A DNA stretch of 64,000 bases from NCBI GenBank assembly GCA_958295975.1, contig OY282446.1:783289-847288 (forward strand), written 5' to 3'. This document shows positions 1 to 64,000 of this stretch, piece by piece (position 1 is the stretch's first letter; each line of letters starts with the position of its first letter). The translations under genes were made by a program, and so were the position numbers. Source of the stretch: Tepidiformaceae bacterium (lineage in GTDB: Bacteria; Chloroflexota; Dehalococcoidia; Tepidiformales; Tepidiformaceae). Under the pieces are notes generated by a model. The model did not search any database. It was not told where the DNA came from and saw nothing but the letters and a program-made list of their open reading frames with translations.

Positions 1-159
1 GCCAGTGGGCGGCGCCCAGCCGCCGGAGCGAAGACGCGGCGATCACGCGGGGATTCTATGGTCCGGAGCCATCCCGGGGCGGGGCGGAGCGCGGTTCGAG
101 CGCGAAGGCCTCCGCCAGCAGCTCGCAGGAGCGCAGGCGGGCGGCGAAGTCGTGCGTTC

Positions 160-243
160 GCCCAGGCCGATCCGTACGTGGCCAACGGCCTCGTGCGCGA
201 CTGGCGCGTGCGCGAGTGGACGGTCGTGATCGGCGGCGATTAG
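160..243 (+). pseudogene. YciI-like C-terminal fragment
   Basis: The last 28 codons before the TAG at 241-243 read like the end of a YCII-domain protein: an acidic DPY, then a GLV, then RVREWTVVIGG. None of the three frames upstream of about base 160 resembles the rest of the domain. This may therefore be a remnant, a frameshifted gene, or a gene cut by the window edge. Bases 1-160 hold nothing else I recognise. Confidence 0.4.
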
Positions 244-265
244 TCCGGCGGGAGCCCCACGCTCA

Positions 266-976
266 CTCCCCGTCCGGGATGGCGAACTCCACCGCCCAGA
301 TGGCGCCCGTCTCGTCGTACTGGCCCGTGCGCACGCTGGCGATGGGGTAGGCGGGCAGGCGCGCGACCGCGATGCAGTTCCCGTCGATGCGGGCTCCGCT
401 CCGTGCCAGGGTGAAGTCGAGGTTCTCGAAGCCGTGCACCCGGCGATGGGCGGGCAGGTCTTCGGCATCGACCGGCTCGACGTGGAGGAAGAAGCGCGCG
501 ACGGCGTCCTCCGCGGAGCACTCCTCCCGCAAGTACGTCAGCGTGCGTCCGTCGCGGTAGACGTCGAAGACGGAGCGGGCCAGCGGCTCGCCCGCCAGCG
601 CCTCGCGCCGCGCGCGCGCAAGATCGGACCACGCAAGGTCGGACACGGAGGGGGCGATGACCCGCCAGTCGGACGTGAACTCCACTTCCCAGCGCTGGCC
701 GCTCTCGTCGAACTGGCCCGTGCGGATGCTGGCGATGGGGTAGTCCGGCAGGCGCGCGGTGGCCACGCAGTTCCCATCAATGCGGGCATCGAGGGAGAAA
801 TTCCGGTTGTCGAAGCCGTGCTCCGCGCGGCCGGGGGGCAGGTCGCTGGCGTCGACGGGTCTGACGTGCAGGAAGAAGCGCCTCCTGATGTCCTCCGCCG
901 GGCAGCCGTCCCGGAGGTACGTCAGCGCGCTCCCGTCGCGGTGGATGTGGTAGGTGGAGCGAACCAGCGGCTCGCC
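266..976 (-). repeat. Tandem pair of C-terminal domains shared with the 8329-10269 glycosyltransferase
   Basis: Two copies of one domain lie at about 677-976 and 266-592, separated by a linker of about 28 residues. Each runs: GEPLxRS, an HRDG/YRDG turn, LTYLRxxC, RFFLHVxPVD, DLP, HGFxN, DGNC, then LPxYPIAS(I/V)RTGQ(F/Y)DE and a final WxVEF. A third copy ends the glycosyltransferase at 8329, with the same PDYPIASIRTGQYD signature. Two Cys are conserved between the copies. I do not know a name for the domain. Its position after the last membrane segments suggests a periplasmic or extracytoplasmic module. Confidence 0.8.
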
Positions 977-2402
977 GCCAGCCAGCGCCGCCCGCCGGAG
1001 GCCGCCGAAATACGCCACCGGATCGACGAAGCAATCGAGCGTGGTGGCATAAATGCGGCTGACGTAGGCGCCGTCCGGGAGGGGAGCGGGGCAGGGTTGG
1101 CCGCCGCGAAGCTCGTAGAAGTTGCGCTCCCCGGAACGGAAGTCGCGCGTGTTGATGACCCGCTTGCGGTCATCCGCGTGGAGCAGCCAGCGGCTCAGCA
1201 CGTGCCGGAGCGCAACAAAAAGCGTCCGGAATGGTCCCCGGCGATGGCGCCCAGAACGCCCCGGTCGGACTGCCCCGAGTAATTCAGGTCGTAGCGGGAG
1301 GCCAGCCGCTCCGGCGTGGTTCTGTCCACGAGGACGTTGAAGTAGTTGTCTTGGTACGGGTGGACGCGGACCATGGAGACGACCGTCACGGCGATGGCCG
1401 CGCCCGCCAGCGCATACGCCCCCGCGCGCATCCATCGTCCGCGCGCGCCCGCCAGTTGGTGAAGCCCCGCGACCGCGAGCAGGAGCAGGGGCGCATACAG
1501 GAAGTACAGGTGCCGCCAGCCGTTGTAGACGTTGCTCTCCAGCACGACGACGGCCACGACTGTGGCCACGGTCGTGGCGATCAGCAGCAGGCCGAACCGC
1601 GACGGACCGTTGCGGAGCACGGCGCGCGGGCGGCGCAGTCCGCGCCACGCCAACGCCACTGCCCCGGCCAGTGCCAGCAGGAGTACGGCGGGCGGCGTCG
1701 TGATTCCCACCCAGACGGGCACGTAGTCGAACGGAGGCCCGTCCGGGGCGTACAGCCATTCGCCCCGAAACAGGTTGTAGCCCGTCCAGGGGTGAGAGCT
1801 GAGCGTCCCGACCAGCTCCATGAAGCGCCCCACCGGGTCGGTCCAGAGCACGGGCAACGCGGCGTAGTACGTGAGGATGGCGGTCAGCGCGAACGCTCCC
1901 CCCGTCAGCAGGGCGCGCCCGCGCTCCTCCCGGCTGCGTGCGAACGCCGCGTCCAGCGCGCACAGGACGAGTACGGCGGCGAAGAGCGCTATCGCCATGA
2001 TGCGGAGGTTGACGAGCAGGCCAACGCCCGCCCCGCACAGCAGAAAGGCCCCCAGCGTGTCCCTCCGAAAGGCCCGATGGGTGAGGTAGAGCGAGACCAT
2101 GAACATGACCAGGAAGGGGATGTCCTTCGAGTTGAAGAACGAGTGCGCGTAGAGACGCGGATGCAGCACGAACAGCACCATCCCCGCGAGCGCAAGGACT
2201 CTGCTGTTGAATATCCGGTAGACCAGGAGGTAACAGAAGACTCCGCCGACGAGGAAGAACAGGTGCGTGAGCATGTGCCGGCTGAGCCATATGTCGCGGC
2301 TGTCCTCCAGACCGAGGATGCGTTCGACGAGCACGAGCGGCGCTTCGAAGACCGCGCCGTAGTACCGATCAGAGGGTTGGGACAACTGGCCGAAGGCGCG
2401 CT

Positions 2403-2420
2403 CCCCCCCCCCCCCCCCCC
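2403..2420. repeat. 18-bp poly-C/poly-G homopolymer inside a glycosyltransferase gene
   Basis: There is an uninterrupted run of 18 C on the plus strand, which is G on the coding strand, about 53 codons into the membrane glycosyltransferase. It falls exactly where the reading frame breaks. With 18 G translation stops shortly after, at 2369; losing one base or gaining two restores the long frame. No other homopolymer in the window comes close to this length. Confidence 0.95.
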
Positions 2421-2574
2421 TCAACATAATCGAGTGCCGCGTTCCCGATTCTCCGCTGGGGCCCCGCGTCCCCCCCGACGCCGTAGTCGTCGAGCACGAG
2501 CGCGCCGACCAGCAGGAAGGATGCGACCACGGCGAGGAAGGGCCAGTGGCGGCGCGCGCGGCGGGCGGCGTCCG

Positions 2575-3480
2575 TCACGCGCGGACGGCGACGAGCGCGC
2601 CGCCCCGCTCGCGGCCCCGCAGCCAGGCGCGCAGGCGGCGCGGCGGCGCCAGCAGGGCGGCGGAATCGCGGCGCGTGGCGTTCGCCTCCACCAGCCGCCC
2701 CACCCCGCGGTAGCCGAGGCGGCGGTAGGCGGCGACGGCGGGGGCGTTGGCCGGATCGACGGTCAGGACGACGGTCCCGCAGCGCTCCAGCAACGCCCCC
2801 GTGACGGCGCTGGCGGCGGCGGTGGCGTAGCCCTGCCCGCGAAAGCGGGGGTGCGTGAAGACGTTGCCCACGACGGCCAGCCCCTCCGCCGGGGAGACGG
2901 CGTGCGTGCCCGCGATGGCCACCAGCCGCCCGCCCACGACCACGCCGCGGTAGACGCCGCCGTCGATGTGGGCGGGCTCGTAGGAGGCGGGCGGGCCCTC
3001 GGCCCCGTAGAGCGCATTGACGCGGCGGATGTCGATGCCGAGCAGGCGCGTGGTGGGCACGGACTCGCGCGGCCGGAAGCCATCCGCGCGCACGCTCATG
3101 CGCAGCATCGGCTGCGCGTTGGCGAGGCGGTAGACGCCGCGCATGGCGTCGAGGTGGCCGACGGCGCAGGTGAGGAAGCCGTGCGCGGGCCCCGGCGCGA
3201 TGGAGAGGATGGCGGCCACCGCGCGCGCGTCGCCGGTCGCGTAGGTGGCGTCGCCCAGACCGCCGCGGCTGTGCGTCACGAGCGCCTCGCCATCCGGCCC
3301 CCCGGCGGCGTACCAGCGCGTGCGCTCGAAGAGGCCGGGCTCCAGCTGGGCGAGGGCGTAGGCGGCGAGGTCCCGTTCGGAGCGCAGGCGGGCGCGGATG
3401 TCGTCGCGCTCGCGCAGGGGCCGCACGAGGTACTCGCGCCGTTCCCGCGCCGCCGTCCAGGGCAGCGCGCGCCCCGCCAT
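2575..3480 (-). CDS. GNAT family N-acetyltransferase
   Basis: A 301-residue protein whose C-terminal half is a GNAT fold of the FR47-like type. It contains VVGNVFTHPRFRGQGYATAAA, the acetyl-CoA pyrophosphate loop with its RxxGxA/G signature, followed by NAPAVAAYRRLGY, the usual last helix and strand. The N-terminal 110 residues are less conserved and may set acceptor specificity. The acceptor cannot be told from sequence. Its ATG shares one base with the pfkB-like stop (TGATG), and its stop overlaps the start of the glycosyltransferase, so it is probably translated as part of the salvage operon. Confidence 0.85.
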   Translation of the reverse strand: MAGRALPWTAARERREYLVRPLRERDDIRARLRSERDLAAYALAQLEPGLFERTRWYAAGGPDGEALVTHSRGGLGDATYATGDARAVAAILSIAPGPAHGFLTCAVGHLDAMRGVYRLANAQPMLRMSVRADGFRPRESVPTTRLLGIDIRRVNALYGAEGPPASYEPAHIDGGVYRGVVVGGRLVAIAGTHAVSPAEGLAVVGNVFTHPRFRGQGYATAAASAVTGALLERCGTVVLTVDPANAPAVAAYRRLGYRGVGRLVEANATRRDSAALLAPPRRLRAWLRGRERGGALVAVRA

Positions 3481-4397
3481 CAGTCCTCCTCCGGGATGCG
3501 GGCGATGTCGCGGAAGCGGCGGCAGCGCTCCTCGATCTCGCCGCGCTCCAGCGTCAGCAGGCGCGAGGGGCCGAAGCCCTCGACGGCGAAGGAGGCCGTC
3601 ACCGAGCCGTGCACGACGGCGCGGCGCACGGCGGCGGCGGAGAGGTCGGGGGCGCGGTCGAGGGAGCCGAGGAAGCCGCCCGCGAAGGCGTCGCCCGCGC
3701 CGGTGGGGTCCACCACCTCGGCCAGCGGCCAGGCGGGCACGGCGAAGTAGTCCCCGCCGTGGAGGCAGACGGCGCCGTATTCGCCGAGCTTGACGATGGC
3801 CGCGCGCGCGCCCTTCGCCAACAGGGCGCGGCCCGCGCGGGCGACGCCGTGTTCGCCCGTCAGCTGGCGCGCCTCCGCGTCGTTCACGGAGACGAAGGCG
3901 GCTTCGGCCATCGTTTCCAGCACGGCCTCGCGCGCCCTGTGCACGTAGCCCTCGATGGTATCGACCATGGTCGCGCGCGGGGCCGTGAGGGAGCGCAGCA
4001 GGGCGCGCTGCGCGGCGGGGTCGGCGGCGGCGGCGAAGACCGTCTCCGAGGCTTCCCAGCCCGCGGGCAGGGGCGGACGCGGCCCGGCGTTGACGCCCAC
4101 TTCGGTGTAGAGCGTGTCGCGCGCGTTCATGCCGTCGCGGTAGCGCGCGCCCCAGCGGCTCGTGCGTCCGCCGGGGACGGTCGTGAGCCCGGCCAGGTCG
4201 ATGCCCGGCTGGGCCTCCAGTCTGGCGCGTTCGCGGCGGGGGAAGTCGTCGCCCACGACGGCGAAGAGGCGCACGTCGGTGAAGCGCGCGGCGGCGAGGG
4301 CGGCGCAGGTGGCGGAGCCGCCCAGCGATTCCGCCGCGCGCCCGGCGGGCGTCTCGATCTCGTCCAGCGCGACCCAGCCCGCCACCAGCACCGTCAT
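3480..4397 (-). CDS. PfkB family carbohydrate/nucleoside kinase
   Basis: A 305-residue ribokinase-superfamily protein. The C-terminal signature DPTGAGDAFAGGF at about residues 230-242 holds the anion hole and catalytic Asp. The N-terminus has the first strand with the early GGSATCAAL substrate-binding glycines. I chose the ATG at 4397 because it overlaps the mtnP stop as ATGA; the frame is open further upstream only as a shadow of mtnP. Lying between mtnP and a GNAT gene, it may phosphorylate a sugar or nucleoside released during methylthioadenosine or 5'-deoxyadenosine salvage. The substrate is an inference. Confidence 0.85.
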   Translation of the reverse strand: MTVLVAGWVALDEIETPAGRAAESLGGSATCAALAAARFTDVRLFAVVGDDFPRRERARLEAQPGIDLAGLTTVPGGRTSRWGARYRDGMNARDTLYTEVGVNAGPRPPLPAGWEASETVFAAAADPAAQRALLRSLTAPRATMVDTIEGYVHRAREAVLETMAEAAFVSVNDAEARQLTGEHGVARAGRALLAKGARAAIVKLGEYGAVCLHGGDYFAVPAWPLAEVVDPTGAGDAFAGGFLGSLDRAPDLSAAAVRRAVVHGSVTASFAVEGFGPSRLLTLERGEIEERCRRFRDIARIPEED

Positions 4398-5275
4398 GCC
4401 CCCGCTCCCAGCCGCCGTCGCAGCAGCGGGGCCAGCCGTTCGCGGGCCTCGGGGGGGATGGCCGCGGGCGGGGTCACGAGGGCGGCGTCGAGCGCGCGCC
4501 CGCAGGCGCAGGGGGGCTCGTCGCGGTCGAGCGAGGCGGCCAGCAGGCGCACGGCATGGCGGCAGCGCTCGACGTTCTCGCGCAGCGTGTCGAAGACGGC
4601 GGCGGCGTCCACGGCCTCCTCGCCGGGGCGCCAGGCGTCGTAGTCGGTGACGGCGGCGAGCATGGCGTAGCAGAGCTCGGCCTCGCGCGCCAGCTTCGCC
4701 TCGGGCAGGGCGGTCATGCCCACGAGGCTGGTGCCCCAGGAGCGGTGCAGCTCGCTTTCGGCGCGCGTGCCGAAGGCGGGGCCCTCGACGACGACGTAGG
4801 CGCCGCCGTCGTGCGCGGTCGCGCCCGCCGCGCGCGCCGCCGCCAGCGCGCCCCCCCGCAGCCGCGCGCAGAAGGGCTCGGCGAAGGCGACGTGCGCGAC
4901 CACGCCATCCCCGAAGAAGGTGGCCGGGCGGCCCCCGCGGGTGCGGTCGATGAGCTGGTCGGGGGCGGCCAGGTCGCGCGGGCGGTAGTCCTCGCGCAGG
5001 GAGCCGACGGCGGAGACGGCGAGCACGCGCCGCGCGCCCAGCGCCTTGAGCGCCCAGAGGTTGGCGCGCTGGGGCAGCTCCGACGGCAGCAGGCGGTGGC
5101 CGGGGCCGTGGCGCGCGAGGAAGGCCACGCGGCGGCCCTCCAGTTCGCCCGCGCGGATGACGTCGCTGGGCGCGCCCCAGGGCGTGTCCACGGTCAGCTC
5201 CTCGACGCCGCGCAGGCCGGGCATCTCGTAGAAGCCGCTGCCGCCGAGGACGGCCAGGTCGATCGGTTCCGTCAC
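4394..5275 (-). CDS. mtnP: S-methyl-5'-thioadenosine phosphorylase
   Basis: A 293-residue member of the PNP/MTAP phosphorylase family. It has GGSGFYEMPGL at the N-terminus, FLARHGPGHRLLPSELP (phosphate and purine loop), RVLAVSAVGSLREDYRP, and VVVEGPAFGTRAES followed by GMTALPEAKLAREAELCYA, all diagnostic of MTAP. It cleaves methylthioadenosine with phosphate to adenine and 5-methylthioribose-1-phosphate. The product of each half goes to a neighbour: mtnA downstream of apt takes the sugar and apt takes adenine. The last 40 residues, CGRALDAALVTPP onward, include a CxC pair. The gene starts 24 bases after mtnA ends. Confidence 0.93.
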   Translation of the reverse strand: MTEPIDLAVLGGSGFYEMPGLRGVEELTVDTPWGAPSDVIRAGELEGRRVAFLARHGPGHRLLPSELPQRANLWALKALGARRVLAVSAVGSLREDYRPRDLAAPDQLIDRTRGGRPATFFGDGVVAHVAFAEPFCARLRGGALAAARAAGATAHDGGAYVVVEGPAFGTRAESELHRSWGTSLVGMTALPEAKLAREAELCYAMLAAVTDYDAWRPGEEAVDAAAVFDTLRENVERCRHAVRLLAASLDRDEPPCACGRALDAALVTPPAAIPPEARERLAPLLRRRLGAGA

Positions 5276-5299
5276 GGCAGGCCCTCCCGCCCGGCGAGT

Positions 5300-6334
5300 C
5301 TACCGCGCCATCCCCGTGAGGGCGGCGATGGCGGGGCCGTAGGGGGGCCGCAGCGCGCCGCGCTCGGTGACGATGGCGGCGATGAGGTCCGCGGGCGTGA
5401 CGTCGAAGGCGGGGTTCCAGGCGTCGCCGCCGTCGGGGCTCCAGCGCTGATCGCCGAAGCCGCCCACCTCGGCGGCGTCGCGGAACTCGATGGGGATGTC
5501 CGCGCCCGTGGCCGCCGCCGCGTCGAAGGTGCTGCGGGGCGCGGCCACGTAGAAGGGCACGCCGTGGCGGGAGGCCGCCAGCGCCAGCGCGCAGGTGCCG
5601 ACCTTGTTGGCGGCGTCGCCGTTGGCGGCGATGCGGTCCGCGCCGGTGATCACGGCGTTCACGCGCCCGGAGGCGATGAGGGAGGCCGCCGCCGAATCGG
5701 GCAGCAGCGTGGCGGGAATGCCGAGCGCGGCCAGCTCCCACATGGTCAGGCGCGCGCCCTGCAGGAGGGGGCGCGTCTCCGTGGCATGGCAGCGCGCGAC
5801 GCGGCCCGCGCGCCAGGCGGCGGCGATCACGGCCAGCGCGGTGCCCTCGCCGCCCGTGGCCAGCGCGCCCGTGTTGCAATGCGTGAGCACGCCGCCCTCC
5901 ATGCCGGGCAGGTCGCGCCCGTGGCGGGCGAGGGCCGCGTCGCGCACGCGCTGGCGGGCGAGCGCCTCCGCGGCGAAGCGCCAGAGCGCGGCGCGGCGTT
6001 CGTCCTCGTCGTCGCCCGCCGCGTCCGCCGCGCGCAGGGCCTCGTCGATCATGGCGCCGAGGTCGGCGGCGGTGGGGCGCGTCGCCTTCAGCTCGGCGGC
6101 GGCGCGGGCGAGCGCCTCCCGTCCGGCGCCGCGCTCCCCGCCCGCGATGGCCATGCCGCAGGCGCCGGTCACGCCCAGCAGGGGCGCGCCGCGCACGCGC
6201 AGGGCGCGGATGGCCTCGGCCACCTCCGCCACGGTGCGCAGGCGCAGGCGGCGTTCCTCGCGCGGCAGCAGCGTCTGGTCGAGCGCCTCCACGCCCTCTC
6301 CCGGCAGGATGCGCAGGGGCTCGACGGCGCGCAT
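5300..6334 (-). CDS. mtnA: Methylthioribose-1-phosphate isomerase
   Basis: A 344-residue eIF2B-alpha-like isomerase. It shows LRVRGAPLLGVTGA, VLTHCNTGALAT with the catalytic Cys, and at about residues 231-247 GADRIAANGDAANKVGT with the catalytic Asp, then GVPFYVAAPRSTFD. It converts 5-methylthioribose-1-phosphate to the ribulose form in methionine salvage. The frame is open for 21 more codons to 6397, but those overlap apt and look like its shadow. The ATG at 6334, ten bases after the apt stop, gives the normal family N-terminus. Confidence 0.93.
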   Translation of the reverse strand: MRAVEPLRILPGEGVEALDQTLLPREERRLRLRTVAEVAEAIRALRVRGAPLLGVTGACGMAIAGGERGAGREALARAAAELKATRPTAADLGAMIDEALRAADAAGDDEDERRAALWRFAAEALARQRVRDAALARHGRDLPGMEGGVLTHCNTGALATGGEGTALAVIAAAWRAGRVARCHATETRPLLQGARLTMWELAALGIPATLLPDSAAASLIASGRVNAVITGADRIAANGDAANKVGTCALALAASRHGVPFYVAAPRSTFDAAAATGADIPIEFRDAAEVGGFGDQRWSPDGGDAWNPAFDVTPADLIAAIVTERGALRPPYGPAIAALTGMAR

Positions 6335-6344
6335 GGCCCGGCGG

Positions 6345-6857
6345 CTAGTAGCGCACGAGGCTGAGGGCGTCGTAGCCGCCGATGCGGGCGCGGCCATCCA
6401 GCGCCTCCAGCTCGATCACGAAGCCGAGGCCCACGACCTCGCCGCGCGCCAGCTCGACCAGCTTGGCCGCCGCCGCCGCCGTCCCGCCCGTGGCCAGCAG
6501 GTCGTCGACGATGTAGGCGCGTTTGCCGGCGTCGAGCGCGTCCTCGTGGATGTCGAGCTGGCTCTCGCCGTATTCGAGGGAGTACTCGATGGACATGCGC
6601 GCGGCGGGCAGCTTGCCGGGCTTGCGCACGGGCACGAGCGGGAGCCGCATGCGGTCGGCCATGGCCGCGCCGAAGACGAAGCCGCGCGATTCGATGGCGA
6701 CGATGGCGGAGGCGTCGCGGCGGGCGGCGTGCACGCACAGCTCGTCCACCACGTAGCGGAAGGCGAGCGGGTCGGCGAGCAGCGGCGTGATGTCGCGGAA
6801 GAGCACGCCCTCCGCGGGGAAATCGGGAACGTCGCGAATGCGCCTGCGCAGGTCCAC
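6345..6857 (-). CDS. apt: Adenine phosphoribosyltransferase
   Basis: A 170-residue cytoplasmic enzyme of normal length. It starts LRRRIRDVPDFPAEGVLFRDITPLL, carries ESRGFVFGAAMA and PVRKPGKLPA, and has the PRPP loop YIVDDLLATGGTAAAA. It makes AMP from adenine and PRPP, so it recycles the adenine released by mtnP. It is the first gene of the minus-strand salvage operon apt-mtnA-mtnP-pfkB-GNAT. The 125-base gap to the divergent Rieske gene should hold both promoters. Confidence 0.95.
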   Translation of the reverse strand: MDLRRRIRDVPDFPAEGVLFRDITPLLADPLAFRYVVDELCVHAARRDASAIVAIESRGFVFGAAMADRMRLPLVPVRKPGKLPAARMSIEYSLEYGESQLDIHEDALDAGKRAYIVDDLLATGGTAAAAAKLVELARGEVVGLGFVIELEALDGRARIGGYDALSLVRY

Positions 6858-6982
6858 GGCACGGCGATTCTAGCGCAGCGGCGGGCAGGGGCGCTTCCGT
6901 TCCGCGTGACGGGGGGCGCGCGGCCCTGTAGGCTGTCCGCAGCGGCGCACGCGCGCGCGAATCCCCCACCGGAGCCATTGCC

Positions 6983-8257
6983 ATGACCACCACCACCCGC
7001 CAGGGCACCCCCACGGAGAAGGCCCACGAGCCCATCCTCGGCACGGAGCTGATCCCCAAGGAGCGCTACACCTCCACGGAGTACATGGCGCTCGAGTGGG
7101 AGCGCATGTGGACGAAGGTCTGGAACATGGCCGGGCGCGAGTCCGACATCCCCAACGTGGGCGACTACTTCACCACCGAGCTGGGGCCGGAGTCGTTCCT
7201 CATCGTGCGCGAGGCCCCGGACAAGGTGCGCGCCTTCTACAACGTCTGCCCCCACCGCGGGAACCAGATCCGCAACGCGGGCATGGGCCACGCCGAGTCC
7301 TTCCAGTGCGCCTACCACTTCTTCGAGTTCAACCTCGACGGCTCCAAGAAGTTCGTGCCGGACGAGGACACCTTCACGCAGGGCGTGCCGCAGGAGACGG
7401 CGCTGGCGGAGGTGCCGTGCGACACGTGGGGCGGGTTCGTGTGGTTCAACATGAACCCCGACGCCGAACCCCTGACGGAGTTCCTCGATCCGCTCGCCCG
7501 CCACCTCGATCCGTACCACTTCGAGGACTACGCCATCGTGCAGGACATGACGCTGGAGTGGGACTGCAACTGGAAGACGTCGGTGGACGCTTTCAACGAG
7601 GTCTACCACGTGCAGGGCATCCACCCGCAGCTGCTGGAGTCGCTGGACGACATCCACGTGCAGATCGACCTGTACGAGCGGCACAACCGCTACCTCGTGC
7701 CCTTCGGGCTGGTGAGCCCGCGCTACCAGAACCAGGACGAGGTGACGGAGCCGCTGCGCGAGTTCATGACGGCGTCGGGCATCGACCCGGAGTCGTTCGC
7801 GGGCGGCATGGCGGACGTGCGCCCGGCCATGCAGGCGGCCACGCGCGCCTCGGCGGAAGCGCAGGGGATCGACGTGTCCGAGCTGAACGACGACCAGCTG
7901 TCGGACGACTACCACTACTACATCTTCCCCAGCCTGACCTTCAACACGACGGCGCTGAGCTTCCTGTTCTTCCGGCAGCGCCCGCACGCGACGGACCCGA
8001 ACAAGATGCTGTTCGACATGCAGACGTACCTGCGCATGCCGCCCGGGGCGGAGCCGCCGCCGCGTCCGCCGCACACGCGGTACAAGCACGGCGAGGTGTC
8101 GCTGGGGCTGGTGCTGGATCAGGACTCCTACAACCTGCCGCGCGTGCAGAAGGGCATGAATTCGCGCGCCTACAAGGGCCTGCTGATCAACTACCGCGAG
8201 CGCCGCATCCGCCACATGCACAAGGTGCTCGACGGCTACCTGGAGGCCGCGCGCTAG
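6983..8257 (+). CDS. Rieske aromatic-ring-hydroxylating oxygenase, alpha subunit
   Basis: A 424-residue oxygenase large subunit. The Rieske [2Fe-2S] ligands are C89-P-H91 and C109-A-Y-H112. The second half after the CxxH is FFEFNLDG rather than the common GWTF, as in a divergent subgroup. The mononuclear iron site is NEVYHVQGIHP with H208 and H213, and a later DDYHYYIFPSL probably supplies the Asp. The C-terminus is a helix-grip domain. It needs a reductase partner, none of which is nearby. The substrate is unknown. It is not closely similar to the second Rieske protein at 39965, which has the standard CAFHGWTW. Confidence 0.9.
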   Translation: MTTTTRQGTPTEKAHEPILGTELIPKERYTSTEYMALEWERMWTKVWNMAGRESDIPNVGDYFTTELGPESFLIVREAPDKVRAFYNVCPHRGNQIRNAGMGHAESFQCAYHFFEFNLDGSKKFVPDEDTFTQGVPQETALAEVPCDTWGGFVWFNMNPDAEPLTEFLDPLARHLDPYHFEDYAIVQDMTLEWDCNWKTSVDAFNEVYHVQGIHPQLLESLDDIHVQIDLYERHNRYLVPFGLVSPRYQNQDEVTEPLREFMTASGIDPESFAGGMADVRPAMQAATRASAEAQGIDVSELNDDQLSDDYHYYIFPSLTFNTTALSFLFFRQRPHATDPNKMLFDMQTYLRMPPGAEPPPRPPHTRYKHGEVSLGLVLDQDSYNLPRVQKGMNSRAYKGLLINYRERRIRHMHKVLDGYLEAAR

Positions 8258-8277
8258 CGCCAGCGCACACCATGTCG

Positions 8278-8315
8278 CGCGCCAGCCGGAACCCCGACGG
8301 GTTGCGGCTGGCGCG
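8278..8315. terminator. Hairpin between convergent genes
   Basis: An 11-bp perfect stem, CGCGCCAGCCG at 8278-8288 pairing with CGGCTGGCGCG at 8305-8315, encloses a 16-base loop. It lies in the 71-base gap between two convergent genes. There is no strong T run on either side, so it may work as a stalling or bidirectional terminator rather than a classical one. Confidence 0.6.
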
Positions 8316-8328
8316 ATTAGATCCGGCG

Positions 8329-10269
8329 CTATCGCCCGACGGGGACGTTCACCGACCACAGCTCCCCCGCTGCGTCGTACTGGCCAGTGCGGATGCTGGC
8401 GATGGGGTAGTCGGGAAGGGGGAGGACGGTCATGCAGGCGTCGTCGAGGCGCACGCCGTGGCGGGTGAACGAAAACTCACTCCGCGTTCCGGCTTCGGGA
8501 ACGGCATCTCCGGGCGCGGGGACGATATGCGCGAAGAACCGTGGCGCGGTGTCGTTCCGGGAACAGGGATCCCGGGCATAGATCAAGGACTGGTCGACCA
8601 GGTAGACGTCGAAGCGGGAGCGGGCGGCCGGCGGACCGGAGGTGAGCGCCGCGTACCGCGCGGCCGCCTGCACGCGGTTGCCGTCCCCGGCCTCCCGGTT
8701 GACGCGGAGGATGAGGCCGTCATCCGCTTCCAGCACCGTCTCCAGATTCGCGAGGACCCTGAGATCGGCGGCGTCCCAGCGATGGTCCAACTCCTCGCCC
8801 CGGTGGAACCAGACAATGAAGTCGCCGTTCACTCTGGCCACCTTCTCGATCCTGGGCGGAAGCGAGAGATAGCGGCGGAACCCTCCCTTATGGAGGTAGA
8901 CGGGCAGGCGATGGTTGCTGAATACCTGACGGCTGGCGTCGGGAACCAGCTGCCGCAGGACCTGCGAATCCTCCCAGTACGCGCTGCCATAGTCCCAAGG
9001 GTTCGCGTACGGATCGTTGGCACGGCTTATGTCGTCCACGTTCAGTTTCGCGCCGTAGCCAATCCAGAGGGAGAGGGCGAGCGCCAAGGCGAGCGCCAGC
9101 CCGCCCGGCGCCCCCACCCATGGCAAGCGTGGGAGCGGGAGGATGCGACGCGGGAGGAACGGAACCGTTACGGGCGCACGGGCCCGGAGCGCGTCCAGGA
9201 GCAACAGCGGCATGAACAGCAGGGGGATGTAGACGGGCGTCAGGTGACGCTCCTGGACTCCCGACCAGGTGTTCCCCAGGAGCATGGCCACGACGTGCAG
9301 GACGACGAACACGAGCGCGAACCCGCCAAAGACGGCGAAAGGTCGCCAGCTGCCCTGCCACCACCGCTTCCCGATCACGCAGGCGACGGCGCCGATCGCG
9401 AGCACGAGGAGGGCCACCGCCACCCGGCCCCACCAGTCGGAATCGACGAGCGCCGCCCACTTGCCCGCGAGCGCCCACAGATCGAACAGGGACGCCGCCG
9501 GGGAGTAATCGACGCCCCGGCGGTTCACGGTGGCATCGCCGAGGACGAGGACGTTGCGCGCGAGCCAGAGACCGAGCGGGATGAACGCGGGGATGGCGTA
9601 GAGGGCGGCGCGTTTCAGCCGCTCGCCCGGCGTGCGTTCGCGCTGGAGGAGGAGCAGCGCCGCGACGGCGACGAGGACGGCGACGCCCATGTAGCGGGTG
9701 AGGCAGGCGAGCGCCGTGAACACGACCGCCCATGCCAGCGAGGAGCGCCCGCCATCGCGCAGGCAGGCCTCGGCCCGAATCAGGGCGAGCAGGGCGAACA
9801 GGATGAAGAGCGGCTCCGACATGGCCCACGAGGCGATGGAGGTCAGCGGCAGGGCCAGCGCGAGCGCAAGGCAGCCCCAGACGAACAGGAACCGCGAGCG
9901 GATGCGCGTCCGCAGCCAGCATCCGGCGACGAACACGATCAGGCCGAAGGCGATGGCGTTGAGCGGGCCCGCGACGTCGTGGGGATCGGCGACGGAGAAG
10001 CCGCCGGCGGCGAGCAGGACCGGATACAGTGGGGGCCAGAGGTCGTACGGCCGACCATCGGGCAAATCGCCCAGGCCCTCGCCGGCGACAAGGTTGCGGG
10101 CGGCCGCGATGTAGTCGATCGAATCCGGGAGGAGACGGACGCCGTCCGTGGCCCCGCGGGCGAGCACGAGCCCCCCGCCGAGTACGGCGACGGCGATGAG
10201 GAAGAGCAGGCGGGGGTCGCGGGGGAGGCTGGAGGCAAGGCGCGAGCGGAGACCGCCAGGCATGGTCAT
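8329..10269 (-). CDS. GT-C (family 39-like) membrane glycosyltransferase with unusual C-terminal domain
   Basis: 646 residues. The N-terminal 430 residues form about ten membrane segments. An early acidic loop (LPDSIDYIAAARNLV) matches the DxD/ExD position of GT-C enzymes. A soluble stretch follows (WDYGSAYWEDSQVLRQLVPD), with PVYLHKGGFRRYL. The last 100 residues are the same domain that is duplicated at 266-976 and share its RSRFDVYL, RFFAHI and PDYPIASIRTGQYD motifs. The ATG at 10269 overlaps the methyltransferase stop (ATGA); the longer frame upstream is a shadow. It probably transfers a lipid-linked sugar at the outer face of the membrane; donor and acceptor are unknown. Confidence 0.8.
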   Translation of the reverse strand: MTMPGGLRSRLASSLPRDPRLLFLIAVAVLGGGLVLARGATDGVRLLPDSIDYIAAARNLVAGEGLGDLPDGRPYDLWPPLYPVLLAAGGFSVADPHDVAGPLNAIAFGLIVFVAGCWLRTRIRSRFLFVWGCLALALALPLTSIASWAMSEPLFILFALLALIRAEACLRDGGRSSLAWAVVFTALACLTRYMGVAVLVAVAALLLLQRERTPGERLKRAALYAIPAFIPLGLWLARNVLVLGDATVNRRGVDYSPAASLFDLWALAGKWAALVDSDWWGRVAVALLVLAIGAVACVIGKRWWQGSWRPFAVFGGFALVFVVLHVVAMLLGNTWSGVQERHLTPVYIPLLFMPLLLLDALRARAPVTVPFLPRRILPLPRLPWVGAPGGLALALALALSLWIGYGAKLNVDDISRANDPYANPWDYGSAYWEDSQVLRQLVPDASRQVFSNHRLPVYLHKGGFRRYLSLPPRIEKVARVNGDFIVWFHRGEELDHRWDAADLRVLANLETVLEADDGLILRVNREAGDGNRVQAAARYAALTSGPPAARSRFDVYLVDQSLIYARDPCSRNDTAPRFFAHIVPAPGDAVPEAGTRSEFSFTRHGVRLDDACMTVLPLPDYPIASIRTGQYDAAGELWSVNVPVGR

Positions 10270-11150
10270 GTCAGGGCGCCGTTGACCGGAAGCGGCTCGC
10301 GGAACTCCACGCCCGGCTCGCCCGCGAAGCGCGTCTGCATGGCCGCGAACGCCTCCTCCGAATGGTCGGCCAGCACGAAGCGGCGGCCCAGCGCCAGCGC
10401 CGCCGCGCCCGTCGTGCCGCTGCCCGCCGTGAAGTCCGCCACCAGCCCGCCGCGCGGCGAGGAGGCGGCCACGATGCGCCGCAGCACGCCCAGCGGCTTC
10501 TGCGTCGGGTAGCCCAGCTTCTCCTTGCCCGTGGGGCTGACGATGGTGTGCCACCAGGTGTCCGTGGGCAGCTTGCCGCGCGCCGCCTTCTCCGGCCCCG
10601 CCAGCCCGGGGGCCATGTAGGGGATGCGCTCGACCTCGTCCGCGTTGAAGAGGTGTCGGCCGGGCTCCTTCGCGTAGAAGAGGATGGTGTCGTGCTTGGC
10701 GGGCCAGCGGTCTCGCGGACGCCCGCCGTAGTCGTAGGCCCAGACGATCTCGTTGAGGAAACACTCGCGCCCGAACACGCCGTCCAGCAGCAGCTTGGCG
10801 TAGTGGACCTCGCGGTAGTCGAGGTGCAGGTAGAGGGAGCCGCTCGGCTTTAGCAGCCGCCACGCCTCCGTGAGGAACGGTTCGAGGAAGGCCAGGTAGT
10901 CGTCGAAGGCGTCGTCGAAGGAGCGCGCGCCGAGGCGCACGGTCTCGTAGCGCCTGCCGCCGAAGCCCGTGCGGTCGCCCGCGCCCGGTGCCGCGCGCGT
11001 CGTGCGCAGGCGCTCGCGGCGCTGCCGCCTGCCCGTGTTGAAGGGCGGATCGAGGTAGACGAGGTCGACCGATTCGTCCGCCAACGAGCGCGCCACGCCG
11101 ACGCCGTCGGCGCAGTGCACGACGCCGCGCGGAAGGGCGGGCGCGGTCAC
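10266..11150 (-). CDS. Site-specific DNA methyltransferase, DPPF-type (beta-class order)
   Basis: About 294 residues from the GTG at 11150. DPPFNTG (catalytic motif IV) begins at residue 34, and the SAM-binding VADFTAGSGTTGAAALALGRR lies near the C-terminus, with GYPTQKPLGVLRRIV before it. This order is that of beta-class N6-adenine or N4-cytosine methyltransferases. The frame continues upstream to 11276, but that part overlaps a convincing small membrane gene, so I prefer the GTG. No restriction gene is adjacent, which suggests an orphan regulatory methylase or one half of a decayed system. Confidence 0.87.
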   Translation of the reverse strand: MTAPALPRGVVHCADGVGVARSLADESVDLVYLDPPFNTGRRQRRERLRTTRAAPGAGDRTGFGGRRYETVRLGARSFDDAFDDYLAFLEPFLTEAWRLLKPSGSLYLHLDYREVHYAKLLLDGVFGRECFLNEIVWAYDYGGRPRDRWPAKHDTILFYAKEPGRHLFNADEVERIPYMAPGLAGPEKAARGKLPTDTWWHTIVSPTGKEKLGYPTQKPLGVLRRIVAASSPRGGLVADFTAGSGTTGAAALALGRRFVLADHSEEAFAAMQTRFAGEPGVEFREPLPVNGALT

Positions 11151-11158
11151 GGCTCGCG

Positions 11159-11296
11159 CTACAGCTCGTCGATGGCGGCGTTGATGGCGACGGCGAGCAT
11201 GAAGCCCGTCACGGCCAGCCAGAGGGCGAGCGCCGCGATCTCGCTCCAGCTGAGGCGTCCCGCCGTCGCGTTCCACGCCCGTCGCAGCACGTTCAT
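11159..11296 (-). CDS. Small single-pass membrane protein, 45 aa
   Basis: A short frame starting at the ATG at 11296: basic N-terminus (MNVLRRAWNATAGRLSW), then one membrane helix from about residue 20 to 40, ending IDEL-stop. It ends 8 bases before the methyltransferase GTG, so the two are likely co-transcribed. No family is recognised. The positive-inside start and clean helix support a real gene. Confidence 0.5.
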   Translation of the reverse strand: MNVLRRAWNATAGRLSWSEIAALALWLAVTGFMLAVAINAAIDEL

Positions 11297-11335
11297 GGGG
11301 CCATTGTAGCGAAGGCGGGCGGCGGGCGGCATCCG

Positions 11336-11719
11336 TCAGCCCGCCCCGCGTTCGAGCGTGGCGCGAACCGCCGCCTTGAAGCCGGGCTTCGTGAGGTGCG
11401 AGGCGAGCGCGCCATTCTGCGCCCGGCGGAGGAGTTCGACGCTGACCGGCTCACGCATGGAGAGCGTTCGCCGTTCCCGGTCCGCGTCGAGCGGCTGCGT
11501 GAGGCCGAGAGTCGACTTGCGGTAGTGGATGCACGACGCCCGCCGCACGAAGGGATGCTCGCCCGGCTGCACGACGATGCAGTGGTCGCCGCACCTGCTT
11601 GAGTGTCCGTGCGTCGTCAGGTTCACGAGCGCGATCCGTCCCCGTTCGTTGGGGAAACTGAGCACGATCCAGAGGTGGTTCCCCAAGTCGTAGCCGATGA
11701 ACGTCTCGCCGGGGATCAT
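11336..11719 (-). CDS. Putative toxin partner of a Panacea-type antitoxin
   Basis: 127 residues from the ATG at 11719, which overlaps the antitoxin stop by 4 bases (ATGA). The N-terminal half, with HLWIVLSFPNERGRIALVNL and then GEHPFVRRASCIHY, looks like a small beta-barrel resembling PemK/MazF or Kid-type toxins. The C-terminal 40 residues are helical and end in a basic stretch. I cannot assign a named toxin family. The toxin role rests mostly on its tight coupling to the SocA/Panacea antitoxin gene. Confidence 0.6.
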   Translation of the reverse strand: MIPGETFIGYDLGNHLWIVLSFPNERGRIALVNLTTHGHSSRCGDHCIVVQPGEHPFVRRASCIHYRKSTLGLTQPLDADRERRTLSMREPVSVELLRRAQNGALASHLTKPGFKAAVRATLERGAG

Positions 11720-12270
11720 CCGGTGGCGGCGTACTTCGTGCGGAGCCAGTACAGATCGGCGACGTCGGACTCGACTGCCGCGATGGCATCCTCCGTGAAC
11801 CCTGCGTCCCGGAGGATGACGCGCGGGTCGATGTCGACCGAGGACCCATCGGGATCGGTCCATTCGGGCAGCGTGTGCGTGTAGTCGACCAGCGCCCAGC
11901 GGTCCAGCGCGCCGAACTCGTCGAGCACCGCATCGAGCGTGTCGCGATCGTAGTCGGAGAGATGGCACTCGTCGGGCGGGCCAATGGCCATCACGCAATA
12001 GTTGAGCGGCTGCGAGACGCAGGCGCTCCAGGGCGAATCCGCGTCGCGGCTCTCCCACGTCATCAGGTCGAGGACGCGGCTCAGGACGGGACCGTGCGGC
12101 ATGGCCACGAACCGGTCCCCCGTGATCGGGTACTCCGTCTCAATGAAGGCCCGCCGGTCGGCCAGGTAGAGCAGCTTGATCAGCTTGATGTACGGCATCG
12201 GCCCGCCGTGGCGGCGCAGGAGATGCGCCGCCGCCTGCGCCGCCGCCCGCTCGTCGAACGTGAACTGCAT
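11716..12270 (-). CDS. Panacea (SocA/DUF4065) domain antitoxin
   Basis: 184 residues. It begins MQFTFDERAAAQAAAHLLRR, then IKLIKLLYLADRRAF, TGDRFVAMPHGPVLSRVLDLM, which is the signature of the SocA-like antitoxin domain. Panacea domains neutralise many unrelated toxins in operons of this shape. I chose the ATG at 12270 over one at 12285 because GGGAG lies 7 bases before it. The longer start has no ribosome site and adds only five residues. Confidence 0.85.
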   Translation of the reverse strand: MQFTFDERAAAQAAAHLLRRHGGPMPYIKLIKLLYLADRRAFIETEYPITGDRFVAMPHGPVLSRVLDLMTWESRDADSPWSACVSQPLNYCVMAIGPPDECHLSDYDRDTLDAVLDEFGALDRWALVDYTHTLPEWTDPDGSSVDIDPRVILRDAGFTEDAIAAVESDVADLYWLRTKYAATG

Positions 12271-12307
12271 AGCGAGACTCCCCATACACAGGGTACGCCG
12301 CGGGCGG

Positions 12308-14536
12308 CTAGCCCGCGACGCCGGGGGGGATGGCGCCGTCGGCGGGACGGGGCGGGGCCACGCTCACCTCCAGCAGCTCGGCGATGTCGAAGGCGCGGAT
12401 GGAGCGCGCCTCCTCGTCCGGCTGCACCGCGGGAATGCCGTCCTCGAACATCTGGATGCAGAAGGGGCAGGCCGTGGCCACCACGTCCGCGCCCGTGTTG
12501 GCCGCCTCCGCCGTACGCAGGTGGTTGACGCGCGTGCCCTCTTCCTCCAGCCACATGTTGCCGCCGCCCGCGCCGCAGCAGAGGCCCCGCTCGCGGCTGC
12601 GCGGCATCTCCACCAGGCGCGCGCCGGGGATGCTCTCCAGCACCTCGCGGGGCGCGTCGAGCACGCCGTTGCCGCGGCCCAGGTAGCAGGAGTCGTGGTA
12701 GGTGATGGTCTGGCCCTCGGCCAGCGCCTTCGGCTTGAGCTTGCCCCGCGCCAGCAGCAGCTGCAGGAACTCGGCGTGGTGCGTGACTTCCCAATGGCCG
12801 TCGAAGTCGGGGTACTCGTTCTTGAAGGTGTTGAAGCAGTGGGGGCAGGCGGTGATCACGCGGCGCACGCCCAGCTCGTTCATGGATGCCGCGTTGGACT
12901 CCGCCAGCGTGGCGTAGAGGAACTCGCCGCCGAGGCGGCGCGCGGGGTCGCCCGTGCAGGTCTCCTGCTGGCCCAGCACGCCGAAGCTCACCTCCGCCTC
13001 CAGCAGCAGGCGCACGACGGCCTTGGTGATGGGCAGGTTGCGCTCCACCAGCGCCCCCGAACAGCCCACCCAGTAGAGGTATTCCTGGGAGCCGTCGAAG
13101 ATGGGCACGTCCACGCCCTCGGCGCGCAACTGCTCCATCCAGCTCTCGCGCGTGAGCTGCGTGCCGCGCCAGGGATGGCCGCGCTGCTCGATGTTCTGCA
13201 GCGTCTCCTGCGCCGTGCCGGGGATGCGCGCCTGCTCCATCACGAGGTAGCGGCGCATGTCCACGATGGAGGGCACGTGCTCGATCATGACGGGGCACTC
13301 CTGCACGCAGGCCATGCAGGTGCGGCAGGCCCAGAGCGACTCGTCCTTCACGTAGCCGCCCACCAGCTCGCCGCCGGGCGCTTCCGCCGGTTCCTTGCCC
13401 GCGATGAGCAGCGGCCCGGCGTGGTTCATGTAGGCCTTCATGTCCTGGATGATGGCCATGGGCGAGAGGGGCTGGCCCGCCGTCCAGGCCGGGCAGACCT
13501 CCGTGCAGCGCCCGCAGCGCACGCAGGTGTCGGCGTCGAACAGCTGCTTCCAGGAGAAGTCGCGCAGCGTGCCCGCGCCCAGGCTGCGGCCCTCCTCGAT
13601 GAGCTGCTCGAAGTCGCCCATGGGCGCGAGGTAGGCGGGCACGGCGGGGCGCTTGAGGAAGGCGTTGACGGGGGCGAGCACGATGTGCCGGAACTTGGTG
13701 AGCGCCAGCAGGCCGAGCAGGGTGAAGGCCCCGACCACGTGGATCCACCAGAAGACCCGGTGCGCGGTGAGCAGGGCGCTCTCGCCCGCGCCGCTCACGA
13801 TTTTGGCCACGACCCAGCCCGCGGGCGACCACCACGACCAGCTCTCGTGGCCGCGCGGAATCTCGTCGCCGCCGATGCGCAGGCCCTCCACGAGGAAGCC
13901 GCTGAAGAGCACGAAGCCGAGCAGCCCCACGACGATGGCGTCCTCCGCCCCGCGACGGTCCCAGGTGAGCTTGGCGGGGGCGGGCCCGAAGCGCCGGAAG
14001 AGGGCCATGGCGACGCCCGCCAGCCCGATCAGCCCGAAGACGTCGCCCACGAGGCTGTAGCCGAGGTAGACGCCGCCCTCGAGGAAGGCGTGTTCGCCGC
14101 CCACCTGGAAGATAAGGGGGAAGTAGTCGTCGATGGCGAGCGCGATGGTCACCAGCGTGAGCACGGCGAAGCTGGAGTAGATGCACCAGTGCATGACGCC
14201 CGCGTAGCGGTCGTTCTTCACGCGGCTGGTGCCCGCGCCCATGGTGAGGGCGTTCGTGAGCCGCGCGCCGAGGTCGCCGGAGAGGTTCGCGCCCTTGCCC
14301 AGCCGCCAGATGCGCGCGCGCTGCAGGAAGGCCCCGGCGATGACGGCCACGGAGAGGCCGAAGAGGAAGTACATCACGGCGAAGCCGCGGATGTTGAAGA
14401 AGACCTCGCGCTGGGCCCCCTCCATGCGCGCCGTCTCCAGCGCGCCGATGGCGGCGATGATGGCGACGGGCACGGCCACGCCCGCGAGGCTGACGTTGAA
14501 GCGCGCGCCCCTGCGGCGTTCGCGCGCGGCGCTCAT
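12308..14536 (-). CDS. FadF-like (Fe-S)-binding membrane oxidoreductase (putative ETF:menaquinone oxidoreductase)
   Basis: 742 residues. About six N-terminal membrane helices form a NarI-like cytochrome b region with several His. Two [4Fe-4S] motifs follow, [14 protein letters not shown] and [13 protein letters not shown]. The C-terminal half has repeated CCG-type cysteine motifs ([33 protein letters not shown]) seen in HdrD/GlpC-like proteins. The family passes electrons from electron-transfer flavoprotein to menaquinone during acyl-CoA oxidation. Its ATG overlaps the acyl-CoA ligase stop by 4 bases, which fits a beta-oxidation role. Confidence 0.82.
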
Positions 14537-16107
14537 GCGAGGTCGTTCGCGGGCGCGCCGAAGCGCTCGCGCAGGTCGGTCTTGAGCACCTTGCCCATGG
14601 CGTTGCGGGGCAGCTCGTCGACGATGGCGATGTACTGCGGGGCCTTGAAGGAGGCGATGCGGCGCCTGCACCAGTCGTTCACGCCCTGGGGCGTGAGCGC
14701 GGCCCCGGGGCGGGGCACGAGCACGGCCTTCACCACCTCCCCCCACTCCACGTCGGGCACGCCGATGACGGCGGCCTCCTCGATGTCCGCGTGGCCCTCG
14801 AGGCAGTTCTCCACCTCGCCGGGCGAGATGTTCTCGCCTCCGCGGATGATGATGTCCTTCTTGCGCCCCGTGATGAAGAGGTAGCCGCCCTCGTCCACGC
14901 GGCCCACGTCGCCGGTGTGCAGCCAGCCGTCGATGATGGCCGAGCTGGTGGCGTCCTCCTGCCCGTAGTAGCCCTTCATGACGCGGTCGGAGCGCACGCA
15001 GATCTCGCCCTCCGCGCCCGCGGGCAGGAGGGCGTTGCGCTCGTCCATGATGCCGATCTCCACGTCGTCCATGGGCCGCCCGACGGAGCGCAGGCGCGCC
15101 TCGCGCAGCTCCGTGTCCACGCTCAGGTCGTGGTCGTCGGGAGCGAGGTAGGTGAGCGTGGAGGTCGATTCCGTCTGCCCGTAGGCGTTCATCAGGCCCA
15201 CGCCGCGCGGGGGGAAGACGTCGCAGGCGCGGCGCACCACCTCGTAGGGCATGGGGGCCGCGCCGTAGGTGATGAGCTGCAGCGTGGAGAGGTCCGTCGC
15301 CTCCAGATCGGGGTGCTCCATGAGGCGCTTGAGCATGGTGGGCACCACCATGGAGTGGGTGGCGCCCTCCCCGCCCACCGCCCCGAGCCAGCCCTCGGGG
15401 GTGAACTGGGGCAGGATCAGCAGCGTGCGCCCGCCCCAGATGGAGGAGAGCATGGCCGTGGCCCCGGCGATGTGGAAGAAGGGCACGGAGACGAGCGTCT
15501 TGTCGTGCACCTCCGGGTCGGCCGGGTTCATGGTGTTGGTCACGTAGGCGGTCATGTCGAGGTAGGTGACCATCACGCCCTTGGGCTGGGCCGTGGTGCC
15601 GCTGGTGAAGATGAGCACCGTGGGCTGGTCGTCGTCCACCTCCGTCCAGATCTCCTCCTCCGCGGCGTCCGCCATGAGCGCCGCGAAATCGAGGAAGCCG
15701 TCCGCCGCGCCGTCGTAGCAGACGAAGGCGCGCGTGCGCTCCAGCGCGGGGCGGATGCGGCCCACCAGCTCGAGGTAGCGCTCCGAGGCCAGCAGCACGC
15801 TCGCCCCGCTGGCGTTGAGCATGTAGACGAGCTCCTCGTCCTTCGAGCGGTAGTTGAGGGGCGCCAGCGTCGCGCCCAGCATGGCGCAGGCGTAGTAGGT
15901 GAGCACGAAGTCGGCGCTGTTCTGGGAGACGACGGCGGCCATGCCCCCGCGCTCCAGGCCGAGGCCGCGCAGGGCGTTGGCCAGCCGCGTGACGCGCGCC
16001 AGCGTCTCGCCGTAGCTGAGACGGCGGCCATGCCCGCCCACCTCCGCCAGGGCCTCGCGTTCGGGCACGATGGCGGCGGCGATCTGAAGGAACTCGATGG
16101 TGTTCAT
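14533..16107 (-). CDS. AMP-binding acyl-CoA/fatty-acid--CoA ligase
   Basis: 524 residues of the ANL superfamily. The P-loop-like motif is [19 protein letters not shown]; the A5 motif is [12 protein letters not shown]; the hinge region is [25 protein letters not shown]; and the catalytic Lys lies in [18 protein letters not shown]. It activates a carboxylic acid to its acyl-AMP and then the CoA thioester. Chain length or ring preference cannot be read from sequence. It sits between the FadF-like gene and an enoyl-CoA hydratase gene. Confidence 0.92.
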
Positions 16108-16149
16108 GCGCCCCCCGGGAGCGTTCGCGTGGTTCGACGCGCCGCGATT

Positions 16150-16827
16150 CTACCGATGGCCCGCGCGCGGCGCGAATTCGGCCCCCGCCGCGCGCGCCCG
16201 TCGCGACGCCATGGCCGCCGCCGGATCGGCGAGCGCGCGCGCCAGCGCCTCCTCCAGCGCCGCGTCCAGCCCCCCCGCGGGCGCGACGGCGTCGACCAGC
16301 CCCCAGCGCAGCGCCTCCGCCGCGCCGACCGGCTCGCCCGTGAGGATGAGGTCGGCGGCGGCCCCCGGCGGGATCAGGCGCGGCAGCGTCTGCGTGCCCC
16401 CCGCGCTGGGGATGTAGCCCAGCGTCACCTCCGGCAGGGCGAAGCGCGTCCCCGCCTCCGCCACGCGCAGGTCGCAGCAGAGGGGCAGCTCCAGCCCCGC
16501 GCCGAAGCAGTGGCCGTGCATGCGAGCCAGCAGGGGCAGGTCGAGCGAGAGCAGCAGCCCCCACAGGTCGCGTTCGTGGCGGGCGCGACGCGCGGACAGG
16601 AGGTCGGGCGCGGTGCCGAACTCGGAGATGTCGGCCCCCGCGCTGAAGGAGCGCCCCGCGCCGCGGAAGACGACGGCGCGCGCGTCGGGGTGGTCGCGGC
16701 AGGCGCGCAGGTACTCCCACAGCAGGTCGCGCATGGCGAGGTTGACGGCGTTGAGCCGTGCGGGGCGGTTGAGCGTGATCGTGGCCACGCCGCGCCCGTC
16801 GATCGCGAACAGCACCGGCTCCGTCAT
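16150..16827 (-). CDS. Enoyl-CoA hydratase/isomerase (crotonase) family
   Basis: 225 residues, shorter than the usual 255-260 because the C-terminal helices are abbreviated. The oxyanion-hole strand ([17 protein letters not shown]) and [20 protein letters not shown] are present. Both acidic positions of hydratases (GLE and PEVTLGY) are kept, so it is probably active. It overlaps the stop of the PLD gene by 4 bases but belongs functionally with the ligase and FadF-like genes downstream. Confidence 0.85.
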
Positions 16828-17663
16828 GGCCCGCCCGCCCCGTCGCCGAGAAACGCGGTCGTCCAGTTCCGGATGGTCTCACGGCGGTGGTTGGCCTCGC
16901 CCTTGTCGCAGCCCCACTCCGCGGCAAGCCGATCCCACGCCTCGTCCTTCTCCATGCCCTCCGTCCGGCGCACATCGTCCACGATGCTTGATCCCAGCAG
17001 CTGCGCGCTCACCCAGTTGTCGAACGCCGGGCGCTTCAAGCCGGACGGAGGCGCCAGCTGGTCCAGGTCCGTCTGCGCCAGCCGTTGCTCGTCGGCGGAC
17101 GGGATTCGGCCCAGGTGCCCGTTGTAGGCGAGCCAGACATGTTCGGGATCGCGGGTAGCGGGCCGCCAGTCGAGCGGCTCCGGCGCTTTCACCGCGGGCC
17201 CCGATGGAGGCGGGATGCGGGTAATGGCCGCCCACTGCTCGAATTCGGCGTCGCGTATGGGGTGCGAACCCGCGATCAGTTCCCGCTCGAACGACACGGC
17301 ATCGAAGCCGGGATCGGGCTCGCAAAGGATTTCGAGGTTCGCGGACGCCGCGTACCCCATACCGTGGGCCGTGAGGTTGGCGGAACCGACCAGCACGCGC
17401 TGGCCGCAGCGGTAGTACTTGGCGTGAAGGTGCGGATGCAGGCGGAACGCGCCGCCCCGGTCGAGCACGAGCGTCCGGCACTCCGCATCCGAAGCGCCGA
17501 ACAGCATGTCGCGGGCCGTCCAGCGCGTGATGCAGGTGAGCGCGGCATCGGGGGGAAGCAGCGCGAGCAGGCGCTCCAGCGCGTCGGCCTTGATGTAGGG
17601 AGCGGCGATCACCGCCTCGTCCGCCGAGCGGCAGGCGTCAGTCAACGCATCCCACGGGATCAC
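16824..17663 (-). CDS. Phospholipase D-like (HKD) nuclease-family protein
   Basis: 279 residues. A single HKD motif, H80-A-K82 followed by GSANLT at 93-98, lies in the N-terminal half. One copy per chain means it would act as a dimer, like the PLD-family restriction endonucleases. The C-terminal part ([23 protein letters not shown]) looks helical and may bind a partner or DNA. The ATG overlaps the stop of the GHKL ATPase gene by 4 bases, making it the last gene of the ATPase-helicase cluster. Nuclease activity on nucleic acid, rather than lipid, is inferred from context. Confidence 0.8.
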
Positions 17664-19480
17664 GACTCCTCGGGATCCTCATTACTCAGCTGGGGCAAAA
17701 TTGCCGTTGCGTGCTCACCCCAACGCTGGGCGGTGAGCTGGACAGCCTGCCTCTGATCACGGCTAGTCGTCTGATCTTCCATACGCGCCCAAGCGAGAAG
17801 CAGCGTACGGAGAGCAATGGCCGCTTGGTGAGCCCATGCATCGGTGCGTTCTTCCAAGAAATTAACGAATTCATACAGGTCGTGTCCGATATTCAAATGC
17901 ACAAAGAGAACTCCACCACGCGACCGGATACTAAACATTTGATGAGCATCGAGCTCTTTAGGAATGAATTCATATCGAAAATCATTACGGACAATTGCTT
18001 CCGCACGGACAGAAGGATCAATAACGTCTTCATCCTCAAGGTATTTAATAATTGTTCGAGTCCGATCTTCTGCGCTCGTCTCATCATGTTCTCGATCAGT
18101 TGGAGTTGGAGTTAGATCTCCAGATTCCAGTCGAGATTTAGTAACCTGAGAAGCATGCCGAATAGCCTCTTCGCTAGGATCTCGATGTTCGTTCGGATCT
18201 ATCGGATCGTCACGGAGGCGTTGGCTATACAGAACGTGAATTTCCCGAAACATGCTCTTGGTCACATGGTAAATATCATTAACCATTCGATAGAGAGGAT
18301 CATCTTCTCGTTCAAGTTGAACAAGGGAAGCATCTGTATTTGCTTCAGTATTAGCTATTTCCCTTGCTGCATTAGAGATGAGCTCAGCCATTTGCTTGTT
18401 ATGATCGACGCCAAACAGATTATCACAACCCTTTCCGAACCTTATTTCAGCGCCCCACCATCGATTCATTGGCTGGTCACTTCGACCACCTTCTCGGATA
18501 AAAGCATCTTCCAGAAGCAATTCTCGTCCCTCACGGACTATCGACACTCCCATGTTGGATATGGCATCCTTCCCATGCAAGAGACCACCGGGGTTCTGCC
18601 GTTGCCGCCCAAGCGCTTCAGCTTTCACAATGGAATATATGACCGCCACGTCTTCCTCTCTTCCTTCAACATCAAAGGAATAATGGTCCTGTTTGTACTC
18701 ATCAAACATTGGCAATTCATTCCACGGAGCTGACGTAGCACTGTTAGACATCAAGAAAAGCGGATCATTGGGTCGAACCTTTCGATACTCACCATTCAAT
18801 TTATTATTTCGGAACTTCGCCATCCTGATGGTGAGCTCTCCGCTGCTAATAAAGTTACGGTGGATACGCCCGATTTCTCGCTCAATCCTAGAAAATATCG
18901 TAGCCGCTCGTGCCCTGATTCTGTCAATACTGCTCCAGATGACCAAGGTTCCATGTTGTGCATCGAGAGTATCATCACTAATCGTCATGCGCCATTCTTC
19001 AGGGATTCTCATGTTCTTCGGACTAGGCATAAACCGTTCCCCTCCTTCTCCCTTCTGCTCAATTTCAGCGATATCCAAGTAGGAATGTAGTGGATTGTCA
19101 ATATTCTCTTGCCACGTCCAAACATCGACTCGCTGGCATTGCGACACTGATGCCGTAGGGAGTCCCATACCATACTTACCAATAGATTGGATCCGCGAAC
19201 TCGCCTTGCGTCCTCCGAAACGCAAGGCTTGGGCCAGCGTCTCAATATCCATTCCCTGCCCATTATCGAAAACGGCAAGTTCATTCACCCGCCACTCCTT
19301 CTTGGTCCTAACAATGTCTTGTTCTTCTTTGATCAGAAGATCGACCAGATTTGCCCCAGCATCAATCGAATTATCGATCAGTTCCGCAATCGCGTTGGCC
19401 GGATGGCGATAGCGACTGTCACGCAGCGCAAGCACCGTTGCGACGGGATCAAACCAGCTCAGCTGCGCCGCGTCCGCCAT
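17660..19480 (-). CDS. MORC/MutL-like GHKL ATPase
   Basis: 606 residues. The Bergerat ATP fold is complete: N box IAELIDNSIDAGAN (Asn37), FDNGQGMD at 71-78, and IGKYGMGLPTA at 100-110. The C-terminal 350 residues match nothing I can name and contain acidic and basic stretches. Prokaryotic MORC-like ATPases are known from restriction-like operons with SF2 helicases and PLD nucleases (Iyer, Abhiman and Aravind), the same set found here. The gene is markedly AT-rich, especially 17880-19300, unlike everything around it. That points to recent transfer. Confidence 0.85.
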   Translation of the reverse strand: MADAAQLSWFDPVATVLALRDSRYRHPANAIAELIDNSIDAGANLVDLLIKEEQDIVRTKKEWRVNELAVFDNGQGMDIETLAQALRFGGRKASSRIQSIGKYGMGLPTASVSQCQRVDVWTWQENIDNPLHSYLDIAEIEQKGEGGERFMPSPKNMRIPEEWRMTISDDTLDAQHGTLVIWSSIDRIRARAATIFSRIEREIGRIHRNFISSGELTIRMAKFRNNKLNGEYRKVRPNDPLFLMSNSATSAPWNELPMFDEYKQDHYSFDVEGREEDVAVIYSIVKAEALGRQRQNPGGLLHGKDAISNMGVSIVREGRELLLEDAFIREGGRSDQPMNRWWGAEIRFGKGCDNLFGVDHNKQMAELISNAAREIANTEANTDASLVQLEREDDPLYRMVNDIYHVTKSMFREIHVLYSQRLRDDPIDPNEHRDPSEEAIRHASQVTKSRLESGDLTPTPTDREHDETSAEDRTRTIIKYLEDEDVIDPSVRAEAIVRNDFRYEFIPKELDAHQMFSIRSRGGVLFVHLNIGHDLYEFVNFLEERTDAWAHQAAIALRTLLLAWARMEDQTTSRDQRQAVQLTAQRWGEHATAILPQLSNEDPEES

Positions 19481-20731
19481 AGTTCCTCCCAGTTCCCGAA
19501 CGCCTCGGCCACGGAACCGAAGCCTCGAAGGCTCGTGTCAACGACCGTATAGATTTGGCAGCGCCGGTTGCCACCGGAGCGCCGCCCCCGCATGGCCCTG
19601 CCCACCATCTGGGAGTAGAGCACCAGCGAGGTCGTTGGACGAGCCACGATGATACAGCTTGTCCGCGGGGCGTCAAATCCGGCGGTCAGCACGCCGTAGT
19701 TGAACAGCGCCATCGGCGCGGTGCCGTCGCCCCGGAACTCGCCGATGGTGGCCTGCCGCTGCTCCGACGGCGTACCCGCGACGATGGATCGAGACCAGAA
19801 TCCCTCATTGGCGATGGCCCGCGCGCTCTCCTCGGCGCAACGGACGGACGGGCAGAACACCATCACGCGACGGTGCCGGGCGAGCGCCTTGCGCGTCAGC
19901 CCCACGACCTCCTCGCTCCATGCCCGATCCCGCCCGATGGTTTCGAGATCGTCCTGGCTGTAGTCCATCCCCGGCAGCGGTTCCGCGATGCGCGCTTCAA
20001 TGTCTGCGTCGACGAAAATGAACTTCGGTTCAGCGAGGTAGCCCTGCTTGATGAGGTAGACGACCGCGCTCCCGTGACCGCGCGGATCGATGGACACCTT
20101 GCGTTCGTTGAACATGGCCGCGAGGTCGTGATCCTCGGTACCCGGCTCCAACGCGCGCCCCGGCGTTGCCGTCAGCCCGATGAGCGGTGGCCGGTAGGTG
20201 GCAAGCTGCTCGGTGACGAAGTTATAGGTTCGTGCGATGGCCTGATGGGCCTCGTCGAAGATCACCCCCGCCGTCCGGTTGGCGAGCCTGGTGAGAACCC
20301 CCACTTCCCGCTGGTTCGCGGCCCACAGCTTCGGGAGGCTCGCGATGAGAAAGCCTTCGCCGAGCTTGCCCAAAATCCATGTGCGCGGAGCCCCAGTAGC
20401 GGTGCACGGACACATCCCGATTGCCGACGGACTGCCATGCCTGGGCAAGGCTCTGAGCGGCCTGCTCGCACAACTCCTCGGAGGATGCCAGCCAGATGAC
20501 CAGCTTGCCCTCCGAGCCGTACTGGTTCAGGAGCGTCGCCGCCGCATGGCAGGCGATGCGCGTCTTGCCCGCGCCCGTCGGGAGGTGCGCGACGGCCCGG
20601 CGCGACTCCGCCAGCGCCGCCAGCAGGTCGTGCAGCACTTGCCGTTGGTACGGGTATAGCCCATAGGCGGGGGTGACGCGCTCTGCCGCCTCAGACGCCA
20701 CAAAGTCCTTCGCATTCGTTGGTAAAATCAT
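19459..20731 (-). pseudogene. SF2 DEAD/DEAH helicase, split by one frameshift
   Basis: Two frames make one helicase of about 424 residues. The first (20731 to about 20375) has motif I, HLPTGAGKTRIA. The second (about 20385 to 19459) has motif II FDEAHQ, motif III LTATPGR, and motif VI SQMVGRAMRG. The change of frame lies at GATTTTGGGC near 20370-20378 and would be healed by removing one base. It may be a real inactivating mutation or a homopolymer read error. The gene overlaps the PAPS-reductase-like gene by 41 bases upstream and the GHKL gene by 22 bases downstream, as expected of one translationally coupled unit. Confidence 0.85.
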
Positions 20732-21566
20732 CTACGGCGGACGGTCCGGCTCGTTCCTTCTCCGCGATCACGGTATCGAGCGGGCGGCAGGATTTGTGCA
20801 GATACGGGCGTCCCGCCACGACCTGCCGCACGGGGTTGCGCGTGCTGCGCCGGAGCCAGCGGTCAAAATCGACTGCCTCTTGAAAACCCTCCGGCTCCGT
20901 TTCCTTGAGCTCGACCCAGTGCTTGTCCGACCGGTACGGGCAGATGACACAGGCGGAGCGTGGCAGGAGGCGGCCGGGGTACTCGGTCGCGAACCAGTCA
21001 AGGCAATCCTGTCGAGACATGTCGCGGTCGATGAGGGGCCAGCGATGTTCCACCCACGGCTCCCGGCTCGGTTTCATGCGCGCGTGTTCGTCAAGGGAGA
21101 TACCCAGCCACATTTCGACATGCCGCCCCTTGGGGAAGGGGCGCCCTCGTTGCCCGCCCGCGCGTTGCCGGATGTGTCTGGTGATGGGCCTGATCTTGTA
21201 ATGGTTCGTGCACTGTCGCCATAGCATCCCCCGCTTCCCATCCTCATTCGTCACGTAGAAAGGAACGTCGACGAAGCGGTGCCCGGAAGGAGTCCGGCCC
21301 TTGCGCAGATTCGCCTGCAGGTCGCCAGCGGAAACCCTGTGGACAGGGTAGGGCAGTTGGCCTTCAAGCCAGTCGAGGTGCTGATACACGTAATCGGGCT
21401 CCCACCCCGTGTCCGCGAAAACAGCCTCGTCCGGCTGCGGGTAGCCCAGTTCCCGCAGCCTGGAATCCTTGCGCGCCAGCAGCAGGGCGAGGACGGAACT
21501 CTGGACGCCCGCGCCCAGACTCAGCACGCGGTACGCAACCGTGCTCGCCTCCATGGCGCTCACCAT
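20691..21566 (-). CDS. PAPS-reductase-like adenine-nucleotide alpha-hydrolase family protein
   Basis: 291 residues. The PP-loop S16-LGAGVQSS binds the ATP pyrophosphate. It is followed by FADTGWEPDYVYQHLDWLE, typical of PAPS reductase/ATP-sulfurase folds. Paired cysteines C206-V-I-C209 in ACVICPYRSDKHW, with an earlier C119, could bind an Fe-S cluster or zinc. Relatives act in phosphorothioate DNA modification (DndC, SspD) and occur in phages. It is the first gene of the helicase-ATPase-PLD cluster, so a sulfur or nucleotide modification of nucleic acid is plausible but unproved. Confidence 0.8.
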   Translation of the reverse strand: MVSAMEASTVAYRVLSLGAGVQSSVLALLLARKDSRLRELGYPQPDEAVFADTGWEPDYVYQHLDWLEGQLPYPVHRVSAGDLQANLRKGRTPSGHRFVDVPFYVTNEDGKRGMLWRQCTNHYKIRPITRHIRQRAGGQRGRPFPKGRHVEMWLGISLDEHARMKPSREPWVEHRWPLIDRDMSRQDCLDWFATEYPGRLLPRSACVICPYRSDKHWVELKETEPEGFQEAVDFDRWLRRSTRNPVRQVVAGRPYLHKSCRPLDTVIAEKERAGPSAVDDFTNECEGLCGV

Positions 21567-21577
21567 ACGCGAAGGGG

Positions 21578-21823
21578 CTAGCTGCGCCAGTCGGGCTTGC
21601 GGATGGCGCTGCGCTCGCGCAGGGACAGGTTCTGCGCGAAATCGTCGTTCGCCTTGCGCGTGAGGTCGTCCAGCTCGTCGCCGCCCAGCTTCATCTCCGC
21701 GGTGCGCCAGCGCTTCAGCATGGCCTTGTCCTTCGCCGACAGCTCAGCCTCGGCGGCCATGCGGTTCACCAGTTCGATGAGCAGTTCGTTGATCTCGTCG
21801 TCGCTGTAGGTGACCTGGACCAT
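21578..21823 (-). CDS. Small acidic protein, 81 aa
   Basis: A helical, acidic protein, MVQVTYSDDEINELLIEL at the start and LSAKDKAMLKRWRTAEMKL in the middle. The LSxxxKxxxxRWR core recurs in the next protein upstream, so the two look like diverged paralogues. No named family is recognised. It lies 11 bases before the PAPS-reductase-like gene. Confidence 0.65.
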   Translation of the reverse strand: MVQVTYSDDEINELLIELVNRMAAEAELSAKDKAMLKRWRTAEMKLGGDELDDLTRKANDDFAQNLSLRERSAIRKPDWRS

Positions 21824-21827
21824 GGGG

Positions 21828-22082
21828 CTACCTCCGCCGCGTCTCGTAGCGGCCGCGGCTCTTCACGCGCCGCATGAGCTTGGCGTCGATGGTGGCGTTG
21901 AGCCGCTCGTTGAGCGCCTCCGTGAGCGCCTCCAGCTGCGGCGAGCCCTCGGCGCGGTCGGACCGCCAGCGGCGGATGGCCTCCTTGCCCTCAAGGGAGA
22001 GGTCCTCGGCGTTGTCGATGGCGACCGCGCTGACGAGCATCATCAGCGACCAGGCTTCCGGTTCCTCCAGCAGGACGATCAT
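21828..22082 (-). CDS. Small protein, 84 aa, paralogue of the 21578 protein
   Basis: It contains LSLEGKEAIRRWRSDRAEG, matching the core of the neighbouring 81-residue protein, and a basic C-terminus (MRRVKSRGRYETRRR). It starts 3 bases after the preceding crotonase-like gene and ends 4 bases before the next start. The function is unknown. Confidence 0.65.
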   Translation of the reverse strand: MIVLLEEPEAWSLMMLVSAVAIDNAEDLSLEGKEAIRRWRSDRAEGSPQLEALTEALNERLNATIDAKLMRRVKSRGRYETRRR

Positions 22083-22085
22083 GCG

Positions 22086-22754
22086 CTACTCACCCGTGAA
22101 TCGCGGCGGGCGCTTCTCGAGGAAGGCCCGCACCCCTTCCGCCCGATCTTTGGTCGTTTGCAGGAGCAAGGTCAAATCGGTTTCGAAACGCAGGGCCTGT
22201 TCGAGGGGCTGGGGCAGGCCGCGCCAGACCGCTTCCTTCGCCAGCCGCGTGGCGACGGGGCCGCGCGCAGCGATGGCGTCCGCCGCCGCCCGCCCCGCCG
22301 CGAGGGCGCCCCCGGCGGGGGCCGTGCGCGAGACCAGCCCCCGCGCCAGCGCCTCCCCCGCGGCCAGCGGTTCCGGCGGCAAGGCCTCCCCCGGCGCGAG
22401 GCGCAGGAGCGTGCGCGCGCGCTCCAGGGCGGGGGCGTCGGGGAGCGCGCCGATGGCGATCGTGGCGCGCTCGCCGCAGACGCGCAGGTCGCAGCCGAGG
22501 GCGAAGGCCGCGAGCGCGCCCGCGGCATGTCCCTCGAAGGCGAAGACGGCGGGCAGGGGGAAATCGCGCCAGAGCCAGCGCACGCGCTCGCCGGGCCAGT
22601 CGTCGAGGGACGCGCCCGCGGGGGCCTCGATGAGGACCGCGCGGGCGTCCGTCTCCGCCAGCGTTTCCAGCGCCTCGGCGAGCGGCGCCGCGCGCGCCTC
22701 CCCGTCGAGCGCGACCGTGCCCACGCCGTCCGCCCGCGCCGCGGCGATGCCCAT
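22086..22754 (-). CDS. Degenerate enoyl-CoA hydratase-like protein
   Basis: 222 residues with a crotonase fold: AFEGHAAGALAAFALGCDLRV in the middle and LEKRPPRFTGE at the C-terminus, a typical crotonase ending. The two catalytic glutamates are not where hydratases have them (GALAAF in place of GLEL, and no PExxLG). It is therefore probably not a hydratase and may be a dehalogenase-, isomerase- or scaffold-type member. It is divergent from the Eis-like gene, with a 58-base gap for both promoters. Confidence 0.75.
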   Translation of the reverse strand: MGIAAARADGVGTVALDGEARAAPLAEALETLAETDARAVLIEAPAGASLDDWPGERVRWLWRDFPLPAVFAFEGHAAGALAAFALGCDLRVCGERATIAIGALPDAPALERARTLLRLAPGEALPPEPLAAGEALARGLVSRTAPAGGALAAGRAAADAIAARGPVATRLAKEAVWRGLPQPLEQALRFETDLTLLLQTTKDRAEGVRAFLEKRPPRFTGE

Positions 22755-22812
22755 GCCCCCAGCCTACAGGCGCGCCGCGCGCGTTGCCGCCGCGCCCGCG
22801 ATACTGGGCGGC

Positions 22813-24048
22813 ATGGCCATCGCCTTCCGCACGCTGACCGAGGCCGACTTCGACGACTGGGTGGCCGCCAACGCGCGCGGCTTCCTGGAGAATCCGGCCC
22901 GCACCGCCGACTGGTCGGCGCGCGCGCGCCCGCTGGTCGAGTTCGACCGCGCCATCGGGGCGTTCGACGGCGACGAACTGGTGGGGCAAACGGTGGCCAT
23001 CACCTTCCGCATGAGCATGCCCGGCGGCGACCTGCCGACGGCGGGCGTCACCTCCGTCACGGTCTCGCCGACGCACCGGCGGCGCGGCATCCTCACGGAG
23101 CTGATGCGCCGCCAGCTGGCCGACGTGCGCGAGCGGGGCGAACCGCTCGCCGCCCTCTGGGCCTCCGAAAGCGTCATCTACGGGCGCTTCGGCTACGGGC
23201 TGGCGGCGCAGGCCCACGATTTCCGGCTCGACCGCCGCTACGCGGCCTTCACCCCCGGCGCGCCCGATCCCGCGGCCGGCGTGCGCTTCGTCACGCGCGA
23301 GGCCGCGCTGGAGCGCTGGCCCGCCCTCCATGAGCGCGTCCGCCGCACGCGCCCGGGCATGATGTCGCGCGATTCCGGCTACTGGAGCCGCATCGTCCTG
23401 CACGAGAAGGAGAAGCCGGACGACGGCTTCAGCGCGAGCCAGCTGGTCGAATACACCGACGCCGACGGCCCCGCGGGCTACGCCATCTACGCCGTGAAGG
23501 CCGCGTGGCCCGGCGCATTGCCCGCCGGAACCCTGCGCGTGCGCGAGCTGACCGCGCTCGACGGCCCCGCCGAGGCCGCCCTCTGGCGCTACCTCTGCGG
23601 CGTCGACCTGATCGAGACGATCGAGGCGCCCGACCGCCCACCCGACGATCCGCTCCCCTGGCTGCTGGCCGACCCGCGCCGTCTGCGTCGCAACCCGCAC
23701 GATTCCCTCTGGGTGCGGCTGCTCGACGCGCCGCGCGCGCTCGAGGGGCGCGCGTACGCCGCCGAGGGGCGGCTCACGCTCGACGTGCGCGACCCCTTCG
23801 GCCCCTGGGCGGAGGGGCGCTTCGAGCTGACGGCGGAGGGCGGCGGCGCGACCTGCCGGACGCTGGCCACATCCGCCGCGCCGGACCTCGCCCTCGGCGC
23901 GGACGCGCTGGCGGCGATCCTGCTGGGCGGCGTCTCCTGCTCCACGCTGGCGCGCGCGGGGCGGGCGGAGGGCTCGCCGGAGGCGCAGCGCCTCGCCGAC
24001 GCGCTCTTCGCCTGGCACGCGGCCCCCTGGTGCGTGGACGAATTCTAG
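22813..24048 (+). CDS. Eis-like GNAT acetyltransferase with SCP2-like C-terminus
   Basis: 411 residues, the length of Eis family proteins. The first GNAT domain has VTSVTVSPTHRRRGILTELM, with the acetyl-CoA loop, then IYGRFGYGLAA. The middle is a second GNAT-like lobe. The last 100 residues are the sterol-carrier-like domain. The C-terminal WCVDEF places a carboxylate at the chain end, which serves as the general base in Eis enzymes. Substrates of the family are amines, including aminoglycosides. A GATACT box ends 7 bases before the ATG, so the transcript may be leaderless. Confidence 0.88.
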   Translation: MAIAFRTLTEADFDDWVAANARGFLENPARTADWSARARPLVEFDRAIGAFDGDELVGQTVAITFRMSMPGGDLPTAGVTSVTVSPTHRRRGILTELMRRQLADVRERGEPLAALWASESVIYGRFGYGLAAQAHDFRLDRRYAAFTPGAPDPAAGVRFVTREAALERWPALHERVRRTRPGMMSRDSGYWSRIVLHEKEKPDDGFSASQLVEYTDADGPAGYAIYAVKAAWPGALPAGTLRVRELTALDGPAEAALWRYLCGVDLIETIEAPDRPPDDPLPWLLADPRRLRRNPHDSLWVRLLDAPRALEGRAYAAEGRLTLDVRDPFGPWAEGRFELTAEGGGATCRTLATSAAPDLALGADALAAILLGGVSCSTLARAGRAEGSPEAQRLADALFAWHAAPWCVDEF

Positions 24049-24084
24049 CCGCCCGAACGGCTGTGCGGCCCATTCCATATGTGC

Positions 24085-24090
24085 TACAGT
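24085..24090 (+). promoter_or_regulatory. Putative -10 box for the 24119/24727 gene pair
   Basis: TACAGT lies in the otherwise AT-richer stretch 24070-24090. About 28 bases remain to the ATG at 24119, which is preceded by GGGGGAG. This pair therefore appears to have a leader and a ribosome site, unlike many neighbours. Confidence 0.4.
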
Positions 24091-24118
24091 GGCCGGACAT
24101 CTTCAGGGGGAGCGATCC

Positions 24119-24727
24119 ATGACGACGGACGCGGGAAGCCGGTTGGGTAAACTGGTCACGCAGGCGCGCGACGCGGCCTCCGTGCTGGGGGAAGAAGAGG
24201 ACAAGGAGCTGCGGCGCATCGCCTTCGAGCGCGTGCTCGACCACCTGCTCGGCAACGGCGGCGGCAATGGCAGCGCGCCGCAGGTCCCGGCGGTGGAGCC
24301 GCCGCCGAAGCCCGCACGGGAACCGATCGACGGGGTGTTGGCTACCGAGCAGCAGCGCGTCGATGCGGCTGCCCGCTACTTCCAGATCGAACCGGACGAA
24401 GTGCGTGAACTGTTCGATTTGCGCGGCGAAGAGCCGGATCTCGTGGTGAATTCCGGGAAGCTCTCCAAGGAAATGAACGAGGCGGTGCGTGAGATTGCCC
24501 TGCTCGTGGGGGGCGTCCGCACAGCAGTGGGGCTGGAGACTGGATCGCAAACCATTCGGGAAGTGGCGGATGCGTACGGCAAACTTGACCGCCACTATAT
24601 GGAGACCCTCAGCAAGGCGAAGGAGATCGCGGTGCTGGGGAAGCCCAGCTCTCGTAACCGGCTGATCCGAATGCGGGCTATCGGCGCCGAGGCCGCGCGT
24701 CCGCTCGCCCGGCGGCTCGTCGCCTGA
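24119..24727 (+). CDS. Unknown 202-aa protein paired with a HEPN (Ymh) protein
   Basis: I chose the ATG at 24119, which has GGGGGAG six bases before it, over one 30 bases upstream. The N-terminal 50 residues are helical; a Gly/Pro-rich linker follows at about 46-70. The C-terminal 120 residues include YFQIEPDEVRELFDL and a basic end (GKPSSRNRLIRMRAIG). Its TGA overlaps the next ATG by one base, so the pair is translationally coupled. No family is recognised; an antitoxin or regulatory partner role is a guess from arrangement. Confidence 0.7.
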   Translation: MTTDAGSRLGKLVTQARDAASVLGEEEDKELRRIAFERVLDHLLGNGGGNGSAPQVPAVEPPPKPAREPIDGVLATEQQRVDAAARYFQIEPDEVRELFDLRGEEPDLVVNSGKLSKEMNEAVREIALLVGGVRTAVGLETGSQTIREVADAYGKLDRHYMETLSKAKEIAVLGKPSSRNRLIRMRAIGAEAARPLARRLVA

Positions 24728-25197
24728 TGGCGGACGGGGGCGAGGCGCTTACGCTCGGCGATCTCCACGGCGAAACGCGACTCGTCCACGACCTGTTCCG
24801 CGGTGGATACGCGCAGGAGGCTGTCCGCAAGGCGGCGCAGCGCTACATCAACCGCGTCGCGGAGCTCGCAACCGACGATCCGGGTTCTCGGGACAGACAG
24901 GGGGTGGATCTCATCAACCGCGTCTTCTCGGAAGACAATCCCGTTCTCACCTTCAGCTCCCGCGAAACCCTGCCCGAGAGAGACGAACACAACGGCTACC
25001 GCTTCCTCGGTGTTGGCCTCACGTTGGCCATCCGCAACGTCATGACCCACCTCGACAATCACGGCCTCACGGAAACGGAAGCGCTTGAATGGTTGGCCTT
25101 CATCAGCGCCATGCACCGGCGGCTGGACAGCGTCCAGCAGGTGCTCCCTGAGCAGGACGCCGGCGCGCCAAACCCCGTGGGCACGGAGGCTTCGTAG
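24727..25197 (+). CDS. TIGR02391/Ymh-type HEPN-like protein
   Basis: 156 residues. LFRGGYAQEAVRKAAQRYINRV, LINRVFSEDNPVLTF and ERDEHNGYRFLGVGLTLAIRN match the Hypoth_Ymh family. R103-N-V-M-T-H108 fits the RX4-6H catalytic motif of HEPN ribonucleases. Members are found in toxin-antitoxin, abortive-infection and restriction loci. It overlaps its partner gene by one base. The RNase role is inferred from the motif. Confidence 0.75.
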   Translation: MADGGEALTLGDLHGETRLVHDLFRGGYAQEAVRKAAQRYINRVAELATDDPGSRDRQGVDLINRVFSEDNPVLTFSSRETLPERDEHNGYRFLGVGLTLAIRNVMTHLDNHGLTETEALEWLAFISAMHRRLDSVQQVLPEQDAGAPNPVGTEAS

Positions 25198-25199
25198 GC

Positions 25200-26135
25200 T
25201 CAGGCGCGGCCCGGATCGAGGCGCGCGAGCAGGGCCGTCAGCTGCTCCAGACGCGGCACGGCCACGCCCAGCGCCCGCGCCCGCCGCACAGGCTCCGCGA
25301 AGATGGCCCCCACCTCGATCGCGCGCCCCTCCAGGAAATCGATGAGCGTGCTGGGGCGGTAGGGGCCCATGGCGTCGGTGAGCGCGAACATGCGCGCCGC
25401 CACGGCCTCTCCGTCGATGCGCTCGCGGCGGCCCCGCGCGGCGAGGTCCGCGTTGCCCGCCGCCGCCACCTCGCGCATGAGCGCACCCGCCTCCGCGCGC
25501 AGGGCCGCGTCCGTGACGACGGCCTCCGTGTCCACGCCGCCCGCCGCCACCGTGAGGCCGTTGAAGGGCACGTTCCAGCACAGCTTCTCCCAGCGCGCGC
25601 GCAGCAGGGAGGGCGCGGCGGAGACCTCCACGCGCGCCCCCTCCCAGAGCGCGAGCGCGCGCTCCAGCTCGGCGGGATCGTCGCCCAGATGGCCGATGGC
25701 GACCTGCCCGTACTCGAGGTGGCGGACCGTGCCGGGCTCGCCGCGGTTGAGGCAGGTGAAGGCGAGGCCCCCGAAGACGCGCTCCGCGCCGACCGCCTCC
25801 GCCAGCGCCTCCTCGATGCCGAGCCCGTTCATGATGGCGAGCACGCGCGTGCCGGGGCCGAGGCAGGGGCGGATGAGCGCGGCGGCGGCGGCGAGCGAGG
25901 TGGCCTTCAGCCCGCAGAGCACCCAGTCCGCGCGCCCCAGGGCCGCCGCGTCGCGCGCGATGGCGGGGCGCTCCAGCGTGAAATCGCCGTGGTGCGATTC
26001 GACGCGCAGACCGCGCGCGGCCACGGCCTCGTAGTCGCGGCGCAGCAGGAAGCGCACGTCGTGTCCGGCCTGCGCGAGCCGCGCGCCGTAGTAGCAGCCC
26101 ACGGCGCCCGCGCCGACGACGGCTACGGTGGCCAC
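25200..26135 (-). CDS. panE: 2-dehydropantoate 2-reductase
   Basis: 311 residues from a GTG. GAGAVGCYYGARLAQAGHDV is the NADPH-binding Rossmann loop, KATSLAAAAALI carries the conserved Lys region, and EKLCWNVPFNGLTVAAGG holds the catalytic Lys/Asn helix. It reduces ketopantoate to pantoate on the way to coenzyme A. GAGGGG lies 8 bases before the GTG. PanE-like proteins also include other 2-oxoacid reductases, so the exact substrate is not certain. Confidence 0.85.
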   Translation of the reverse strand: MATVAVVGAGAVGCYYGARLAQAGHDVRFLLRRDYEAVAARGLRVESHHGDFTLERPAIARDAAALGRADWVLCGLKATSLAAAAALIRPCLGPGTRVLAIMNGLGIEEALAEAVGAERVFGGLAFTCLNRGEPGTVRHLEYGQVAIGHLGDDPAELERALALWEGARVEVSAAPSLLRARWEKLCWNVPFNGLTVAAGGVDTEAVVTDAALRAEAGALMREVAAAGNADLAARGRRERIDGEAVAARMFALTDAMGPYRPSTLIDFLEGRAIEVGAIFAEPVRRARALGVAVPRLEQLTALLARLDPGRA

Positions 26136-26180
26136 GACTCGTCCCCTCGCACGCCCCGATCCTACCAGCGCGCGGGGCCG

Positions 26181-27086
26181 CTACGAGTCGAGCGACTCGA
26201 CGGTGGCGACCTCCGCGCCGGTGGGGGCGATGCGCGTGACGAGCGTGCGGCCCGCCATGCCCGCCGCCTCCAGCGCGGCCAGCATGGCGGCGGCCACGGC
26301 GCGCTCCGCCCCGGGCGGGGCGAAGGCGGCCACGCTGCTGCCCGCGCCGCTCAGCCAGGCGGCGTGCGCGCCCGCGCCCCGGGCGGCGTCGAAGACGTCG
26401 TAGAGCGGCGGGAAGAGGGAGGCGCGCCAGGGCTGGTGGAAGCGGTCCCGCGTGGCCTCGTCGAGCAGGTCGACGCGGCCCGCGGCGAGGGCCGCCACGA
26501 GCAGCCCGAGGCGGGCGCTGGTGCCCACGGCGTCCTCGCGGCCGTAGGCGTCGGGCAGCAGGCGTCGGGCCTCGGCGGTGGGCATGGCGTGGTCGGGGAT
26601 GAGCAGGGCGACGCGCAGGCCGGCGGGGTAGCGGCAGGGGACGCGGGCGTGGCCGCCGTCCGTGGCCACGCACACCTGCACGCCGCCGAAGAGGGCGGGG
26701 CAGGCGTTGTCGGGATGGCCCTCGAGGCTGGCGGCGAGGGCGAGGCAGGCGTCCGCGTCGAGGGGGCGGCCCTCGCGCTCGTTGGCGGCGAGGATGCCGG
26801 CCACGCGCGCCACCGCGCTCGCGCCCAGCCCGCGCCCGAGGGGGATGGCCACGGTGTAGCGCGCGGCGATGCCCGCGGGCGGGGCGCGCCCGATGCGCTC
26901 GTAGAAGGCGCGCGCGGCGGAGACCGCCATCGCCTCGCCCGCGTCCCCGCCGGGGGGCTGCTCCATCTCGCCGAAGGACACCGTGACGGAGGCGAAGAGG
27001 TCGAGCGCCAAGCCGAGGCAGTCGAAGCCGGTGCCGACGTTGGCGCTGGTGGCGGGGGCGCGAACCGTGATCGCCGTCGCTTCCAT
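26181..27086 (-). CDS. thrB: Homoserine kinase
   Basis: 301 residues of the GHMP kinase family. It starts with TVRAPATSANVGTGFDCLGLAL and has the ATP loop IPLGRGLGASAVARVAGI, HPDNACPALFGG, and AWLSGAGSSVAAFAP near the C-terminus. It phosphorylates homoserine for threonine synthesis. The ATG at 27086 begins the standard N-terminus; the frame upstream is a shadow of the divergent gene. asd, which supplies the same pathway, lies far away at 51334. Confidence 0.92.
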   Translation of the reverse strand: MEATAITVRAPATSANVGTGFDCLGLALDLFASVTVSFGEMEQPPGGDAGEAMAVSAARAFYERIGRAPPAGIAARYTVAIPLGRGLGASAVARVAGILAANEREGRPLDADACLALAASLEGHPDNACPALFGGVQVCVATDGGHARVPCRYPAGLRVALLIPDHAMPTAEARRLLPDAYGREDAVGTSARLGLLVAALAAGRVDLLDEATRDRFHQPWRASLFPPLYDVFDAARGAGAHAAWLSGAGSSVAAFAPPGAERAVAAAMLAALEAAGMAGRTLVTRIAPTGAEVATVESLDS

Positions 27087-27145
27087 GGGGCCCGTCCGCG
27101 CGGGGGATGGCGCGATGGTAGCACGCCCCGCGCGCCGCCCCGGGG

Positions 27146-27151
27146 TACGAT
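27146..27151 (+). promoter_or_regulatory. -10 box of a probably leaderless gene
   Basis: TACGAT is followed by seven bases and then the ATG at 27159. This repeats a pattern seen before many genes here, with a TANNNT-like box ending 6-8 bases before the start codon and no Shine-Dalgarno sequence between. Confidence 0.45.
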
Positions 27152-27158
27152 GCGCGGC

Positions 27159-27644
27159 ATGAGCGAGCGCGAACGCCCGCGCGGCCCGGCGGAGCTGGCG
27201 GATGTCGAGCGGGCCCTGCTGGGCGTGCTCTGCGTGGGGCTGCCCCCGGCGCGGGCGGCGGGCGACGACGCCTTCCGCGTGGACTGCGTGACGGCGCGCG
27301 TGTTGGGGCTGCTGGAGGGCGACGGCGGGCGGCACCTCGACGGCGGACGCGCGACGGCGGCCTTCCGCGAGCGGCTGCGCGCGGCCATCGCGGAGCTGGC
27401 GGCGGCGGGCGTGCTGGCGGATCAGCCCGCGGGCGCGCCCGTGGCGGCGGGCGGCGTCGATCCCGCGCTGGCGCTGGACGTGGTGGCGCCGGACGCCCAT
27501 CCGGCGGTGCTGGACCGCCAGCTCGCGCAGGAGTGCATGGAGTCGCTCTTCGGCGTGAAGGCGGTCTACCCCTACCTGATGGAGCGGTACGCGGCGAGCG
27601 GGGCGGTGTGGCGGCGGCTGCGCGCGGCGGGCTACGGGGCGTAA
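27159..27644 (+). CDS. Unknown 161-aa protein
   Basis: No family is recognised. The protein is mostly helical (ERALLGVLCVGLP, FRERLRAAIAELAAAGVLAD), with a conserved-looking end (LFGVKAVYPYLMERYAASGAVWRRLRAAGYG). It has one Cys in the middle (QECMESLFG) and two near the start. It is divergent from thrB and precedes the JAB-domain gene by 50 bases. Codon use is like its neighbours, which supports a real gene. Confidence 0.65.
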   Translation: MSERERPRGPAELADVERALLGVLCVGLPPARAAGDDAFRVDCVTARVLGLLEGDGGRHLDGGRATAAFRERLRAAIAELAAAGVLADQPAGAPVAAGGVDPALALDVVAPDAHPAVLDRQLAQECMESLFGVKAVYPYLMERYAASGAVWRRLRAAGYGA

Positions 27645-27694
27645 CGGCGGCCCCTTCCGCGCCAACGCCGAAGCGGTGGGCGATAATGGCGGGC

Positions 27695-28117
27695 GTGACG
27701 CCGGTGCTGACCTTCCGACGGGAACAGATCGAGGCCATGATCGCGCACGCGCTCGCGGAGGCGCCGAACGAGTGCTGCGGCATGATCGCGGCGCGTGAGG
27801 GGCGCGTGGCCACGATCCATCGCGCCGTCAACGCGGAGGCCAGCCCCTACCGCTTCAGCATCGACCACCGCGAGCAGCGGCGCATCGAGGAGGCGATGGA
27901 TGCGGCGGGCGAGACGCTCGCGGGCTTCTACCATTCGCACACGGGCACCCCCGCGCGCCCCAGCCCCACGGACATCCGCATGATGCGCGCGTTCTTCGGG
28001 CCGCCCTGCGTGCACGTGGTCGTGGGCATCGCCGACCGCGAGCGGCCCGACGTGCGCGCCTTCCACATCGAGGGGGACGGCGCCACCGAACGGGAGTACG
28101 CGGTCGAGGGCGAATGA
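27695..28117 (+). CDS. JAB1/MPN (M67) metalloprotease, Mec/CysO-type
   Basis: 140 residues from the GTG at 27695. The JAMM zinc motif is complete: the Glu in NECCGMI, HSH in YHSHTGTPARPSPTD, and the later Ser and Asp. Relatives release ubiquitin-like sulfur-carrier proteins or deconjugate small modifiers. I prefer the GTG to the ATG three codons earlier because GATAAT ends seven bases before the GTG, matching the leaderless pattern of this genome. It overlaps folP by 4 bases. Confidence 0.82.
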   Translation: MTPVLTFRREQIEAMIAHALAEAPNECCGMIAAREGRVATIHRAVNAEASPYRFSIDHREQRRIEEAMDAAGETLAGFYHSHTGTPARPSPTDIRMMRAFFGPPCVHVVVGIADRERPDVRAFHIEGDGATEREYAVEGE

Positions 28118-28974
28118 CGCGGGCCGCGCGCGTCCGCCCCGCCCGCGCGCTCAGCCTGCGCGGGCGCGAATTCGTCTGGGGCGAACGCACCTTCGTGATG
28201 GGCATCGTGAACGCGACGCCCGATTCCTTCAGCGGCGACGGCGTGGGGGCGGACGTGGCGGCGGCGGCGGCGCTGGCGCAGGCGATGGAGGCGGCGGGCG
28301 CGGACGTCATCGACGTGGGGGCGGAATCGACGCGCCCGGGGGCCGCGCCCGTGGACCCGGCCGAGGAAGCGGCGCGCGCCATTCCCGCCGTGACCGCCGT
28401 GCGCGCCGCCATCACGGCGCCGGTCTCCATCGACACGCGCCGCGCGGAGGTGGCGGCGGCGGCGCTGGCCGCGGGCGCGGACATGGTGAACGACATCGAC
28501 GGGCTGCGCGGCGACGCGCGCATGGCGGCCACGGTGGCGGCCCACGGCGCGGCCCTCGTGGCCATGCACAACCAGCGCGGGCGCGCGCCGGGCGACCCCA
28601 TCGCCAACGTGCGCGCGGGCTGGCGCGAAAGCCTGCGCCTGGCGCGCGCGGCGGGCATCGACGCGGGGCGCGTGATCCTCGACCCCGGCTTCGGCTTCGG
28701 CTGGACGCCGGAGGAGAATCTCGCGCTGGTGCGCCGCCTGGGCGAGCTCACGGCGGAGGGGCCGCCCGTGCTGCTGGGGCCCTCGCGCAAGTCCGCGCTG
28801 GGGCTGGCGCTGGGGGGCGCGCCCGCGGGGGAACGGCTCGAGGGCACCGCCGCCGCCGTGGCCATCGCCATCGCCAACGGCGCGGACGTCGTGCGCGTGC
28901 ACGACGTGGCCGCCATGCGCCGCGTGGCGCTGGTCGCCGACGCCATCGCGCGCGGGAACCGGCGGGCGCCGTGA
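28114..28974 (+). CDS. folP: Dihydropteroate synthase
   Basis: 286 residues. VMGIVNATPDSFSGDG is the pterin-binding first strand, DVIDVGAESTRPGAAPVDPAEE the second signature, then SIDTRRAEVA and MVNDIDGLRGD. LDPGFGFGWTPEENLALVRR and GPSRKS complete the active site. It joins pABA to the pterin pyrophosphate made by the folK product encoded next. The folK GTG overlaps the folP TGA. The MHNQRG loop is also as expected. Confidence 0.94.
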   Translation: MTRAARVRPARALSLRGREFVWGERTFVMGIVNATPDSFSGDGVGADVAAAAALAQAMEAAGADVIDVGAESTRPGAAPVDPAEEAARAIPAVTAVRAAITAPVSIDTRRAEVAAAALAAGADMVNDIDGLRGDARMAATVAAHGAALVAMHNQRGRAPGDPIANVRAGWRESLRLARAAGIDAGRVILDPGFGFGWTPEENLALVRRLGELTAEGPPVLLGPSRKSALGLALGGAPAGERLEGTAAAVAIAIANGADVVRVHDVAAMRRVALVADAIARGNRRAP

Positions 28975-29462
28975 GCGTGGCGCTGCTCGGCCTCGGCTCG
29001 AACCTGGGCGACCGCGCCGCCAACCTGCAGGCGGCCATCGACCTGCTGGCCGCGCGGGGCGCGCCCGCCGTGCGCCTCTCCGGCGTGTGGGAGACGCCGC
29101 CCGTGCCCGCCGACCAGCCGCGCTACCTGAACGCGGCGGCGGCGGTGGCGACGGCGCTCGCACCGCAGGCGCTGCTGGCGGCGGCGAAGGAGGTGGAGCG
29201 GCTGCTGGGGCGGCGTCCGGCGGAGCGCTGGGGGCCGCGGCCCATCGACGTCGACCTGCTGTTCATGGGCAGGATCGAAATGTCCGGCGAGGCGCTCACG
29301 CTGCCCCATGCGCGCGTCGCCGAACGCGCCTTCGTCCTCCTGCCGCTGGCGGAGGCGGCGGACGGCCCCCTGCCCGTGCTGGGCCGCTCCGCCGCCGAAC
29401 TGCTGGCGGGCGTGGACGCGCGCGGCTGCGAGCGCACGGGCCTGCGCCTGCGCCTTCCCTGA
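28971..29462 (+). CDS. folK: 2-amino-4-hydroxy-6-hydroxymethyldihydropteridine pyrophosphokinase
   Basis: 163 residues from a GTG overlapping folP's stop. LLGLGSNLGDRAANLQAAI is the family start, WETPPVPADQPRYLNAA the substrate loop, and WGPRPIDVDLLFMG the magnesium-binding signature, followed by LPHARVAERAFVLLPL. It transfers pyrophosphate from ATP to hydroxymethyl-dihydropterin. No folB is seen beside it. Confidence 0.94.
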   Translation: MSVALLGLGSNLGDRAANLQAAIDLLAARGAPAVRLSGVWETPPVPADQPRYLNAAAAVATALAPQALLAAAKEVERLLGRRPAERWGPRPIDVDLLFMGRIEMSGEALTLPHARVAERAFVLLPLAEAADGPLPVLGRSAAELLAGVDARGCERTGLRLRLP

Positions 29463-29471
29463 ACGGGCGGC

Positions 29472-29711
29472 TCAGACCCAGGGGTGGTCGTCCATGCGCG
29501 CGCCGCCGGAGAGCTGCACGGCGGCGCCCCAGCCCGCGAGCGCGGCCACGGCCAGCAGGGGCGGGACGAGCGGCGCGAACGCCCAATGCGCGCGCGGGCA
29601 GGCGCGCGCCCCCGCCAGCGCCAGCGCCGCCAGCAGCAGCAGCGCGCCGCCGTTGGCCAGCTGCGTCCAGTGGAAGGCGGACGCGCGCGGCGGCGCCCCG
29701 GGGGCGTTCAC
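29472..29711 (-). CDS. Small two-helix membrane protein, 79 aa
   Basis: Two hydrophobic segments, about residues 18-36 and 44-66, are separated by a short basic loop (RACPRAHW). The start overlaps the Trm112-like stop by 4 bases. No family is recognised. It is convergent with folK. Confidence 0.55.
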   Translation of the reverse strand: MNAPGAPPRASAFHWTQLANGGALLLLAALALAGARACPRAHWAFAPLVPPLLAVAALAGWGAAVQLSGGARMDDHPWV

Positions 29712-29893
29712 GCCCCGCGCAGGTCGGGCGGCAGCAGGTCGGGGATGCCGTCCTCGATGGGGTAGCGCTCGTCGCAGGCGGCGCAGGCCAGCGTTCCCGC
29801 CACGATTTCGCCGTCATCCTCGCGCGCGACGGAGAGGGTCAGATCGCCCTTGCAGAGGGGGCAGGCGAGGAGGTCGAGCAGGTCGGGCCGCAC
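29708..29893 (-). CDS. Trm112-like zinc-ribbon protein
   Basis: 61 residues from the GTG at 29893. LLDLLACPLCKGDL and LACAACDERYPIEDGIPDLLP form a CxxC...CxxC zinc ribbon and match the Trm112/YcaR family. Bacterial members are partners or stabilisers of methyltransferases and others are uncharacterised. The 12 codons upstream of the GTG are probably not translated. Confidence 0.8.
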   Translation of the reverse strand: MRPDLLDLLACPLCKGDLTLSVAREDDGEIVAGTLACAACDERYPIEDGIPDLLPPDLRGA

Positions 29894-29937
29894 CGGTCCA
29901 ATGCTACGGCACGGGCGCTCCCGTAGCATGGAGGGGC

Positions 29938-30498
29938 GTGGACTGGGTCTCCATCGTCATCGTCGCGGTCGTGGGGCTGCTCACCTGGCGGGCCTTCCGG
30001 CGCGGCTTCCTGCGCGAGCTGGTGGGGCTGGGGGCGCTCATCCTGGCGGTGCCCCTCGCGGGCGTCTTCCACGATGACATGATCCCCAAGGTCGAGCCCA
30101 TCGTGGACAACGCCACGGGGGCGGCCCTGCTCTCCTTCCTCGCCATCCTGCTGGGCGTGATCGTGGGCGGGCAGCTGATCGCGTGGCTGCTGCGGCGCGG
30201 CGTGGACGCGCTCAATCTGGGCGGGGCCGACCGCCTGGCGGGCGCGGCCTTCGGGCTGCTGCAGGGGCTGCTGCTCTGCCAGGTGCTGCTCATCGCGCTG
30301 GTGATCTTCCCTTCCCCCGACCTGCGCACGGCGATCGGGGAGTCGGCGCTGGCGGGGCGGCTGCTGGACGTCGCGCCGCTCGCGCTCGCCATCCTGCCGG
30401 ACGGCTTCCGCGAGACGCTGGACCAGTTCCTGCGCGGCGTCGAGTTCCTCGAGCAGGGGCTGGAGACGCTGGACGAGCTGAACGGGATCGCGCGCTAG
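29938..30498 (+). CDS. CvpA-family membrane protein
   Basis: 186 residues from a GTG. It begins VDWVSIVIVAVVGLLTWRAFRRGFLRELVGL, the typical CvpA N-terminus, and has four membrane segments, GADRLAGAAFGLLQGLLL being the family-specific middle loop. The C-terminal helix is amphipathic. The family is linked to colicin V production and to envelope homeostasis; its molecular role is unclear. TAGCAT ends 8 bases before the GTG. Confidence 0.8.
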   Translation: MDWVSIVIVAVVGLLTWRAFRRGFLRELVGLGALILAVPLAGVFHDDMIPKVEPIVDNATGAALLSFLAILLGVIVGGQLIAWLLRRGVDALNLGGADRLAGAAFGLLQGLLLCQVLLIALVIFPSPDLRTAIGESALAGRLLDVAPLALAILPDGFRETLDQFLRGVEFLEQGLETLDELNGIAR

Positions 30499-30563
30499 CA
30501 GGGCGGGCGGCTGCCGTATACTCCGCGCGAATCCGCCGAGGGCGCGCCCCGGGAGGGCATGGC

Positions 30564-31496
30564 ATGGCCGAGATCGTCCGCGCGAGCGAAATGGGCTTCT
30601 GCATGGGCGTGCGCCGCGCCGTGCAGATCATGGAGGGCGAGGCCGCGCCGGAGCGGCCCATCGCCAGCGCCGGCGAGATCGTGCACAACCCCCACGTGGT
30701 GGAGCAGCTGGAGCGCACGGGCGTGCGCCAGCTGCCCGGGCCGGACGAGGTGGACGGCGACTTCGGCGCGATCACGGCGGCGCGCGTGGGCGCGGGCCGC
30801 ATCGCCATCACCGCCCACGGCGTGGGCGAGCGCGTCATGCGCAGCCTCGAGCACGCGGGCCTGGACATCGTGGACACCACCTGCCCGGTGGTCACGCGCG
30901 CGCAGCGCTTCGCCCAGAAATTCGTGCGCGAGAACTGGCACGTGCTCATCTTCGGCGACCCCGGCCACAAGGAGGTGCGCGGCATCACCGGCTGGACGCT
31001 GGACGAACGGGGGCGTTCCCGCGTGACCGTGGTGGAGCACGCCGAGCTGGACCACCTGCGCGCGGTCATCGACGCCTTCCCCGGCGGCTTCCCCAACAAG
31101 GTGGGCGTGATGGCGCAGACCACCCACCGCATGGAGGACTTCGCGCGCTTCGTGGCGAACCTGATGCAGCTCCAGCGCGAGGCCAACTTCGAGATGCACG
31201 TGGTCAACACGCTCTGCCACGCCACCACCGGCCAGCAGGCCGCCGCCGCCGAGCTCGCCCACCGCGTGGACGTGATGGTGGTGGTGGGCGGGCGCAAGAG
31301 CGCCAACACGCGCCACCTGCGCGAGGTGTGCGAGGGCGAGGGCGCCACCACCTACCACGTGGAGAGCGCGCACGAGCTGGAGGGGGCGTGGTTCGCGGAG
31401 GCGGAGCGCATCGGGCTCACGGCCGGGGCCTCCACGCCCGACCGCTCCATCGACGAGGTGGAGGCGCGCCTGCGCATGCTCACGGAGGGGCGGTGA
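30564..31496 (+). CDS. ispH: 4-hydroxy-3-methylbut-2-enyl diphosphate reductase
   Basis: 310 residues. MGFCMGVRRAV contains the first cluster Cys (C13), IVDTTCPVV the second and VNTLCHATTGQQ the third; AHGVGE and GGRKSANTRHL are also diagnostic. It is the last enzyme of the MEP pathway and releases IPP and DMAPP. Its stop overlaps the shc GTG, so the isoprenoid precursor step is physically joined to the hopanoid genes. The upstream leader at 30499-30563 contains GTATACT. Confidence 0.93.
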   Translation: MAEIVRASEMGFCMGVRRAVQIMEGEAAPERPIASAGEIVHNPHVVEQLERTGVRQLPGPDEVDGDFGAITAARVGAGRIAITAHGVGERVMRSLEHAGLDIVDTTCPVVTRAQRFAQKFVRENWHVLIFGDPGHKEVRGITGWTLDERGRSRVTVVEHAELDHLRAVIDAFPGGFPNKVGVMAQTTHRMEDFARFVANLMQLQREANFEMHVVNTLCHATTGQQAAAAELAHRVDVMVVVGGRKSANTRHLREVCEGEGATTYHVESAHELEGAWFAEAERIGLTAGASTPDRSIDEVEARLRMLTEGR

Positions 31497-33442
31497 CGGC
31501 GACGGCGGACGCGCCCGCGCGCGCCGACGCCGCGCTCGACGCCTGCCTCGACCGCGGCGTCGCCCACCTCCGCTCCCTGCAGGCGGAGGACGGCTACTGG
31601 TGGGCCGAGCTGGAATCGAACGCCACCATGGCCGCCGAGCACCTGCTGCTGGAGCGCTTCCTCGGCACGCACGACGCGGAGCGCGAACGGGGCATCGCCC
31701 GCTACCTGCTGGGGCTGCAGCAGGCGGACGGCTCCTGGCCGGTCTACTGGGGCGGCCCCGGCGACGTGAGCGTCACCACGGAGGCCTGGTTCGCCCTCAA
31801 GGTGGCGGGCGTGGACCCGGAGCGCGCGGAGATGACGCGCGCGCGGGACTTCGTGCGCGCGCACGGGGGGGCGGGGGCCGCGCGCGTCTTCACCAAGCTG
31901 TGGCTGGCCCTCTTCGGGCAGTTCGACTGGGACGGCCTGCCCGCCATGCCGCCGGAGGCGATCCTGCTGCCGCCTTCCTCGCCCCTCAACATCTACGCCT
32001 TCGCCTCGTGGGCGCGGGCCACGATCGTGCCCATCCTCGTCGTCTGGGCCAGCCGCCCCGTGGCCCCCCTGCCGGAGGGCGCGGGCGTGGACGAGCTCTT
32101 CCTCCATCCCGACCACCGGCGCGCCATCCGCTTCCCCCGCGACCGCGCGCCCCTCAGCTGGCGCAACGCCTTCCTGGCCGCCGACCGCGCGCTGCGGGCG
32201 CATGAGCGCCTGCCGTGGAAGCCGCTGCGGAAGCGCGCCCTCGACGCTTGCGAGCGCTGGATTCTGGCGCATCAGGAGGCGGACGGCTCGTGGGGGGGCA
32301 TCCAGCCGCCGTGGGTCTACTCGCTGATCGCGCTCAAGTGCCGCGGCTATTCCATGGACCACCCGGTCATGCGCCGCGGGCTGGACGGCTTCCTCGGCGA
32401 TTTCGCCCTGCGCCGCGGCGATGCCTTCGCCGTGCAGCCCTGCCTCTCGCCCGTGTGGGACACGGCGCTGGCCGTGACGGGCCTGCGCGAGGCGGGCGTG
32501 CCCGCGGACGACGAGGCCCTGCGGCGCGCGGGCCACTGGCTGCTCGCCACCGAGGTGCGGAGCCTCGGCGACTGGGCCGTCTCCACCCCGGGCGTGGAGC
32601 CCGGCGGATTCCCCTTCGAGTTCGCCAACGAGCAGTACCCCGACACGGACGACACGGCGGAGGTGCTCATCGCCCTGCGCCTGCTCGACGTGCCCGGCAA
32701 GGACGCGCCCTTCCACCGCGCGAAGGCGTGGCTGCGCGCCATGCAGTCGGCCAACGGCGGCTGGGGGGCCTTCGACCGCGACAACGACCGCCAGTTCGTG
32801 ACGAAGATACCGTTCGCCGATTTCGGGGCCACGCTCGACCCGCCCACGGAGGACGTGACCGCGCACATCGCGGAGTGCTTCGCGCTGGAGGGGACGTCCC
32901 CGCGCGACCCCATGCTGCGCCGCGCCATCGACTACCTGTGGCGCACGCAGGAGGAGGACGGGGCGTGGTGGGGGCGCTGGGGCGTGAACTACGTCTACGG
33001 GCTGGGCGCGGCGGTTCCGGCGCTCGTGGCGGCGGGGGCCGACGCGGCGGACCCGCGCCTGCGGCGGGCCTCGCGCTGGCTGCTCGACCACCAGCTGCCC
33101 GACGGCGGCTGGGGCGAAAGCTGCGCCACCTACGACGATCCGTCGCTGCGCGGCGGGGGGCCGTCCACGGCCTCGCAGACGGCCTGGGCGCTGCTCGCCC
33201 TGCTGGCGCTGGAGCCGCCCGACCACCCCGCCATCGCGCGCGGCGCGGAGTGGCTGATCGGCGCGCAGTCCGCGAACGGGGAGTGGGAGGAGCCGCAATT
33301 CACGGGCACGGGCTTCCCGCGCGACTTCATGCTCAAGTACCACCTCTACCGCAACTGCTGGCCGCTGTGGGCGCTGGGGCGCTACCGCCGCCTGCGCGAG
33401 GGCGCGCCCCTGCATCTGCCCGGCACGGACCCGCTGGCGTGA
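31493..33442 (+). CDS. shc: Squalene-hopene cyclase
   Basis: 649 residues from a GTG overlapping ispH's stop. The acid motif D384-T-D386-D387 (DTDDTAEV) starts the cyclisation. QW repeats appear throughout (QQADGSWPVYWG, HQEADGSWGG, QSANGGWGAFD, QLPDGGWGES, QSANGEWEEPQF). The end, GTGFPRDFMLKYHLYRNCWPLWALGRY, is typical of hopene cyclases. It turns squalene into hopene or hopanol at the membrane. All partners needed to make squalene follow at once. Confidence 0.95.
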   Translation: MTATADAPARADAALDACLDRGVAHLRSLQAEDGYWWAELESNATMAAEHLLLERFLGTHDAERERGIARYLLGLQQADGSWPVYWGGPGDVSVTTEAWFALKVAGVDPERAEMTRARDFVRAHGGAGAARVFTKLWLALFGQFDWDGLPAMPPEAILLPPSSPLNIYAFASWARATIVPILVVWASRPVAPLPEGAGVDELFLHPDHRRAIRFPRDRAPLSWRNAFLAADRALRAHERLPWKPLRKRALDACERWILAHQEADGSWGGIQPPWVYSLIALKCRGYSMDHPVMRRGLDGFLGDFALRRGDAFAVQPCLSPVWDTALAVTGLREAGVPADDEALRRAGHWLLATEVRSLGDWAVSTPGVEPGGFPFEFANEQYPDTDDTAEVLIALRLLDVPGKDAPFHRAKAWLRAMQSANGGWGAFDRDNDRQFVTKIPFADFGATLDPPTEDVTAHIAECFALEGTSPRDPMLRRAIDYLWRTQEEDGAWWGRWGVNYVYGLGAAVPALVAAGADAADPRLRRASRWLLDHQLPDGGWGESCATYDDPSLRGGGPSTASQTAWALLALLALEPPDHPAIARGAEWLIGAQSANGEWEEPQFTGTGFPRDFMLKYHLYRNCWPLWALGRYRRLREGAPLHLPGTDPLA

Positions 33443-34338
33443 GCGCGGGGGCGGCGGCGGACCCCCGGCGCTGGCCCGCGGAGCGCGCCATCGCGCCGCG
33501 CGAGGCCTACCGCTGGTGCGAGCGCTACGCCCGCCGCCGCGACGAGAACTTCACCGTCGTCTCCCTCTTCCTGCCGCGCTCCCTGCGCCCCCATTTCTTC
33601 GCCGTCTACGCCTTCTGCCGCTACACCGACGACCTGGGCGACGAGGCCGAGGGCGACCGTCCGGCGCTGCTCGACGCGTGGGAGCGCGACCTGCGCGCGG
33701 CGGTGGCGGGCGAGGCGCGCGGCCCCCTGCTGATCGCGCTGGCGCGCACCATCGCGCGCAAGGAGATTCCGCTCGATCCGTTCCTGCGCCTGATCGAGGC
33801 GAACCGCATGGACCAGCGCGTCTCCCGCTTCGCGACGTACGACGACCTGCTGGAGTACTGCCGCCACTCGGCCACGCCCGTGGGCGAGATGGTGCTGGCC
33901 GTGCTCGGCTACCGCGACGCGGAGCGCATCGCCCTCGCCGACGCCACCTGCATCGGGCTGCAGCTGGCCAACTTCTGGCAGGATGTCTCCGTGGACGCCG
34001 CCAGGGGGCGCATCTACCTGCCGCTGGAGGACCTGCGCCGCTTCGGCTGCGCGGAGGCGCAGATCGCGGAGGGACGCTTCGACGAGCGCTTCCGCGAGCT
34101 GATGCGCTTCGAGGTCGCGCGGGCGCGGGCGCTCTTCGCGCGGGGGCGCGCGCTGGAGGGGCGCGTGGCGCGCTCCGTGCGCCCCGACGTGCGCCTCTTC
34201 CGGCTGGGCGGCGAGGCCATCCTCGACGCCATCGAGGCCGCCGGATACGACACGCTCGGCGCGCGGCCCCGCGTCACGCGCGCCATGAAGGCGCGGCTGG
34301 CGCTGGGCGCGGGAGCGCGCCTGGCGGCGGGGCGCTAG
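33439..34338 (+). CDS. hpnC: Presqualene/hydroxysqualene pathway enzyme HpnC
   Basis: 299 residues from a GTG overlapping the shc stop. It is a trans-isoprenyl-diphosphate synthase fold: FCRYTDDLGDEAEGDRP is the first Asp-rich motif and ANFWQDVSVDAARGRIYLP the second, with HSATPVGEMVLAVLGY between. HpnC turns presqualene diphosphate into hydroxysqualene, with HpnD acting before and HpnE after. The order here is C-D-E as in many hopanoid operons. Confidence 0.92.
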   Translation: MSAGAAADPRRWPAERAIAPREAYRWCERYARRRDENFTVVSLFLPRSLRPHFFAVYAFCRYTDDLGDEAEGDRPALLDAWERDLRAAVAGEARGPLLIALARTIARKEIPLDPFLRLIEANRMDQRVSRFATYDDLLEYCRHSATPVGEMVLAVLGYRDAERIALADATCIGLQLANFWQDVSVDAARGRIYLPLEDLRRFGCAEAQIAEGRFDERFRELMRFEVARARALFARGRALEGRVARSVRPDVRLFRLGGEAILDAIEAAGYDTLGARPRVTRAMKARLALGAGARLAAGR

Positions 34339-34347
34339 GGGGACGGC

Positions 34348-35268
34348 GTGGCCTTCGACGTTCTGGCCGAGTTGGAGGCGCGCGCGCACGAGCGCCCCGC
34401 CGTGGACGAGGCCTACGCCTGGTGCAAGGCCTACGCGCGCGAGCGCGCCTCCAACTTCTACTACGCCTTCGCCATCCTGCCGCCGGAGAAGCGCAACGCC
34501 ATCTACGCCGCCTACGCCTTCAGCGGCTACGTGGACGACATCGCGGACGAGCTGGACGAGCGCGCGCGGCAGGAACGGGAGCTCGCGCGCGCGCGGGAGC
34601 GGCTCGCGGCCTGCTACGCGGGCGAGCGCGCGGGGCCGCTCTTCACCGCCCTCGGCGACGCCGTGGAGCGCTTCCCCGTGCCGCTCGAACATTTCGCGGA
34701 GCTGGTGAACGGCGTGGAGATGGACTTCACCATCGACCGCTACGAGAGCTGGGACGACCTGAAGCTGTACTGCTACCGCGTGGCCTCCATGGTGGGGCGC
34801 ATCTGCGTGGCCGTCTTCGGGGCCAAACCGCACCCGCGCGCGGACGAGTTCGCCACGAGCATGGGCATCGGCCTGCAGATCGTGAACATCATGCGCGACG
34901 TGCGCGAGGACGCCGAACGCGGGCGCGTCTACTTCCCCGCCGCGGAGCTGGCCGCGCACGGCCTCACCGCCGACGACATCCTCGCCTGCCGCTACGACGC
35001 GCGCTTCGCGGCCATGATGGAGGCGCAGGGCGCGCGGGCGCGGCGCTATTTCCGGCGCGGACGCCACCTGCTGCCCCTGCTTGACGTGCGCTCGCGCATG
35101 TGCGTGAACGTGCTCCAGGGCGTCTACTTCGAGCTGCTGCAACGCATCGAGGCGCGCGACTACGACGTGCTCGGCGCGCGCGTGCGGCTGAGCGGGCGGG
35201 AGAAGGCGGCGGTCATCGCGCGCCTCTGGGGCGGGGCCGCCCTGCTCGGCCCCGCGCGTTCGGGCTAG
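34348..35268 (+). CDS. hpnD: Presqualene diphosphate synthase HpnD
   Basis: 306 residues from a GTG. FYYAFAILPPEKRNAIYAAYAF, YVDDIADE and IVNIMRDVREDAERGRVYFP are the squalene/phytoene synthase signatures, with YCYRVASMVGRICVAVFG between. It joins two farnesyl diphosphates to presqualene diphosphate. Its GTG lies 9 bases after the hpnC stop. Confidence 0.93.
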   Translation: MAFDVLAELEARAHERPAVDEAYAWCKAYARERASNFYYAFAILPPEKRNAIYAAYAFSGYVDDIADELDERARQERELARARERLAACYAGERAGPLFTALGDAVERFPVPLEHFAELVNGVEMDFTIDRYESWDDLKLYCYRVASMVGRICVAVFGAKPHPRADEFATSMGIGLQIVNIMRDVREDAERGRVYFPAAELAAHGLTADDILACRYDARFAAMMEAQGARARRYFRRGRHLLPLLDVRSRMCVNVLQGVYFELLQRIEARDYDVLGARVRLSGREKAAVIARLWGGAALLGPARSG

Positions 35269-35280
35269 CGCCCGCGGCCC

Positions 35281-36627
35281 GTGCGCGTCGGCGTCATCGG
35301 CGCGGGGCTGGCCGGGCTGGCGGCGGGGCTGGAGCTGGCCGACCGCGGCCACGAGGTCGAGCTGCTCGAACGGCGGCCCTGGGCGGGCGGCGCCACCTAC
35401 TCCTTCCGCGACGGCGAGACGGGCGACGAGGTCGACAACGGCCAGCACCTGTTCATGGCCTGCATGACCGCCTACGCCGGGTTCCTCGAACGGCTGGGCA
35501 CGCTCGACCGCACGCGCCGCCAGCGGCGTCTGCGCGTGCCCGTGTTCGACGCCGCCGGACGGCGCTCCGACCTGTGGGCGGCGAACCTCCCCTTCGGGCT
35601 GCACCTCGCGCCCGCGCTGCTGCGCTACCGCCACCTGACGCGGGGGCAGAAGGCGCGCATCGCGCGCGTCTTCCTCGCCATCCGGCGGCTGGGGCCGGAG
35701 GAGCGCGCGCGCATGGCGGACGTGACCTTCGCGGCGTGGCTGCGCGGGCGCGGCCAGACGCGCGCCGACGTCCGCGACTTCTGGGACTTCCTCGTCGTGC
35801 CCACGCTCAATTGCCGCTCCGACCGGGCCAGCGCGGAGGCGGCGCGCTTCGTGCTGGAGGAGGGCTTTCTGCGCGGGCCGCGCTCGGCGGCGCTGGGGCT
35901 GCCCGCGGCGGGCCTCTCCGAGCTGCACGTGCGCCCCGCCGTGCGCGCCATCCGCGAGCGCGGGGGCGCGGTCTCCGTGCGCTCCGGCGTCGAGCGCATC
36001 GAGCTCGCCGGGGGGCGCGCGACGACGCTGCTCCTGCGCGGCGGCGAACGGCGTTCGTACGACGCCGTGGTGGGGGCCCTGCCGCCGTGGCGGCTGGCGC
36101 CGCTGCTGCCCGCGGAGCCGCGCCTCGCGGGGCTGGCGCGGGCGCTCGCCCGCTTCGAGCCCGCGCCCATCCTCAACCTGCACCTCTGGTTCGACCGGCC
36201 CGTGGCCCCGTTCGCCTTCGCCGCCTTCACCGGCCCGCAGGCGCCGTGGGCGTTCAACCGCAGCCGTCTGGGGGGCGAGCGCGGGGCGGGCGAACGGCTG
36301 GCGCTCTCCATCAGCGCGCCGGGCGAGCTCTTCGCGCTGGACCGCGAGGCGCTGCGGGAGCGGTTCCTGTCGTGGGCGCGCGCCGCCCTGCCCGCCGCCC
36401 GCGAGGCGAAGCTGCTCCGCTTTCTCGCGGTGAAGGAGCCGGAGGCGACGTTCGTGCCCGCGCCCGCGCTGGCGCGCCCCGGCCCGCGCACGGCCCTGCC
36501 CGGCCTCTTCCTGGCGGGCGCGTGGACGGACACGGGCTGGCCCGCGACCATGGAGTCGGCGGTGCGCGGCGGGCTGGCGGCGGCCGACGCGGTGGACGCG
36601 GACGCCCGTCGCGGCCCGGGCGCGTAG
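35281..36627 (+). CDS. hpnE: Hydroxysqualene dehydroxylase HpnE
   Basis: 448 residues from a GTG. RVGVIGAGLAGLAAGLELADRGHEVELLE is the FAD-binding Rossmann start of amine-oxidase/phytoene-desaturase-like flavoproteins. DNGQHLFMACMTAY and the C-terminal GLFLAGAWTDTGWPATMESAVRGG are family hallmarks. It reduces hydroxysqualene to squalene, completing squalene supply for shc. Confidence 0.92.
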   Translation: MRVGVIGAGLAGLAAGLELADRGHEVELLERRPWAGGATYSFRDGETGDEVDNGQHLFMACMTAYAGFLERLGTLDRTRRQRRLRVPVFDAAGRRSDLWAANLPFGLHLAPALLRYRHLTRGQKARIARVFLAIRRLGPEERARMADVTFAAWLRGRGQTRADVRDFWDFLVVPTLNCRSDRASAEAARFVLEEGFLRGPRSAALGLPAAGLSELHVRPAVRAIRERGGAVSVRSGVERIELAGGRATTLLLRGGERRSYDAVVGALPPWRLAPLLPAEPRLAGLARALARFEPAPILNLHLWFDRPVAPFAFAAFTGPQAPWAFNRSRLGGERGAGERLALSISAPGELFALDREALRERFLSWARAALPAAREAKLLRFLAVKEPEATFVPAPALARPGPRTALPGLFLAGAWTDTGWPATMESAVRGGLAAADAVDADARRGPGA

Positions 36628-36680
36628 CCTTCGGGGCGCGCGCTCCGTATGCTGTGCGGCCAACACCCAGGAGGATCGGC

Positions 36681-37706
36681 ATGGGCATTCCCCTTCGCCA
36701 GGCGGTCGCAGTCAGCGGCTACCTGCTCAAGCAGAAGCTGCTGCGCCGCGAGCGCTACCCGCTGGTGCTCATGCTCGAGCCCCTCTACCGCTGCAACCTT
36801 GAATGCGAGGGCTGCGGCAAGATCCAGCACCCCGAGGAGGTGCTGGACACGTACCTCTCGCCGGAGGAGTGCTGGGAGGCGGCGGAGGAATGCGGCGCGC
36901 CGGTCGTCTCCATCGCCGGGGGCGAGCCGCTCATCCACCCCGAAATCGACCGCATCGTGGCGGGGCTGGTGGAGCGCAGGCGCTTCGTCTACCTGTGCAC
37001 GAACGCCATCCTGCTGGAGCGCTGGCTGCCCAAACTGACGCCCTCGCCCTACCTCACGATCAGCGTGCACATGGACGGGCTGCGCGAGCAGCACGACAAG
37101 TCGGTGGACCGCGCGGGCGTGTTCGACAAGGCCGTGGCGGCCATGCGCGAGGCGAAGGTGCGGGGCTTCCGCCTGAGCACCAACACCACCGTGTTCAACG
37201 ACAGCGCGCCGGAAGAGATGGGCGCGCTCTTCAACTTCCTGATGGACGACGTGGGCGTGGACGGCATGATGGTGTCGCCCGGCTACGACTACCCGAAGGC
37301 GCCGAACCAGAGCGTCTTCCTGAAGCGCCCGGAGATGATCGCCACCTTCCGGCGCCTCCTCGACGCGCCCGACCGGCGGCGCTGGCGCTTCTTCCACACG
37401 CCCGCCTTCCTCGATTTCCTGCGGGGCGAGCGCGCCATGCAGTGCACCGCCTGGGGCAACCCCACGCGCGGCGTGCTCGGCTGGCAGCGCCCCTGCTACC
37501 TGATGAACGAGAGCTACGCGAAGACCTTCGTGGAGCTGATCGAGGAGACGGAGTGGGAGCGCTACGGCTACGGGCGGGACGCGCGCTGCACGAACTGCAT
37601 GGCCCACTGCGGCTACGAGGCCACCGCCGTGGGGGCCACCATGTCGAGCCCGCTGGAGGGTCTGCGCGCGGCGGCGGGGACGCTGGGCGGCCGCGGCGGT
37701 TCGTGA
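36681..37706 (+). CDS. hpnH: Adenosyl-hopene transferase HpnH (radical SAM)
   Basis: 341 residues. The radical-SAM cysteines are C38-N-L-E-C42-E-G-C45. SIAGGEPLIHPEI binds SAM, and a C-terminal set of Cys (CTNCMAHCGYEA) forms a SPASM-like motif. It adds the 5'-deoxyadenosyl radical to diploptene, giving adenosylhopane. The start is clear: AGGAGGATCGGC stands right before the ATG, the best ribosome site in the operon. A TATGCT box lies about 33 bases upstream, so an internal promoter is possible. Confidence 0.94.
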   Translation: MGIPLRQAVAVSGYLLKQKLLRRERYPLVLMLEPLYRCNLECEGCGKIQHPEEVLDTYLSPEECWEAAEECGAPVVSIAGGEPLIHPEIDRIVAGLVERRRFVYLCTNAILLERWLPKLTPSPYLTISVHMDGLREQHDKSVDRAGVFDKAVAAMREAKVRGFRLSTNTTVFNDSAPEEMGALFNFLMDDVGVDGMMVSPGYDYPKAPNQSVFLKRPEMIATFRRLLDAPDRRRWRFFHTPAFLDFLRGERAMQCTAWGNPTRGVLGWQRPCYLMNESYAKTFVELIEETEWERYGYGRDARCTNCMAHCGYEATAVGATMSSPLEGLRAAAGTLGGRGGS

Positions 37707-38395
37707 GCCTGCTGCTGGCCGCGCCCACGCCGCGCGAGGCCCGCGCCATCGGCTCCGCTTGCCGCGTCGTCGGCGCGGGCGAGGCGGGCGCGCGCGCGCT
37801 GGCCGCGATGCTGCGCGAGGAGCGGCCCGACGCCGTGCTCGTCGCGGGGCTGTGCGGCGGGCTCGATCCCTCCCTGCGTGCGGGGACGCTGATCCTCGCG
37901 CGCGAGGCCATCGACGAACGCGGCGAGGGCCTGCAGCCGCCCGCCACCACGCTCGCGGGCGCGCGCCGGGCGCTCCGCAACGCGGGCCCGCGCTTCGTCT
38001 GTTCGCGGCTCGTGACGGTGGGCGCGCCCGTGGCCACGCGCGAGGCCCGGCGCGACCTCTGGAACGCGCACGGGGCCGCCGGCGTGGACATGGAAACCGT
38101 CGCCCTCGCGCGCGTCGCGGTGGAGCACGGGGCCAGCTGGATGGCCCTGCGCGCCGTCATCGATCCGGCGGACATGGCGCTGCCCCGCGCCCTGCGCGGC
38201 TGGCGCGGCCCGGCGGACGAGCGCGCCCTCCTGCGCGCGCTGGCGCTGAGCCCGCGCGACTGGCCCGCCTCTGCGCGGCTGGCGCTGGCGCTGGGGCCCG
38301 CCCTGCGCGCGCTGCGGACGGGCGCGCGCGTCGTCGCGCGCGTGGCCCGCGACACCGTGCCGCTCGACGGCGAGCTGCTCGCGCCGAACCCCTAG
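37703..38395 (+). CDS. hpnG: Adenosylhopane nucleosidase/phosphorylase HpnG
   Basis: 230 residues from a GTG overlapping the hpnH stop. VLVAGLCGGLDPSLRAGTLI and GAAGVDMETVALARVA (GVDME is the ribose-binding Glu) place it in the PNP/MTA nucleosidase family. In hopanoid operons this gene removes adenine from adenosylhopane, giving ribosylhopane and its phosphate on the way to bacteriohopanetetrol. Position and family together support that role. Confidence 0.88.
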   Translation: MSLLLAAPTPREARAIGSACRVVGAGEAGARALAAMLREERPDAVLVAGLCGGLDPSLRAGTLILAREAIDERGEGLQPPATTLAGARRALRNAGPRFVCSRLVTVGAPVATREARRDLWNAHGAAGVDMETVALARVAVEHGASWMALRAVIDPADMALPRALRGWRGPADERALLRALALSPRDWPASARLALALGPALRALRTGARVVARVARDTVPLDGELLAPNP

Positions 38396-38397
38396 GC

Positions 38398-39198
38398 GTG
38401 GGCGCGCCCGTGGTCGTGATCACCGGCGCGAGCGCCGGCATCGGGCGGGCGACCGCCGCGCGCTTCGCCCGCGAGGGGGCCGCGCTCGTGCTGGCCGCGC
38501 GGTCGCGGGAGCGGCTCGAACGGCTGGCCGCGCGGCTGGCGGAACGCTACGGCGTGGAGACGCTGGCGCAGCCCTGCGATGTGCGCGAGCGCGAGCAGGT
38601 GGAGGCCCTGATCGCGGCGGCGATGGACCGCTTCGGGCGCATCGACGTGCTCGTGAACAACGCCGGACGGGGGCTCTACGGGCGCGTGGAGGACACGCCC
38701 GCGGAGGCCTTCCGCGAGGCGCTGGAGACGAACGCGCTGGGGGCGCACCACGCCATCCGCGCGGCGCTGCCGCACATGCGGCGGCGGGGGTCGGGGCACA
38801 TCGTGAACGTGGGCTCGGTGGTGGGGAAGCGCGCCTGGCCCTGGCACGGGGCCTATGCCGCCGCCAAGTTCGCGCTCACGGGGCTGACGCAGGCGCTGCG
38901 GGGCGAGCTGGCGGGGTCGGGCGTGAGCGTCACGCTCGTGCTGCCCGCGAGCACGGACACGGGCTTCTTCGCGCGGGCGCGCTCCTTCACGCCCGGCTAC
39001 GAGCCGCGCCCCATCGGCCCCGTGCAGTCGCCGGATCGCGTGGCCCGCGTCATCGTGCGCTCCGTGCGCCACCCCGTGCCGGAGGCGACGACGCAGCCGG
39101 GGCTGCGCCTGGCCTTCGCGCTGGGCGAGGCGTTCCCGGGGCTGGCGGCGAAGGCGAGCGAGCAGTATTACCGCTGGCGCATGGGGCGCGGGCGGTGA
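38398..39198 (+). CDS. Short-chain dehydrogenase/reductase in the hopanoid operon
   Basis: 266 residues from the GTG at 38398. VVITGASAGIGRATAARFA binds NAD(P), NNAGRGLYG follows, GSVVGKRAWPWHGAYAAAKFAL holds the catalytic Ser, Tyr and Lys. The C-terminus carries YEPRPIGPVQSPDRVARVIV. It starts 2 bases after hpnG. Side-chain reduction of ribosylhopane to bacteriohopanetetrol needs a reductase that is poorly known, so this is a candidate, by context only. Confidence 0.82.
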   Translation: MGAPVVVITGASAGIGRATAARFAREGAALVLAARSRERLERLAARLAERYGVETLAQPCDVREREQVEALIAAAMDRFGRIDVLVNNAGRGLYGRVEDTPAEAFREALETNALGAHHAIRAALPHMRRRGSGHIVNVGSVVGKRAWPWHGAYAAAKFALTGLTQALRGELAGSGVSVTLVLPASTDTGFFARARSFTPGYEPRPIGPVQSPDRVARVIVRSVRHPVPEATTQPGLRLAFALGEAFPGLAAKASEQYYRWRMGRGR

Positions 39199-39713
39199 GC
39201 CAGCCGGAGCGCGACGGCGACGAATTCCCCGGCGCGCGCCTGCTCCTCGATCAGCTGATCCGCCTGAACGACTACCAGATCGAATCGGTCGATCACCTGC
39301 GCCAGAAGTCGCGCGCCTACCTGAGCGTGGGGGCGCTGGCGGTGGCGGCGGGCATTGCGCTCCTCGCCATCCCCGACGCCGCGGGCGCGCTCCACCTGGG
39401 CGTGATCGCGGGCGCGTCGCTGGCGCTGGCCCTGTTCGGCGTCTCGGCGGTGCTGGCGGTCCGGGCCGAGCGTGCGACGCGGCATCTTCCGGACGCCCCG
39501 CACATGGCATCCCTCGCCTCGCTCGTGCTTGATCGGGAGCAAACCGCCGCGCAGTTGACGCTCTGGATCGCCCGGGAATTTCTCGACCGCGTCGTGCCCT
39601 CGGCGGACAGGGCCGTCGACCAGGTGGCGCGCCTCGTGGACTGGCAGCTTCGCTTCTTCCTCGCGGAAGTGGTCGTGCTGGGAGGAACCTTGATCGCGGC
39701 GCTGCTGACCTAA
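39195..39713 (+). CDS. Unknown membrane protein, 172 aa, last gene of the hopanoid run
   Basis: GTG overlaps the SDR stop. A soluble helical N-terminus (FPGARLLLDQLIRLNDYQIES) is followed by two membrane helices (about residues 42-64 and 68-92), a second soluble helix, and a last helix near the C-terminus (FFLAEVVVLGGTLIAALL). This layout resembles small SLATT-like or effector-type membrane proteins, but no motif confirms that. A link to hopanoids is only positional. Confidence 0.65.
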   Translation: MSQPERDGDEFPGARLLLDQLIRLNDYQIESVDHLRQKSRAYLSVGALAVAAGIALLAIPDAAGALHLGVIAGASLALALFGVSAVLAVRAERATRHLPDAPHMASLASLVLDREQTAAQLTLWIAREFLDRVVPSADRAVDQVARLVDWQLRFFLAEVVVLGGTLIAALLT

Positions 39714-39859
39714 TCGCGATTGGGAGGGGGGTAGCCCCTGGTCGTCACGTGGGGCGGGTGCTTCGACGGCGGGGGAAGCGTGGCGGGCCACGACAGACGC
39801 ACGGCGCCCGCGTCCGGCTGCTTCGCATCTTCCCGATTCTTCGGTTCCCGCTCGCTCAT
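39710..39859 (-). CDS. Possible 49-aa hydrophilic, Pro-rich protein
   Basis: A frame from the ATG at 39859 (MSEREPKNREDAKQPD) to a TAG at 39710-39712. It is charged at the start and Pro-rich at the end, with no hydrophobic core. GGGG stands a few bases before the ATG. It fills the otherwise empty gap between the hopanoid run and the Rieske terminator. It could be a chance frame. Confidence 0.3.
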   Translation of the reverse strand: MSEREPKNREDAKQPDAGAVRLSWPATLPPPSKHPPHVTTRGYPPPNRD

Positions 39860-39908
39860 GGCCCCAGTATGCCGCGCCGGACGGCGTCCCGCCAGCGCCC
39901 GCGCGCGA

Positions 39909-39938
39909 AACGGGGAGGGACGGTCCGCCGTCCCTCCC
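39909..39938 (-). terminator. Strong hairpin terminator of the Rieske gene
   Basis: A perfect 13-bp stem, CGGGGAGGGACGG at 39909-39921 with CCGTCCCTCCCCG at 39926-39938, has a 4-base loop. It lies 26 bases beyond the stop of the minus-strand Rieske gene, and TTTCG follows on that strand. It is the clearest terminator in the window. Confidence 0.8.
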
Positions 39939-39964
39939 CGCGGTCCCGATGGCGTGGGGGCGGG

Positions 39965-41608
39965 CTATTCGCGCGCCACCCACTGCTCCAGCAGCTGGTG
40001 GAAGTGGCGGATCTTCGTCTCGCCGTAGTTCCCGAACTGCACGAACTCCTTCTTCGTCGCGTGCAGGCCCAGCTGCACGCGCGGCAGGTTGTAGGTGTCC
40101 TGGTTGAAGACGCGCGCGAGCATCCCCAGCTCCGGCGCCTCCGTCCAGTCGTCGTCCACGTCCAGCCAGTGGATGGGCGCGGCGGGCGGACGCTCCCCGT
40201 CCTGCGGGTACGGCGCCAGGTAGAGGCACTCCATGATGCACTCGTCCGGGTTGTTCCCGTTCGGGCGGAAGCGGTAGACGATGCGGTTGAACGAGCCCCA
40301 GGGGTGGAAGTTGGGGAACAGCGTGAAGTAGATGCTGTCGTTCAGCTCCGCGTCGGGGACGCCGTCCATGAGGTCGCCCAGCACCGGACGCAGGCCCTCG
40401 CGCACGGCGGCGGCGCCGATCTCGCGCACGGAGGCCCCGTTGGACGGCGCGGCCGTCATCTGCTCCATGCGCTGGTCGAGCTCGTCGGCGGCGCTCTGGG
40501 CGGAGGCGCCGTTCCCGCCCGAGCCGTTGGCCGGCTGGTCGAGGTTGCCGCGGCGGCGGCTCCAGGCCTCGTCGTCGGCCTCCAGCTGGCGTCCGGCCAG
40601 CCACTGGCACATGTGCGGGTCGGCCTCGCCCAGCTCGCCCTCCAGCCACGTGCCGCCATCCGTGAAGCGCCCGGAGCGCCCGTCGCGGGCGGTCACGAGC
40701 ACCGTGCCGTCCTCCCGCACGTCGTAGATGGCGGCGGTCAGGGGATGGCGCATCTTGAAGGGCCCGGCGTCGGGCAGGGGCTCCTCCACGGGCACGTTCG
40801 AGAGGTGCGGGCTGGGGACGCCGTTGGGCGTGATCGCGCGGGCGTAGTTGCCGAACACGTCGTACTTGGAGTTGGCGTCGCAGATGCCCGCCAGGATCTG
40901 GGGGTGGGTGGCGACCACGTGGTAGGCCTCCATGAAGGCCTCCTGCGCCACCTTCCAGTTGCAGCGCAGCACCTTGGCGACGTGCGCCTCCTTGTAGCGC
41001 TTCTCGTAGGGCAGCAGCGTGAAGTGGCTCTCCAGGTCGCCCACGAAGTCCTCGAGGGGCTCGGCGACGGCGTCGGGGTTGATGAAGACGAAGCCGCCCC
41101 AGCGCGCCGTCCGCACTTCCGGCAGGCTCTGCTCGTCCGGGTTCACGTAGGGGAAGTCCCACTGGCAGGGGATCTCCTTGAGCGTGCCGTCGAGGTTCCA
41201 GGTCCAGCCGTGGAAGGCGCAGCGCAGGTCGCGCGCGCGCTTGCCGTCCTCCTGCCGCAGCAGCCGCCCGCGGTGCAGGCAGGCGTTGTAGTAGGCCTTG
41301 AACTCCGCGTCGGCCACGCGCACGACGAGGAAGGACATGCCCGCGATGTCGTAGACGAGGTAGTCGCCCACGTCGGGAATGTCGTCCTCGTGACAGGCCA
41401 TCTGCCAGGTGCGCTTCCACAGCTTCTCCACCTCCACGTCGTGCCACTCGCGCGAGGTGTAGCGCGCCACCGGCACGAGCGTGGGGTCGCCCTCCGCGAT
41501 GGGGGCATCGCGCAGCAGGTAGTCGGGGACGGGATGGCTGTCCTCGGCGAGCAGCCGGGTGTAGGCCACCCCCGCGGAACGGTTGGTGCCGGTGAGCGTC
41601 TCGGTCAT
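39965..41608 (-). CDS. Rieske aromatic-ring-hydroxylating oxygenase, alpha subunit
   Basis: 547 residues from the ATG at 41608. The Rieske ligands are C110-L-H112 and C130-A-F-H133, the latter in the standard CAFHGWTWNLDG. The iron site is EAYHVVATHP with H230 and H235. It is over 100 residues longer than usual. A low-complexity insert of Asn/Gly/Ser/Ala (about residues 385-420) follows a region naming QWLAGRQLEADDEAW. A 143-base gap separates it from the divergent SDR, so the two may share control. The substrate is unknown; no reductase is adjacent. Confidence 0.9.
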   Translation of the reverse strand: MTETLTGTNRSAGVAYTRLLAEDSHPVPDYLLRDAPIAEGDPTLVPVARYTSREWHDVEVEKLWKRTWQMACHEDDIPDVGDYLVYDIAGMSFLVVRVADAEFKAYYNACLHRGRLLRQEDGKRARDLRCAFHGWTWNLDGTLKEIPCQWDFPYVNPDEQSLPEVRTARWGGFVFINPDAVAEPLEDFVGDLESHFTLLPYEKRYKEAHVAKVLRCNWKVAQEAFMEAYHVVATHPQILAGICDANSKYDVFGNYARAITPNGVPSPHLSNVPVEEPLPDAGPFKMRHPLTAAIYDVREDGTVLVTARDGRSGRFTDGGTWLEGELGEADPHMCQWLAGRQLEADDEAWSRRRGNLDQPANGSGGNGASAQSAADELDQRMEQMTAAPSNGASVREIGAAAVREGLRPVLGDLMDGVPDAELNDSIYFTLFPNFHPWGSFNRIVYRFRPNGNNPDECIMECLYLAPYPQDGERPPAAPIHWLDVDDDWTEAPELGMLARVFNQDTYNLPRVQLGLHATKKEFVQFGNYGETKIRHFHQLLEQWVARE

Positions 41609-41751
41609 GGGTGCAAGCCTCCGGTGCGGCCCGGCGGGGGCCGCCAGCGTTCGCGCCGATGGTAGCAGAGCGCGGCGTCGCCGGGGGCGCGATCCCGCGA
41701 GCAAGGGCGTAGGCTGGCGCGCACGCACACGAAACGCGGGAGGGCGCGGCA

Positions 41752-42534
41752 ATGTTGCTCGAGGGCAAGGTCGGCATCGTCACCGGAGCGGGCATGGGCA
41801 TGGGCGCGGCGGTGGCGCGGCGCTGGGCGCGCGAGGGCGCGCGCGTCATCGCCACGGACGTGGACGACGAGGCCGGACACGCCACCGTGGAGGCCATCGC
41901 CGCCGCCGGGGGCGACGCCCGCTTCATCCCCGCCGACGCCGCCAGCGAGGACGACTGGCGCGCCGTCACCGCCCACGCCGCCAGCGAGCTGGGCGGCCTC
42001 CACGTCCTGCACAACAACGCCGCCATCCACTTCTGGTTCGATTCGCTCAACGACCCGCTGGAGCGGTGGGACCAGATGATGGCGGTGAACCTGCGCGGCG
42101 TGTACCTCGGCTGCCGCTTCGCCATCCCCCGCATGATCGAGGCGGGCGGCGGCGCCATCGTCAACACCTCCTCCGTGTCGGCGCTCCACGGCGTGCCCCT
42201 GCAGGGCCTCTACGGGGCCACGAAGGCGGGCGTGATCAACCTCACGCGCTCGCTGGCGCGCGCCTACGGGCCGCAGGGCGTGCGCGTGAACGCCATCTGC
42301 CCGGGCACCATCGACACGCCCATGCTGCGCACGGCGGCGGCGGAGGCGGCGGAGCTGAACGCGGAGGGCGACCAGCCGCCCTCCGCGGCGGGCGGGGGCG
42401 TGGGCCCCACGCTGGACGGGGGCCGCATGGGCACGGCGGACGAGATCGCGAGCGTGGTCACGTTCCTGGTGTCGGACGAGGCGTCGTACGTGAGCGGCGT
42501 CTACCTGCCGGTGGACGGCGCCATGATGGCGTGA
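41752..42534 (+). CDS. SDR family oxidoreductase
   Basis: 260 residues. GIVTGAGMGMGAAVARRWA is the nucleotide loop, HNNAAIH the NNAG-type motif, NTSSVSALHGVPLQGLYGATKAG has the catalytic Ser, Tyr and Lys, and CPGTIDTPM follows. The C-terminal VSGVYLPVDGAMMA is typical of classical SDRs. GGGAGGG lies 7-9 bases before the ATG. Divergent to the Rieske gene, it may dehydrogenate a dihydrodiol or alcohol product, which is inference. Confidence 0.88.
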   Translation: MLLEGKVGIVTGAGMGMGAAVARRWAREGARVIATDVDDEAGHATVEAIAAAGGDARFIPADAASEDDWRAVTAHAASELGGLHVLHNNAAIHFWFDSLNDPLERWDQMMAVNLRGVYLGCRFAIPRMIEAGGGAIVNTSSVSALHGVPLQGLYGATKAGVINLTRSLARAYGPQGVRVNAICPGTIDTPMLRTAAAEAAELNAEGDQPPSAAGGGVGPTLDGGRMGTADEIASVVTFLVSDEASYVSGVYLPVDGAMMA

Positions 42535-42544
42535 GGCGTTTGAG

Positions 42545-43432
42545 CTAGCTAATCCCGAGCCGTCGCGCCGCGTCCCGGGCCACGGTGTCCGCTTCGTTGG
42601 CGGGCACGGGGTAAGCGTTGACTTCGTGGTCCTTGAAGGCAGCGCAGGCGCTCACGAAGGCGCGCTCATCCTCGGGTTTCCCAACCGTGGGCGGGACGTA
42701 GATGACATAGATGGCGGTTTCGCTACCGCCCATGATCTCGATCACGCCGTCGCCGTTGGCCACACTCCCGCCATTCCGGCGCAAGTCGCGGATCGTCCAC
42801 GCCCACGAAGTAATTTCTTCCATCAGGCTTTCCTTGTCAGGCAACTGGAACGACCAGCAATTCGTCAATTGCGACACGCGACCGTTATGGATGGCAAAAT
42901 CCATGGGTGCACAAAATGGGTCACTACGCACGGTTGTCCTTCGGATCACATGTTCATCCAAGACTTTATAGGCCTTGAGAGCATGATTGAATGCACTAAT
43001 GGCATGAGACTTCTTCGAGAATCGGAAGCGTTTTGCGGTAGGGTCGACGATGAGTTCGTCCCAGAGGAGATCAATAGCATCCTCAGCACTCTCAGCAACA
43101 ACGGGAAGGGGTTGCGTGAACTGGAGGACGTTCACGGATTCGGCGGAGAGCCGGGTGAGCCACGCCTCGTCCACAGTTTCGGGAGAAACGGCAGGAAAGA
43201 GCGACGCCTGCACATCCGTATACGGATCCATCAACGCCTCGATCCGTTCGAGTCGCTCACGCACGCCCGGCAGGAGTTCGCGGTCATCCAAGCGGCGGGC
43301 GCGGGAGTAATTCCTGACGGCTCTCAGCGTCCATTCGCCACTCTCGTCCGCGCCAGCGATGATGCCGATGTTGATCGCCTCATCCCGCGCGGGATCGGGC
43401 ACGAACCGCACGACCGAATACAGGTGCCGCAT
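42545..43432 (-). CDS. DUF3037 family protein
   Basis: 295 residues. It starts MRHLYSVVRFVPDPARDEAINIGIIA, the signature of DUF3037 proteins. The C-terminal half (LMEEITSWAWTIRDLRR) is not known to me. DUF3037 genes usually sit next to a HipA-like kinase gene, as here, 18 bases away. The pair is thought to be a two-gene accessory module of unknown action. Base composition is slightly lower in G+C than neighbours. Confidence 0.8.
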   Translation of the reverse strand: MRHLYSVVRFVPDPARDEAINIGIIAGADESGEWTLRAVRNYSRARRLDDRELLPGVRERLERIEALMDPYTDVQASLFPAVSPETVDEAWLTRLSAESVNVLQFTQPLPVVAESAEDAIDLLWDELIVDPTAKRFRFSKKSHAISAFNHALKAYKVLDEHVIRRTTVRSDPFCAPMDFAIHNGRVSQLTNCWSFQLPDKESLMEEITSWAWTIRDLRRNGGSVANGDGVIEIMGGSETAIYVIYVPPTVGKPEDERAFVSACAAFKDHEVNAYPVPANEADTVARDAARRLGIS

Positions 43433-43450
43433 GGCGTTGTCCTCACCCTC

Positions 43451-44260
43451 TCACGCGAGGTAGCGCCGCTGCACGCGAGCGGCAACCGCATCGCGACGTC
43501 GCTCCAGAAAGAACCCAATCAATTCGAGCTGGGCATCGCTGACTGGCCATGAGGAGGGGATTGCGGAAAGCACCTCGACCAGTTGTCCATGCGTCACTGC
43601 GGTAATGCGCTCAGCGAGCCCGGATGAATCCAGCAGCATGGAGGGGGCTGGGTATCTGGGAAGAAGGTGAGGTTCGTCGACCTTCGGCAAAATTGTATCG
43701 AGCGACCATTCTTCACGGCTAAGCAAATACTCGCCATGGTCGTGGCTGTAGTACTCGTAGTCGAACGTCTCTGTCTGATTTGGTTTCGTTCCCGTCTGAT
43801 ACAGCCACTGTGGATCGCCGCCCCAGCACCAGTCGTAGAGGGCGATCAACCCCGAATAGCGCGAACGGTTATCGTCGCGCTCGACATGATCAAGCGACCA
43901 GATCGACTGAGCCGACACCACATCCAGAGAACCGTGGGCGATGCCTGCTTCCAGCGCAACCCCGGGATAGAGAGGGTAGCCAGCCAGCTCTTCGGGAATA
44001 GTGACGAGCGCGACGGACGCCACCGGTGCCCCGATGAGTGCCCCGCATCGTCCGACGATCTGCTCGACAGCAGGGATATTCGGGCGCTGAGGATTATTGA
44101 TGGCCTTGAGCCAATACCGCTGGCCATCGTCCGCCAACACCAGAACCGGCTTCGTGCCCGCAGGCGGTTGGGCCTTCCGCAGAGGGGCCGTTGCGGTGAT
44201 CAACGCCTCATCTCCACGCCGTCCGGCAAGTTCCCCGCGCCAGTCCGACAGTTCGATCAT
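43451..44260 (-). CDS. HipA-like kinase family protein (HipA_2 type)
   Basis: About 269 residues from the ATG at 44260 (MIELSDWRGELAG); an in-frame ATG at 44290 is also possible, and neither has a clear ribosome site. VLVLADDGQRYWLKAINNPQ carries the ATP-binding Lys. IALYDWCWGGDPQWLYQ replaces the usual catalytic HRDxxxxN with a D and W-rich loop. DYEYYSHDHGEYL follows. It pairs with the DUF3037 gene downstream. The family is distinct from the HipA toxin and its targets are unknown. Confidence 0.75.
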   Translation of the reverse strand: MIELSDWRGELAGRRGDEALITATAPLRKAQPPAGTKPVLVLADDGQRYWLKAINNPQRPNIPAVEQIVGRCGALIGAPVASVALVTIPEELAGYPLYPGVALEAGIAHGSLDVVSAQSIWSLDHVERDDNRSRYSGLIALYDWCWGGDPQWLYQTGTKPNQTETFDYEYYSHDHGEYLLSREEWSLDTILPKVDEPHLLPRYPAPSMLLDSSGLAERITAVTHGQLVEVLSAIPSSWPVSDAQLELIGFFLERRRDAVAARVQRRYLA

Positions 44261-44306
44261 CGTACCAGTGTGCGGCCACGCCCCGCGCATGGCAACCGAA
44301 CCGCGG

Positions 44307-44612
44307 TTAGCTCGCGCGGTAGATGGCCACGCCCTCGCGCGCGATGTGGTCGCGCAGGACGGCGGATTCGATGGACTCGTACGCGCGCACGTCGCATTTC
44401 TGCGGGATGTCGCTCTCCTCCAGGTCCAGCGCGAGGGCGCCGAGGCGGTGGCCGTCGGTGATGCCGCGCGTGGCCAGGTCGATGTCGGAGCGCGGCGTCG
44501 ATGCGCCCGTAGCGCGCGAGCCGTAGAGCATCACCTCCCGCAGTTCCGGGTAGGCGGCGAAGATGCGCGTCAGCCGCTCGCGCGCGCCGGGCGGCAGGTC
44601 GGGCGCGCTCAC
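44307..44612 (-). CDS. mntA: MntA-like nucleotidyltransferase antitoxin
   Basis: 101 residues, a minimal nucleotidyltransferase. GSRATGASTPRSDIDL gives GS at 31-32 and D43-I-D45, the metal-binding pair. MntA-type antitoxins inactivate the HEPN toxin by adding AMP to its tyrosine. The gene overlaps the hepT stop by 4 bases (44609-44612). Confidence 0.88.
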   Translation of the reverse strand: MSAPDLPPGARERLTRIFAAYPELREVMLYGSRATGASTPRSDIDLATRGITDGHRLGALALDLEESDIPQKCDVRAYESIESAVLRDHIAREGVAIYRAS

Positions 44613-45010
44613 GGAGCGGACCCGGCGTGGAGGGCCTCGAGGGCGGCAAGGTAGCGCGCGCGCACGTTGGCCACGACCGCCTCCAGCCGCGTCTCGTCGT
44701 ACGTGTGCACGGTGCGGTTGCGGTCGGCGATCATGTCGAGCCAGAGCTGGCCGTCCGTGAGCAGCCTGGCGGCGAAGGCCTCGCGCACGGCGCGGCGCGG
44801 CGTGGCCACGTCCAGCGCGACGCCCTCGCGTTCGAGATCGTCCGCGAGCACCTGCCAGGCCAGATCGAAGGTGTAGTGGAAGCGCTGCACGAGGGCCTCG
44901 CGCTCCATGTCGCTGATTTCGTCCCCGGGGATGGCGAGCGCCTCCCGCAGGCGGTCGAGGGCGCGCGCGAAGCTCTCGCGGCGCTGACGGGAACGCTCCT
45001 CCGTGGCCAT
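44609..45010 (-). CDS. hepT: HepT-like HEPN ribonuclease toxin
   Basis: 133 residues of the HI0074/HepT family. R97-N-R-T-V-H102-T-Y104 is the RX4HXY catalytic and AMP-accepting motif. LVQRFHYTFDLAWQVLADDLE is the family's helical core. Its ATG is 8 bases from the left end of the insertion sequence. Before insertion it would have followed the CoA-transferase stop by only 5 bases, so its transcription must have depended on that gene; now it lacks that link. Confidence 0.88.
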   Translation of the reverse strand: MATEERSRQRRESFARALDRLREALAIPGDEISDMEREALVQRFHYTFDLAWQVLADDLEREGVALDVATPRRAVREAFAARLLTDGQLWLDMIADRNRTVHTYDETRLEAVVANVRARYLAALEALHAGSAP

Positions 45011-45018
45011 GCGCCCTA

Positions 45019-45829
45019 GGGCCTGTTCACACTAGTGGGATGTTTATGGTAGGGTGAGGGGCATGGAACTGACCGAGGCCCAGTACGAACGCATCGCCCC
45101 CGTCCTCCCCGTCCAGCGCGGCACCGTGCGCCTCTCCAACCTGCAGGTCCTCAACGCCATCCTCTACGTGGCCGAGCACGGCTGTAAGTGGCGCGGGCTT
45201 CCCGAACGCTTCGGCAACTGGCACACCGTCTACATGCGCATGAACCGCTGGTCGAAGAACGGCGTCCTCGACCGCGTCTTCACGCAGCTCCAGCGGGAGC
45301 GGATCGTGCGCATCAAGGTGGAGGCGGTGTCGCTGGACAGCACCATCGTGAAGGTCCACCCGGACGGCACGGGGGCGCTCAAAAAAAGGGGCCCCAGGCC
45401 ATCGGACGCTCCCGCGCCGGCTGGTCCTCCAAGCTTCATCTGGCTGCCGCGGATGCCTGCACGGCCCTGATCGCCACCCTCTCCCCGGGCCAGGCGGGCG
45501 ACGCGCCCGAAGGCCGCAAGCTGCTCCAGCGTCTGGGACCCATGCCGGGCGTGTTTCTCATCATGGACCGTGCCTATGAGGGCGATGCCACGCGCCAGCT
45601 GGCGCGGGACCTGGGCTATGTGCCCGTGGTGCCGCCCATGCCCCACCGGCGACGCCCCTGGCAGTACGACCGCAAGCGCTACCGCCGTCGCAACGAGGTG
45701 GAGCGCCTCATCCGGCGGCTGAAGGGCTACCGTCGCATCGCCTCCCGCTACGACAAGCTGGATGCGCTCTACTGCGGCTTCATCCTTCTCGCTCTCAGCT
45801 ACGAGATGCTCCGTAGCGTGAACACGCCC
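45019..45829 (+). mobile_element. IS5-family insertion sequence (IS427-like group), 811 bp
   Basis: Terminal inverted repeats: GGGCCTGTTCACACTA at 45019-45034 and, inverted, GGGCGTGTTCACGCTA at 45814-45829, with two mismatches. The target was CTAG; TA is duplicated at 45017-45018 and 45830-45831. One transposase is read by -1 frameshifting. The element appears intact. Confidence 0.9.
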
Positions 45830-45832
45830 TAG
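45063..45832 (+). CDS. IS427-type transposase, joined by -1 frameshift
   Basis: Two frames, about 256 residues when fused. The first begins MELTEAQYERIAPVLPVQRG and carries the first catalytic Asp (SLDSTIVKVH). A7 at 45381-45387 followed by GGGG is the slippery site; a -1 slip gives KKGPQAIGRSRAGW. The second frame has the second Asp (IMDRAYEGD) and the Glu (RRRNEVERLIRRLKGYRRI). The stop TAG at 45830-45832 uses the duplicated TA of the target and the G after it. Confidence 0.9.
45381..45387 (+). promoter_or_regulatory. Programmed -1 frameshift site (A7 followed by GGGG)
   Basis: The A7 run is read AAA AAA AGG in the first frame. Slipping back one base gives AAA AAG and enters the second frame. 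GC-rich sequence downstream could add a stimulating structure. Such sites are usual in this IS group. Confidence 0.8.
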
Positions 45833-47007
45833 CGCAGGACGCCCCGCTCGTGGAGGGCGGCGACCTCGGCGTCGGCGAAGCCCAGCTCCGCCAGCACCTC
45901 GCGCGTGTGCTGCCCCAGCATGGGCGCGGGCGTGAGCGGCACCTGCGAGCCGGAGAGCCGCGCGGGCATCCGCATCACCTTCACCGCGCCCAGCTCCGGA
46001 TGCTCCAGCTCCTCCACCAGCCCGCGCTCGCGCAGGTGCGGGTCCGTGAACAGCTCGAGCGTGTCGAGCGTGGCCGAGCAGGGGACGCCCGCCTCCCCCA
46101 GCTCGCGCATGGCCTCGTGCTTCGTGCGCTCGCGCGTCCACGCCGCCACCAGCGCGTAGAGCGCCTCGCCGTGCTCGTGGCGCAGGCGGGGCGTGGCGAA
46201 GCGCGGGTCGTCCATCAGCTCGGGGTGGCCGATGGCGACGCTGAAGGCGTCCCACTGGGCGCTCGTCACGATCATGGTGAAGAGGTAGTCGTTGGGGCCG
46301 CCGGGCTTGCAGGGGTAGACGTCGGTGCCGGGGCCGCGGCGGTTGCCCGTGCGCTCCTGCGGCGCTTCCCCCCAGTCGCGCAGGCCGAGCGTGCGCATGA
46401 AGAGGGTGACGGCCTCCTGCATGGAGATTTCGATGAACTGGCCCTCGCCCGTGCGCTGGCGCTGCACGTAGGCGGCGGTGATGGCGAGGGCCAGCTGCGC
46501 GCCCGTGCCCGAATCGCCGATGGTGGGGCCGGGCCGCGTGGGCGGGCCGTCGCGCTCGCCCGTGACGGAGAAGGTGCCCGCCGCCGCCTGCGCCACCCAG
46601 TCGTAGGAGAGGTAGCCCGCGTAGGGGCCGCTCAGCCCGAAGCCCTTGAGGCGCGCGTAGATGATGGCGGGGCTGGCCTCGCGCATGACCTCGTAGCCGA
46701 TGTCCAGCTTCTCGATCACGCCCGGCCCGTAGTTCTCGACGAACACGTCGAATCGGGGGGCCATGCGCAGGAGCAGCGCGCGCCCCTCCTCGTGCGCGAG
46801 GTCGATGGCGACGCTGCGCTTGTTGCTGTTGTAGTTGAGGAAGTACTGGGGCAGCCCCGCGGGCGTGGCCACGCCGCGCCCGGGGTCGCCGCGGGGCGAC
46901 TCGATCTTGACCACGTCCGCGCCCAGCCAGCCCAGCAGCTGCGTGCACGAAGTGCCCGCCTCGTACTGCGTCATGTCGAGCACGCGCATGCCTTCCAGTG
47001 CGCCCAC
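45829..47007 (-). CDS. CaiB/BaiF CoA-transferase family protein
   Basis: 392 residues from the GTG at 47007, which has GGGAGGG before it. ALEGMRVLDMTQYEAGTSCTQLL is the family N-terminus; IESPRGDPGRGVA and NSNKRSVAIDLAHEEG follow; RGPGTDVYPCKPG and GYLSYDWVAQAAAG lie in the linker and second domain. It moves CoA between acids (type III transferase). The catalytic Asp position is probably in IGDSGTG. Its stop TAG is completed by the IS end. Confidence 0.9.
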   Translation of the reverse strand: MGALEGMRVLDMTQYEAGTSCTQLLGWLGADVVKIESPRGDPGRGVATPAGLPQYFLNYNSNKRSVAIDLAHEEGRALLLRMAPRFDVFVENYGPGVIEKLDIGYEVMREASPAIIYARLKGFGLSGPYAGYLSYDWVAQAAAGTFSVTGERDGPPTRPGPTIGDSGTGAQLALAITAAYVQRQRTGEGQFIEISMQEAVTLFMRTLGLRDWGEAPQERTGNRRGPGTDVYPCKPGGPNDYLFTMIVTSAQWDAFSVAIGHPELMDDPRFATPRLRHEHGEALYALVAAWTRERTKHEAMRELGEAGVPCSATLDTLELFTDPHLRERGLVEELEHPELGAVKVMRMPARLSGSQVPLTPAPMLGQHTREVLAELGFADAEVAALHERGVLR

Positions 47008-47088
47008 GGGCCGTCCCTCCCGCGCCGATGATACGCCCTTCGCGGGGCGGTCCGCGCGGGCCGGACGGAGCCTTGCGGCGGGATGGGG

Positions 47089-47094
47089 TATGCT
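47089..47094 (+). promoter_or_regulatory. -10 box of a probably leaderless gene
   Basis: TATGCT is followed by six bases (GGCGGC) and the ATG at 47101. No Shine-Dalgarno sequence could fit in between. If this is the promoter, transcription starts at or very near the ATG. Confidence 0.5.
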
Positions 47095-47100
47095 GGCGGC

Positions 47101-47802
47101 ATGGCGGCGCAGCCGGCGGGGGAGCGGACGGACGGGGGCGCCGGGGCCGCCCTGCCCGCCTCCGGCCTGCCGGAGATCACGCGCCTGCTGCGGGGCGACC
47201 TGAGCGTCCTGCGCACCATCGACTGGCGCATCTTCTGGAGCGCCCTGCCGGTCCTCGCCTTCCTCGTGCTCAACTGGTTCTGGCCGGAGGACCTGTGGCG
47301 CACGCAGGTGGCCATCGTGGGCTCCTTCGCCGCCGCCCTGTGGGTGTTCGCCAACAACCGCGACCGCGGCGTCATCCGCGTCATCGCGGTCATGAGCTTC
47401 GTGGTGGTGGCGGGCTCGGCGGTCGTGGGGCTGGCGTTGAACAGCGCCAAGGCCTTCGCCGCCCAGAACATCGTGGCCGACTTCCTCATGGCGGCCATCT
47501 GCCTGGGGAGCGTGGCCCTGGGCAAGCCGCTGGTGGGGGCGGTGGCGCGCGAGAGCATCCCCGCCCTGCGTCCGCTGCTGGCCCCCAACCACCGTCTCTT
47601 CGCGGTCCTCACGCTCACCTTCATGGCCATGAACCTCTGCACGGGCGTCTTCCGCATCTTCCTGCTGGACTGGCTGGCCACGGCGAACGAGTACGTGATC
47701 GTGACGCAGGTGACGGGCCGCCCGCTGAGCGCGGCCTTCGTGGTGGTGTGCTACTTCGCCATCAAGCGCGCGGCCCGTGCTCCCGAAGCCGCGGCGGAGT
47801 AG
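47101..47802 (+). CDS. Multi-pass membrane protein (VC0807-like), 233 aa
   Basis: Six predicted membrane helices, starting after a soluble 40-residue N-terminus; FLVLNWFWPEDLWRTQVAIVGSFAAALWVFANNRD, then a long run of helices and YVIVTQVTGRPLSAAFVVVCYFAIKRA at the end. This resembles the VC0807/intracellular septation-like membrane proteins, whose role is unknown. The ATG at 47101 fits the leaderless pattern better than one 18 bases upstream. Confidence 0.65.
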   Translation: MAAQPAGERTDGGAGAALPASGLPEITRLLRGDLSVLRTIDWRIFWSALPVLAFLVLNWFWPEDLWRTQVAIVGSFAAALWVFANNRDRGVIRVIAVMSFVVVAGSAVVGLALNSAKAFAAQNIVADFLMAAICLGSVALGKPLVGAVARESIPALRPLLAPNHRLFAVLTLTFMAMNLCTGVFRIFLLDWLATANEYVIVTQVTGRPLSAAFVVVCYFAIKRAARAPEAAAE

Positions 47803-47808
47803 GCGCTC

Positions 47809-48210
47809 GTGCCCGGCCGCGGCCGCTCCACTTCGACGGGGAACCAGTTTCGCGAACAGGTCGCGGAACTCGCGGAAGCGCTTGACCTCACGGTTGATCG
47901 CGAGGTCGAGGTTGGACGAAGGCTGTGGGGATCGAAGCGCAGGATCGACCTGATTCTCACCGCGCCGGAGAGTGGTCAGCGCCTCGGCATCGAGTGCAAG
48001 TTCCAGCGGACGCCGGGGACGGCGCAGGAGAAGATTCCCGCTGTCATTGAGGACATCGGCAGCTGGCCCATCGACGGGATCGTCGTCTACGACGGGCCCG
48101 GCTTCTCCGCGAACATGCGCGCGTACCTGGACTCGACGGGCAAGGCGATCGCCCTCGCCGACCTGGACGTCTGGCTCCGGCTCTACTTCGGGCTGGAACT
48201 GGGCGGCTAA
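47809..48210 (+). CDS. PD-(D/E)XK nuclease superfamily protein
   Basis: 133 residues from a GTG. RRIDLILTAPESG carries the Asp and LGIECKFQ the E-x-K of the PD-(D/E)XK core, so a catalytic nuclease is likely. The C-terminal half (IEDIGSWPIDGIVVYDGPGF) continues the fold. It is followed 33 bases later by a Dam methylase gene, an arrangement typical of a small restriction-modification module. The recognition sequence is unknown. Confidence 0.78.
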   Translation: MPGRGRSTSTGNQFREQVAELAEALDLTVDREVEVGRRLWGSKRRIDLILTAPESGQRLGIECKFQRTPGTAQEKIPAVIEDIGSWPIDGIVVYDGPGFSANMRAYLDSTGKAIALADLDVWLRLYFGLELGG

Positions 48211-48231
48211 CACGCCCGCCAGCGCGGCGCG

Positions 48232-48237
48232 TAGAAT
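48232..48237 (+). promoter_or_regulatory. -10 box of the dam-like gene
   Basis: TAGAAT ends six bases before the GTG at 48244. The gap to the preceding stop is 33 bases, so the methylase has its own promoter and a probable leaderless start, allowing expression separate from the nuclease. Confidence 0.5.
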
Positions 48238-48243
48238 GCGGGC

Positions 48244-49233
48244 GTGGCTAGGCCGTTCCTGAAGTGGGCCGGCGGCAAGGCGAAACTCGCCCCGCTCGTC
48301 GCCGAACGCGCCCCCGAACGCATCGGGCGCTACCACGAACCGTTCCTCGGCGGGGGCGCCGTTTTCTTCGCCCTGCGCGAAGCCGGACGCATCGCCGACG
48401 CCGCGCTCGCCGACGGCAACGCGGACCTGATCGGAACCTGGCGGGCGGTGCGGGACGACGTGGAGGGCGTGATCGCCGCGCTCGAACCGCTGGCCGCGCG
48501 CTACCTGAACACGGAGCAACTGCAGCAGGCGTTCGCCTACTACAAGGTCCGCGACGACCTGCGCCCGCGCCTGCCCGTCGCGTGGGCCGCGCGCCTGCTC
48601 TTCCTCAACAAGACCTGCTTCAACGGCCTCTACCGCGTGAACCGCAGGGGGCGCTTCAACGTGCCCCACGGACGCTACGAGCAGCCCGCCATCCTCGACG
48701 CCGAACGGCTGCGCGACGCCTCGCGCGCGCTCGCGGGGGTCGAACTGTGCGCGGAGGATTTTGAAAGGGCGTGCGCGCGCGCGGAACCGGGCGATTTCGT
48801 CTACCTCGACCCGCCCTACCAGCCGCTGAGCGCCACCTCGGCCTTCACGCAGTACACGGGCGCGGACTTCGGATTCGCGGACCAGCAGCGCCTGCGCGAC
48901 GCCTTCGACGCCCTCACGGAGCGGGGCGTGCCCGCGCTCCTCTCCAACTCCGCCCACCCCGACATCGAGAACCTGTACCGCGGCTACGCCATCGAGCGCG
49001 TGCCCATGGGGCGCTCCATCAACTCCAACGGCGCGGGCCGCAAGCCCATCGACGAGCTGCTGGTGAGCAACATCGAGCGCGTCGCGGGCGCATCCGGCGC
49101 TCAGTCGAGCCGCTGCATCCCGGAGATGAACAGCCGCTCGCCGAACGCGTCGAGGATGGCGTCGCCGAGCGCGTCCGCGTCGTCCAGCCCCGCGCACCGG
49201 TCGGGGCGCATGGGCACGATGGCGCCGCCGTAG
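48244..49233 (+). CDS. dam: DNA adenine methylase (D12 class, Dam-like)
   Basis: 329 residues from a GTG. FLKWAGGKAKL, EPFLGGGAVFFAL (SAM binding) and DPPY at 189-192 define the D12 alpha class that methylates adenine N6. LLFLNKTCFNGLYRVNRRGRFNVPHGRY is the D12 target-recognition neighbourhood. The last 50 residues run Ser/Pro-rich over the opposite-strand gene at 49101-49379, a 133-base overlap. The real stop may have been lost, or the tail is genuine. Its partner is probably the PD-(D/E)XK gene. Confidence 0.88.
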   Translation: MARPFLKWAGGKAKLAPLVAERAPERIGRYHEPFLGGGAVFFALREAGRIADAALADGNADLIGTWRAVRDDVEGVIAALEPLAARYLNTEQLQQAFAYYKVRDDLRPRLPVAWAARLLFLNKTCFNGLYRVNRRGRFNVPHGRYEQPAILDAERLRDASRALAGVELCAEDFERACARAEPGDFVYLDPPYQPLSATSAFTQYTGADFGFADQQRLRDAFDALTERGVPALLSNSAHPDIENLYRGYAIERVPMGRSINSNGAGRKPIDELLVSNIERVAGASGAQSSRCIPEMNSRSPNASRMASPSASASSSPAHRSGRMGTMAPP

Positions 49234-49379
49234 GACGCTTCGATGGCGAAGGCGATGACCGGCTCGCCGCCGTCGTGGCCCGTCTCCACGCTCACGAGCA
49301 TCCAGTCCGTGGGCTGCGCCTCATAGGTCAGCGTCTGCCCGGCGAAGCGGCCCAGCCGCTCGACGACATCCTGTTCCAT
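49101..49379 (-). CDS. Unknown 92-aa protein next to the pentamer array
   Basis: MEQDVVERLGRFAGQTL, a beta-rich middle (DWMLVSVETGHDGGEPVIAFAIEAS) and an acidic end. No family is recognised. It lies just beyond the repeat array on the same strand as the 199-aa gene, so one transcript could hold both with the array between. It overlaps the dam tail on the other strand. Confidence 0.55.
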   Translation of the reverse strand: MEQDVVERLGRFAGQTLTYEAQPTDWMLVSVETGHDGGEPVIAFAIEASYGGAIVPMRPDRCAGLDDADALGDAILDAFGERLFISGMQRLD

Positions 49380-49435
49380 AGAGCGCATTCTACTGCCGTG
49401 TGGTTTGGGGCGCGGACGCTCACCGCTCACGATGG

Positions 49436-49610
49436 ACGCCCACGCCCGCCTTGCCGTGCCACACCGAACCAAGCCACGCCGAGCTATGCCGGGCCATGCC
49501 ACACAGTGCCACGCCTAGCCGCGCCTCGAAGTTCCTCGCCGTGCCTCGCCTCGCCTAGCCATACCGGGCCAAACCGTGCCACACCGGGCCCCGCCATGCC
49601 TCGCCACGCG
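49436..49610 (-). repeat. Phased 5-base repeat array, about 35 units
   Basis: From 49446 to 49610 the sequence is 33 consecutive pentamers with no slip in register. On the minus strand each is GGYNN, mostly GGCNN: three fixed bases, then two variable ones. 28 of the 33 units have GGC or GGT in front; the others are TTC, TGT, AGC, GGA and CGC. One more unit in register starts at 49436. The variable pairs use 11 of the 16 possible dinucleotides. The array begins 4 bases after the TAG of the 199-aa gene. It is not a CRISPR: the repeats are too short and there are no spacers. It is not protein-coding in any clear frame. Confidence 0.93.
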
Positions 49611-49613
49611 ATC

Positions 49614-50213
49614 CTACTCCGGGGCGGCCTCGATGGTCACGGTCTCGAAGCGCCCGTAGTCGCCGGACTTCTCCGGACGCCAGTCGCCGAGGCCGATGCG
49701 GCGTCCGGCGATGTCGAGCCACGTTTCCAGCTGCGTGCGGTCCACCAGCTCGTCGTCGCAGTCGAGCGTGAATTCGCACGACCAGGGCAGGTCGAACATG
49801 GCGCGCGTCCGCAACACGCGGTTGCGCTGGACGACCACGCCGGTCGTGAACTGCGCCTTCTGCCCCAGCTCCTCGATCGTTGTGCCGTAGCGCTCGGTGT
49901 CGTAGACGAACTTCGACTTCGTGACGATGAGGCCCTCGCGCACCTGCGGCCCCTGCTTCAGCTTGCGGGCGGCGGTTTCGATGCAGGCGCGGAGCGCCGG
50001 CGTCGGGATCGCGGGAGTTTCGTCCCCGTCGAGCCAGAGGGCGGTGAGGCAGTCGAGTTCGCGGAGGCGGGCCTCGTCGGATTCGGTGCGGTTGCTTCCG
50101 CGCTTGCGGGTGATTTCCGCCTTTTCGAGGTTGGCAGGGGTTCGGGGGTCGAGCCCGGCCCCGGAGTGGTGGATGATCGGACGGATTCCGCGGATTTCGC
50201 ACTCGTAAAGCAT
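49614..50213 (-). CDS. Unknown 199-aa protein upstream of the pentamer array
   Basis: It begins MLYECEIRGIRPIIHHSGAG and continues with LTALWLDGDETPAIPTPALRACIETAARK, VREGLIVTKSKFVYD and RNRVLRTRAMFDLPW. It ends with DIAGRRIGLGDWRPEKSGDYGRFE. The beta-rich build and the late Gly-rich IGLGDWRP...GRF motif recall RAMP-type (Cas7-like) RNA-binding folds, but that is a guess. GAGGA stands just before the ATG. The frame is open further up to 50408 only as a shadow of the HNH gene. Being placed right before the repeat array suggests that the two work together. Confidence 0.75.
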   Translation of the reverse strand: MLYECEIRGIRPIIHHSGAGLDPRTPANLEKAEITRKRGSNRTESDEARLRELDCLTALWLDGDETPAIPTPALRACIETAARKLKQGPQVREGLIVTKSKFVYDTERYGTTIEELGQKAQFTTGVVVQRNRVLRTRAMFDLPWSCEFTLDCDDELVDRTQLETWLDIAGRRIGLGDWRPEKSGDYGRFETVTIEAAPE

Positions 50214-50494
50214 TCCTCGATCGCCTTTCCGAAGGTGGCCTTGAAAGCCCAGATGTCGCCCTCGTACCGTCTCAGCGCCGTGGCCATCTCGTGGCAGATG
50301 ACGCACAGGGCGGTCAGATCGTCCGCCGTCGTCTCCGCTTCGTCCGGGTAGTTCGGCCAGGCCCAGTGGTGGGCCTCGACCGCATCGCGCTTGCCGCAGA
50401 ACTGGCACTTCCCGTCCGAACGGGCGAAAGCCTGCGCGCGGGCGGCGCGATAGACCGGATGGTCGTAGTCGAAGCGGCTGTGGTGCTTGGGCAC
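49958..50494 (-). CDS. HNH-family zinc protein, with apparent stop loss
   Basis: The first 95 residues are the real domain: CQFCGKRDAVEAHHWAWPNYP has the first CxxC and the HH of the active site, and LTALCVICHEMAT the second CxxC and a His. The domain ends at the ATG of the 199-aa gene (50213). The frame then reads on for 83 residues of Ser/Pro-rich sequence over that gene. Other genes here overlap by ATGA; in this place the sequence is ATGC, so a TGA stop may have mutated. The real product is probably the first 95 residues plus a junk tail, or a -1 frameshift fuses it to the 199-aa protein. Confidence 0.75.
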   Translation of the reverse strand: MPKHHSRFDYDHPVYRAARAQAFARSDGKCQFCGKRDAVEAHHWAWPNYPDEAETTADDLTALCVICHEMATALRRYEGDIWAFKATFGKAIEECFTSAKSAESVRSSTTPGPGSTPEPLPTSKRRKSPASAEATAPNPTRPASANSTASPPSGSTGTKLPRSRRRRSAPASKPPPAS

Positions 50495-50527
50495 GATGGA
50501 GATGCTACCAGACCGCGAACCGCTGTT

Positions 50528-51322
50528 CTAGCCCGCGACGAGGCGTTCGCGCAGGGCGGCGGCGTAGGGCTGCGGGTGCTCTACCAGCCCCGCGTGGCCC
50601 CCCGGAAGCTCGCGGAACTCGCCGTTCGCCAGCGCCTCCGCCAGCGCCTTCGAGCGCGCGGGCGGCACGAGGATGTCCTCCTCGCCCGCCAGCACCAGCG
50701 CGGGCTGCTCGATGGACGCGAGACGGTCGCTGGCGTCGTACGCGAGGAAGGCGCGCGCCTGGCGGGCGTAGGCGTGGTCCTGCGCGGGATGGGGGTCGCG
50801 CGCGGCGCTTTCGATGGCCTGGCGGCGGCGCTCGCCGTCCTCCAGCAGCGCGGCGGTGTAGAGCCAGGGCGCGGTGAGGGCGAAGGCCTGCTCGCGGCTG
50901 AGGCTGGAGCGGCGCGCGTCGGTCCAGCCCTCCGTGACGAGGCGCTGGCGTCCGTCGGGGGAGGCCGCCGCGCCGATGAGGACGAGGCTCTCGACGAGCG
51001 CGGGGCGGGCGGCGGCCAGTTCGAGGGCGATGGACGCGCCCATGCCGTGCCCGGCCACGGCGGCGCGCTCCACGCCGAGGCGGTCGAGCAGCTGGGCCGC
51101 GTCGTCCGCCATGCCCGCGATGGAGTAGGGCTTGTCGGGCGCGCCCGTGCGGCCCGCGCCGCGGTTGTCGGGGGCGAGGACGCGGCGTCCGCGCGCGAGG
51201 ATGGGGACGTGGGGCGACCACAGGCCGGAGTGGCCGCCGAGGCCCGCCAGCAGGAGGAGCGCGGGGCCCTCGCCCGCCTCCTCATGCCAGGCCACGATGT
51301 CGCGCAGCTGGACGTGGGGCAT
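50528..51322 (-). CDS. Alpha/beta-hydrolase fold protein without nucleophilic Ser
   Basis: 264 residues. LAGLGGHSGLWSPHVPILARG is the first half; the nucleophile elbow is VAGHGMGASIALELA, where the usual GxSxG is G91-H-G93-M-G95, so the catalytic Ser is Gly. The acid (AGEEDILVPP) and His (GGHAGLVEHP) are present. It is therefore probably not a normal hydrolase. It could bind a ligand, or use another mechanism. A second such protein lies at 52782. Confidence 0.85.
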   Translation of the reverse strand: MPHVQLRDIVAWHEEAGEGPALLLLAGLGGHSGLWSPHVPILARGRRVLAPDNRGAGRTGAPDKPYSIAGMADDAAQLLDRLGVERAAVAGHGMGASIALELAAARPALVESLVLIGAAASPDGRQRLVTEGWTDARRSSLSREQAFALTAPWLYTAALLEDGERRRQAIESAARDPHPAQDHAYARQARAFLAYDASDRLASIEQPALVLAGEEDILVPPARSKALAEALANGEFRELPGGHAGLVEHPQPYAAALRERLVAG

Positions 51323-51333
51323 GACGCGCCAGC

Positions 51334-52371
51334 CTACGCGCGCGCCCGATTGCGGTCCACGAGACCGCGGCGCTCCGCCTCCTCGATGATCTGGATCACG
51401 TTGGTGGCCGCGCCCTTGCGGATGCTGTCGGTCACGGCCCAGAAGGCGATGCCGCCCGGGCGGGAGGCGTCGGCGCGCACGCGCCCCACGAGCACGTCGT
51501 CGTTGCCGGCGGCGTCGAGGGGCGTGGGGTAGCGCCCGGCGGCGGGCTCGTCGACCACGCGCACGCCGGGCATGGCGGCCATGGCGGCGCGGGCCTCGTC
51601 GGGATGGACGGGGCGCTCGAACTCGGCCCAGACGGCCATGGCGTGGCCGAAGAGCACGGGCACGCGCACGCAGGTGGCGCTCACGGCCACGTCGGGGGCG
51701 TTCAGGATTTTGCGCGTCTCGTTGGCCATCTTCAGCTCCTCGCGCGTGGCCCCGTCCGCCTCGAAGGCGTCGACCTGGGGCACGGCGTTGAAGGCGATCT
51801 CGCGCGCCTGCGTGCCGGAGGGCTCGCGCCGCCCCGCCAGCGCCGCCGCCGTCTCCGCGCGCAGCCCCGCCACCGCCGCCGCGCCCGCGCCCGCCACCGC
51901 CTGGTAGGTGCTGACCACGACGCGGCGCAGGGGGTTGGCGCGGTGGATGGGGAAGAGCGCCATGACCATGGGCGTGGTCGTGCAGTTGGGCTGGCTGACG
52001 ATGCCGCGGTGCCCCTCCAGCGCCTCCGCGTTCACCTCGGGCACGACGAGCGGCACCGCGGGGTCCATGCGGAAGGCGCTGGAATCGTCGATCACGAAGG
52101 CGCCGCGGTCGCGCGCGATGGGGGCGTAGCGGCGGGAGGCCTCGCCCGACGCGGAGAGGAACACGATCTCGTCGTCGCCCGCGAAGGAGTCGGGCGAGGT
52201 CTCCTCGACCGTGATCTCGCCGCCGCGGAAGGGCACGCGCGTCCCCGCCGAGCGGCTGGTGGCGAGCAGGCGCAGGCGGGCGACGGGCGCGCCGCGCTCG
52301 TCGAGCGCCCGCAGGAACTCGCGGGCGACGATGCCCGCGCCGCCCACGACGGCGATGGCGCGCGGTTTCAT
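51334..52371 (-). CDS. asd: Aspartate-semialdehyde dehydrogenase
   Basis: 345 residues. AVVGGAGIVAREFLRAL is the NADP loop; SQPNCTTTPMVMAL has the catalytic Cys; IAFNAVPQVDAFEADGATREELKM and VPVLFGHAMAVWAEFERP complete the family. It makes aspartate semialdehyde for threonine, methionine and lysine. I take the ATG at 52371; one three codons earlier is equally open. It is not next to thrB. Confidence 0.93.
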   Translation of the reverse strand: MKPRAIAVVGGAGIVAREFLRALDERGAPVARLRLLATSRSAGTRVPFRGGEITVEETSPDSFAGDDEIVFLSASGEASRRYAPIARDRGAFVIDDSSAFRMDPAVPLVVPEVNAEALEGHRGIVSQPNCTTTPMVMALFPIHRANPLRRVVVSTYQAVAGAGAAAVAGLRAETAAALAGRREPSGTQAREIAFNAVPQVDAFEADGATREELKMANETRKILNAPDVAVSATCVRVPVLFGHAMAVWAEFERPVHPDEARAAMAAMPGVRVVDEPAAGRYPTPLDAAGNDDVLVGRVRADASRPGGIAFWAVTDSIRKGAATNVIQIIEEAERRGLVDRNRARA

Positions 52372-52398
52372 GGCGGGCATGGGAGCGCGGACGCGGGG

Positions 52399-52689
52399 CT
52401 ACTCGACGGCGGCGGGCTCGCCCTGCTCCTCGCGCTCCGCCTCCGCGTCGGGGGCGGGCGCCTCCAGCGCCTTCGGCTGCGGCTCCATGTGCTCCAGCCC
52501 GGAGATGCTGAAGCCGAGGTCGCCCAGCTCGCAGAGGAAGCTGCAGTAGGTGAGCCGCAGGGCGCTCGTGGACTTGGAGGGCTGGTAGCGCAGCTCGCAG
52601 CGGGCGCAGCGCAGCATCTCCTCGTTCTCCGCGCCGAAGGTCGGGGGCGGGAGGGAACCGGGGGCGGTCGCGTCGGGGCTTTCAACCAT
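52399..52689 (-). CDS. Small putative zinc-binding protein, 96 aa
   Basis: MLRCARCELRYQPSKSTS and LTYCSFLCELGDLGF give two CxxC-like pairs in a compact middle; both ends are acidic and Pro/Ala-rich. A zinc ribbon is likely. No named family. It precedes asd by 28 bases on the same strand. Confidence 0.6.
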   Translation of the reverse strand: MVESPDATAPGSLPPPTFGAENEEMLRCARCELRYQPSKSTSALRLTYCSFLCELGDLGFSISGLEHMEPQPKALEAPAPDAEAEREEQGEPAAVE

Positions 52690-52781
52690 CGCCCCTCCAT
52701 GCTAACGCCTCGGCGGGCGGGGGCAACCACCCCCGCGGCGATCTTGCGGGCGGGCGCGCGGGGCTGCTAGCCTCGCCGCCC

Positions 52782-53600
52782 GTGCCCGAACCCGAGCGTT
52801 CCGCCCCGCCGCTGGCCCGCGACGACGACGGCCCGGCGGACGCGCCCGCCGCCCTGCTGCTGCACGACCTCACGGGCGACCGGCGCGTGTGGCGGGCGCT
52901 GGCGGGGGCCATGAGCGGCGGCTTCCGCGCCATCGCGCCCGACCTGCGCGGCTTCGGCGAAAGCGGCCCGCTCGCGCGCGGGGACGCGCCCTCCATGCGC
53001 CAATACGCCGCCGATCTGGCCGCCCTGCTCGACGGCGAGGGCATCGCGCGCTGCGCCCTCATCGGCGCGGGCTTCGGCGCGGAGGTGGCGCTGGAGTTCG
53101 CGCTGGCCGAGCCGGAGCGGGCGCGCCTGCTCGTGCTGAGCGGGGCCGCGCCCGTGCCCGACCACCCCGCCTACGACGAGGCCGCGCGCGCGCACGAGCG
53201 GCGGCGCGCGGAGGAGGGGCGGCTGGCGGGACGCTTCGGCATGGGCCGCGCCGCCGCCCTCGCCGCCGAAACGCTGGGCGGCGCGGAGGCGCGGGCGGCG
53301 CTGCGGGCGCGCTACCGGCAGCTCGACGCGGACGCCTTCGCCGCCGCCCACCGCGCGCGCGCCGAACGCGGCGACGCCCTGCCGCGGCTGGCGTCGCTGG
53401 GGACGCCCGCGCTGGTGCTGGCGGGCGCATCCGACCCCCTGCTGGCGGCGGCGCGGCTGCTGGCGGAGACGCTGCCGCGGGCGCGCCTGGAGACGCTGCC
53501 GGACTGCGGCGCGGGCGCGCCCTTCACCGCCCCGCGCGCCTTCGAGGCCGCGCTCGGCGCCTTCCTCGGCGACATGCGCGCGGGCGCGGACGGCTGGTAG
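52782..53600 (+). CDS. Alpha/beta-hydrolase fold protein lacking catalytic Ser and His
   Basis: 272 residues from a GTG. LLLHDLTGDRRVWRALA and APDLRGFGESG are the normal first part. The elbow is LIGAGFGAEVALEFA, with Gly97 in place of Ser. The C-terminal His region is LPDCGAGAPFTAP, with no His. It should be inactive as a hydrolase. TAGCCT ends 8 bases before the GTG. Confidence 0.8.
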   Translation: MPEPERSAPPLARDDDGPADAPAALLLHDLTGDRRVWRALAGAMSGGFRAIAPDLRGFGESGPLARGDAPSMRQYAADLAALLDGEGIARCALIGAGFGAEVALEFALAEPERARLLVLSGAAPVPDHPAYDEAARAHERRRAEEGRLAGRFGMGRAAALAAETLGGAEARAALRARYRQLDADAFAAAHRARAERGDALPRLASLGTPALVLAGASDPLLAAARLLAETLPRARLETLPDCGAGAPFTAPRAFEAALGAFLGDMRAGADGW

Positions 53601-53654
53601 GGCGCGGAACCGCGCGATCCGCTATCCTGTCGCTCCCGTTGGAGGTGCCACCGC

Positions 53655-53765
53655 ATGAAGCGAATCCTCGCCCTTCTCGTCCTGCTCGCCGTCGCCGGGG
53701 CCGTCACCGTCGTGATGCGCAATCGTGGCGACGATGACGACTTCCTCGACGAGGACCTCGACTAG
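53655..53765 (+). CDS. Small membrane protein with acidic tail, 36 aa
   Basis: MKRILALLVLLAVAGAVTVV is one membrane helix with a basic start; the rest is MRNRGDDDDFLDEDLD, strongly acidic, then TAG. GGAGGT lies 8 bases before the ATG, one of the best ribosome sites in the window. It fits the 54-base gap after the hydrolase-like gene. The role is unknown. Confidence 0.75.
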   Translation: MKRILALLVLLAVAGAVTVVMRNRGDDDDFLDEDLD

Positions 53766-53810
53766 CTGGGCGCCGCGCCCCGTTCGCAGGAGGCCGCCGC
53801 GGAGCCGGTC

Positions 53811-54932
53811 GTGACCGGCTACGGGGCCGTGAGCGCGCACGGCGCCGGCCCCGAGGCGCTCTGGCGCGCGCTGGCCGCTGGGCGCTCGCCCGCGCGCGAC
53901 TGGCGTCCCGCCGAAGACGCGCCGCCCTTCCGCGCGGGTCCCCTGCCGGACGGGTACCGCGCGCATCCGCGCATCCCGCGCAACCTCGCGCACTTCCTCG
54001 ACCGAGGCGCGCTGATGGCGCTCGACGCCGCCCTGCAGGCGGTGGACGCGGCGGGGCTGGAGGCGGGCGCGGGCGACGCGCGGCGCTTCGCCGTGGCCGA
54101 CGGGCTGGCCTTCCGCGCGCCCGGCCAGCCCACCCTCTTCGTCCCCTACGGCCAGCTGGCGGCGCGCGCGCTGGGCGTGCGCGGGGCGGTGGCGGAGCTG
54201 GCCGGGGCGGAGGCGAGCGGGCTGGCCGCCGTGGTCGAGGCCGCCGCCATCGTGGCCCGCGGCGAGGCCGACGTGGCCGTGGCGGGCGCGGCCCAGGCGC
54301 TGCAGCCCCAGGTGCTCGCCCACTTCGCCGAACGCGGGCTGATCGCGCCCGACGCGGCCCACCCGCTGGACGCCCGCCCCGACGGCTGCATCCCCGCCGA
54401 GGGGGCCGCGTACGTCGTGGTGGAATCGGCGGAGCACGCCCGCGCGCGCGGGGCCACCGCGCACGCGCGCATCGCCGGGGCGGCGCGCGTCTTCGACCCC
54501 GCCGCCGAACCGCTCGACCCCAGCGGCGCGGCGGAGGCGGGACGCTCCGTGCAGGCCGCGCTGGGGGCGGCGGGCTACCTGCAGAATCAGGTCGACCACG
54601 TCGTCTCCTGCGCCGACGGGCGCGCCGATCGCGACGCCGCCGAGGCCTCCGGGCTGGCGCGCACCTTCGGGCGGCACGTCTACTACGCCAGCGTGAGCGC
54701 GCCCGCGGGGGCGCTGGGGCAGACGCTGGCGGCCAGCGGCCCGCTGGCGCTGGTCTGCGCGCTGGAATCGATGCGGCGGCGGGAAGCGGCCCCGGCGGCG
54801 GGCTTCCGCGAGGCCCCGGAGCGCTCCGAGCTGGGCGTCGTGCGCGAGACGCGCGCGGAACGGCTCGACTGCGTGCTCGTGACCGCGCTTGGCATGGGCG
54901 GAACCAACGCCAGCGTGCTGCTGCAGCGCTAG
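53811..54932 (+). CDS. Ketosynthase-fold protein without catalytic residues
   Basis: 373 residues from a GTG. It has the KAS I/II layout: VTGYGAVSAHG start, DARPDGCIPAEGAAYVVVES in the middle, and ALGMGGTNASVLLQ at the end. The active-site Cys position reads AGAEASG, with Glu134 instead of Cys. The two His motifs (HGTGT and KSxxGH) are replaced by SCADGRAD and VSAPAGALGQTLAASG. It is probably a non-catalytic partner like a chain-length factor, though no true ketosynthase is adjacent. Confidence 0.78.
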   Translation: MTGYGAVSAHGAGPEALWRALAAGRSPARDWRPAEDAPPFRAGPLPDGYRAHPRIPRNLAHFLDRGALMALDAALQAVDAAGLEAGAGDARRFAVADGLAFRAPGQPTLFVPYGQLAARALGVRGAVAELAGAEASGLAAVVEAAAIVARGEADVAVAGAAQALQPQVLAHFAERGLIAPDAAHPLDARPDGCIPAEGAAYVVVESAEHARARGATAHARIAGAARVFDPAAEPLDPSGAAEAGRSVQAALGAAGYLQNQVDHVVSCADGRADRDAAEASGLARTFGRHVYYASVSAPAGALGQTLAASGPLALVCALESMRRREAAPAAGFREAPERSELGVVRETRAERLDCVLVTALGMGGTNASVLLQR

Positions 54933-54974
54933 CGCGCCTTCCGCCTTTCCCGCGCGGGCGCTACCATGCGCGCG

Positions 54975-55601
54975 GTGGAGATTAGCTGGATCGGGCGCAC
55001 CTGCTTTCGCCTGCGCGGACGCGAGGGGGCCGTTCTCACCGATCCCGTGAGCGCCGCCACGGGCCACGCCCTGGGCCGCGTGAGCGCCGAAATCGTCACC
55101 CTCAGCCGCCGCGACGACCCCGACCTCAGCAACGTCGCGGGCGTGCGCGGCGACCCCAGGGTGTTCGACGCGCCGGGCGAATACGAGGTGCGCGGCATCC
55201 TCGTCACCGGCATTCCCCTGCCGCGCGCGGACGGGAGCCGCACGATGGCTTTCGTCTGCGAAGTCGACGGCGTGACCGTGGCCCACCTGGGCCTGCCCGA
55301 CGCGCCGCCCGCCGCCGAGGCGCTCGCCCGCTTCGAGGGCGTGGACGTGCTGCTGCTGCCGGTGGGCGGCGGCGAATCCCTGCCCGCCTCCGTGGCCGCC
55401 GAGCTGATGCGCACGATCGACCCGCGCATCGTCGCGCCCATGCACTACCGCACGGAGCGGGAGCGGGCCGAGCTGGCGCCGCTCGACCGCTTCCTGAGCG
55501 AGGCGGGGGCGAGCCCGGAGCCGCTGCCGCGCCTGAACGTGACGCGCGCCAGCGTGCCCGGCGAGCTCACGGTCGAGGTGCTGAAGCCGCGCGGAACCTG
55601 A
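54975..55601 (+). CDS. MBL-fold (UlaG-like) protein
   Basis: About 208 residues from the GTG at 54975, or 211 from the ATG at 54966. VEISWIGRTCFRLRGREGAVLTDP is the UlaG-like start with Asp; APMHYRTERERAEL has the late His. The central metal motif HxHxDH is missing: the matching place reads LSRRDDPDLSN. So the zinc site is incomplete. TACCAT ends seven bases before the GTG, which favours that start. It overlaps the end of the opposite nitrilase-like gene by 35 bases. Confidence 0.78.
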   Translation: MEISWIGRTCFRLRGREGAVLTDPVSAATGHALGRVSAEIVTLSRRDDPDLSNVAGVRGDPRVFDAPGEYEVRGILVTGIPLPRADGSRTMAFVCEVDGVTVAHLGLPDAPPAAEALARFEGVDVLLLPVGGGESLPASVAAELMRTIDPRIVAPMHYRTERERAELAPLDRFLSEAGASPEPLPRLNVTRASVPGELTVEVLKPRGT

Positions 55602-57174
55602 CGCCCGCGCCTTCCGCCGTGAGCGCCCCGTAGGCGTGGGGCACGCGGTCGCGGAGGGCGTGCGTGCCGGGGGCCATGTCCTTCCAGCGGGCCGCGGCGC
55701 GGTTCACCTGCGCCCCCATGGCCGCGCCCGCGCCGCGCGGCGCGACGGTGAGCAGCGCGCCCGCGGGCGAGGCCACGGCGCCCCCGTCGGGCCAGGCGGC
55801 GGCCACGTACAGGCGGTTCTCGTCGGCCCGCGCGCGCAGCACGCGCTCGTTCATGGGGTGGTCCTCGAAGCACGGCCAGGCGAGCAGGTCCGCCCCCTCC
55901 AGCGCGAGGCAGCGCGCCACCTCCGGCGCGTACCCCTCGTCGCCGCAGAGGATGGCCACGTTGCCGGCGGGGGTGGGGACGATCGGCGCGTTCGTCTCGC
56001 CCAGGTCGATGCCGCGTCCGTGCGTGGCGCGGTGCTCCACGGTCCCCTCCGGCGTGACCAGCGCGGCGGTCCGTTCGGCGGTGCAGCCGTTGCTGGCGAC
56101 GGCCAGCGCGATGGCCCCGCCGTGCGCGCGCACGGCCCGCTCCACGACGGGCAGGGAGGCCTGCCAGCCCTCGGGCGCGGTCATGCCCGCGAACACGGTC
56201 AGGTCGCACTCCTGCGCGCGCATGGCCTCGTGGCGGGCGACCACGGCGGCGGCGTCGAAGGCCCCGTCCGCGCCGCCGGGCACGACGGCCACGCGGCGGT
56301 TTTCGCGGGCGGGGACGAGCGGCTCCTCCAGCAGGGCGCGCGCGGGCGCATCCTCCCACGGCTGCGTCAGGCGCCCGTAGAGGGCGGGGCGGCGCGGGGG
56401 CGGCGGGGCGAAGGACTCCGCCGGGTCGATCTCCCACGCGACCACGGCGTCGCCGGTCGCGGGCGCGGCGGCGCGCGTCTCGCCGTTCGGGTCGATCACG
56501 CGCGAGCGGCCCGCGTAGACGAGCGCGCCGTCCTCCGCGCCCCACTTGTCCGCCGCCGCCACCCACGCGCCGTTCTCGAAGGCGCGCACGGGCATGAGGT
56601 ACTCGCACTGCGTGGTGGTCAGCTGCTCCACGGTCCCCGCCCAGGAGACCCAGGCGGTGAGGTCGAGGATGACCTCGGCCCCGTTCACGGCGAGGGAGCG
56701 CGCGATCTCGGGCTGGCGTCCGTCGGCGCAGATGAGCACGCCGAAGCGCGCGAACCCGGCGTCGAACACGGGGAAGGCGTCGCCGCGCCGGAACCAGTCG
56801 TTGTCGAAGTGCCAGAGGAAGCTCTTGTCGTAGCGCCCCGCGATCTCGCCCGCGGGCGTGAACACGACGCCGCTGTTGGTGAGCGCGCCGTCGGCGTGGG
56901 GCACGGCCATGCCCGCGGCCAGCCAGTAGCCGTGGCGACGGGCCTTCTCCGCGAAGAGCGCGGCCACCTCCGCGAAGGGGCGCACGCCGGGGCGGGCGTA
57001 GGGGGCGGCGTCGCGCAGGTGGTAGGCGGGCCAGGCGCATTCGGGCAGGGCCACGAGGTCCGCGCCCGCCGCGCCCGCCGCGTCGAGCGCGCGCAACAGC
57101 CCCGCGAGGTTCTCCTCCGCGTCCTCAAGGTCGAAAGCGCGCGCCTGGCAACAGGCGACGGTGAAGCGTTCCAT
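55567..57174 (-). CDS. Tandem nitrilase-fold (CN hydrolase) protein
   Basis: 535 residues with two nitrilase domains. The first keeps the full triad, E45 (LPECAWP), K117 (YDKSFLW) and C149 (LICADGRQPEIAR). The second (from about residue 315) has LCGDEGYAPEVARCLA with its Cys, but FAGMTAPEGW where the Glu would be. One active and one degenerate domain in one chain is unusual. It may act on an amide or nitrile; the substrate is unknown. The start is the ATG at 57174; upstream lies the tRNA. Confidence 0.85.
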   Translation of the reverse strand: MERFTVACCQARAFDLEDAEENLAGLLRALDAAGAAGADLVALPECAWPAYHLRDAAPYARPGVRPFAEVAALFAEKARRHGYWLAAGMAVPHADGALTNSGVVFTPAGEIAGRYDKSFLWHFDNDWFRRGDAFPVFDAGFARFGVLICADGRQPEIARSLAVNGAEVILDLTAWVSWAGTVEQLTTTQCEYLMPVRAFENGAWVAAADKWGAEDGALVYAGRSRVIDPNGETRAAAPATGDAVVAWEIDPAESFAPPPPRRPALYGRLTQPWEDAPARALLEEPLVPARENRRVAVVPGGADGAFDAAAVVARHEAMRAQECDLTVFAGMTAPEGWQASLPVVERAVRAHGGAIALAVASNGCTAERTAALVTPEGTVEHRATHGRGIDLGETNAPIVPTPAGNVAILCGDEGYAPEVARCLALEGADLLAWPCFEDHPMNERVLRARADENRLYVAAAWPDGGAVASPAGALLTVAPRGAGAAMGAQVNRAAARWKDMAPGTHALRDRVPHAYGALTAEGAGVRFRAASAPRP

Positions 57175-57232
57175 GCTGGCCTCCGGCGGCGCGGCGTGCG
57201 CGTGCGCGGGACGGGTTGCTACACTCGCCCGC

Positions 57233-57320
57233 GGAGAGGTGTCCGAGTGGCTTATGGTACCGCTCTCGAAAAGCGGTGTGCAGCGATGCACCGGGAGTTC
57301 GAATCTCCCCCTCTCCGCCA
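57233..57320 (+). tRNA. tRNA-Ser (CGA)
   Basis: The acceptor GGAGAGG at 57233-57239 pairs with CCTCTCC at 57310-57316. The anticodon stem CCGCT/AGCGG encloses the loop CTCGAAA, giving anticodon CGA. A long variable arm (TGTGCAGCGATGCA) is typical of class II tRNA-Ser, and the T loop reads GTTCGAATC. The discriminator is G, and CCA is encoded at 57318-57320. Confidence 0.96.
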
Positions 57321-57344
57321 GCCTCCCGCGAGGGCCCGCCGGGC

Positions 57345-58088
57345 ATGAAGCCCGTCCGCAGCGAGGAGCACCTGCGCTGGCTGCAGCGCCACACCGAGAT
57401 CCCGCTGCTGCTGCTGGCGCTGGCCATGCTGCCGCTGCTGCTGGCGCCCCAGTTCACGGACCTGTCCGAGGGCGTGGCGGACTGGTTCGACATCGGCAAC
57501 TGGATCATCTGGGCGCTCTTCGCGGCGGTCCTGCTGGCGAAGCTGGCGGTCGCGCCCAACCGCCTGGCCTACGTGCGCGCGCACCCCATCGAGGTGCTGT
57601 TCGTGGCGCTGCCGCTGCTGCGCCCGCTGGCCCTCCTGCGCGTCCTGCCGCTGCTGCGCGTGGCCGTGGTCATGGGCCTCAACGTCTCCCTCTTCTCGCG
57701 CTTCTTCCGGCAGCGCGGCATCACCTTCCTCGCCATCATGCTGGTCGCCGTCATGTTCATCGGGGGCACGCTGGTGTGGCTGCTGGAACGCAACGTGAGC
57801 GGCCACGACGCCCTCATCGAGACGCCCGTGGACGCCTTCTGGTGGGCCTTCATCACCATGACCACGGTGGGCTACGGCGACCATTCCCCCGCCACCACGG
57901 GCGGACGCGTCGTGGCCAGCATCATCACCGTCTACGGCATCGTCAACTTCGCCGTGATCGGCGCCATGGCGGTGACGCTGGTCACGCAGGAGCGCCAGCG
58001 CTCGGCGTTCGCGGAGATGCACGAGCAGCTGGAGCGCATCGAGGAGCGGCTGGCGGAGATGGGGCGCGAATCGCCGCGCGACGGCTAG
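57345..58088 (+). CDS. Potassium-channel-like ion channel protein
   Basis: 247 residues. The selectivity filter TTVGYGD is at 173-179. About five to six membrane helices precede and follow, including an Arg-rich segment (LLRPLALLRVLPLLRVAVVM) that resembles a voltage-sensor S4. The C-terminus is a coiled coil (EMHEQLERIEERLAEM), as in tetrameric channels. The ATG is 25 bases after the tRNA-Ser CCA, so they may share a transcript. Confidence 0.88.
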   Translation: MKPVRSEEHLRWLQRHTEIPLLLLALAMLPLLLAPQFTDLSEGVADWFDIGNWIIWALFAAVLLAKLAVAPNRLAYVRAHPIEVLFVALPLLRPLALLRVLPLLRVAVVMGLNVSLFSRFFRQRGITFLAIMLVAVMFIGGTLVWLLERNVSGHDALIETPVDAFWWAFITMTTVGYGDHSPATTGGRVVASIITVYGIVNFAVIGAMAVTLVTQERQRSAFAEMHEQLERIEERLAEMGRESPRDG

Positions 58089-58855
58089 CCGAGCAGGCGC
58101 GCGCGCACGGCGGCCACGGCCCCCGCGCCCAGACCGAGCGCGCCCAGGTAGCCCGCCGCCGAACCCCAGCGCCCGCGGAGGAAGTCCAGCGTGGCCTCCA
58201 TCGCTTGCGGCGGGGCGCCCAGCATCAGGCGCGCCGTCTCCGCGTCGATGCCGCGCCGCTCCATGCGCTCCGCGCTCGCTTCCACCACGGGTTCCAGCTC
58301 CCGCGCGGAGCGCGCGTAATCGGCCACGATGCGGTCGTCGGGCGTCCCCGCCAGCTCCAGCAGCAGGGCCGTGGCCACGCCCGTGCGGTCCTTGCCCACG
58401 GCGCAATGGAAGAGCACGCCGCCCGCGCTGGCGGCGATGGTCTCGAAGAGCGTGCGGTAGGCGTCGCCGCCCTCCGTGAGGAACTGGCGGTAGATGGCGG
58501 CGTGGTCGGGGCGGCGGTCCCGCAGCGCGAGCGCGCCCGGCGAGGCGTCGACCTCGAACACGGGCGCGGCGACGACCGTGACGCCGTGGCCGCCCAGGTC
58601 GGGCGTGGGGTGCGCGGCGTGCTCCACGGAGGAGCGCAGATCGACGACGGTGCGCACGCCGTGGGCGCACAGCGCGTCCATGCCCGCGGGCGTGAGTTCG
58701 GCCAGGCCGCCGGAGCGCACGAGGTCGGAGGCGATGGTCGGCTGGCCGCTGGCGGTGGGGTGCCCGCCGAGGTGGCGCGCGTTGTGGACGGTCTCGAAGC
58801 GGAGGGTCCGGTCGGCGTCGATGCGGGGGCTGCCTTCAATCGTCGCGGTGGTCAC
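58085..58855 (-). CDS. Tyrosine-protein phosphatase (DSP/LipA-like)
   Basis: 256 residues from the GTG at 58855. FHCAVGKDRTGVATALLLELAG is the CX5R active site, with Lys-Asp-Arg as in the LipA/bacterial PTP family that may also remove phosphate from phosphoinositides. NARHLGGHPTASG and LVRSGGLAELTPAGMDAL are the family N-terminus. TACCGT ends seven bases before the GTG, matching the leaderless pattern. It overlaps the channel gene by 4 bases, convergently. Confidence 0.88.
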   Translation of the reverse strand: MTTATIEGSPRIDADRTLRFETVHNARHLGGHPTASGQPTIASDLVRSGGLAELTPAGMDALCAHGVRTVVDLRSSVEHAAHPTPDLGGHGVTVVAAPVFEVDASPGALALRDRRPDHAAIYRQFLTEGGDAYRTLFETIAASAGGVLFHCAVGKDRTGVATALLLELAGTPDDRIVADYARSARELEPVVEASAERMERRGIDAETARLMLGAPPQAMEATLDFLRGRWGSAAGYLGALGLGAGAVAAVRARLLG

Positions 58856-58907
58856 GGGGGGCACGGTAGCACGCCGGCGTGATCGCGCCGTGAACGGCCG
58901 GGGCTCC

Positions 58908-59075
58908 GAAGCGAGCGGCCCGCGATTCCGGGCCTCCCCAACCGGCCAGCGAGAGCGACATCAGGGCGTCTGCGGTTGAGTTGACCGCGATTTCCGGGCC
59001 TCCCCAACCCAACGGCCCGCGGGGCAAATCGCTCTCCGTGGTTGAGTTGACCGCGATTTCCGGGCCTCCCCAACC
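58908..59075 (-). CRISPR. Three-repeat CRISPR-like array beside a TnpB/Cas12-like gene
   Basis: Two identical 36-base repeats at 58974-59009 and 59040-59075 are separated by a 30-base unique spacer. A third at 58908-58943 matches the first 24 bases or so on the minus strand and then decays. A second 30-base spacer lies at 58944-58973. The repeat starts GGTTGGGGAGGCCCGG on the minus strand and ends CAACTCAACC, so its ends (GGTTG/CAACC) are complementary. The decayed copy is the one far from the nuclease gene, as expected of a trailer-end repeat in an array read on the minus strand. No cas1 or cas2 is in the window. Confidence 0.8.
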
Positions 59076-59120
59076 TTGAGGCCAGCGGACTCAGGGATTG
59101 GTGGGCCCCATCGCAATCAG

Positions 59121-60476
59121 TCATGCAGCCTCGCCGGGCTGCGGCGGGTCCGGATCGGCGAACCGCTCCGGGTTCTCAACGCCCGCCAGCGCTCGGGCGA
59201 GGATGTTCCGCGCGGCGTTGAGGTCGGCGTCCATCGCCAGCCCGCAACTGCCGCAGCGGTACTCCTTGCCGGAGCGATAGGTCCTGTCGACGGCCCCGCA
59301 GCGCGAACACGTCTGCGAGGTGTGGGCGGGGTCCACGGCGATCAGCTCGCGCCCGGCCCATGCTGCCTTGTACGCGAGCTGCTGCCGCATCATCCCCCAG
59401 GACTGTTCGAGGATGCTCCTGTTCAGGCCGGACTTGGCGGAGACGTTCGTCCCCGGCTCCTCCATCGTTCCGGCGGCGCTGGCCGTCATGGCCCCGACGT
59501 TCAGGTTCTCGATCGCGACGAGGCCGAAGCGGCGCACGATCTCCGTGGTGATGCGGTGCGTTTCGTTGCGGGCGCGCACGCGCTCGCGGTAGTGGGCGTT
59601 GGCGAGGATGCGGGCGCGCCGCCGCCGCTCCCGGCTGCCGCTGCGGCAGGCGCTGAGGCGCTTCTGCTTCTTCTCGATGGCTTTGGCGCGCGGCGGGCGG
59701 CGCGGGAAGGCGGTTCCGTCCGAGAGCATCGCCCGGTCGGTGACGCCCACGTCGAGCCCGGCGGCGGCGTTCGTGGGCGGCAGAGGCTCCTGCTCCACTT
59801 CGTAGGTGAGGTTGCAGATCAGCCGCCGCCCGCGATGGGTGATGGTGAGGTTGACCAGCTTCCGGTCGAGGGGCAGCTCGCGGCGCTTCCGCATCCTGAT
59901 CAGCGGCAGCCCCTTCACGCGGATGAGGTAGTGCCTGCCGTTGTCCCGGATCATCGACGGCCTGGGCTCATTGATTTCGATGGTGCTCCAGCGCTGCGCG
60001 GACTTGAAGCGCGGGTAGCCGGGCTTCTCGCCCGCCTTCACGCGGCGGAAGAAATTCTGGAAGGCGCGGTCGAGCCGCCGCAGCACGCCGCGCCCGACGC
60101 CGACGGAGAGCGCGCTCCAGTCGGGATCGTCCTTCCTGATGTTCGTGAACTGCTTCATCTGGTCGAAGCGCGTGGGGACGGACGGGACGTCGGGCGGCAG
60201 GCACTCGTCGGGAAGGTCGCGCCGACCGCGCGCCCAGCCGCGCAGGGGCGTCCATTCCTCGCCCGCGTCCGCCGCCGCCGTCTTCCGCTCGGCGTCCAGT
60301 TCGAGGCGGCGCTGGCGGGCGTCCCAGTCCTCGCGGGGCACGGAGCGCCTGCGGAAGGCGTCGCGCCGGTCCTGCAGGGCGGCGTTGTACAGGAAGCGGG
60401 AGAGCCGCAGCACATCGTCGAGCCGTTCGTAGCCCGCCTTCGTGGTGGATCCCCGGAACTGGTACGTCGCGTGCAT
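59121..60476 (-). CDS. TnpB/Cas12-like RuvC nuclease (possible type V-U effector)
   Basis: 451 residues. The N-terminus (MHATYQFRGSTTKAGYERLD, FLYNAAL) is that of IS200/IS605 OrfB. The RuvC residues are all present: D242 in AGLDVGVTD, E323 in AIENLNVG, D418 in MDADLNAARNI. The zinc ribbon is C390/C393 and C408/C411. No tnpA or clear transposon end is near. The CRISPR-like array starts 45 bases after its stop on the same strand. It is either a TnpB whose guide RNA region happens to be repeated, or a small Cas12 of the V-U type. Confidence 0.88.
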   Translation of the reverse strand: MHATYQFRGSTTKAGYERLDDVLRLSRFLYNAALQDRRDAFRRRSVPREDWDARQRRLELDAERKTAAADAGEEWTPLRGWARGRRDLPDECLPPDVPSVPTRFDQMKQFTNIRKDDPDWSALSVGVGRGVLRRLDRAFQNFFRRVKAGEKPGYPRFKSAQRWSTIEINEPRPSMIRDNGRHYLIRVKGLPLIRMRKRRELPLDRKLVNLTITHRGRRLICNLTYEVEQEPLPPTNAAAGLDVGVTDRAMLSDGTAFPRRPPRAKAIEKKQKRLSACRSGSRERRRRARILANAHYRERVRARNETHRITTEIVRRFGLVAIENLNVGAMTASAAGTMEEPGTNVSAKSGLNRSILEQSWGMMRQQLAYKAAWAGRELIAVDPAHTSQTCSRCGAVDRTYRSGKEYRCGSCGLAMDADLNAARNILARALAGVENPERFADPDPPQPGEAA

Positions 60477-60516
60477 GGCCGCTCATGGTAGCACTCCCGT
60501 GCGGATGTGGCGCGCG

Positions 60517-60984
60517 TCAGTCGTGGGGGATGGCGGCGTGGGGGTGGGCGTCGTAGCGCGGGAGGTAGGGCTTGAGGTCGAGCACGGGCGTGCCGTCGAT
60601 GGCGTCGAGGCCGCGCACGCGCAGGACCGCGCCGTCCACGCCCAGCAGGGGCACGGCGGAGACGCCCAGGTGGTTGGGGCGCAGCTGGCTGCGCGTGGCG
60701 AGGATGCCCGTCTCCACGCCCCCGACGGCGAGCGCGGACGGCTTCGCGGGCGCGGCGGCGGCGAGGTCGAGGTAGCAGACGGCGATGACGTGGCTGTAGG
60801 CGTCGAGGCCGCGGGCGCGGGCGGCGTGTTCGGGGAGCAGCGCGATGCGGCTGACGACGCGCTCCCAGCCGCGCGGCCGGGGCCGTGCGACGCCGTTCCG
60901 CACATGGCCGATGGCCTCCAGCGTGATCCGTTCGGGGGGCGCGGGCCGCTCGAAGCGCCGGAAGCGGTCGAGGAAGCGGCGCAT
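60517..60984 (-). CDS. trmO: tRNA (N6-threonylcarbamoyladenosine37-N6)-methyltransferase TrmO (TsaA family)
   Basis: 155 residues. LEAIGHVRNGV is the family start, and GILATRSQLRPNHLGVSAVPLLGVDG is the SAM and tRNA site; LDAIDGTPVLDLKPYLPRYD follows. It methylates t6A37 in tRNA. Some members of the TsaA family differ in substrate. It lies 2 bases after the PIN gene on the same strand. Confidence 0.87.
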   Translation of the reverse strand: MRRFLDRFRRFERPAPPERITLEAIGHVRNGVARPRPRGWERVVSRIALLPEHAARARGLDAYSHVIAVCYLDLAAAAPAKPSALAVGGVETGILATRSQLRPNHLGVSAVPLLGVDGAVLRVRGLDAIDGTPVLDLKPYLPRYDAHPHAAIPHD

Positions 60985-60986
60985 GG

Positions 60987-61412
60987 CTACAGCCCTTCCC
61001 TGCGCCGGAAGGCCGGAGAGGTCAGAAAGGGTATGCCTTCCTCGAAGCAGACCGCCTGAATACCGCCGTCATCCGTCACCAGTATCCCTTGTTCACCGTA
61101 GTACAGGGCCATCGCAATGAGAACGGGATCGGCGCCTCGGCGCGAGCGGCCAAGAATACCGCTGTATTCGCGGGCGATGCGCTCCAGCTCGGCGGTGTTC
61201 TCCGTGGTTTCGCGGATGATGGTGTCTCGGTTCCGTTCAACCCAGTCCTTGAGTCGGTCGTCGCGGCGGCGAATCTCCTTCGCCACGCGCCCGGGCAAGC
61301 GTAGTGCACCGGATTCCACCAGGCGGGAGAGCCTTTGCGTCCGCACCCCGCCTCTGACCAGATTGATGAGAGCGCTGGTATCAAAGAGATAACGCTGGAG
61401 TGGGAGCGTCAC
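60987..61412 (-). CDS. DUF4411/PIN domain protein
   Basis: 141 residues. YLFDTSALINLVRGG is the first Asp motif of a PIN nuclease; RVAKEIRRRDDRLKDWVERN has the acidic middle; GADPVLIAMALY and LVTDDGGIQAVCFEEGIPFLT complete it. It overlaps the XRE/ImmA gene by 4 bases. Such pairs are a known toxin-antitoxin-like arrangement in which the PIN protein is an RNase. Confidence 0.8.
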   Translation of the reverse strand: MTLPLQRYLFDTSALINLVRGGVRTQRLSRLVESGALRLPGRVAKEIRRRDDRLKDWVERNRDTIIRETTENTAELERIAREYSGILGRSRRGADPVLIAMALYYGEQGILVTDDGGIQAVCFEEGIPFLTSPAFRRREGL

Positions 61413-62629
61413 GGAGGCTGGCCAGGCCCAAACGCGGTCTCAACATCAGCGACCTTCGTGTCGAGCAGTCCGGCGATCTCCACCGGCGAGGCCAACTCCG
61501 CTTCAAGAGCCCGTCGGACCATGTCCGCGCCCTTGTGCCCGAAGGCCCGCCGGTACCGCTCGGCGCGCGTTCCCGCCGAGCCGCGCGCGAACCCGGAACC
61601 GGGCTGACGCCAGAATCCCTTGGTCAGCCGAACCCCGGAGGCGATGCCGAGGTGATGGAGGCGGATCCCGATGACGTCGTGGCTCACCTTGAACGTCTGC
61701 CTGATGTCGCGCTTCATTGCCGGGGGCCACTCGCGATACGCCCCCTCCGGCGGTGTGGGGGGGAGGGCGAGTGCGAGCAGGCTGCGGGGCACGAGGGCGG
61801 CGGCGGCGACGCGGTTGGCGATGTGCTCCTCCCGCCTGTCCGCTGCCCGTTGCGCGGGATCGCAGATGGCCGTCGGGCGGGACGGCGGCGCGAACATGAG
61901 GTGGGCGTACTCGTGCGCGAGCGTGAACAGCCGGGCCGAGGACGAATCGGCGGCGTTGAGCAGGATCGCGGGCGGACCGCCCTCGTCCCAGCGGGAAGCG
62001 CCACGGCACTCCCCCAGCGGAAGCGAGAGGCTGAACACGAAGGTGCCAGTGTTCTCAATGCGCTCCTGAACGGCCAGCCGCGCCGCATCTTCGTCGGGCC
62101 AGGACTGCTGGAGCGTGTCGGTAATGCCGAGCGTGGCCCGCATCCGTTCGCCAAGCGGTTCGATCTCGTCCGCCGAAGTCGAAAGCGGGAGCGTCGCCTT
62201 GGGGATCAAGGTCTCCCTCTCGGATTCACCAAGCGCGCCGCTCAGTTCGCGCGCCACCTCGTAGTACGTATCGAAGGTCGAGAGACGCCGCCACGTATCG
62301 TAGGAGAGGGTGGATTCCCCGGCGTCGGCGGCCAGGCGAAAGTCGTGGACGGGGCGCTCCGGGAGCGTTCCGAAGAAGGCCGTGAAGGGGATGAGGTACG
62401 CCGAGGCGAGCGCCTCCACCTCCGCGAGCGTCGGGCGGTCCGTTCCCGCCTCGAGGATGGCAAGGTGGTCGGGGGGCATCGGCGGATCGCTGGCCGCCTT
62501 CAGGGCGGCGTTCACTTTTTCCCATGCCTCGGCGCGGCTGAGGCCCAACCGCTTGCGGGCCTCCTTCAGGATCCCCGGCGCGATGTCCAGCTTGCGGGGC
62601 GGCGGCTCAACGGCGCTGATGCTGCTCAC
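61409..62629 (-). CDS. XRE regulator with ImmA/IrrE (M78) metallopeptidase domain
   Basis: 406 residues. The N-terminal HTH (LKEARKRLGLSRAEAWEKVN) is followed by a middle of unknown fold and the M78 zinc motif HEYAH (FTLAHEYAHLMF), with a later Glu region (EEHIANRVAAAALVP). ImmA/IrrE proteins cleave a repressor after stress. It is the first gene of the pair with the PIN gene. The C-terminal 90 residues look helical. Confidence 0.83.
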   Translation of the reverse strand: MSSISAVEPPPRKLDIAPGILKEARKRLGLSRAEAWEKVNAALKAASDPPMPPDHLAILEAGTDRPTLAEVEALASAYLIPFTAFFGTLPERPVHDFRLAADAGESTLSYDTWRRLSTFDTYYEVARELSGALGESERETLIPKATLPLSTSADEIEPLGERMRATLGITDTLQQSWPDEDAARLAVQERIENTGTFVFSLSLPLGECRGASRWDEGGPPAILLNAADSSSARLFTLAHEYAHLMFAPPSRPTAICDPAQRAADRREEHIANRVAAAALVPRSLLALALPPTPPEGAYREWPPAMKRDIRQTFKVSHDVIGIRLHHLGIASGVRLTKGFWRQPGSGFARGSAGTRAERYRRAFGHKGADMVRRALEAELASPVEIAGLLDTKVADVETAFGPGQPP

Positions 62630-62734
62630 GCGGGCAGTCTACCGCGCCCGTGGGCGCTGGCGCGTGCGGGGCGCCTGTGGTAAATTGCTGATGATTCCTA
62701 ACAATTCCCGCTCCACCCCACCGTGCGAGGTTTC

Positions 62735-64000
62735 ATGGCCATCGAGCAGGCGTCCCCCTCCAGCTACACCGCCGCCAACATCCAGGTGCTCGAAGGGCTC
62801 GAGGCCGTGCGGCGGCGGCCCGGCATGTACATCGGCACCACCGACCGCTCCGGCCTCCACCACCTCGTGAAGGAGCTGGTGGACAACGCCGTGGACGAGG
62901 CCATGGCGGGGCACTGCGACCGCATCGACGTCGTCTTCCGCAAGGACGGCTGGTGCACGGTGAGCGACAACGGGCGCGGCATCCCCGTGGGCGTGCAGAA
63001 GCAGACGGGCAAGACGGCGGTGGAGACGGTGATGACGGTGCTGCACGCGGGCGGCAAGTTCGGCGGCGGCGGCTACAAGGTGTCGGGCGGGCTGCACGGC
63101 GTCGGCGCCAGCGTCGTCAACGCCCTCTCCGAGGAGATGCGCGTGGAGGTGGTGCCCGACGCGGGGGCGCAGGGCAAGCGCCACGCGGGCAAGCTCTACC
63201 GGCAGGACTACGCGCGCGGGGAGGCGCTCACCAAGCTCGCGCCCACGCCCCTGACGAACGGGCGCGGCAGCGGCACGACCGTCTCCTTCAAGCCGGACGC
63301 CGGCATCTTCGATTCCACGGCTTTCGATTTCGCCGTCGAGGCGGCCCGCCTGCGGCAGTACGCCTACCTCACGAAGGGGGCGTGGTTCCATCTGTTCGAC
63401 GAGCGCGACGGGCGCGAGGCGAACTACTACTTCGAGGGCGGCATCCAGAGCTACGTGCGCCACGTGAACCGCGAGCGCGCGGTGCTGAACCACGATCCCG
63501 TCTACGTGGAGCGCGAGGTCGAGGGCAACGTGATCGAGTGCGCCATCCAGTACAACGACGGCTTCAACGAGTCCGTGCACACCTTCGCCAACGGCATCAA
63601 CACGATCGACGGGGGGGCGCACCTGACGGGCTTCCGCAGCGCCCTCACGCGCGTGCTCAACGACTACGCGCGCAAGGCCAGGGTGCTGAAGGACGGCGAG
63701 GCCAACCTGAGCGGCGAGGACGTGCGCGAGGGGCTGGTGGCGGTCGTCTCCGTGAAGCTGCCGGAGCCCCAGTTCGAGGGCCAGACGAAGACGCGCCTGG
63801 GCAACGCCGAGGTGGCCGCGCACGTGCAGAGCGCGTTGGGCGAGGCGCTCACGCAGTACCTCGAGGAGAACCCCTCCGACGCGCGCCGCATCATCGAGAA
63901 GGGGATGACGGCGGCGCGCGCGCGCGAGGCGGCCCGCAAGGCGCGCGATCTCGTGCACCGCAAGAGCGCGCTGGAGAGCGGCAACCTGCCGGGCAAGCTG
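62735..64000 (+). CDS. gyrB: DNA gyrase subunit B, cut by the window end
   Basis: 422 residues are visible. RRRPGMYIGTTDRSGLHHLVKELVDNAVDEAM is the gyrase N-terminus with the ATP-binding Asn; VSDNGRGIPVGVQ and HAGGKFGGGGYKVSGGLHGVGASVVNAL are the other GHKL motifs; QTKTRLGN is the Lys loop. The Toprim domain should follow. TAAATT near 62682 in the AT-rich leader probably is the -10 box, giving a leader of about 45 bases. Confidence 0.95.
   Translation, partial: MAIEQASPSSYTAANIQVLEGLEAVRRRPGMYIGTTDRSGLHHLVKELVDNAVDEAMAGHCDRIDVVFRKDGWCTVSDNGRGIPVGVQKQTGKTAVETVMTVLHAGGKFGGGGYKVSGGLHGVGASVVNALSEEMRVEVVPDAGAQGKRHAGKLYRQDYARGEALTKLAPTPLTNGRGSGTTVSFKPDAGIFDSTAFDFAVEAARLRQYAYLTKGAWFHLFDERDGREANYYFEGGIQSYVRHVNRERAVLNHDPVYVEREVEGNVIECAIQYNDGFNESVHTFANGINTIDGGAHLTGFRSALTRVLNDYARKARVLKDGEANLSGEDVREGLVAVVSVKLPEPQFEGQTKTRLGNAEVAAHVQSALGEALTQYLEENPSDARRIIEKGMTAARAREAARKARDLVHRKSALESGNLPGKL

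What the first reader, a model, noticed from the sequence alone, without database searches (positions are those of the whole stretch)
49436..49610. Phased pentanucleotide array (GGYNN) right behind an unknown gene
Read on the minus strand, the DNA after the 199-aa gene is a run of 33 in-register 5-base units plus one more at the edge. The first three bases are nearly fixed (GGC, sometimes GGT) and the next two vary freely. 28 of 33 units keep GGC or GGT. The exceptions keep the register, so they are substitutions, not slips. The variable pairs take 11 of 16 possible values; AG, CA, CG, CT and TG are missing. A 5-base period cannot be codon-driven. It is unlike a tandem repeat made by slippage, because the copies would then be alike in all positions. 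It looks like a set of short anchors with a two-base payload, possibly an RNA with regularly spaced GG, or binding sites for a protein polymer. I know no named element of this type.
Basis: seen in the sequence. Interest (0 to 1): 0.95.

Follow-up and report, generated by a model that had tools for sequence, protein, structure and literature searches.

The report
VIPR guide array beside Vipr gene
This is a chromosomal VIPR locus, a recently described CRISPR-like RNA-guided system whose guide RNA spells its target two bases at a time between fixed GGY spacers; one of its two guides decodes to a conserved motif of a phage capsid-maturation protease, so it is most likely an anti-phage defence.

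Summary
In detail: 28 of 33 phased 5-nt units keep GGY (next best in the window 9 of 33). The element has a name. It is a VIPR locus (preprint PMC13142463, 2026). The 199-aa gene matches the solved SUSP1 Vipr protein (profile E 1.7e-21) and its model resembles Cas7-type RAMPs.

A small HNH protein lies upstream, as in most related loci. The block is absent from sister species.

Decoded by the published 1-nt-skip rule, guide 1 reads [DE][IM]GPVT[FL]P[IM]Y[DE][DE]T[DE], close to the Peptidase_S78 prohead-protease motif [DE]IGPVTFPAYxxT[DE]. Exact scanning of IMG/VR with its first 8 units returned 30 contigs, 21 in that motif with skips at wobble positions; units not searched also match. No perfect target was found, and guide 2 is undecoded.

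In relatives, some guides match neighbouring genes under the same rule (two porins, a sulfatase 5' region, a tail-tube gene).

New member of a known kind, with a decoded target.

The parts
49614..50213 (-). vipr: 199-aa RAMP protein (phrog_4652)
   Evidence: Matches PDB 36pp 'SUSP1 Vipr protein' (E 1.7e-21 as profile, 2.2e-15 alone); 28% identity to the SUSP1 phage protein; AlphaFold2 pLDDT 90; all 44 Foldseek hits with E <= 0.001 are chains of type III (Csm) or type VII CRISPR effector complexes
49536..49605 (-). guide 1 repeat tract, 14 GGYNN units: GA AT GG CC GT AC TT CC AT TA GA GA AC GA
   Evidence: decodes by the 1-nt-skip rule to the phage prohead-protease motif
49526..49535 (-). separator GGAACTTCGA between guides 1 and 2
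   Evidence: Same element, 9 nt long, separates modules in L008 (GGACTTCGA/T) and lies between GGYNN runs in L011 (GGACTTCAA)
49446..49525 (-). guide 2 repeat tract, 16 units (14 with GGY): GC TA GT AC GT AT CC AT TC GT TT TC GT AC AA GG
   Evidence: ends in AA then GG, while most modules of relatives end in AA or AG
49408..49447 (-). 3' hairpin (12-bp outer stem plus inner stem), candidate vrRNA tail or terminator
   Evidence: -33.3 kcal/mol, z -1.9; hairpins of different sequence at the same place in many relatives
49958..50494 (-). candidate vap: small HNH-type protein (CxxC...HHW...DDLTALCxxCH), frame overlapping the vipr start by about 256 nt
   Evidence: Pfam HNH E 0.0028 (below cut-off), phrog_119 HNH endonuclease E 4e-6; same arrangement in 19 of the 28 relatives examined

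Best explanation
A chromosomal VIPR defence locus. One minus-strand unit encodes an HNH-type accessory protein, the RAMP protein Vipr, and two tandem guide RNAs (vrRNAs). Vipr subunits line up along the RNA, each holding one GGY and presenting two free bases; the pairs read dsDNA with one base skipped per unit (NNxNNx...), the skip falling on codon wobble positions. Guide 1 recognises the gene of an HK97-type phage prohead protease (Peptidase_S78) at a near-invariant protein motif; binding would block transcription, and the HNH protein may cut. Shown here: protein family, fold, array anatomy, accessory gene, absence from sister species, target motif of guide 1. From the preprint on other VIPRs: RNA production, skip rule, repression. 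Inferred: RNA production here, cutting, function in this host. Unknown: target of guide 2.
For: Sequence match to the solved SUSP1 Vipr (also 26); Cas7/Csm-type fold; GGYNN arrays directly 3' of vipr in nearly all relatives with readable flanks (19, 21, 42: 53 modules including the window's two, median 13 units; the preprint reports 9-16); separator and hairpin tails; HNH gene upstream in most relatives. Insert absent from sister species: no Vipr in 59 related genomes, eight of the same genus; nothing aligns to 49.09-50.55 kb in the seven sister species compared. Target: an IMG/VR scan with units 1-8 of guide 1 gave 30 contigs, 21 in the wobble frame of the [DE]IGPVTFPAY motif; the 10 tested are Peptidase_S78, E 2e-26 to 3e-51; among 17 distinct contexts the unsearched unit TA matches in 17 and AC in 14, P about 0.0005 against random unit draws; 14 further S78 genes beat every one of 100 shuffled guides while skip 0 and 2 stay at background. 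Independent support for the skip rule in the clade: guides matching genes of their own locus.
Against: No transcript data. No perfect target: the best matches have 12 of 13 units (unit 9 is AT, the phages have GC = Ala; L054 has AT there but differs at other units). Guide 2 has no target in the 2.4-Mb own genome, 25 VIPR-bearing genomes, 393 genomes of the class, or IMG/VR. The HNH score is below Pfam's cut-off and its middle residue is D, not N. Most relatives are metagenome-assembled. The S78 motif was noticed after a collection scan, so some look-elsewhere effect remains, although units outside the search pattern agree.
Confidence: 0.9

Rival explanations
1. A VIPR locus used to regulate a host gene rather than to fight phages: the guides repress a chromosomal gene, as seems possible in relatives where guides match an adjacent porin gene or the region before a sulfatase start codon.
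For: Cis matches under the 1-nt-skip rule in L029 and L006 (porins) and L017/L027 (sulfatase 5' region); local z scores 6.5-9.5 against shuffled guides (genes).
Against: No target of either window guide in its own genome at up to 3 mismatches and no skip-1 cis match near the locus; guide 1 decodes to a phage structural gene.
Confidence: 0.06
2. A decayed VIPR remnant: the gene and array are left over from a lost mobile element and no longer work.
For: No phage structural genes were noted beside it; two guide 2 units have lost GGY (TGTGT, AGCTC); no perfect target found.
Against: vipr is full length and keeps the invariant residues of the family, the HNH frame is open, guide 1 has 14 of 14 GGY and a coherent decoded target.
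Confidence: 0.08
3. A period-5 tandem repeat of no function, or a DNA-level binding array.
For: Period 5 cannot be codon-driven.
Against: NN pairs are hypervariable while GGY is kept; linkage to the Vipr family over several phyla; guide 1 decodes to a conserved protein motif.
Confidence: 0.01

Closest known systems
VIPR (Viral Interference Programmable Repeat), SUSP1 phage and Pseudomonas fulva prophage systems (PMC13142463; PDB 36pp)
   Same: Homologous Vipr RAMP, GGY/NN guide tracts of about 9-16 units, structured 3' tail, 1-nt-skip code with skip at codon wobble, accessory gene next to vipr, phage targets.
   Different: Chromosomal, with an upstream HNH-type accessory gene instead of the SUSP1 vap1; two guides separated by a 10-nt element and only one hairpin; guide 1 aimed at a protein motif conserved across many phages. 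Type number could not be assigned (supplement not readable here).
Class 1 CRISPR Cas7 (Csm3, type VII Cas7) RAMP filaments
   Same: RAMP fold; periodic interruption of the guide-target duplex (period for CRISPR as stated in PMC13142463).
   Different: No CRISPR repeats or spacers beside it in the stretch read; 5-nt rather than 6-nt period; noncontiguous guide.
CreTA / scaRNA-type partial-match regulation of neighbouring genes by CRISPR effectors (from memory, not tested)
   Same: Resembles the cis matches of guides to adjacent porins in relatives L006 and L029.
   Different: Not seen at the window locus itself.

Membership tests
VIPR | Vipr RAMP protein (homology to SUSP1 Vipr, RAMP fold, glycine-rich C-terminal motif) | tested here: met
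   GDWRP...GRF shared with SUSP1 Vipr and invariant in the family
VIPR | vrRNA tract of alternating GGY/NN, 9-16 units | tested here: met
   14 and 16 units
VIPR | 3' structured tail after the tract | tested here: met
   Hairpin 49447-49408, hairpins in relatives; only a separator, not a hairpin, follows guide 1
VIPR | Adjacent accessory (vap) gene with DNA-related function | tested here: met
   HNH-like ORF overlapping the vipr start; catalytic activity not tested
VIPR | Target recognition with a 1-nt skip, skip at codon wobble, in mobile elements | tested here: met
   Guide 1 to phage Peptidase_S78 genes; best match 12 of 13 units; guide 2 unresolved
VIPR | Expression of vrRNA and formation of a Vipr-RNA complex | not testable with these tools
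   Needs RNA sequencing or pull-down
CRISPR-Cas class 1 | CRISPR array and cas operon | tested here: not met
   The unit is HNH, one RAMP and the GGYNN array; PADLOC gives no Cas match for Vipr and only a weak Csf1 match (E 0.003) for the HNH ORF

The most novel reading that the evidence does not exclude
VIPR guides can be written against a protein motif rather than a DNA sequence: because the skipped base is the wobble position, guide 1 follows the near-invariant prohead-protease motif [DE]IGPVTFPxY, so one guide could recognise many different phages irrespective of synonymous change. In the same clade some chromosomal guides match neighbouring porin genes (porins are often phage receptors), suggesting receptor down-regulation as a second mode of defence.
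Probability: 0.5. Interest if true: 0.85.

Novelty: new member of a known kind. Interest (0 to 1): 0.62.

Why it matters
It extends VIPR to chromosomal loci shared by several phyla (Chloroflexota, Alphaproteobacteria, Acidimicrobiia, Binatia by record title) with an HNH accessory gene, supports the noncontiguous code from sequence alone in a new clade, and shows a guide aimed at a conserved protein motif of a phage morphogenesis gene. That makes two ideas testable: broad-spectrum immunity through wobble skipping, and co-option of VIPR for regulating host genes such as porins.

Tried and rejected
Simple tandem repeat: excluded by the GGY/NN asymmetry and by linkage to Vipr. Known Rfam RNA or hammerhead in 49-51 kb: none at E <= 1. 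Self-targets of the window guides in the own genome: none. Guides 1 and 2 at up to 3 mismatches in 25 VIPR-bearing and 393 same-class genomes: none; these patterns ran to near the 3' units, which in L017, L027 and L029 do not match the target, so they were probably too long. Exact 10-unit patterns in IMG/VR: none; 8-unit patterns succeeded for guide 1, not for guide 2. Scan of the phage loci for guide 2: background level. Pfam match of Vipr to PNP_UDP_1 (E 2.5e-4): below its cut-off and contradicted by fold and PDB match.

Full report
Observation. The minus strand from 49605 to 49446 is a phased GGYNN tract: 28 of 33 units keep GGY, next best in the window 9 of 33; lag-5, -10 and -15 identities are 0.48, 0.62 and 0.54 against 0.21-0.29 at other lags.

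Identity. A literature search found a 2026 preprint (PMC13142463) on VIPR: a RAMP protein, Vipr, bound to guide RNAs made of alternating GGY/NN, reading dsDNA with one skipped base per unit. The 199-aa gene 8 nt upstream of the array is a Vipr: profile match to PDB 36pp, SUSP1 Vipr (E 1.7e-21; single sequence 2.2e-15), 28% identity to the SUSP1 phage protein, AlphaFold2 model of pLDDT 90 whose 44 Foldseek hits with E <= 0.001 are all chains of Csm or type VII CRISPR complexes.

Anatomy from relatives. Of 29 related loci (56-70% identical Vipr; record titles name Dehalococcoidia, SAR202, Caldilineaceae, Boseongicola and Silicimonas, other Alphaproteobacteria, Acidimicrobiia, Binatia, Vicinamibacterales), nearly all with readable 3' flanks carry GGYNN modules after vipr: 53 modules in all, including the window's two, median 13 units, most often ending in AA or AG and often followed by a hairpin of different sequence. 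In L008 four modules are separated by GGACTTCGA/T. The window's two consecutive exceptions, GGAAC TTCGA, are that separator with one extra base, which happens to keep the register. So the window has guide 1 (14 units), separator, guide 2 (16 units), then a strong hairpin. A small HNH-type protein (CxxC...HHW...DDLTALCxxCH) precedes vipr in the window and in most relatives, its frame running on into vipr. Frame +1 of vipr stays open for a median of 253 nt against 80 expected from synonymous recoding (P about 0.005), so the overlap may be real. The preprint says types III-V carry predicted enzymes such as nucleases or helicases; this locus probably belongs there, type not assigned.

Acquisition. 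No Vipr in 59 related genomes, eight of the same genus. In the seven sister species compared by BLAST the flanking genes (a D12 adenine methyltransferase, a PD-(D/E)XK nuclease, an alpha/beta hydrolase) are mostly conserved, but nothing aligns to 49.09-50.55 kb; in most of them the nuclease gene lies between methyltransferase and hydrolase, inverted. The simplest reading is that the locus was gained beside a methyltransferase-nuclease pair.

Target of guide 1. By the 1-nt-skip rule guide 1 reads, as codons with free third bases, [DE][IM]GPVT[FL]P[IM]Y[DE][DE]T[DE]. Long patterns gave no hit. An 8-unit core (units 3-10) gave 6 IMG/VR contigs; the one lying in that frame of a long ORF, L054, is a phage prohead protease with the motif KEFGPVTFPIYDSAT. 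Fourteen further relatives of that protease each beat all 100 shuffled guides, at the same motif; skip 0 and 2 stayed at background. A second scan with units 1-8 gave 30 contigs; 21 lie in the wobble frame of [DE]IGPVTFPAY or a close form; the ten tested are Peptidase_S78 (E 2e-26 to 3e-51). Units outside the pattern also match: TA in 17 of 17 distinct contexts, AC in 14 of 17; P about 0.0005 against random units. Best cases have 12 of 13 units (L116) and 12 of 14 (L096). The exact target phage was not found: at unit 9 the phages have GC (Ala) where the guide has AT, except L054. Guide 2 (antisense reading P[FL]VT[DE][NK]T[DE][IM]G[IM]TVTYA) has no convincing target.

Support for the code in the clade. 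Scanning guides against their own loci gave five skip-1 matches with z above 4, against one for skip 0 and none for skip 2: L029 guide, 21 of 22 bases over the start codon of a Porin_4 gene; an L006 guide in another Porin_4 gene (it also matches the L029 porin; two more L006 guides match the same gene more weakly); L017 and L027 just upstream of a sulfatase start codon; L008 in a phage tail-tube gene. In the porin and tail-tube cases the skip falls on the wobble base. Partial matches may mean the guides target homologues, or that some VIPRs regulate neighbours; this was not resolved.

Verdict. A new, probably active, chromosomal member of VIPR with an HNH-type accessory gene; anti-phage function inferred from guide 1. 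Not shown: RNA, binding, cutting.

Noticed in passing
L029:2836-2877; L006:2209-2300; L006:2505: VIPR guides of Silicimonas and Boseongicola MAGs match the adjacent Porin_4 gene under the 1-nt-skip rule, in L029 over the start codon (21 of 22 bases).
   Followed up: partly
L017:6300-6341 (-), L027:6250-6291 (-): Guides of two Acidimicrobiia loci match, with 7 and 6 contiguous exact units, a region of their own locus; in L017 it lies just upstream of the neighbouring sulfatase start codon (the gene was read in L017 only).
   Followed up: partly
L008:5072 and L008:6730-7464: A guide resembles a phage tail-tube gene in its own locus, and a second phrog_4652 (Vipr-like) gene lies nearby.
   Followed up: partly
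L031:4314-4868; L032:3243-4394: Viral contigs with a continuous in-register tract of 111 GGYNN units and with about 18 short guides, most ending in GGCAG; possibly the overlapping arrays the preprint mentions.
   Followed up: no
L016, L018, L021, L022, L023, L028, L030: Caldilineaceae VIPRs share a largely conserved guide (TT AT GG AG .. TC TT GT AA AT), suggesting a conserved target; not identified.
   Followed up: no
window 47809-49104: PD-(D/E)XK nuclease and D12 methyltransferase genes are rearranged relative to sister species at the VIPR insertion point.
   Followed up: partly
window 49101-49385 (-): 94-aa ORF downstream of the array with no Pfam match, inside the inserted segment.
   Followed up: partly
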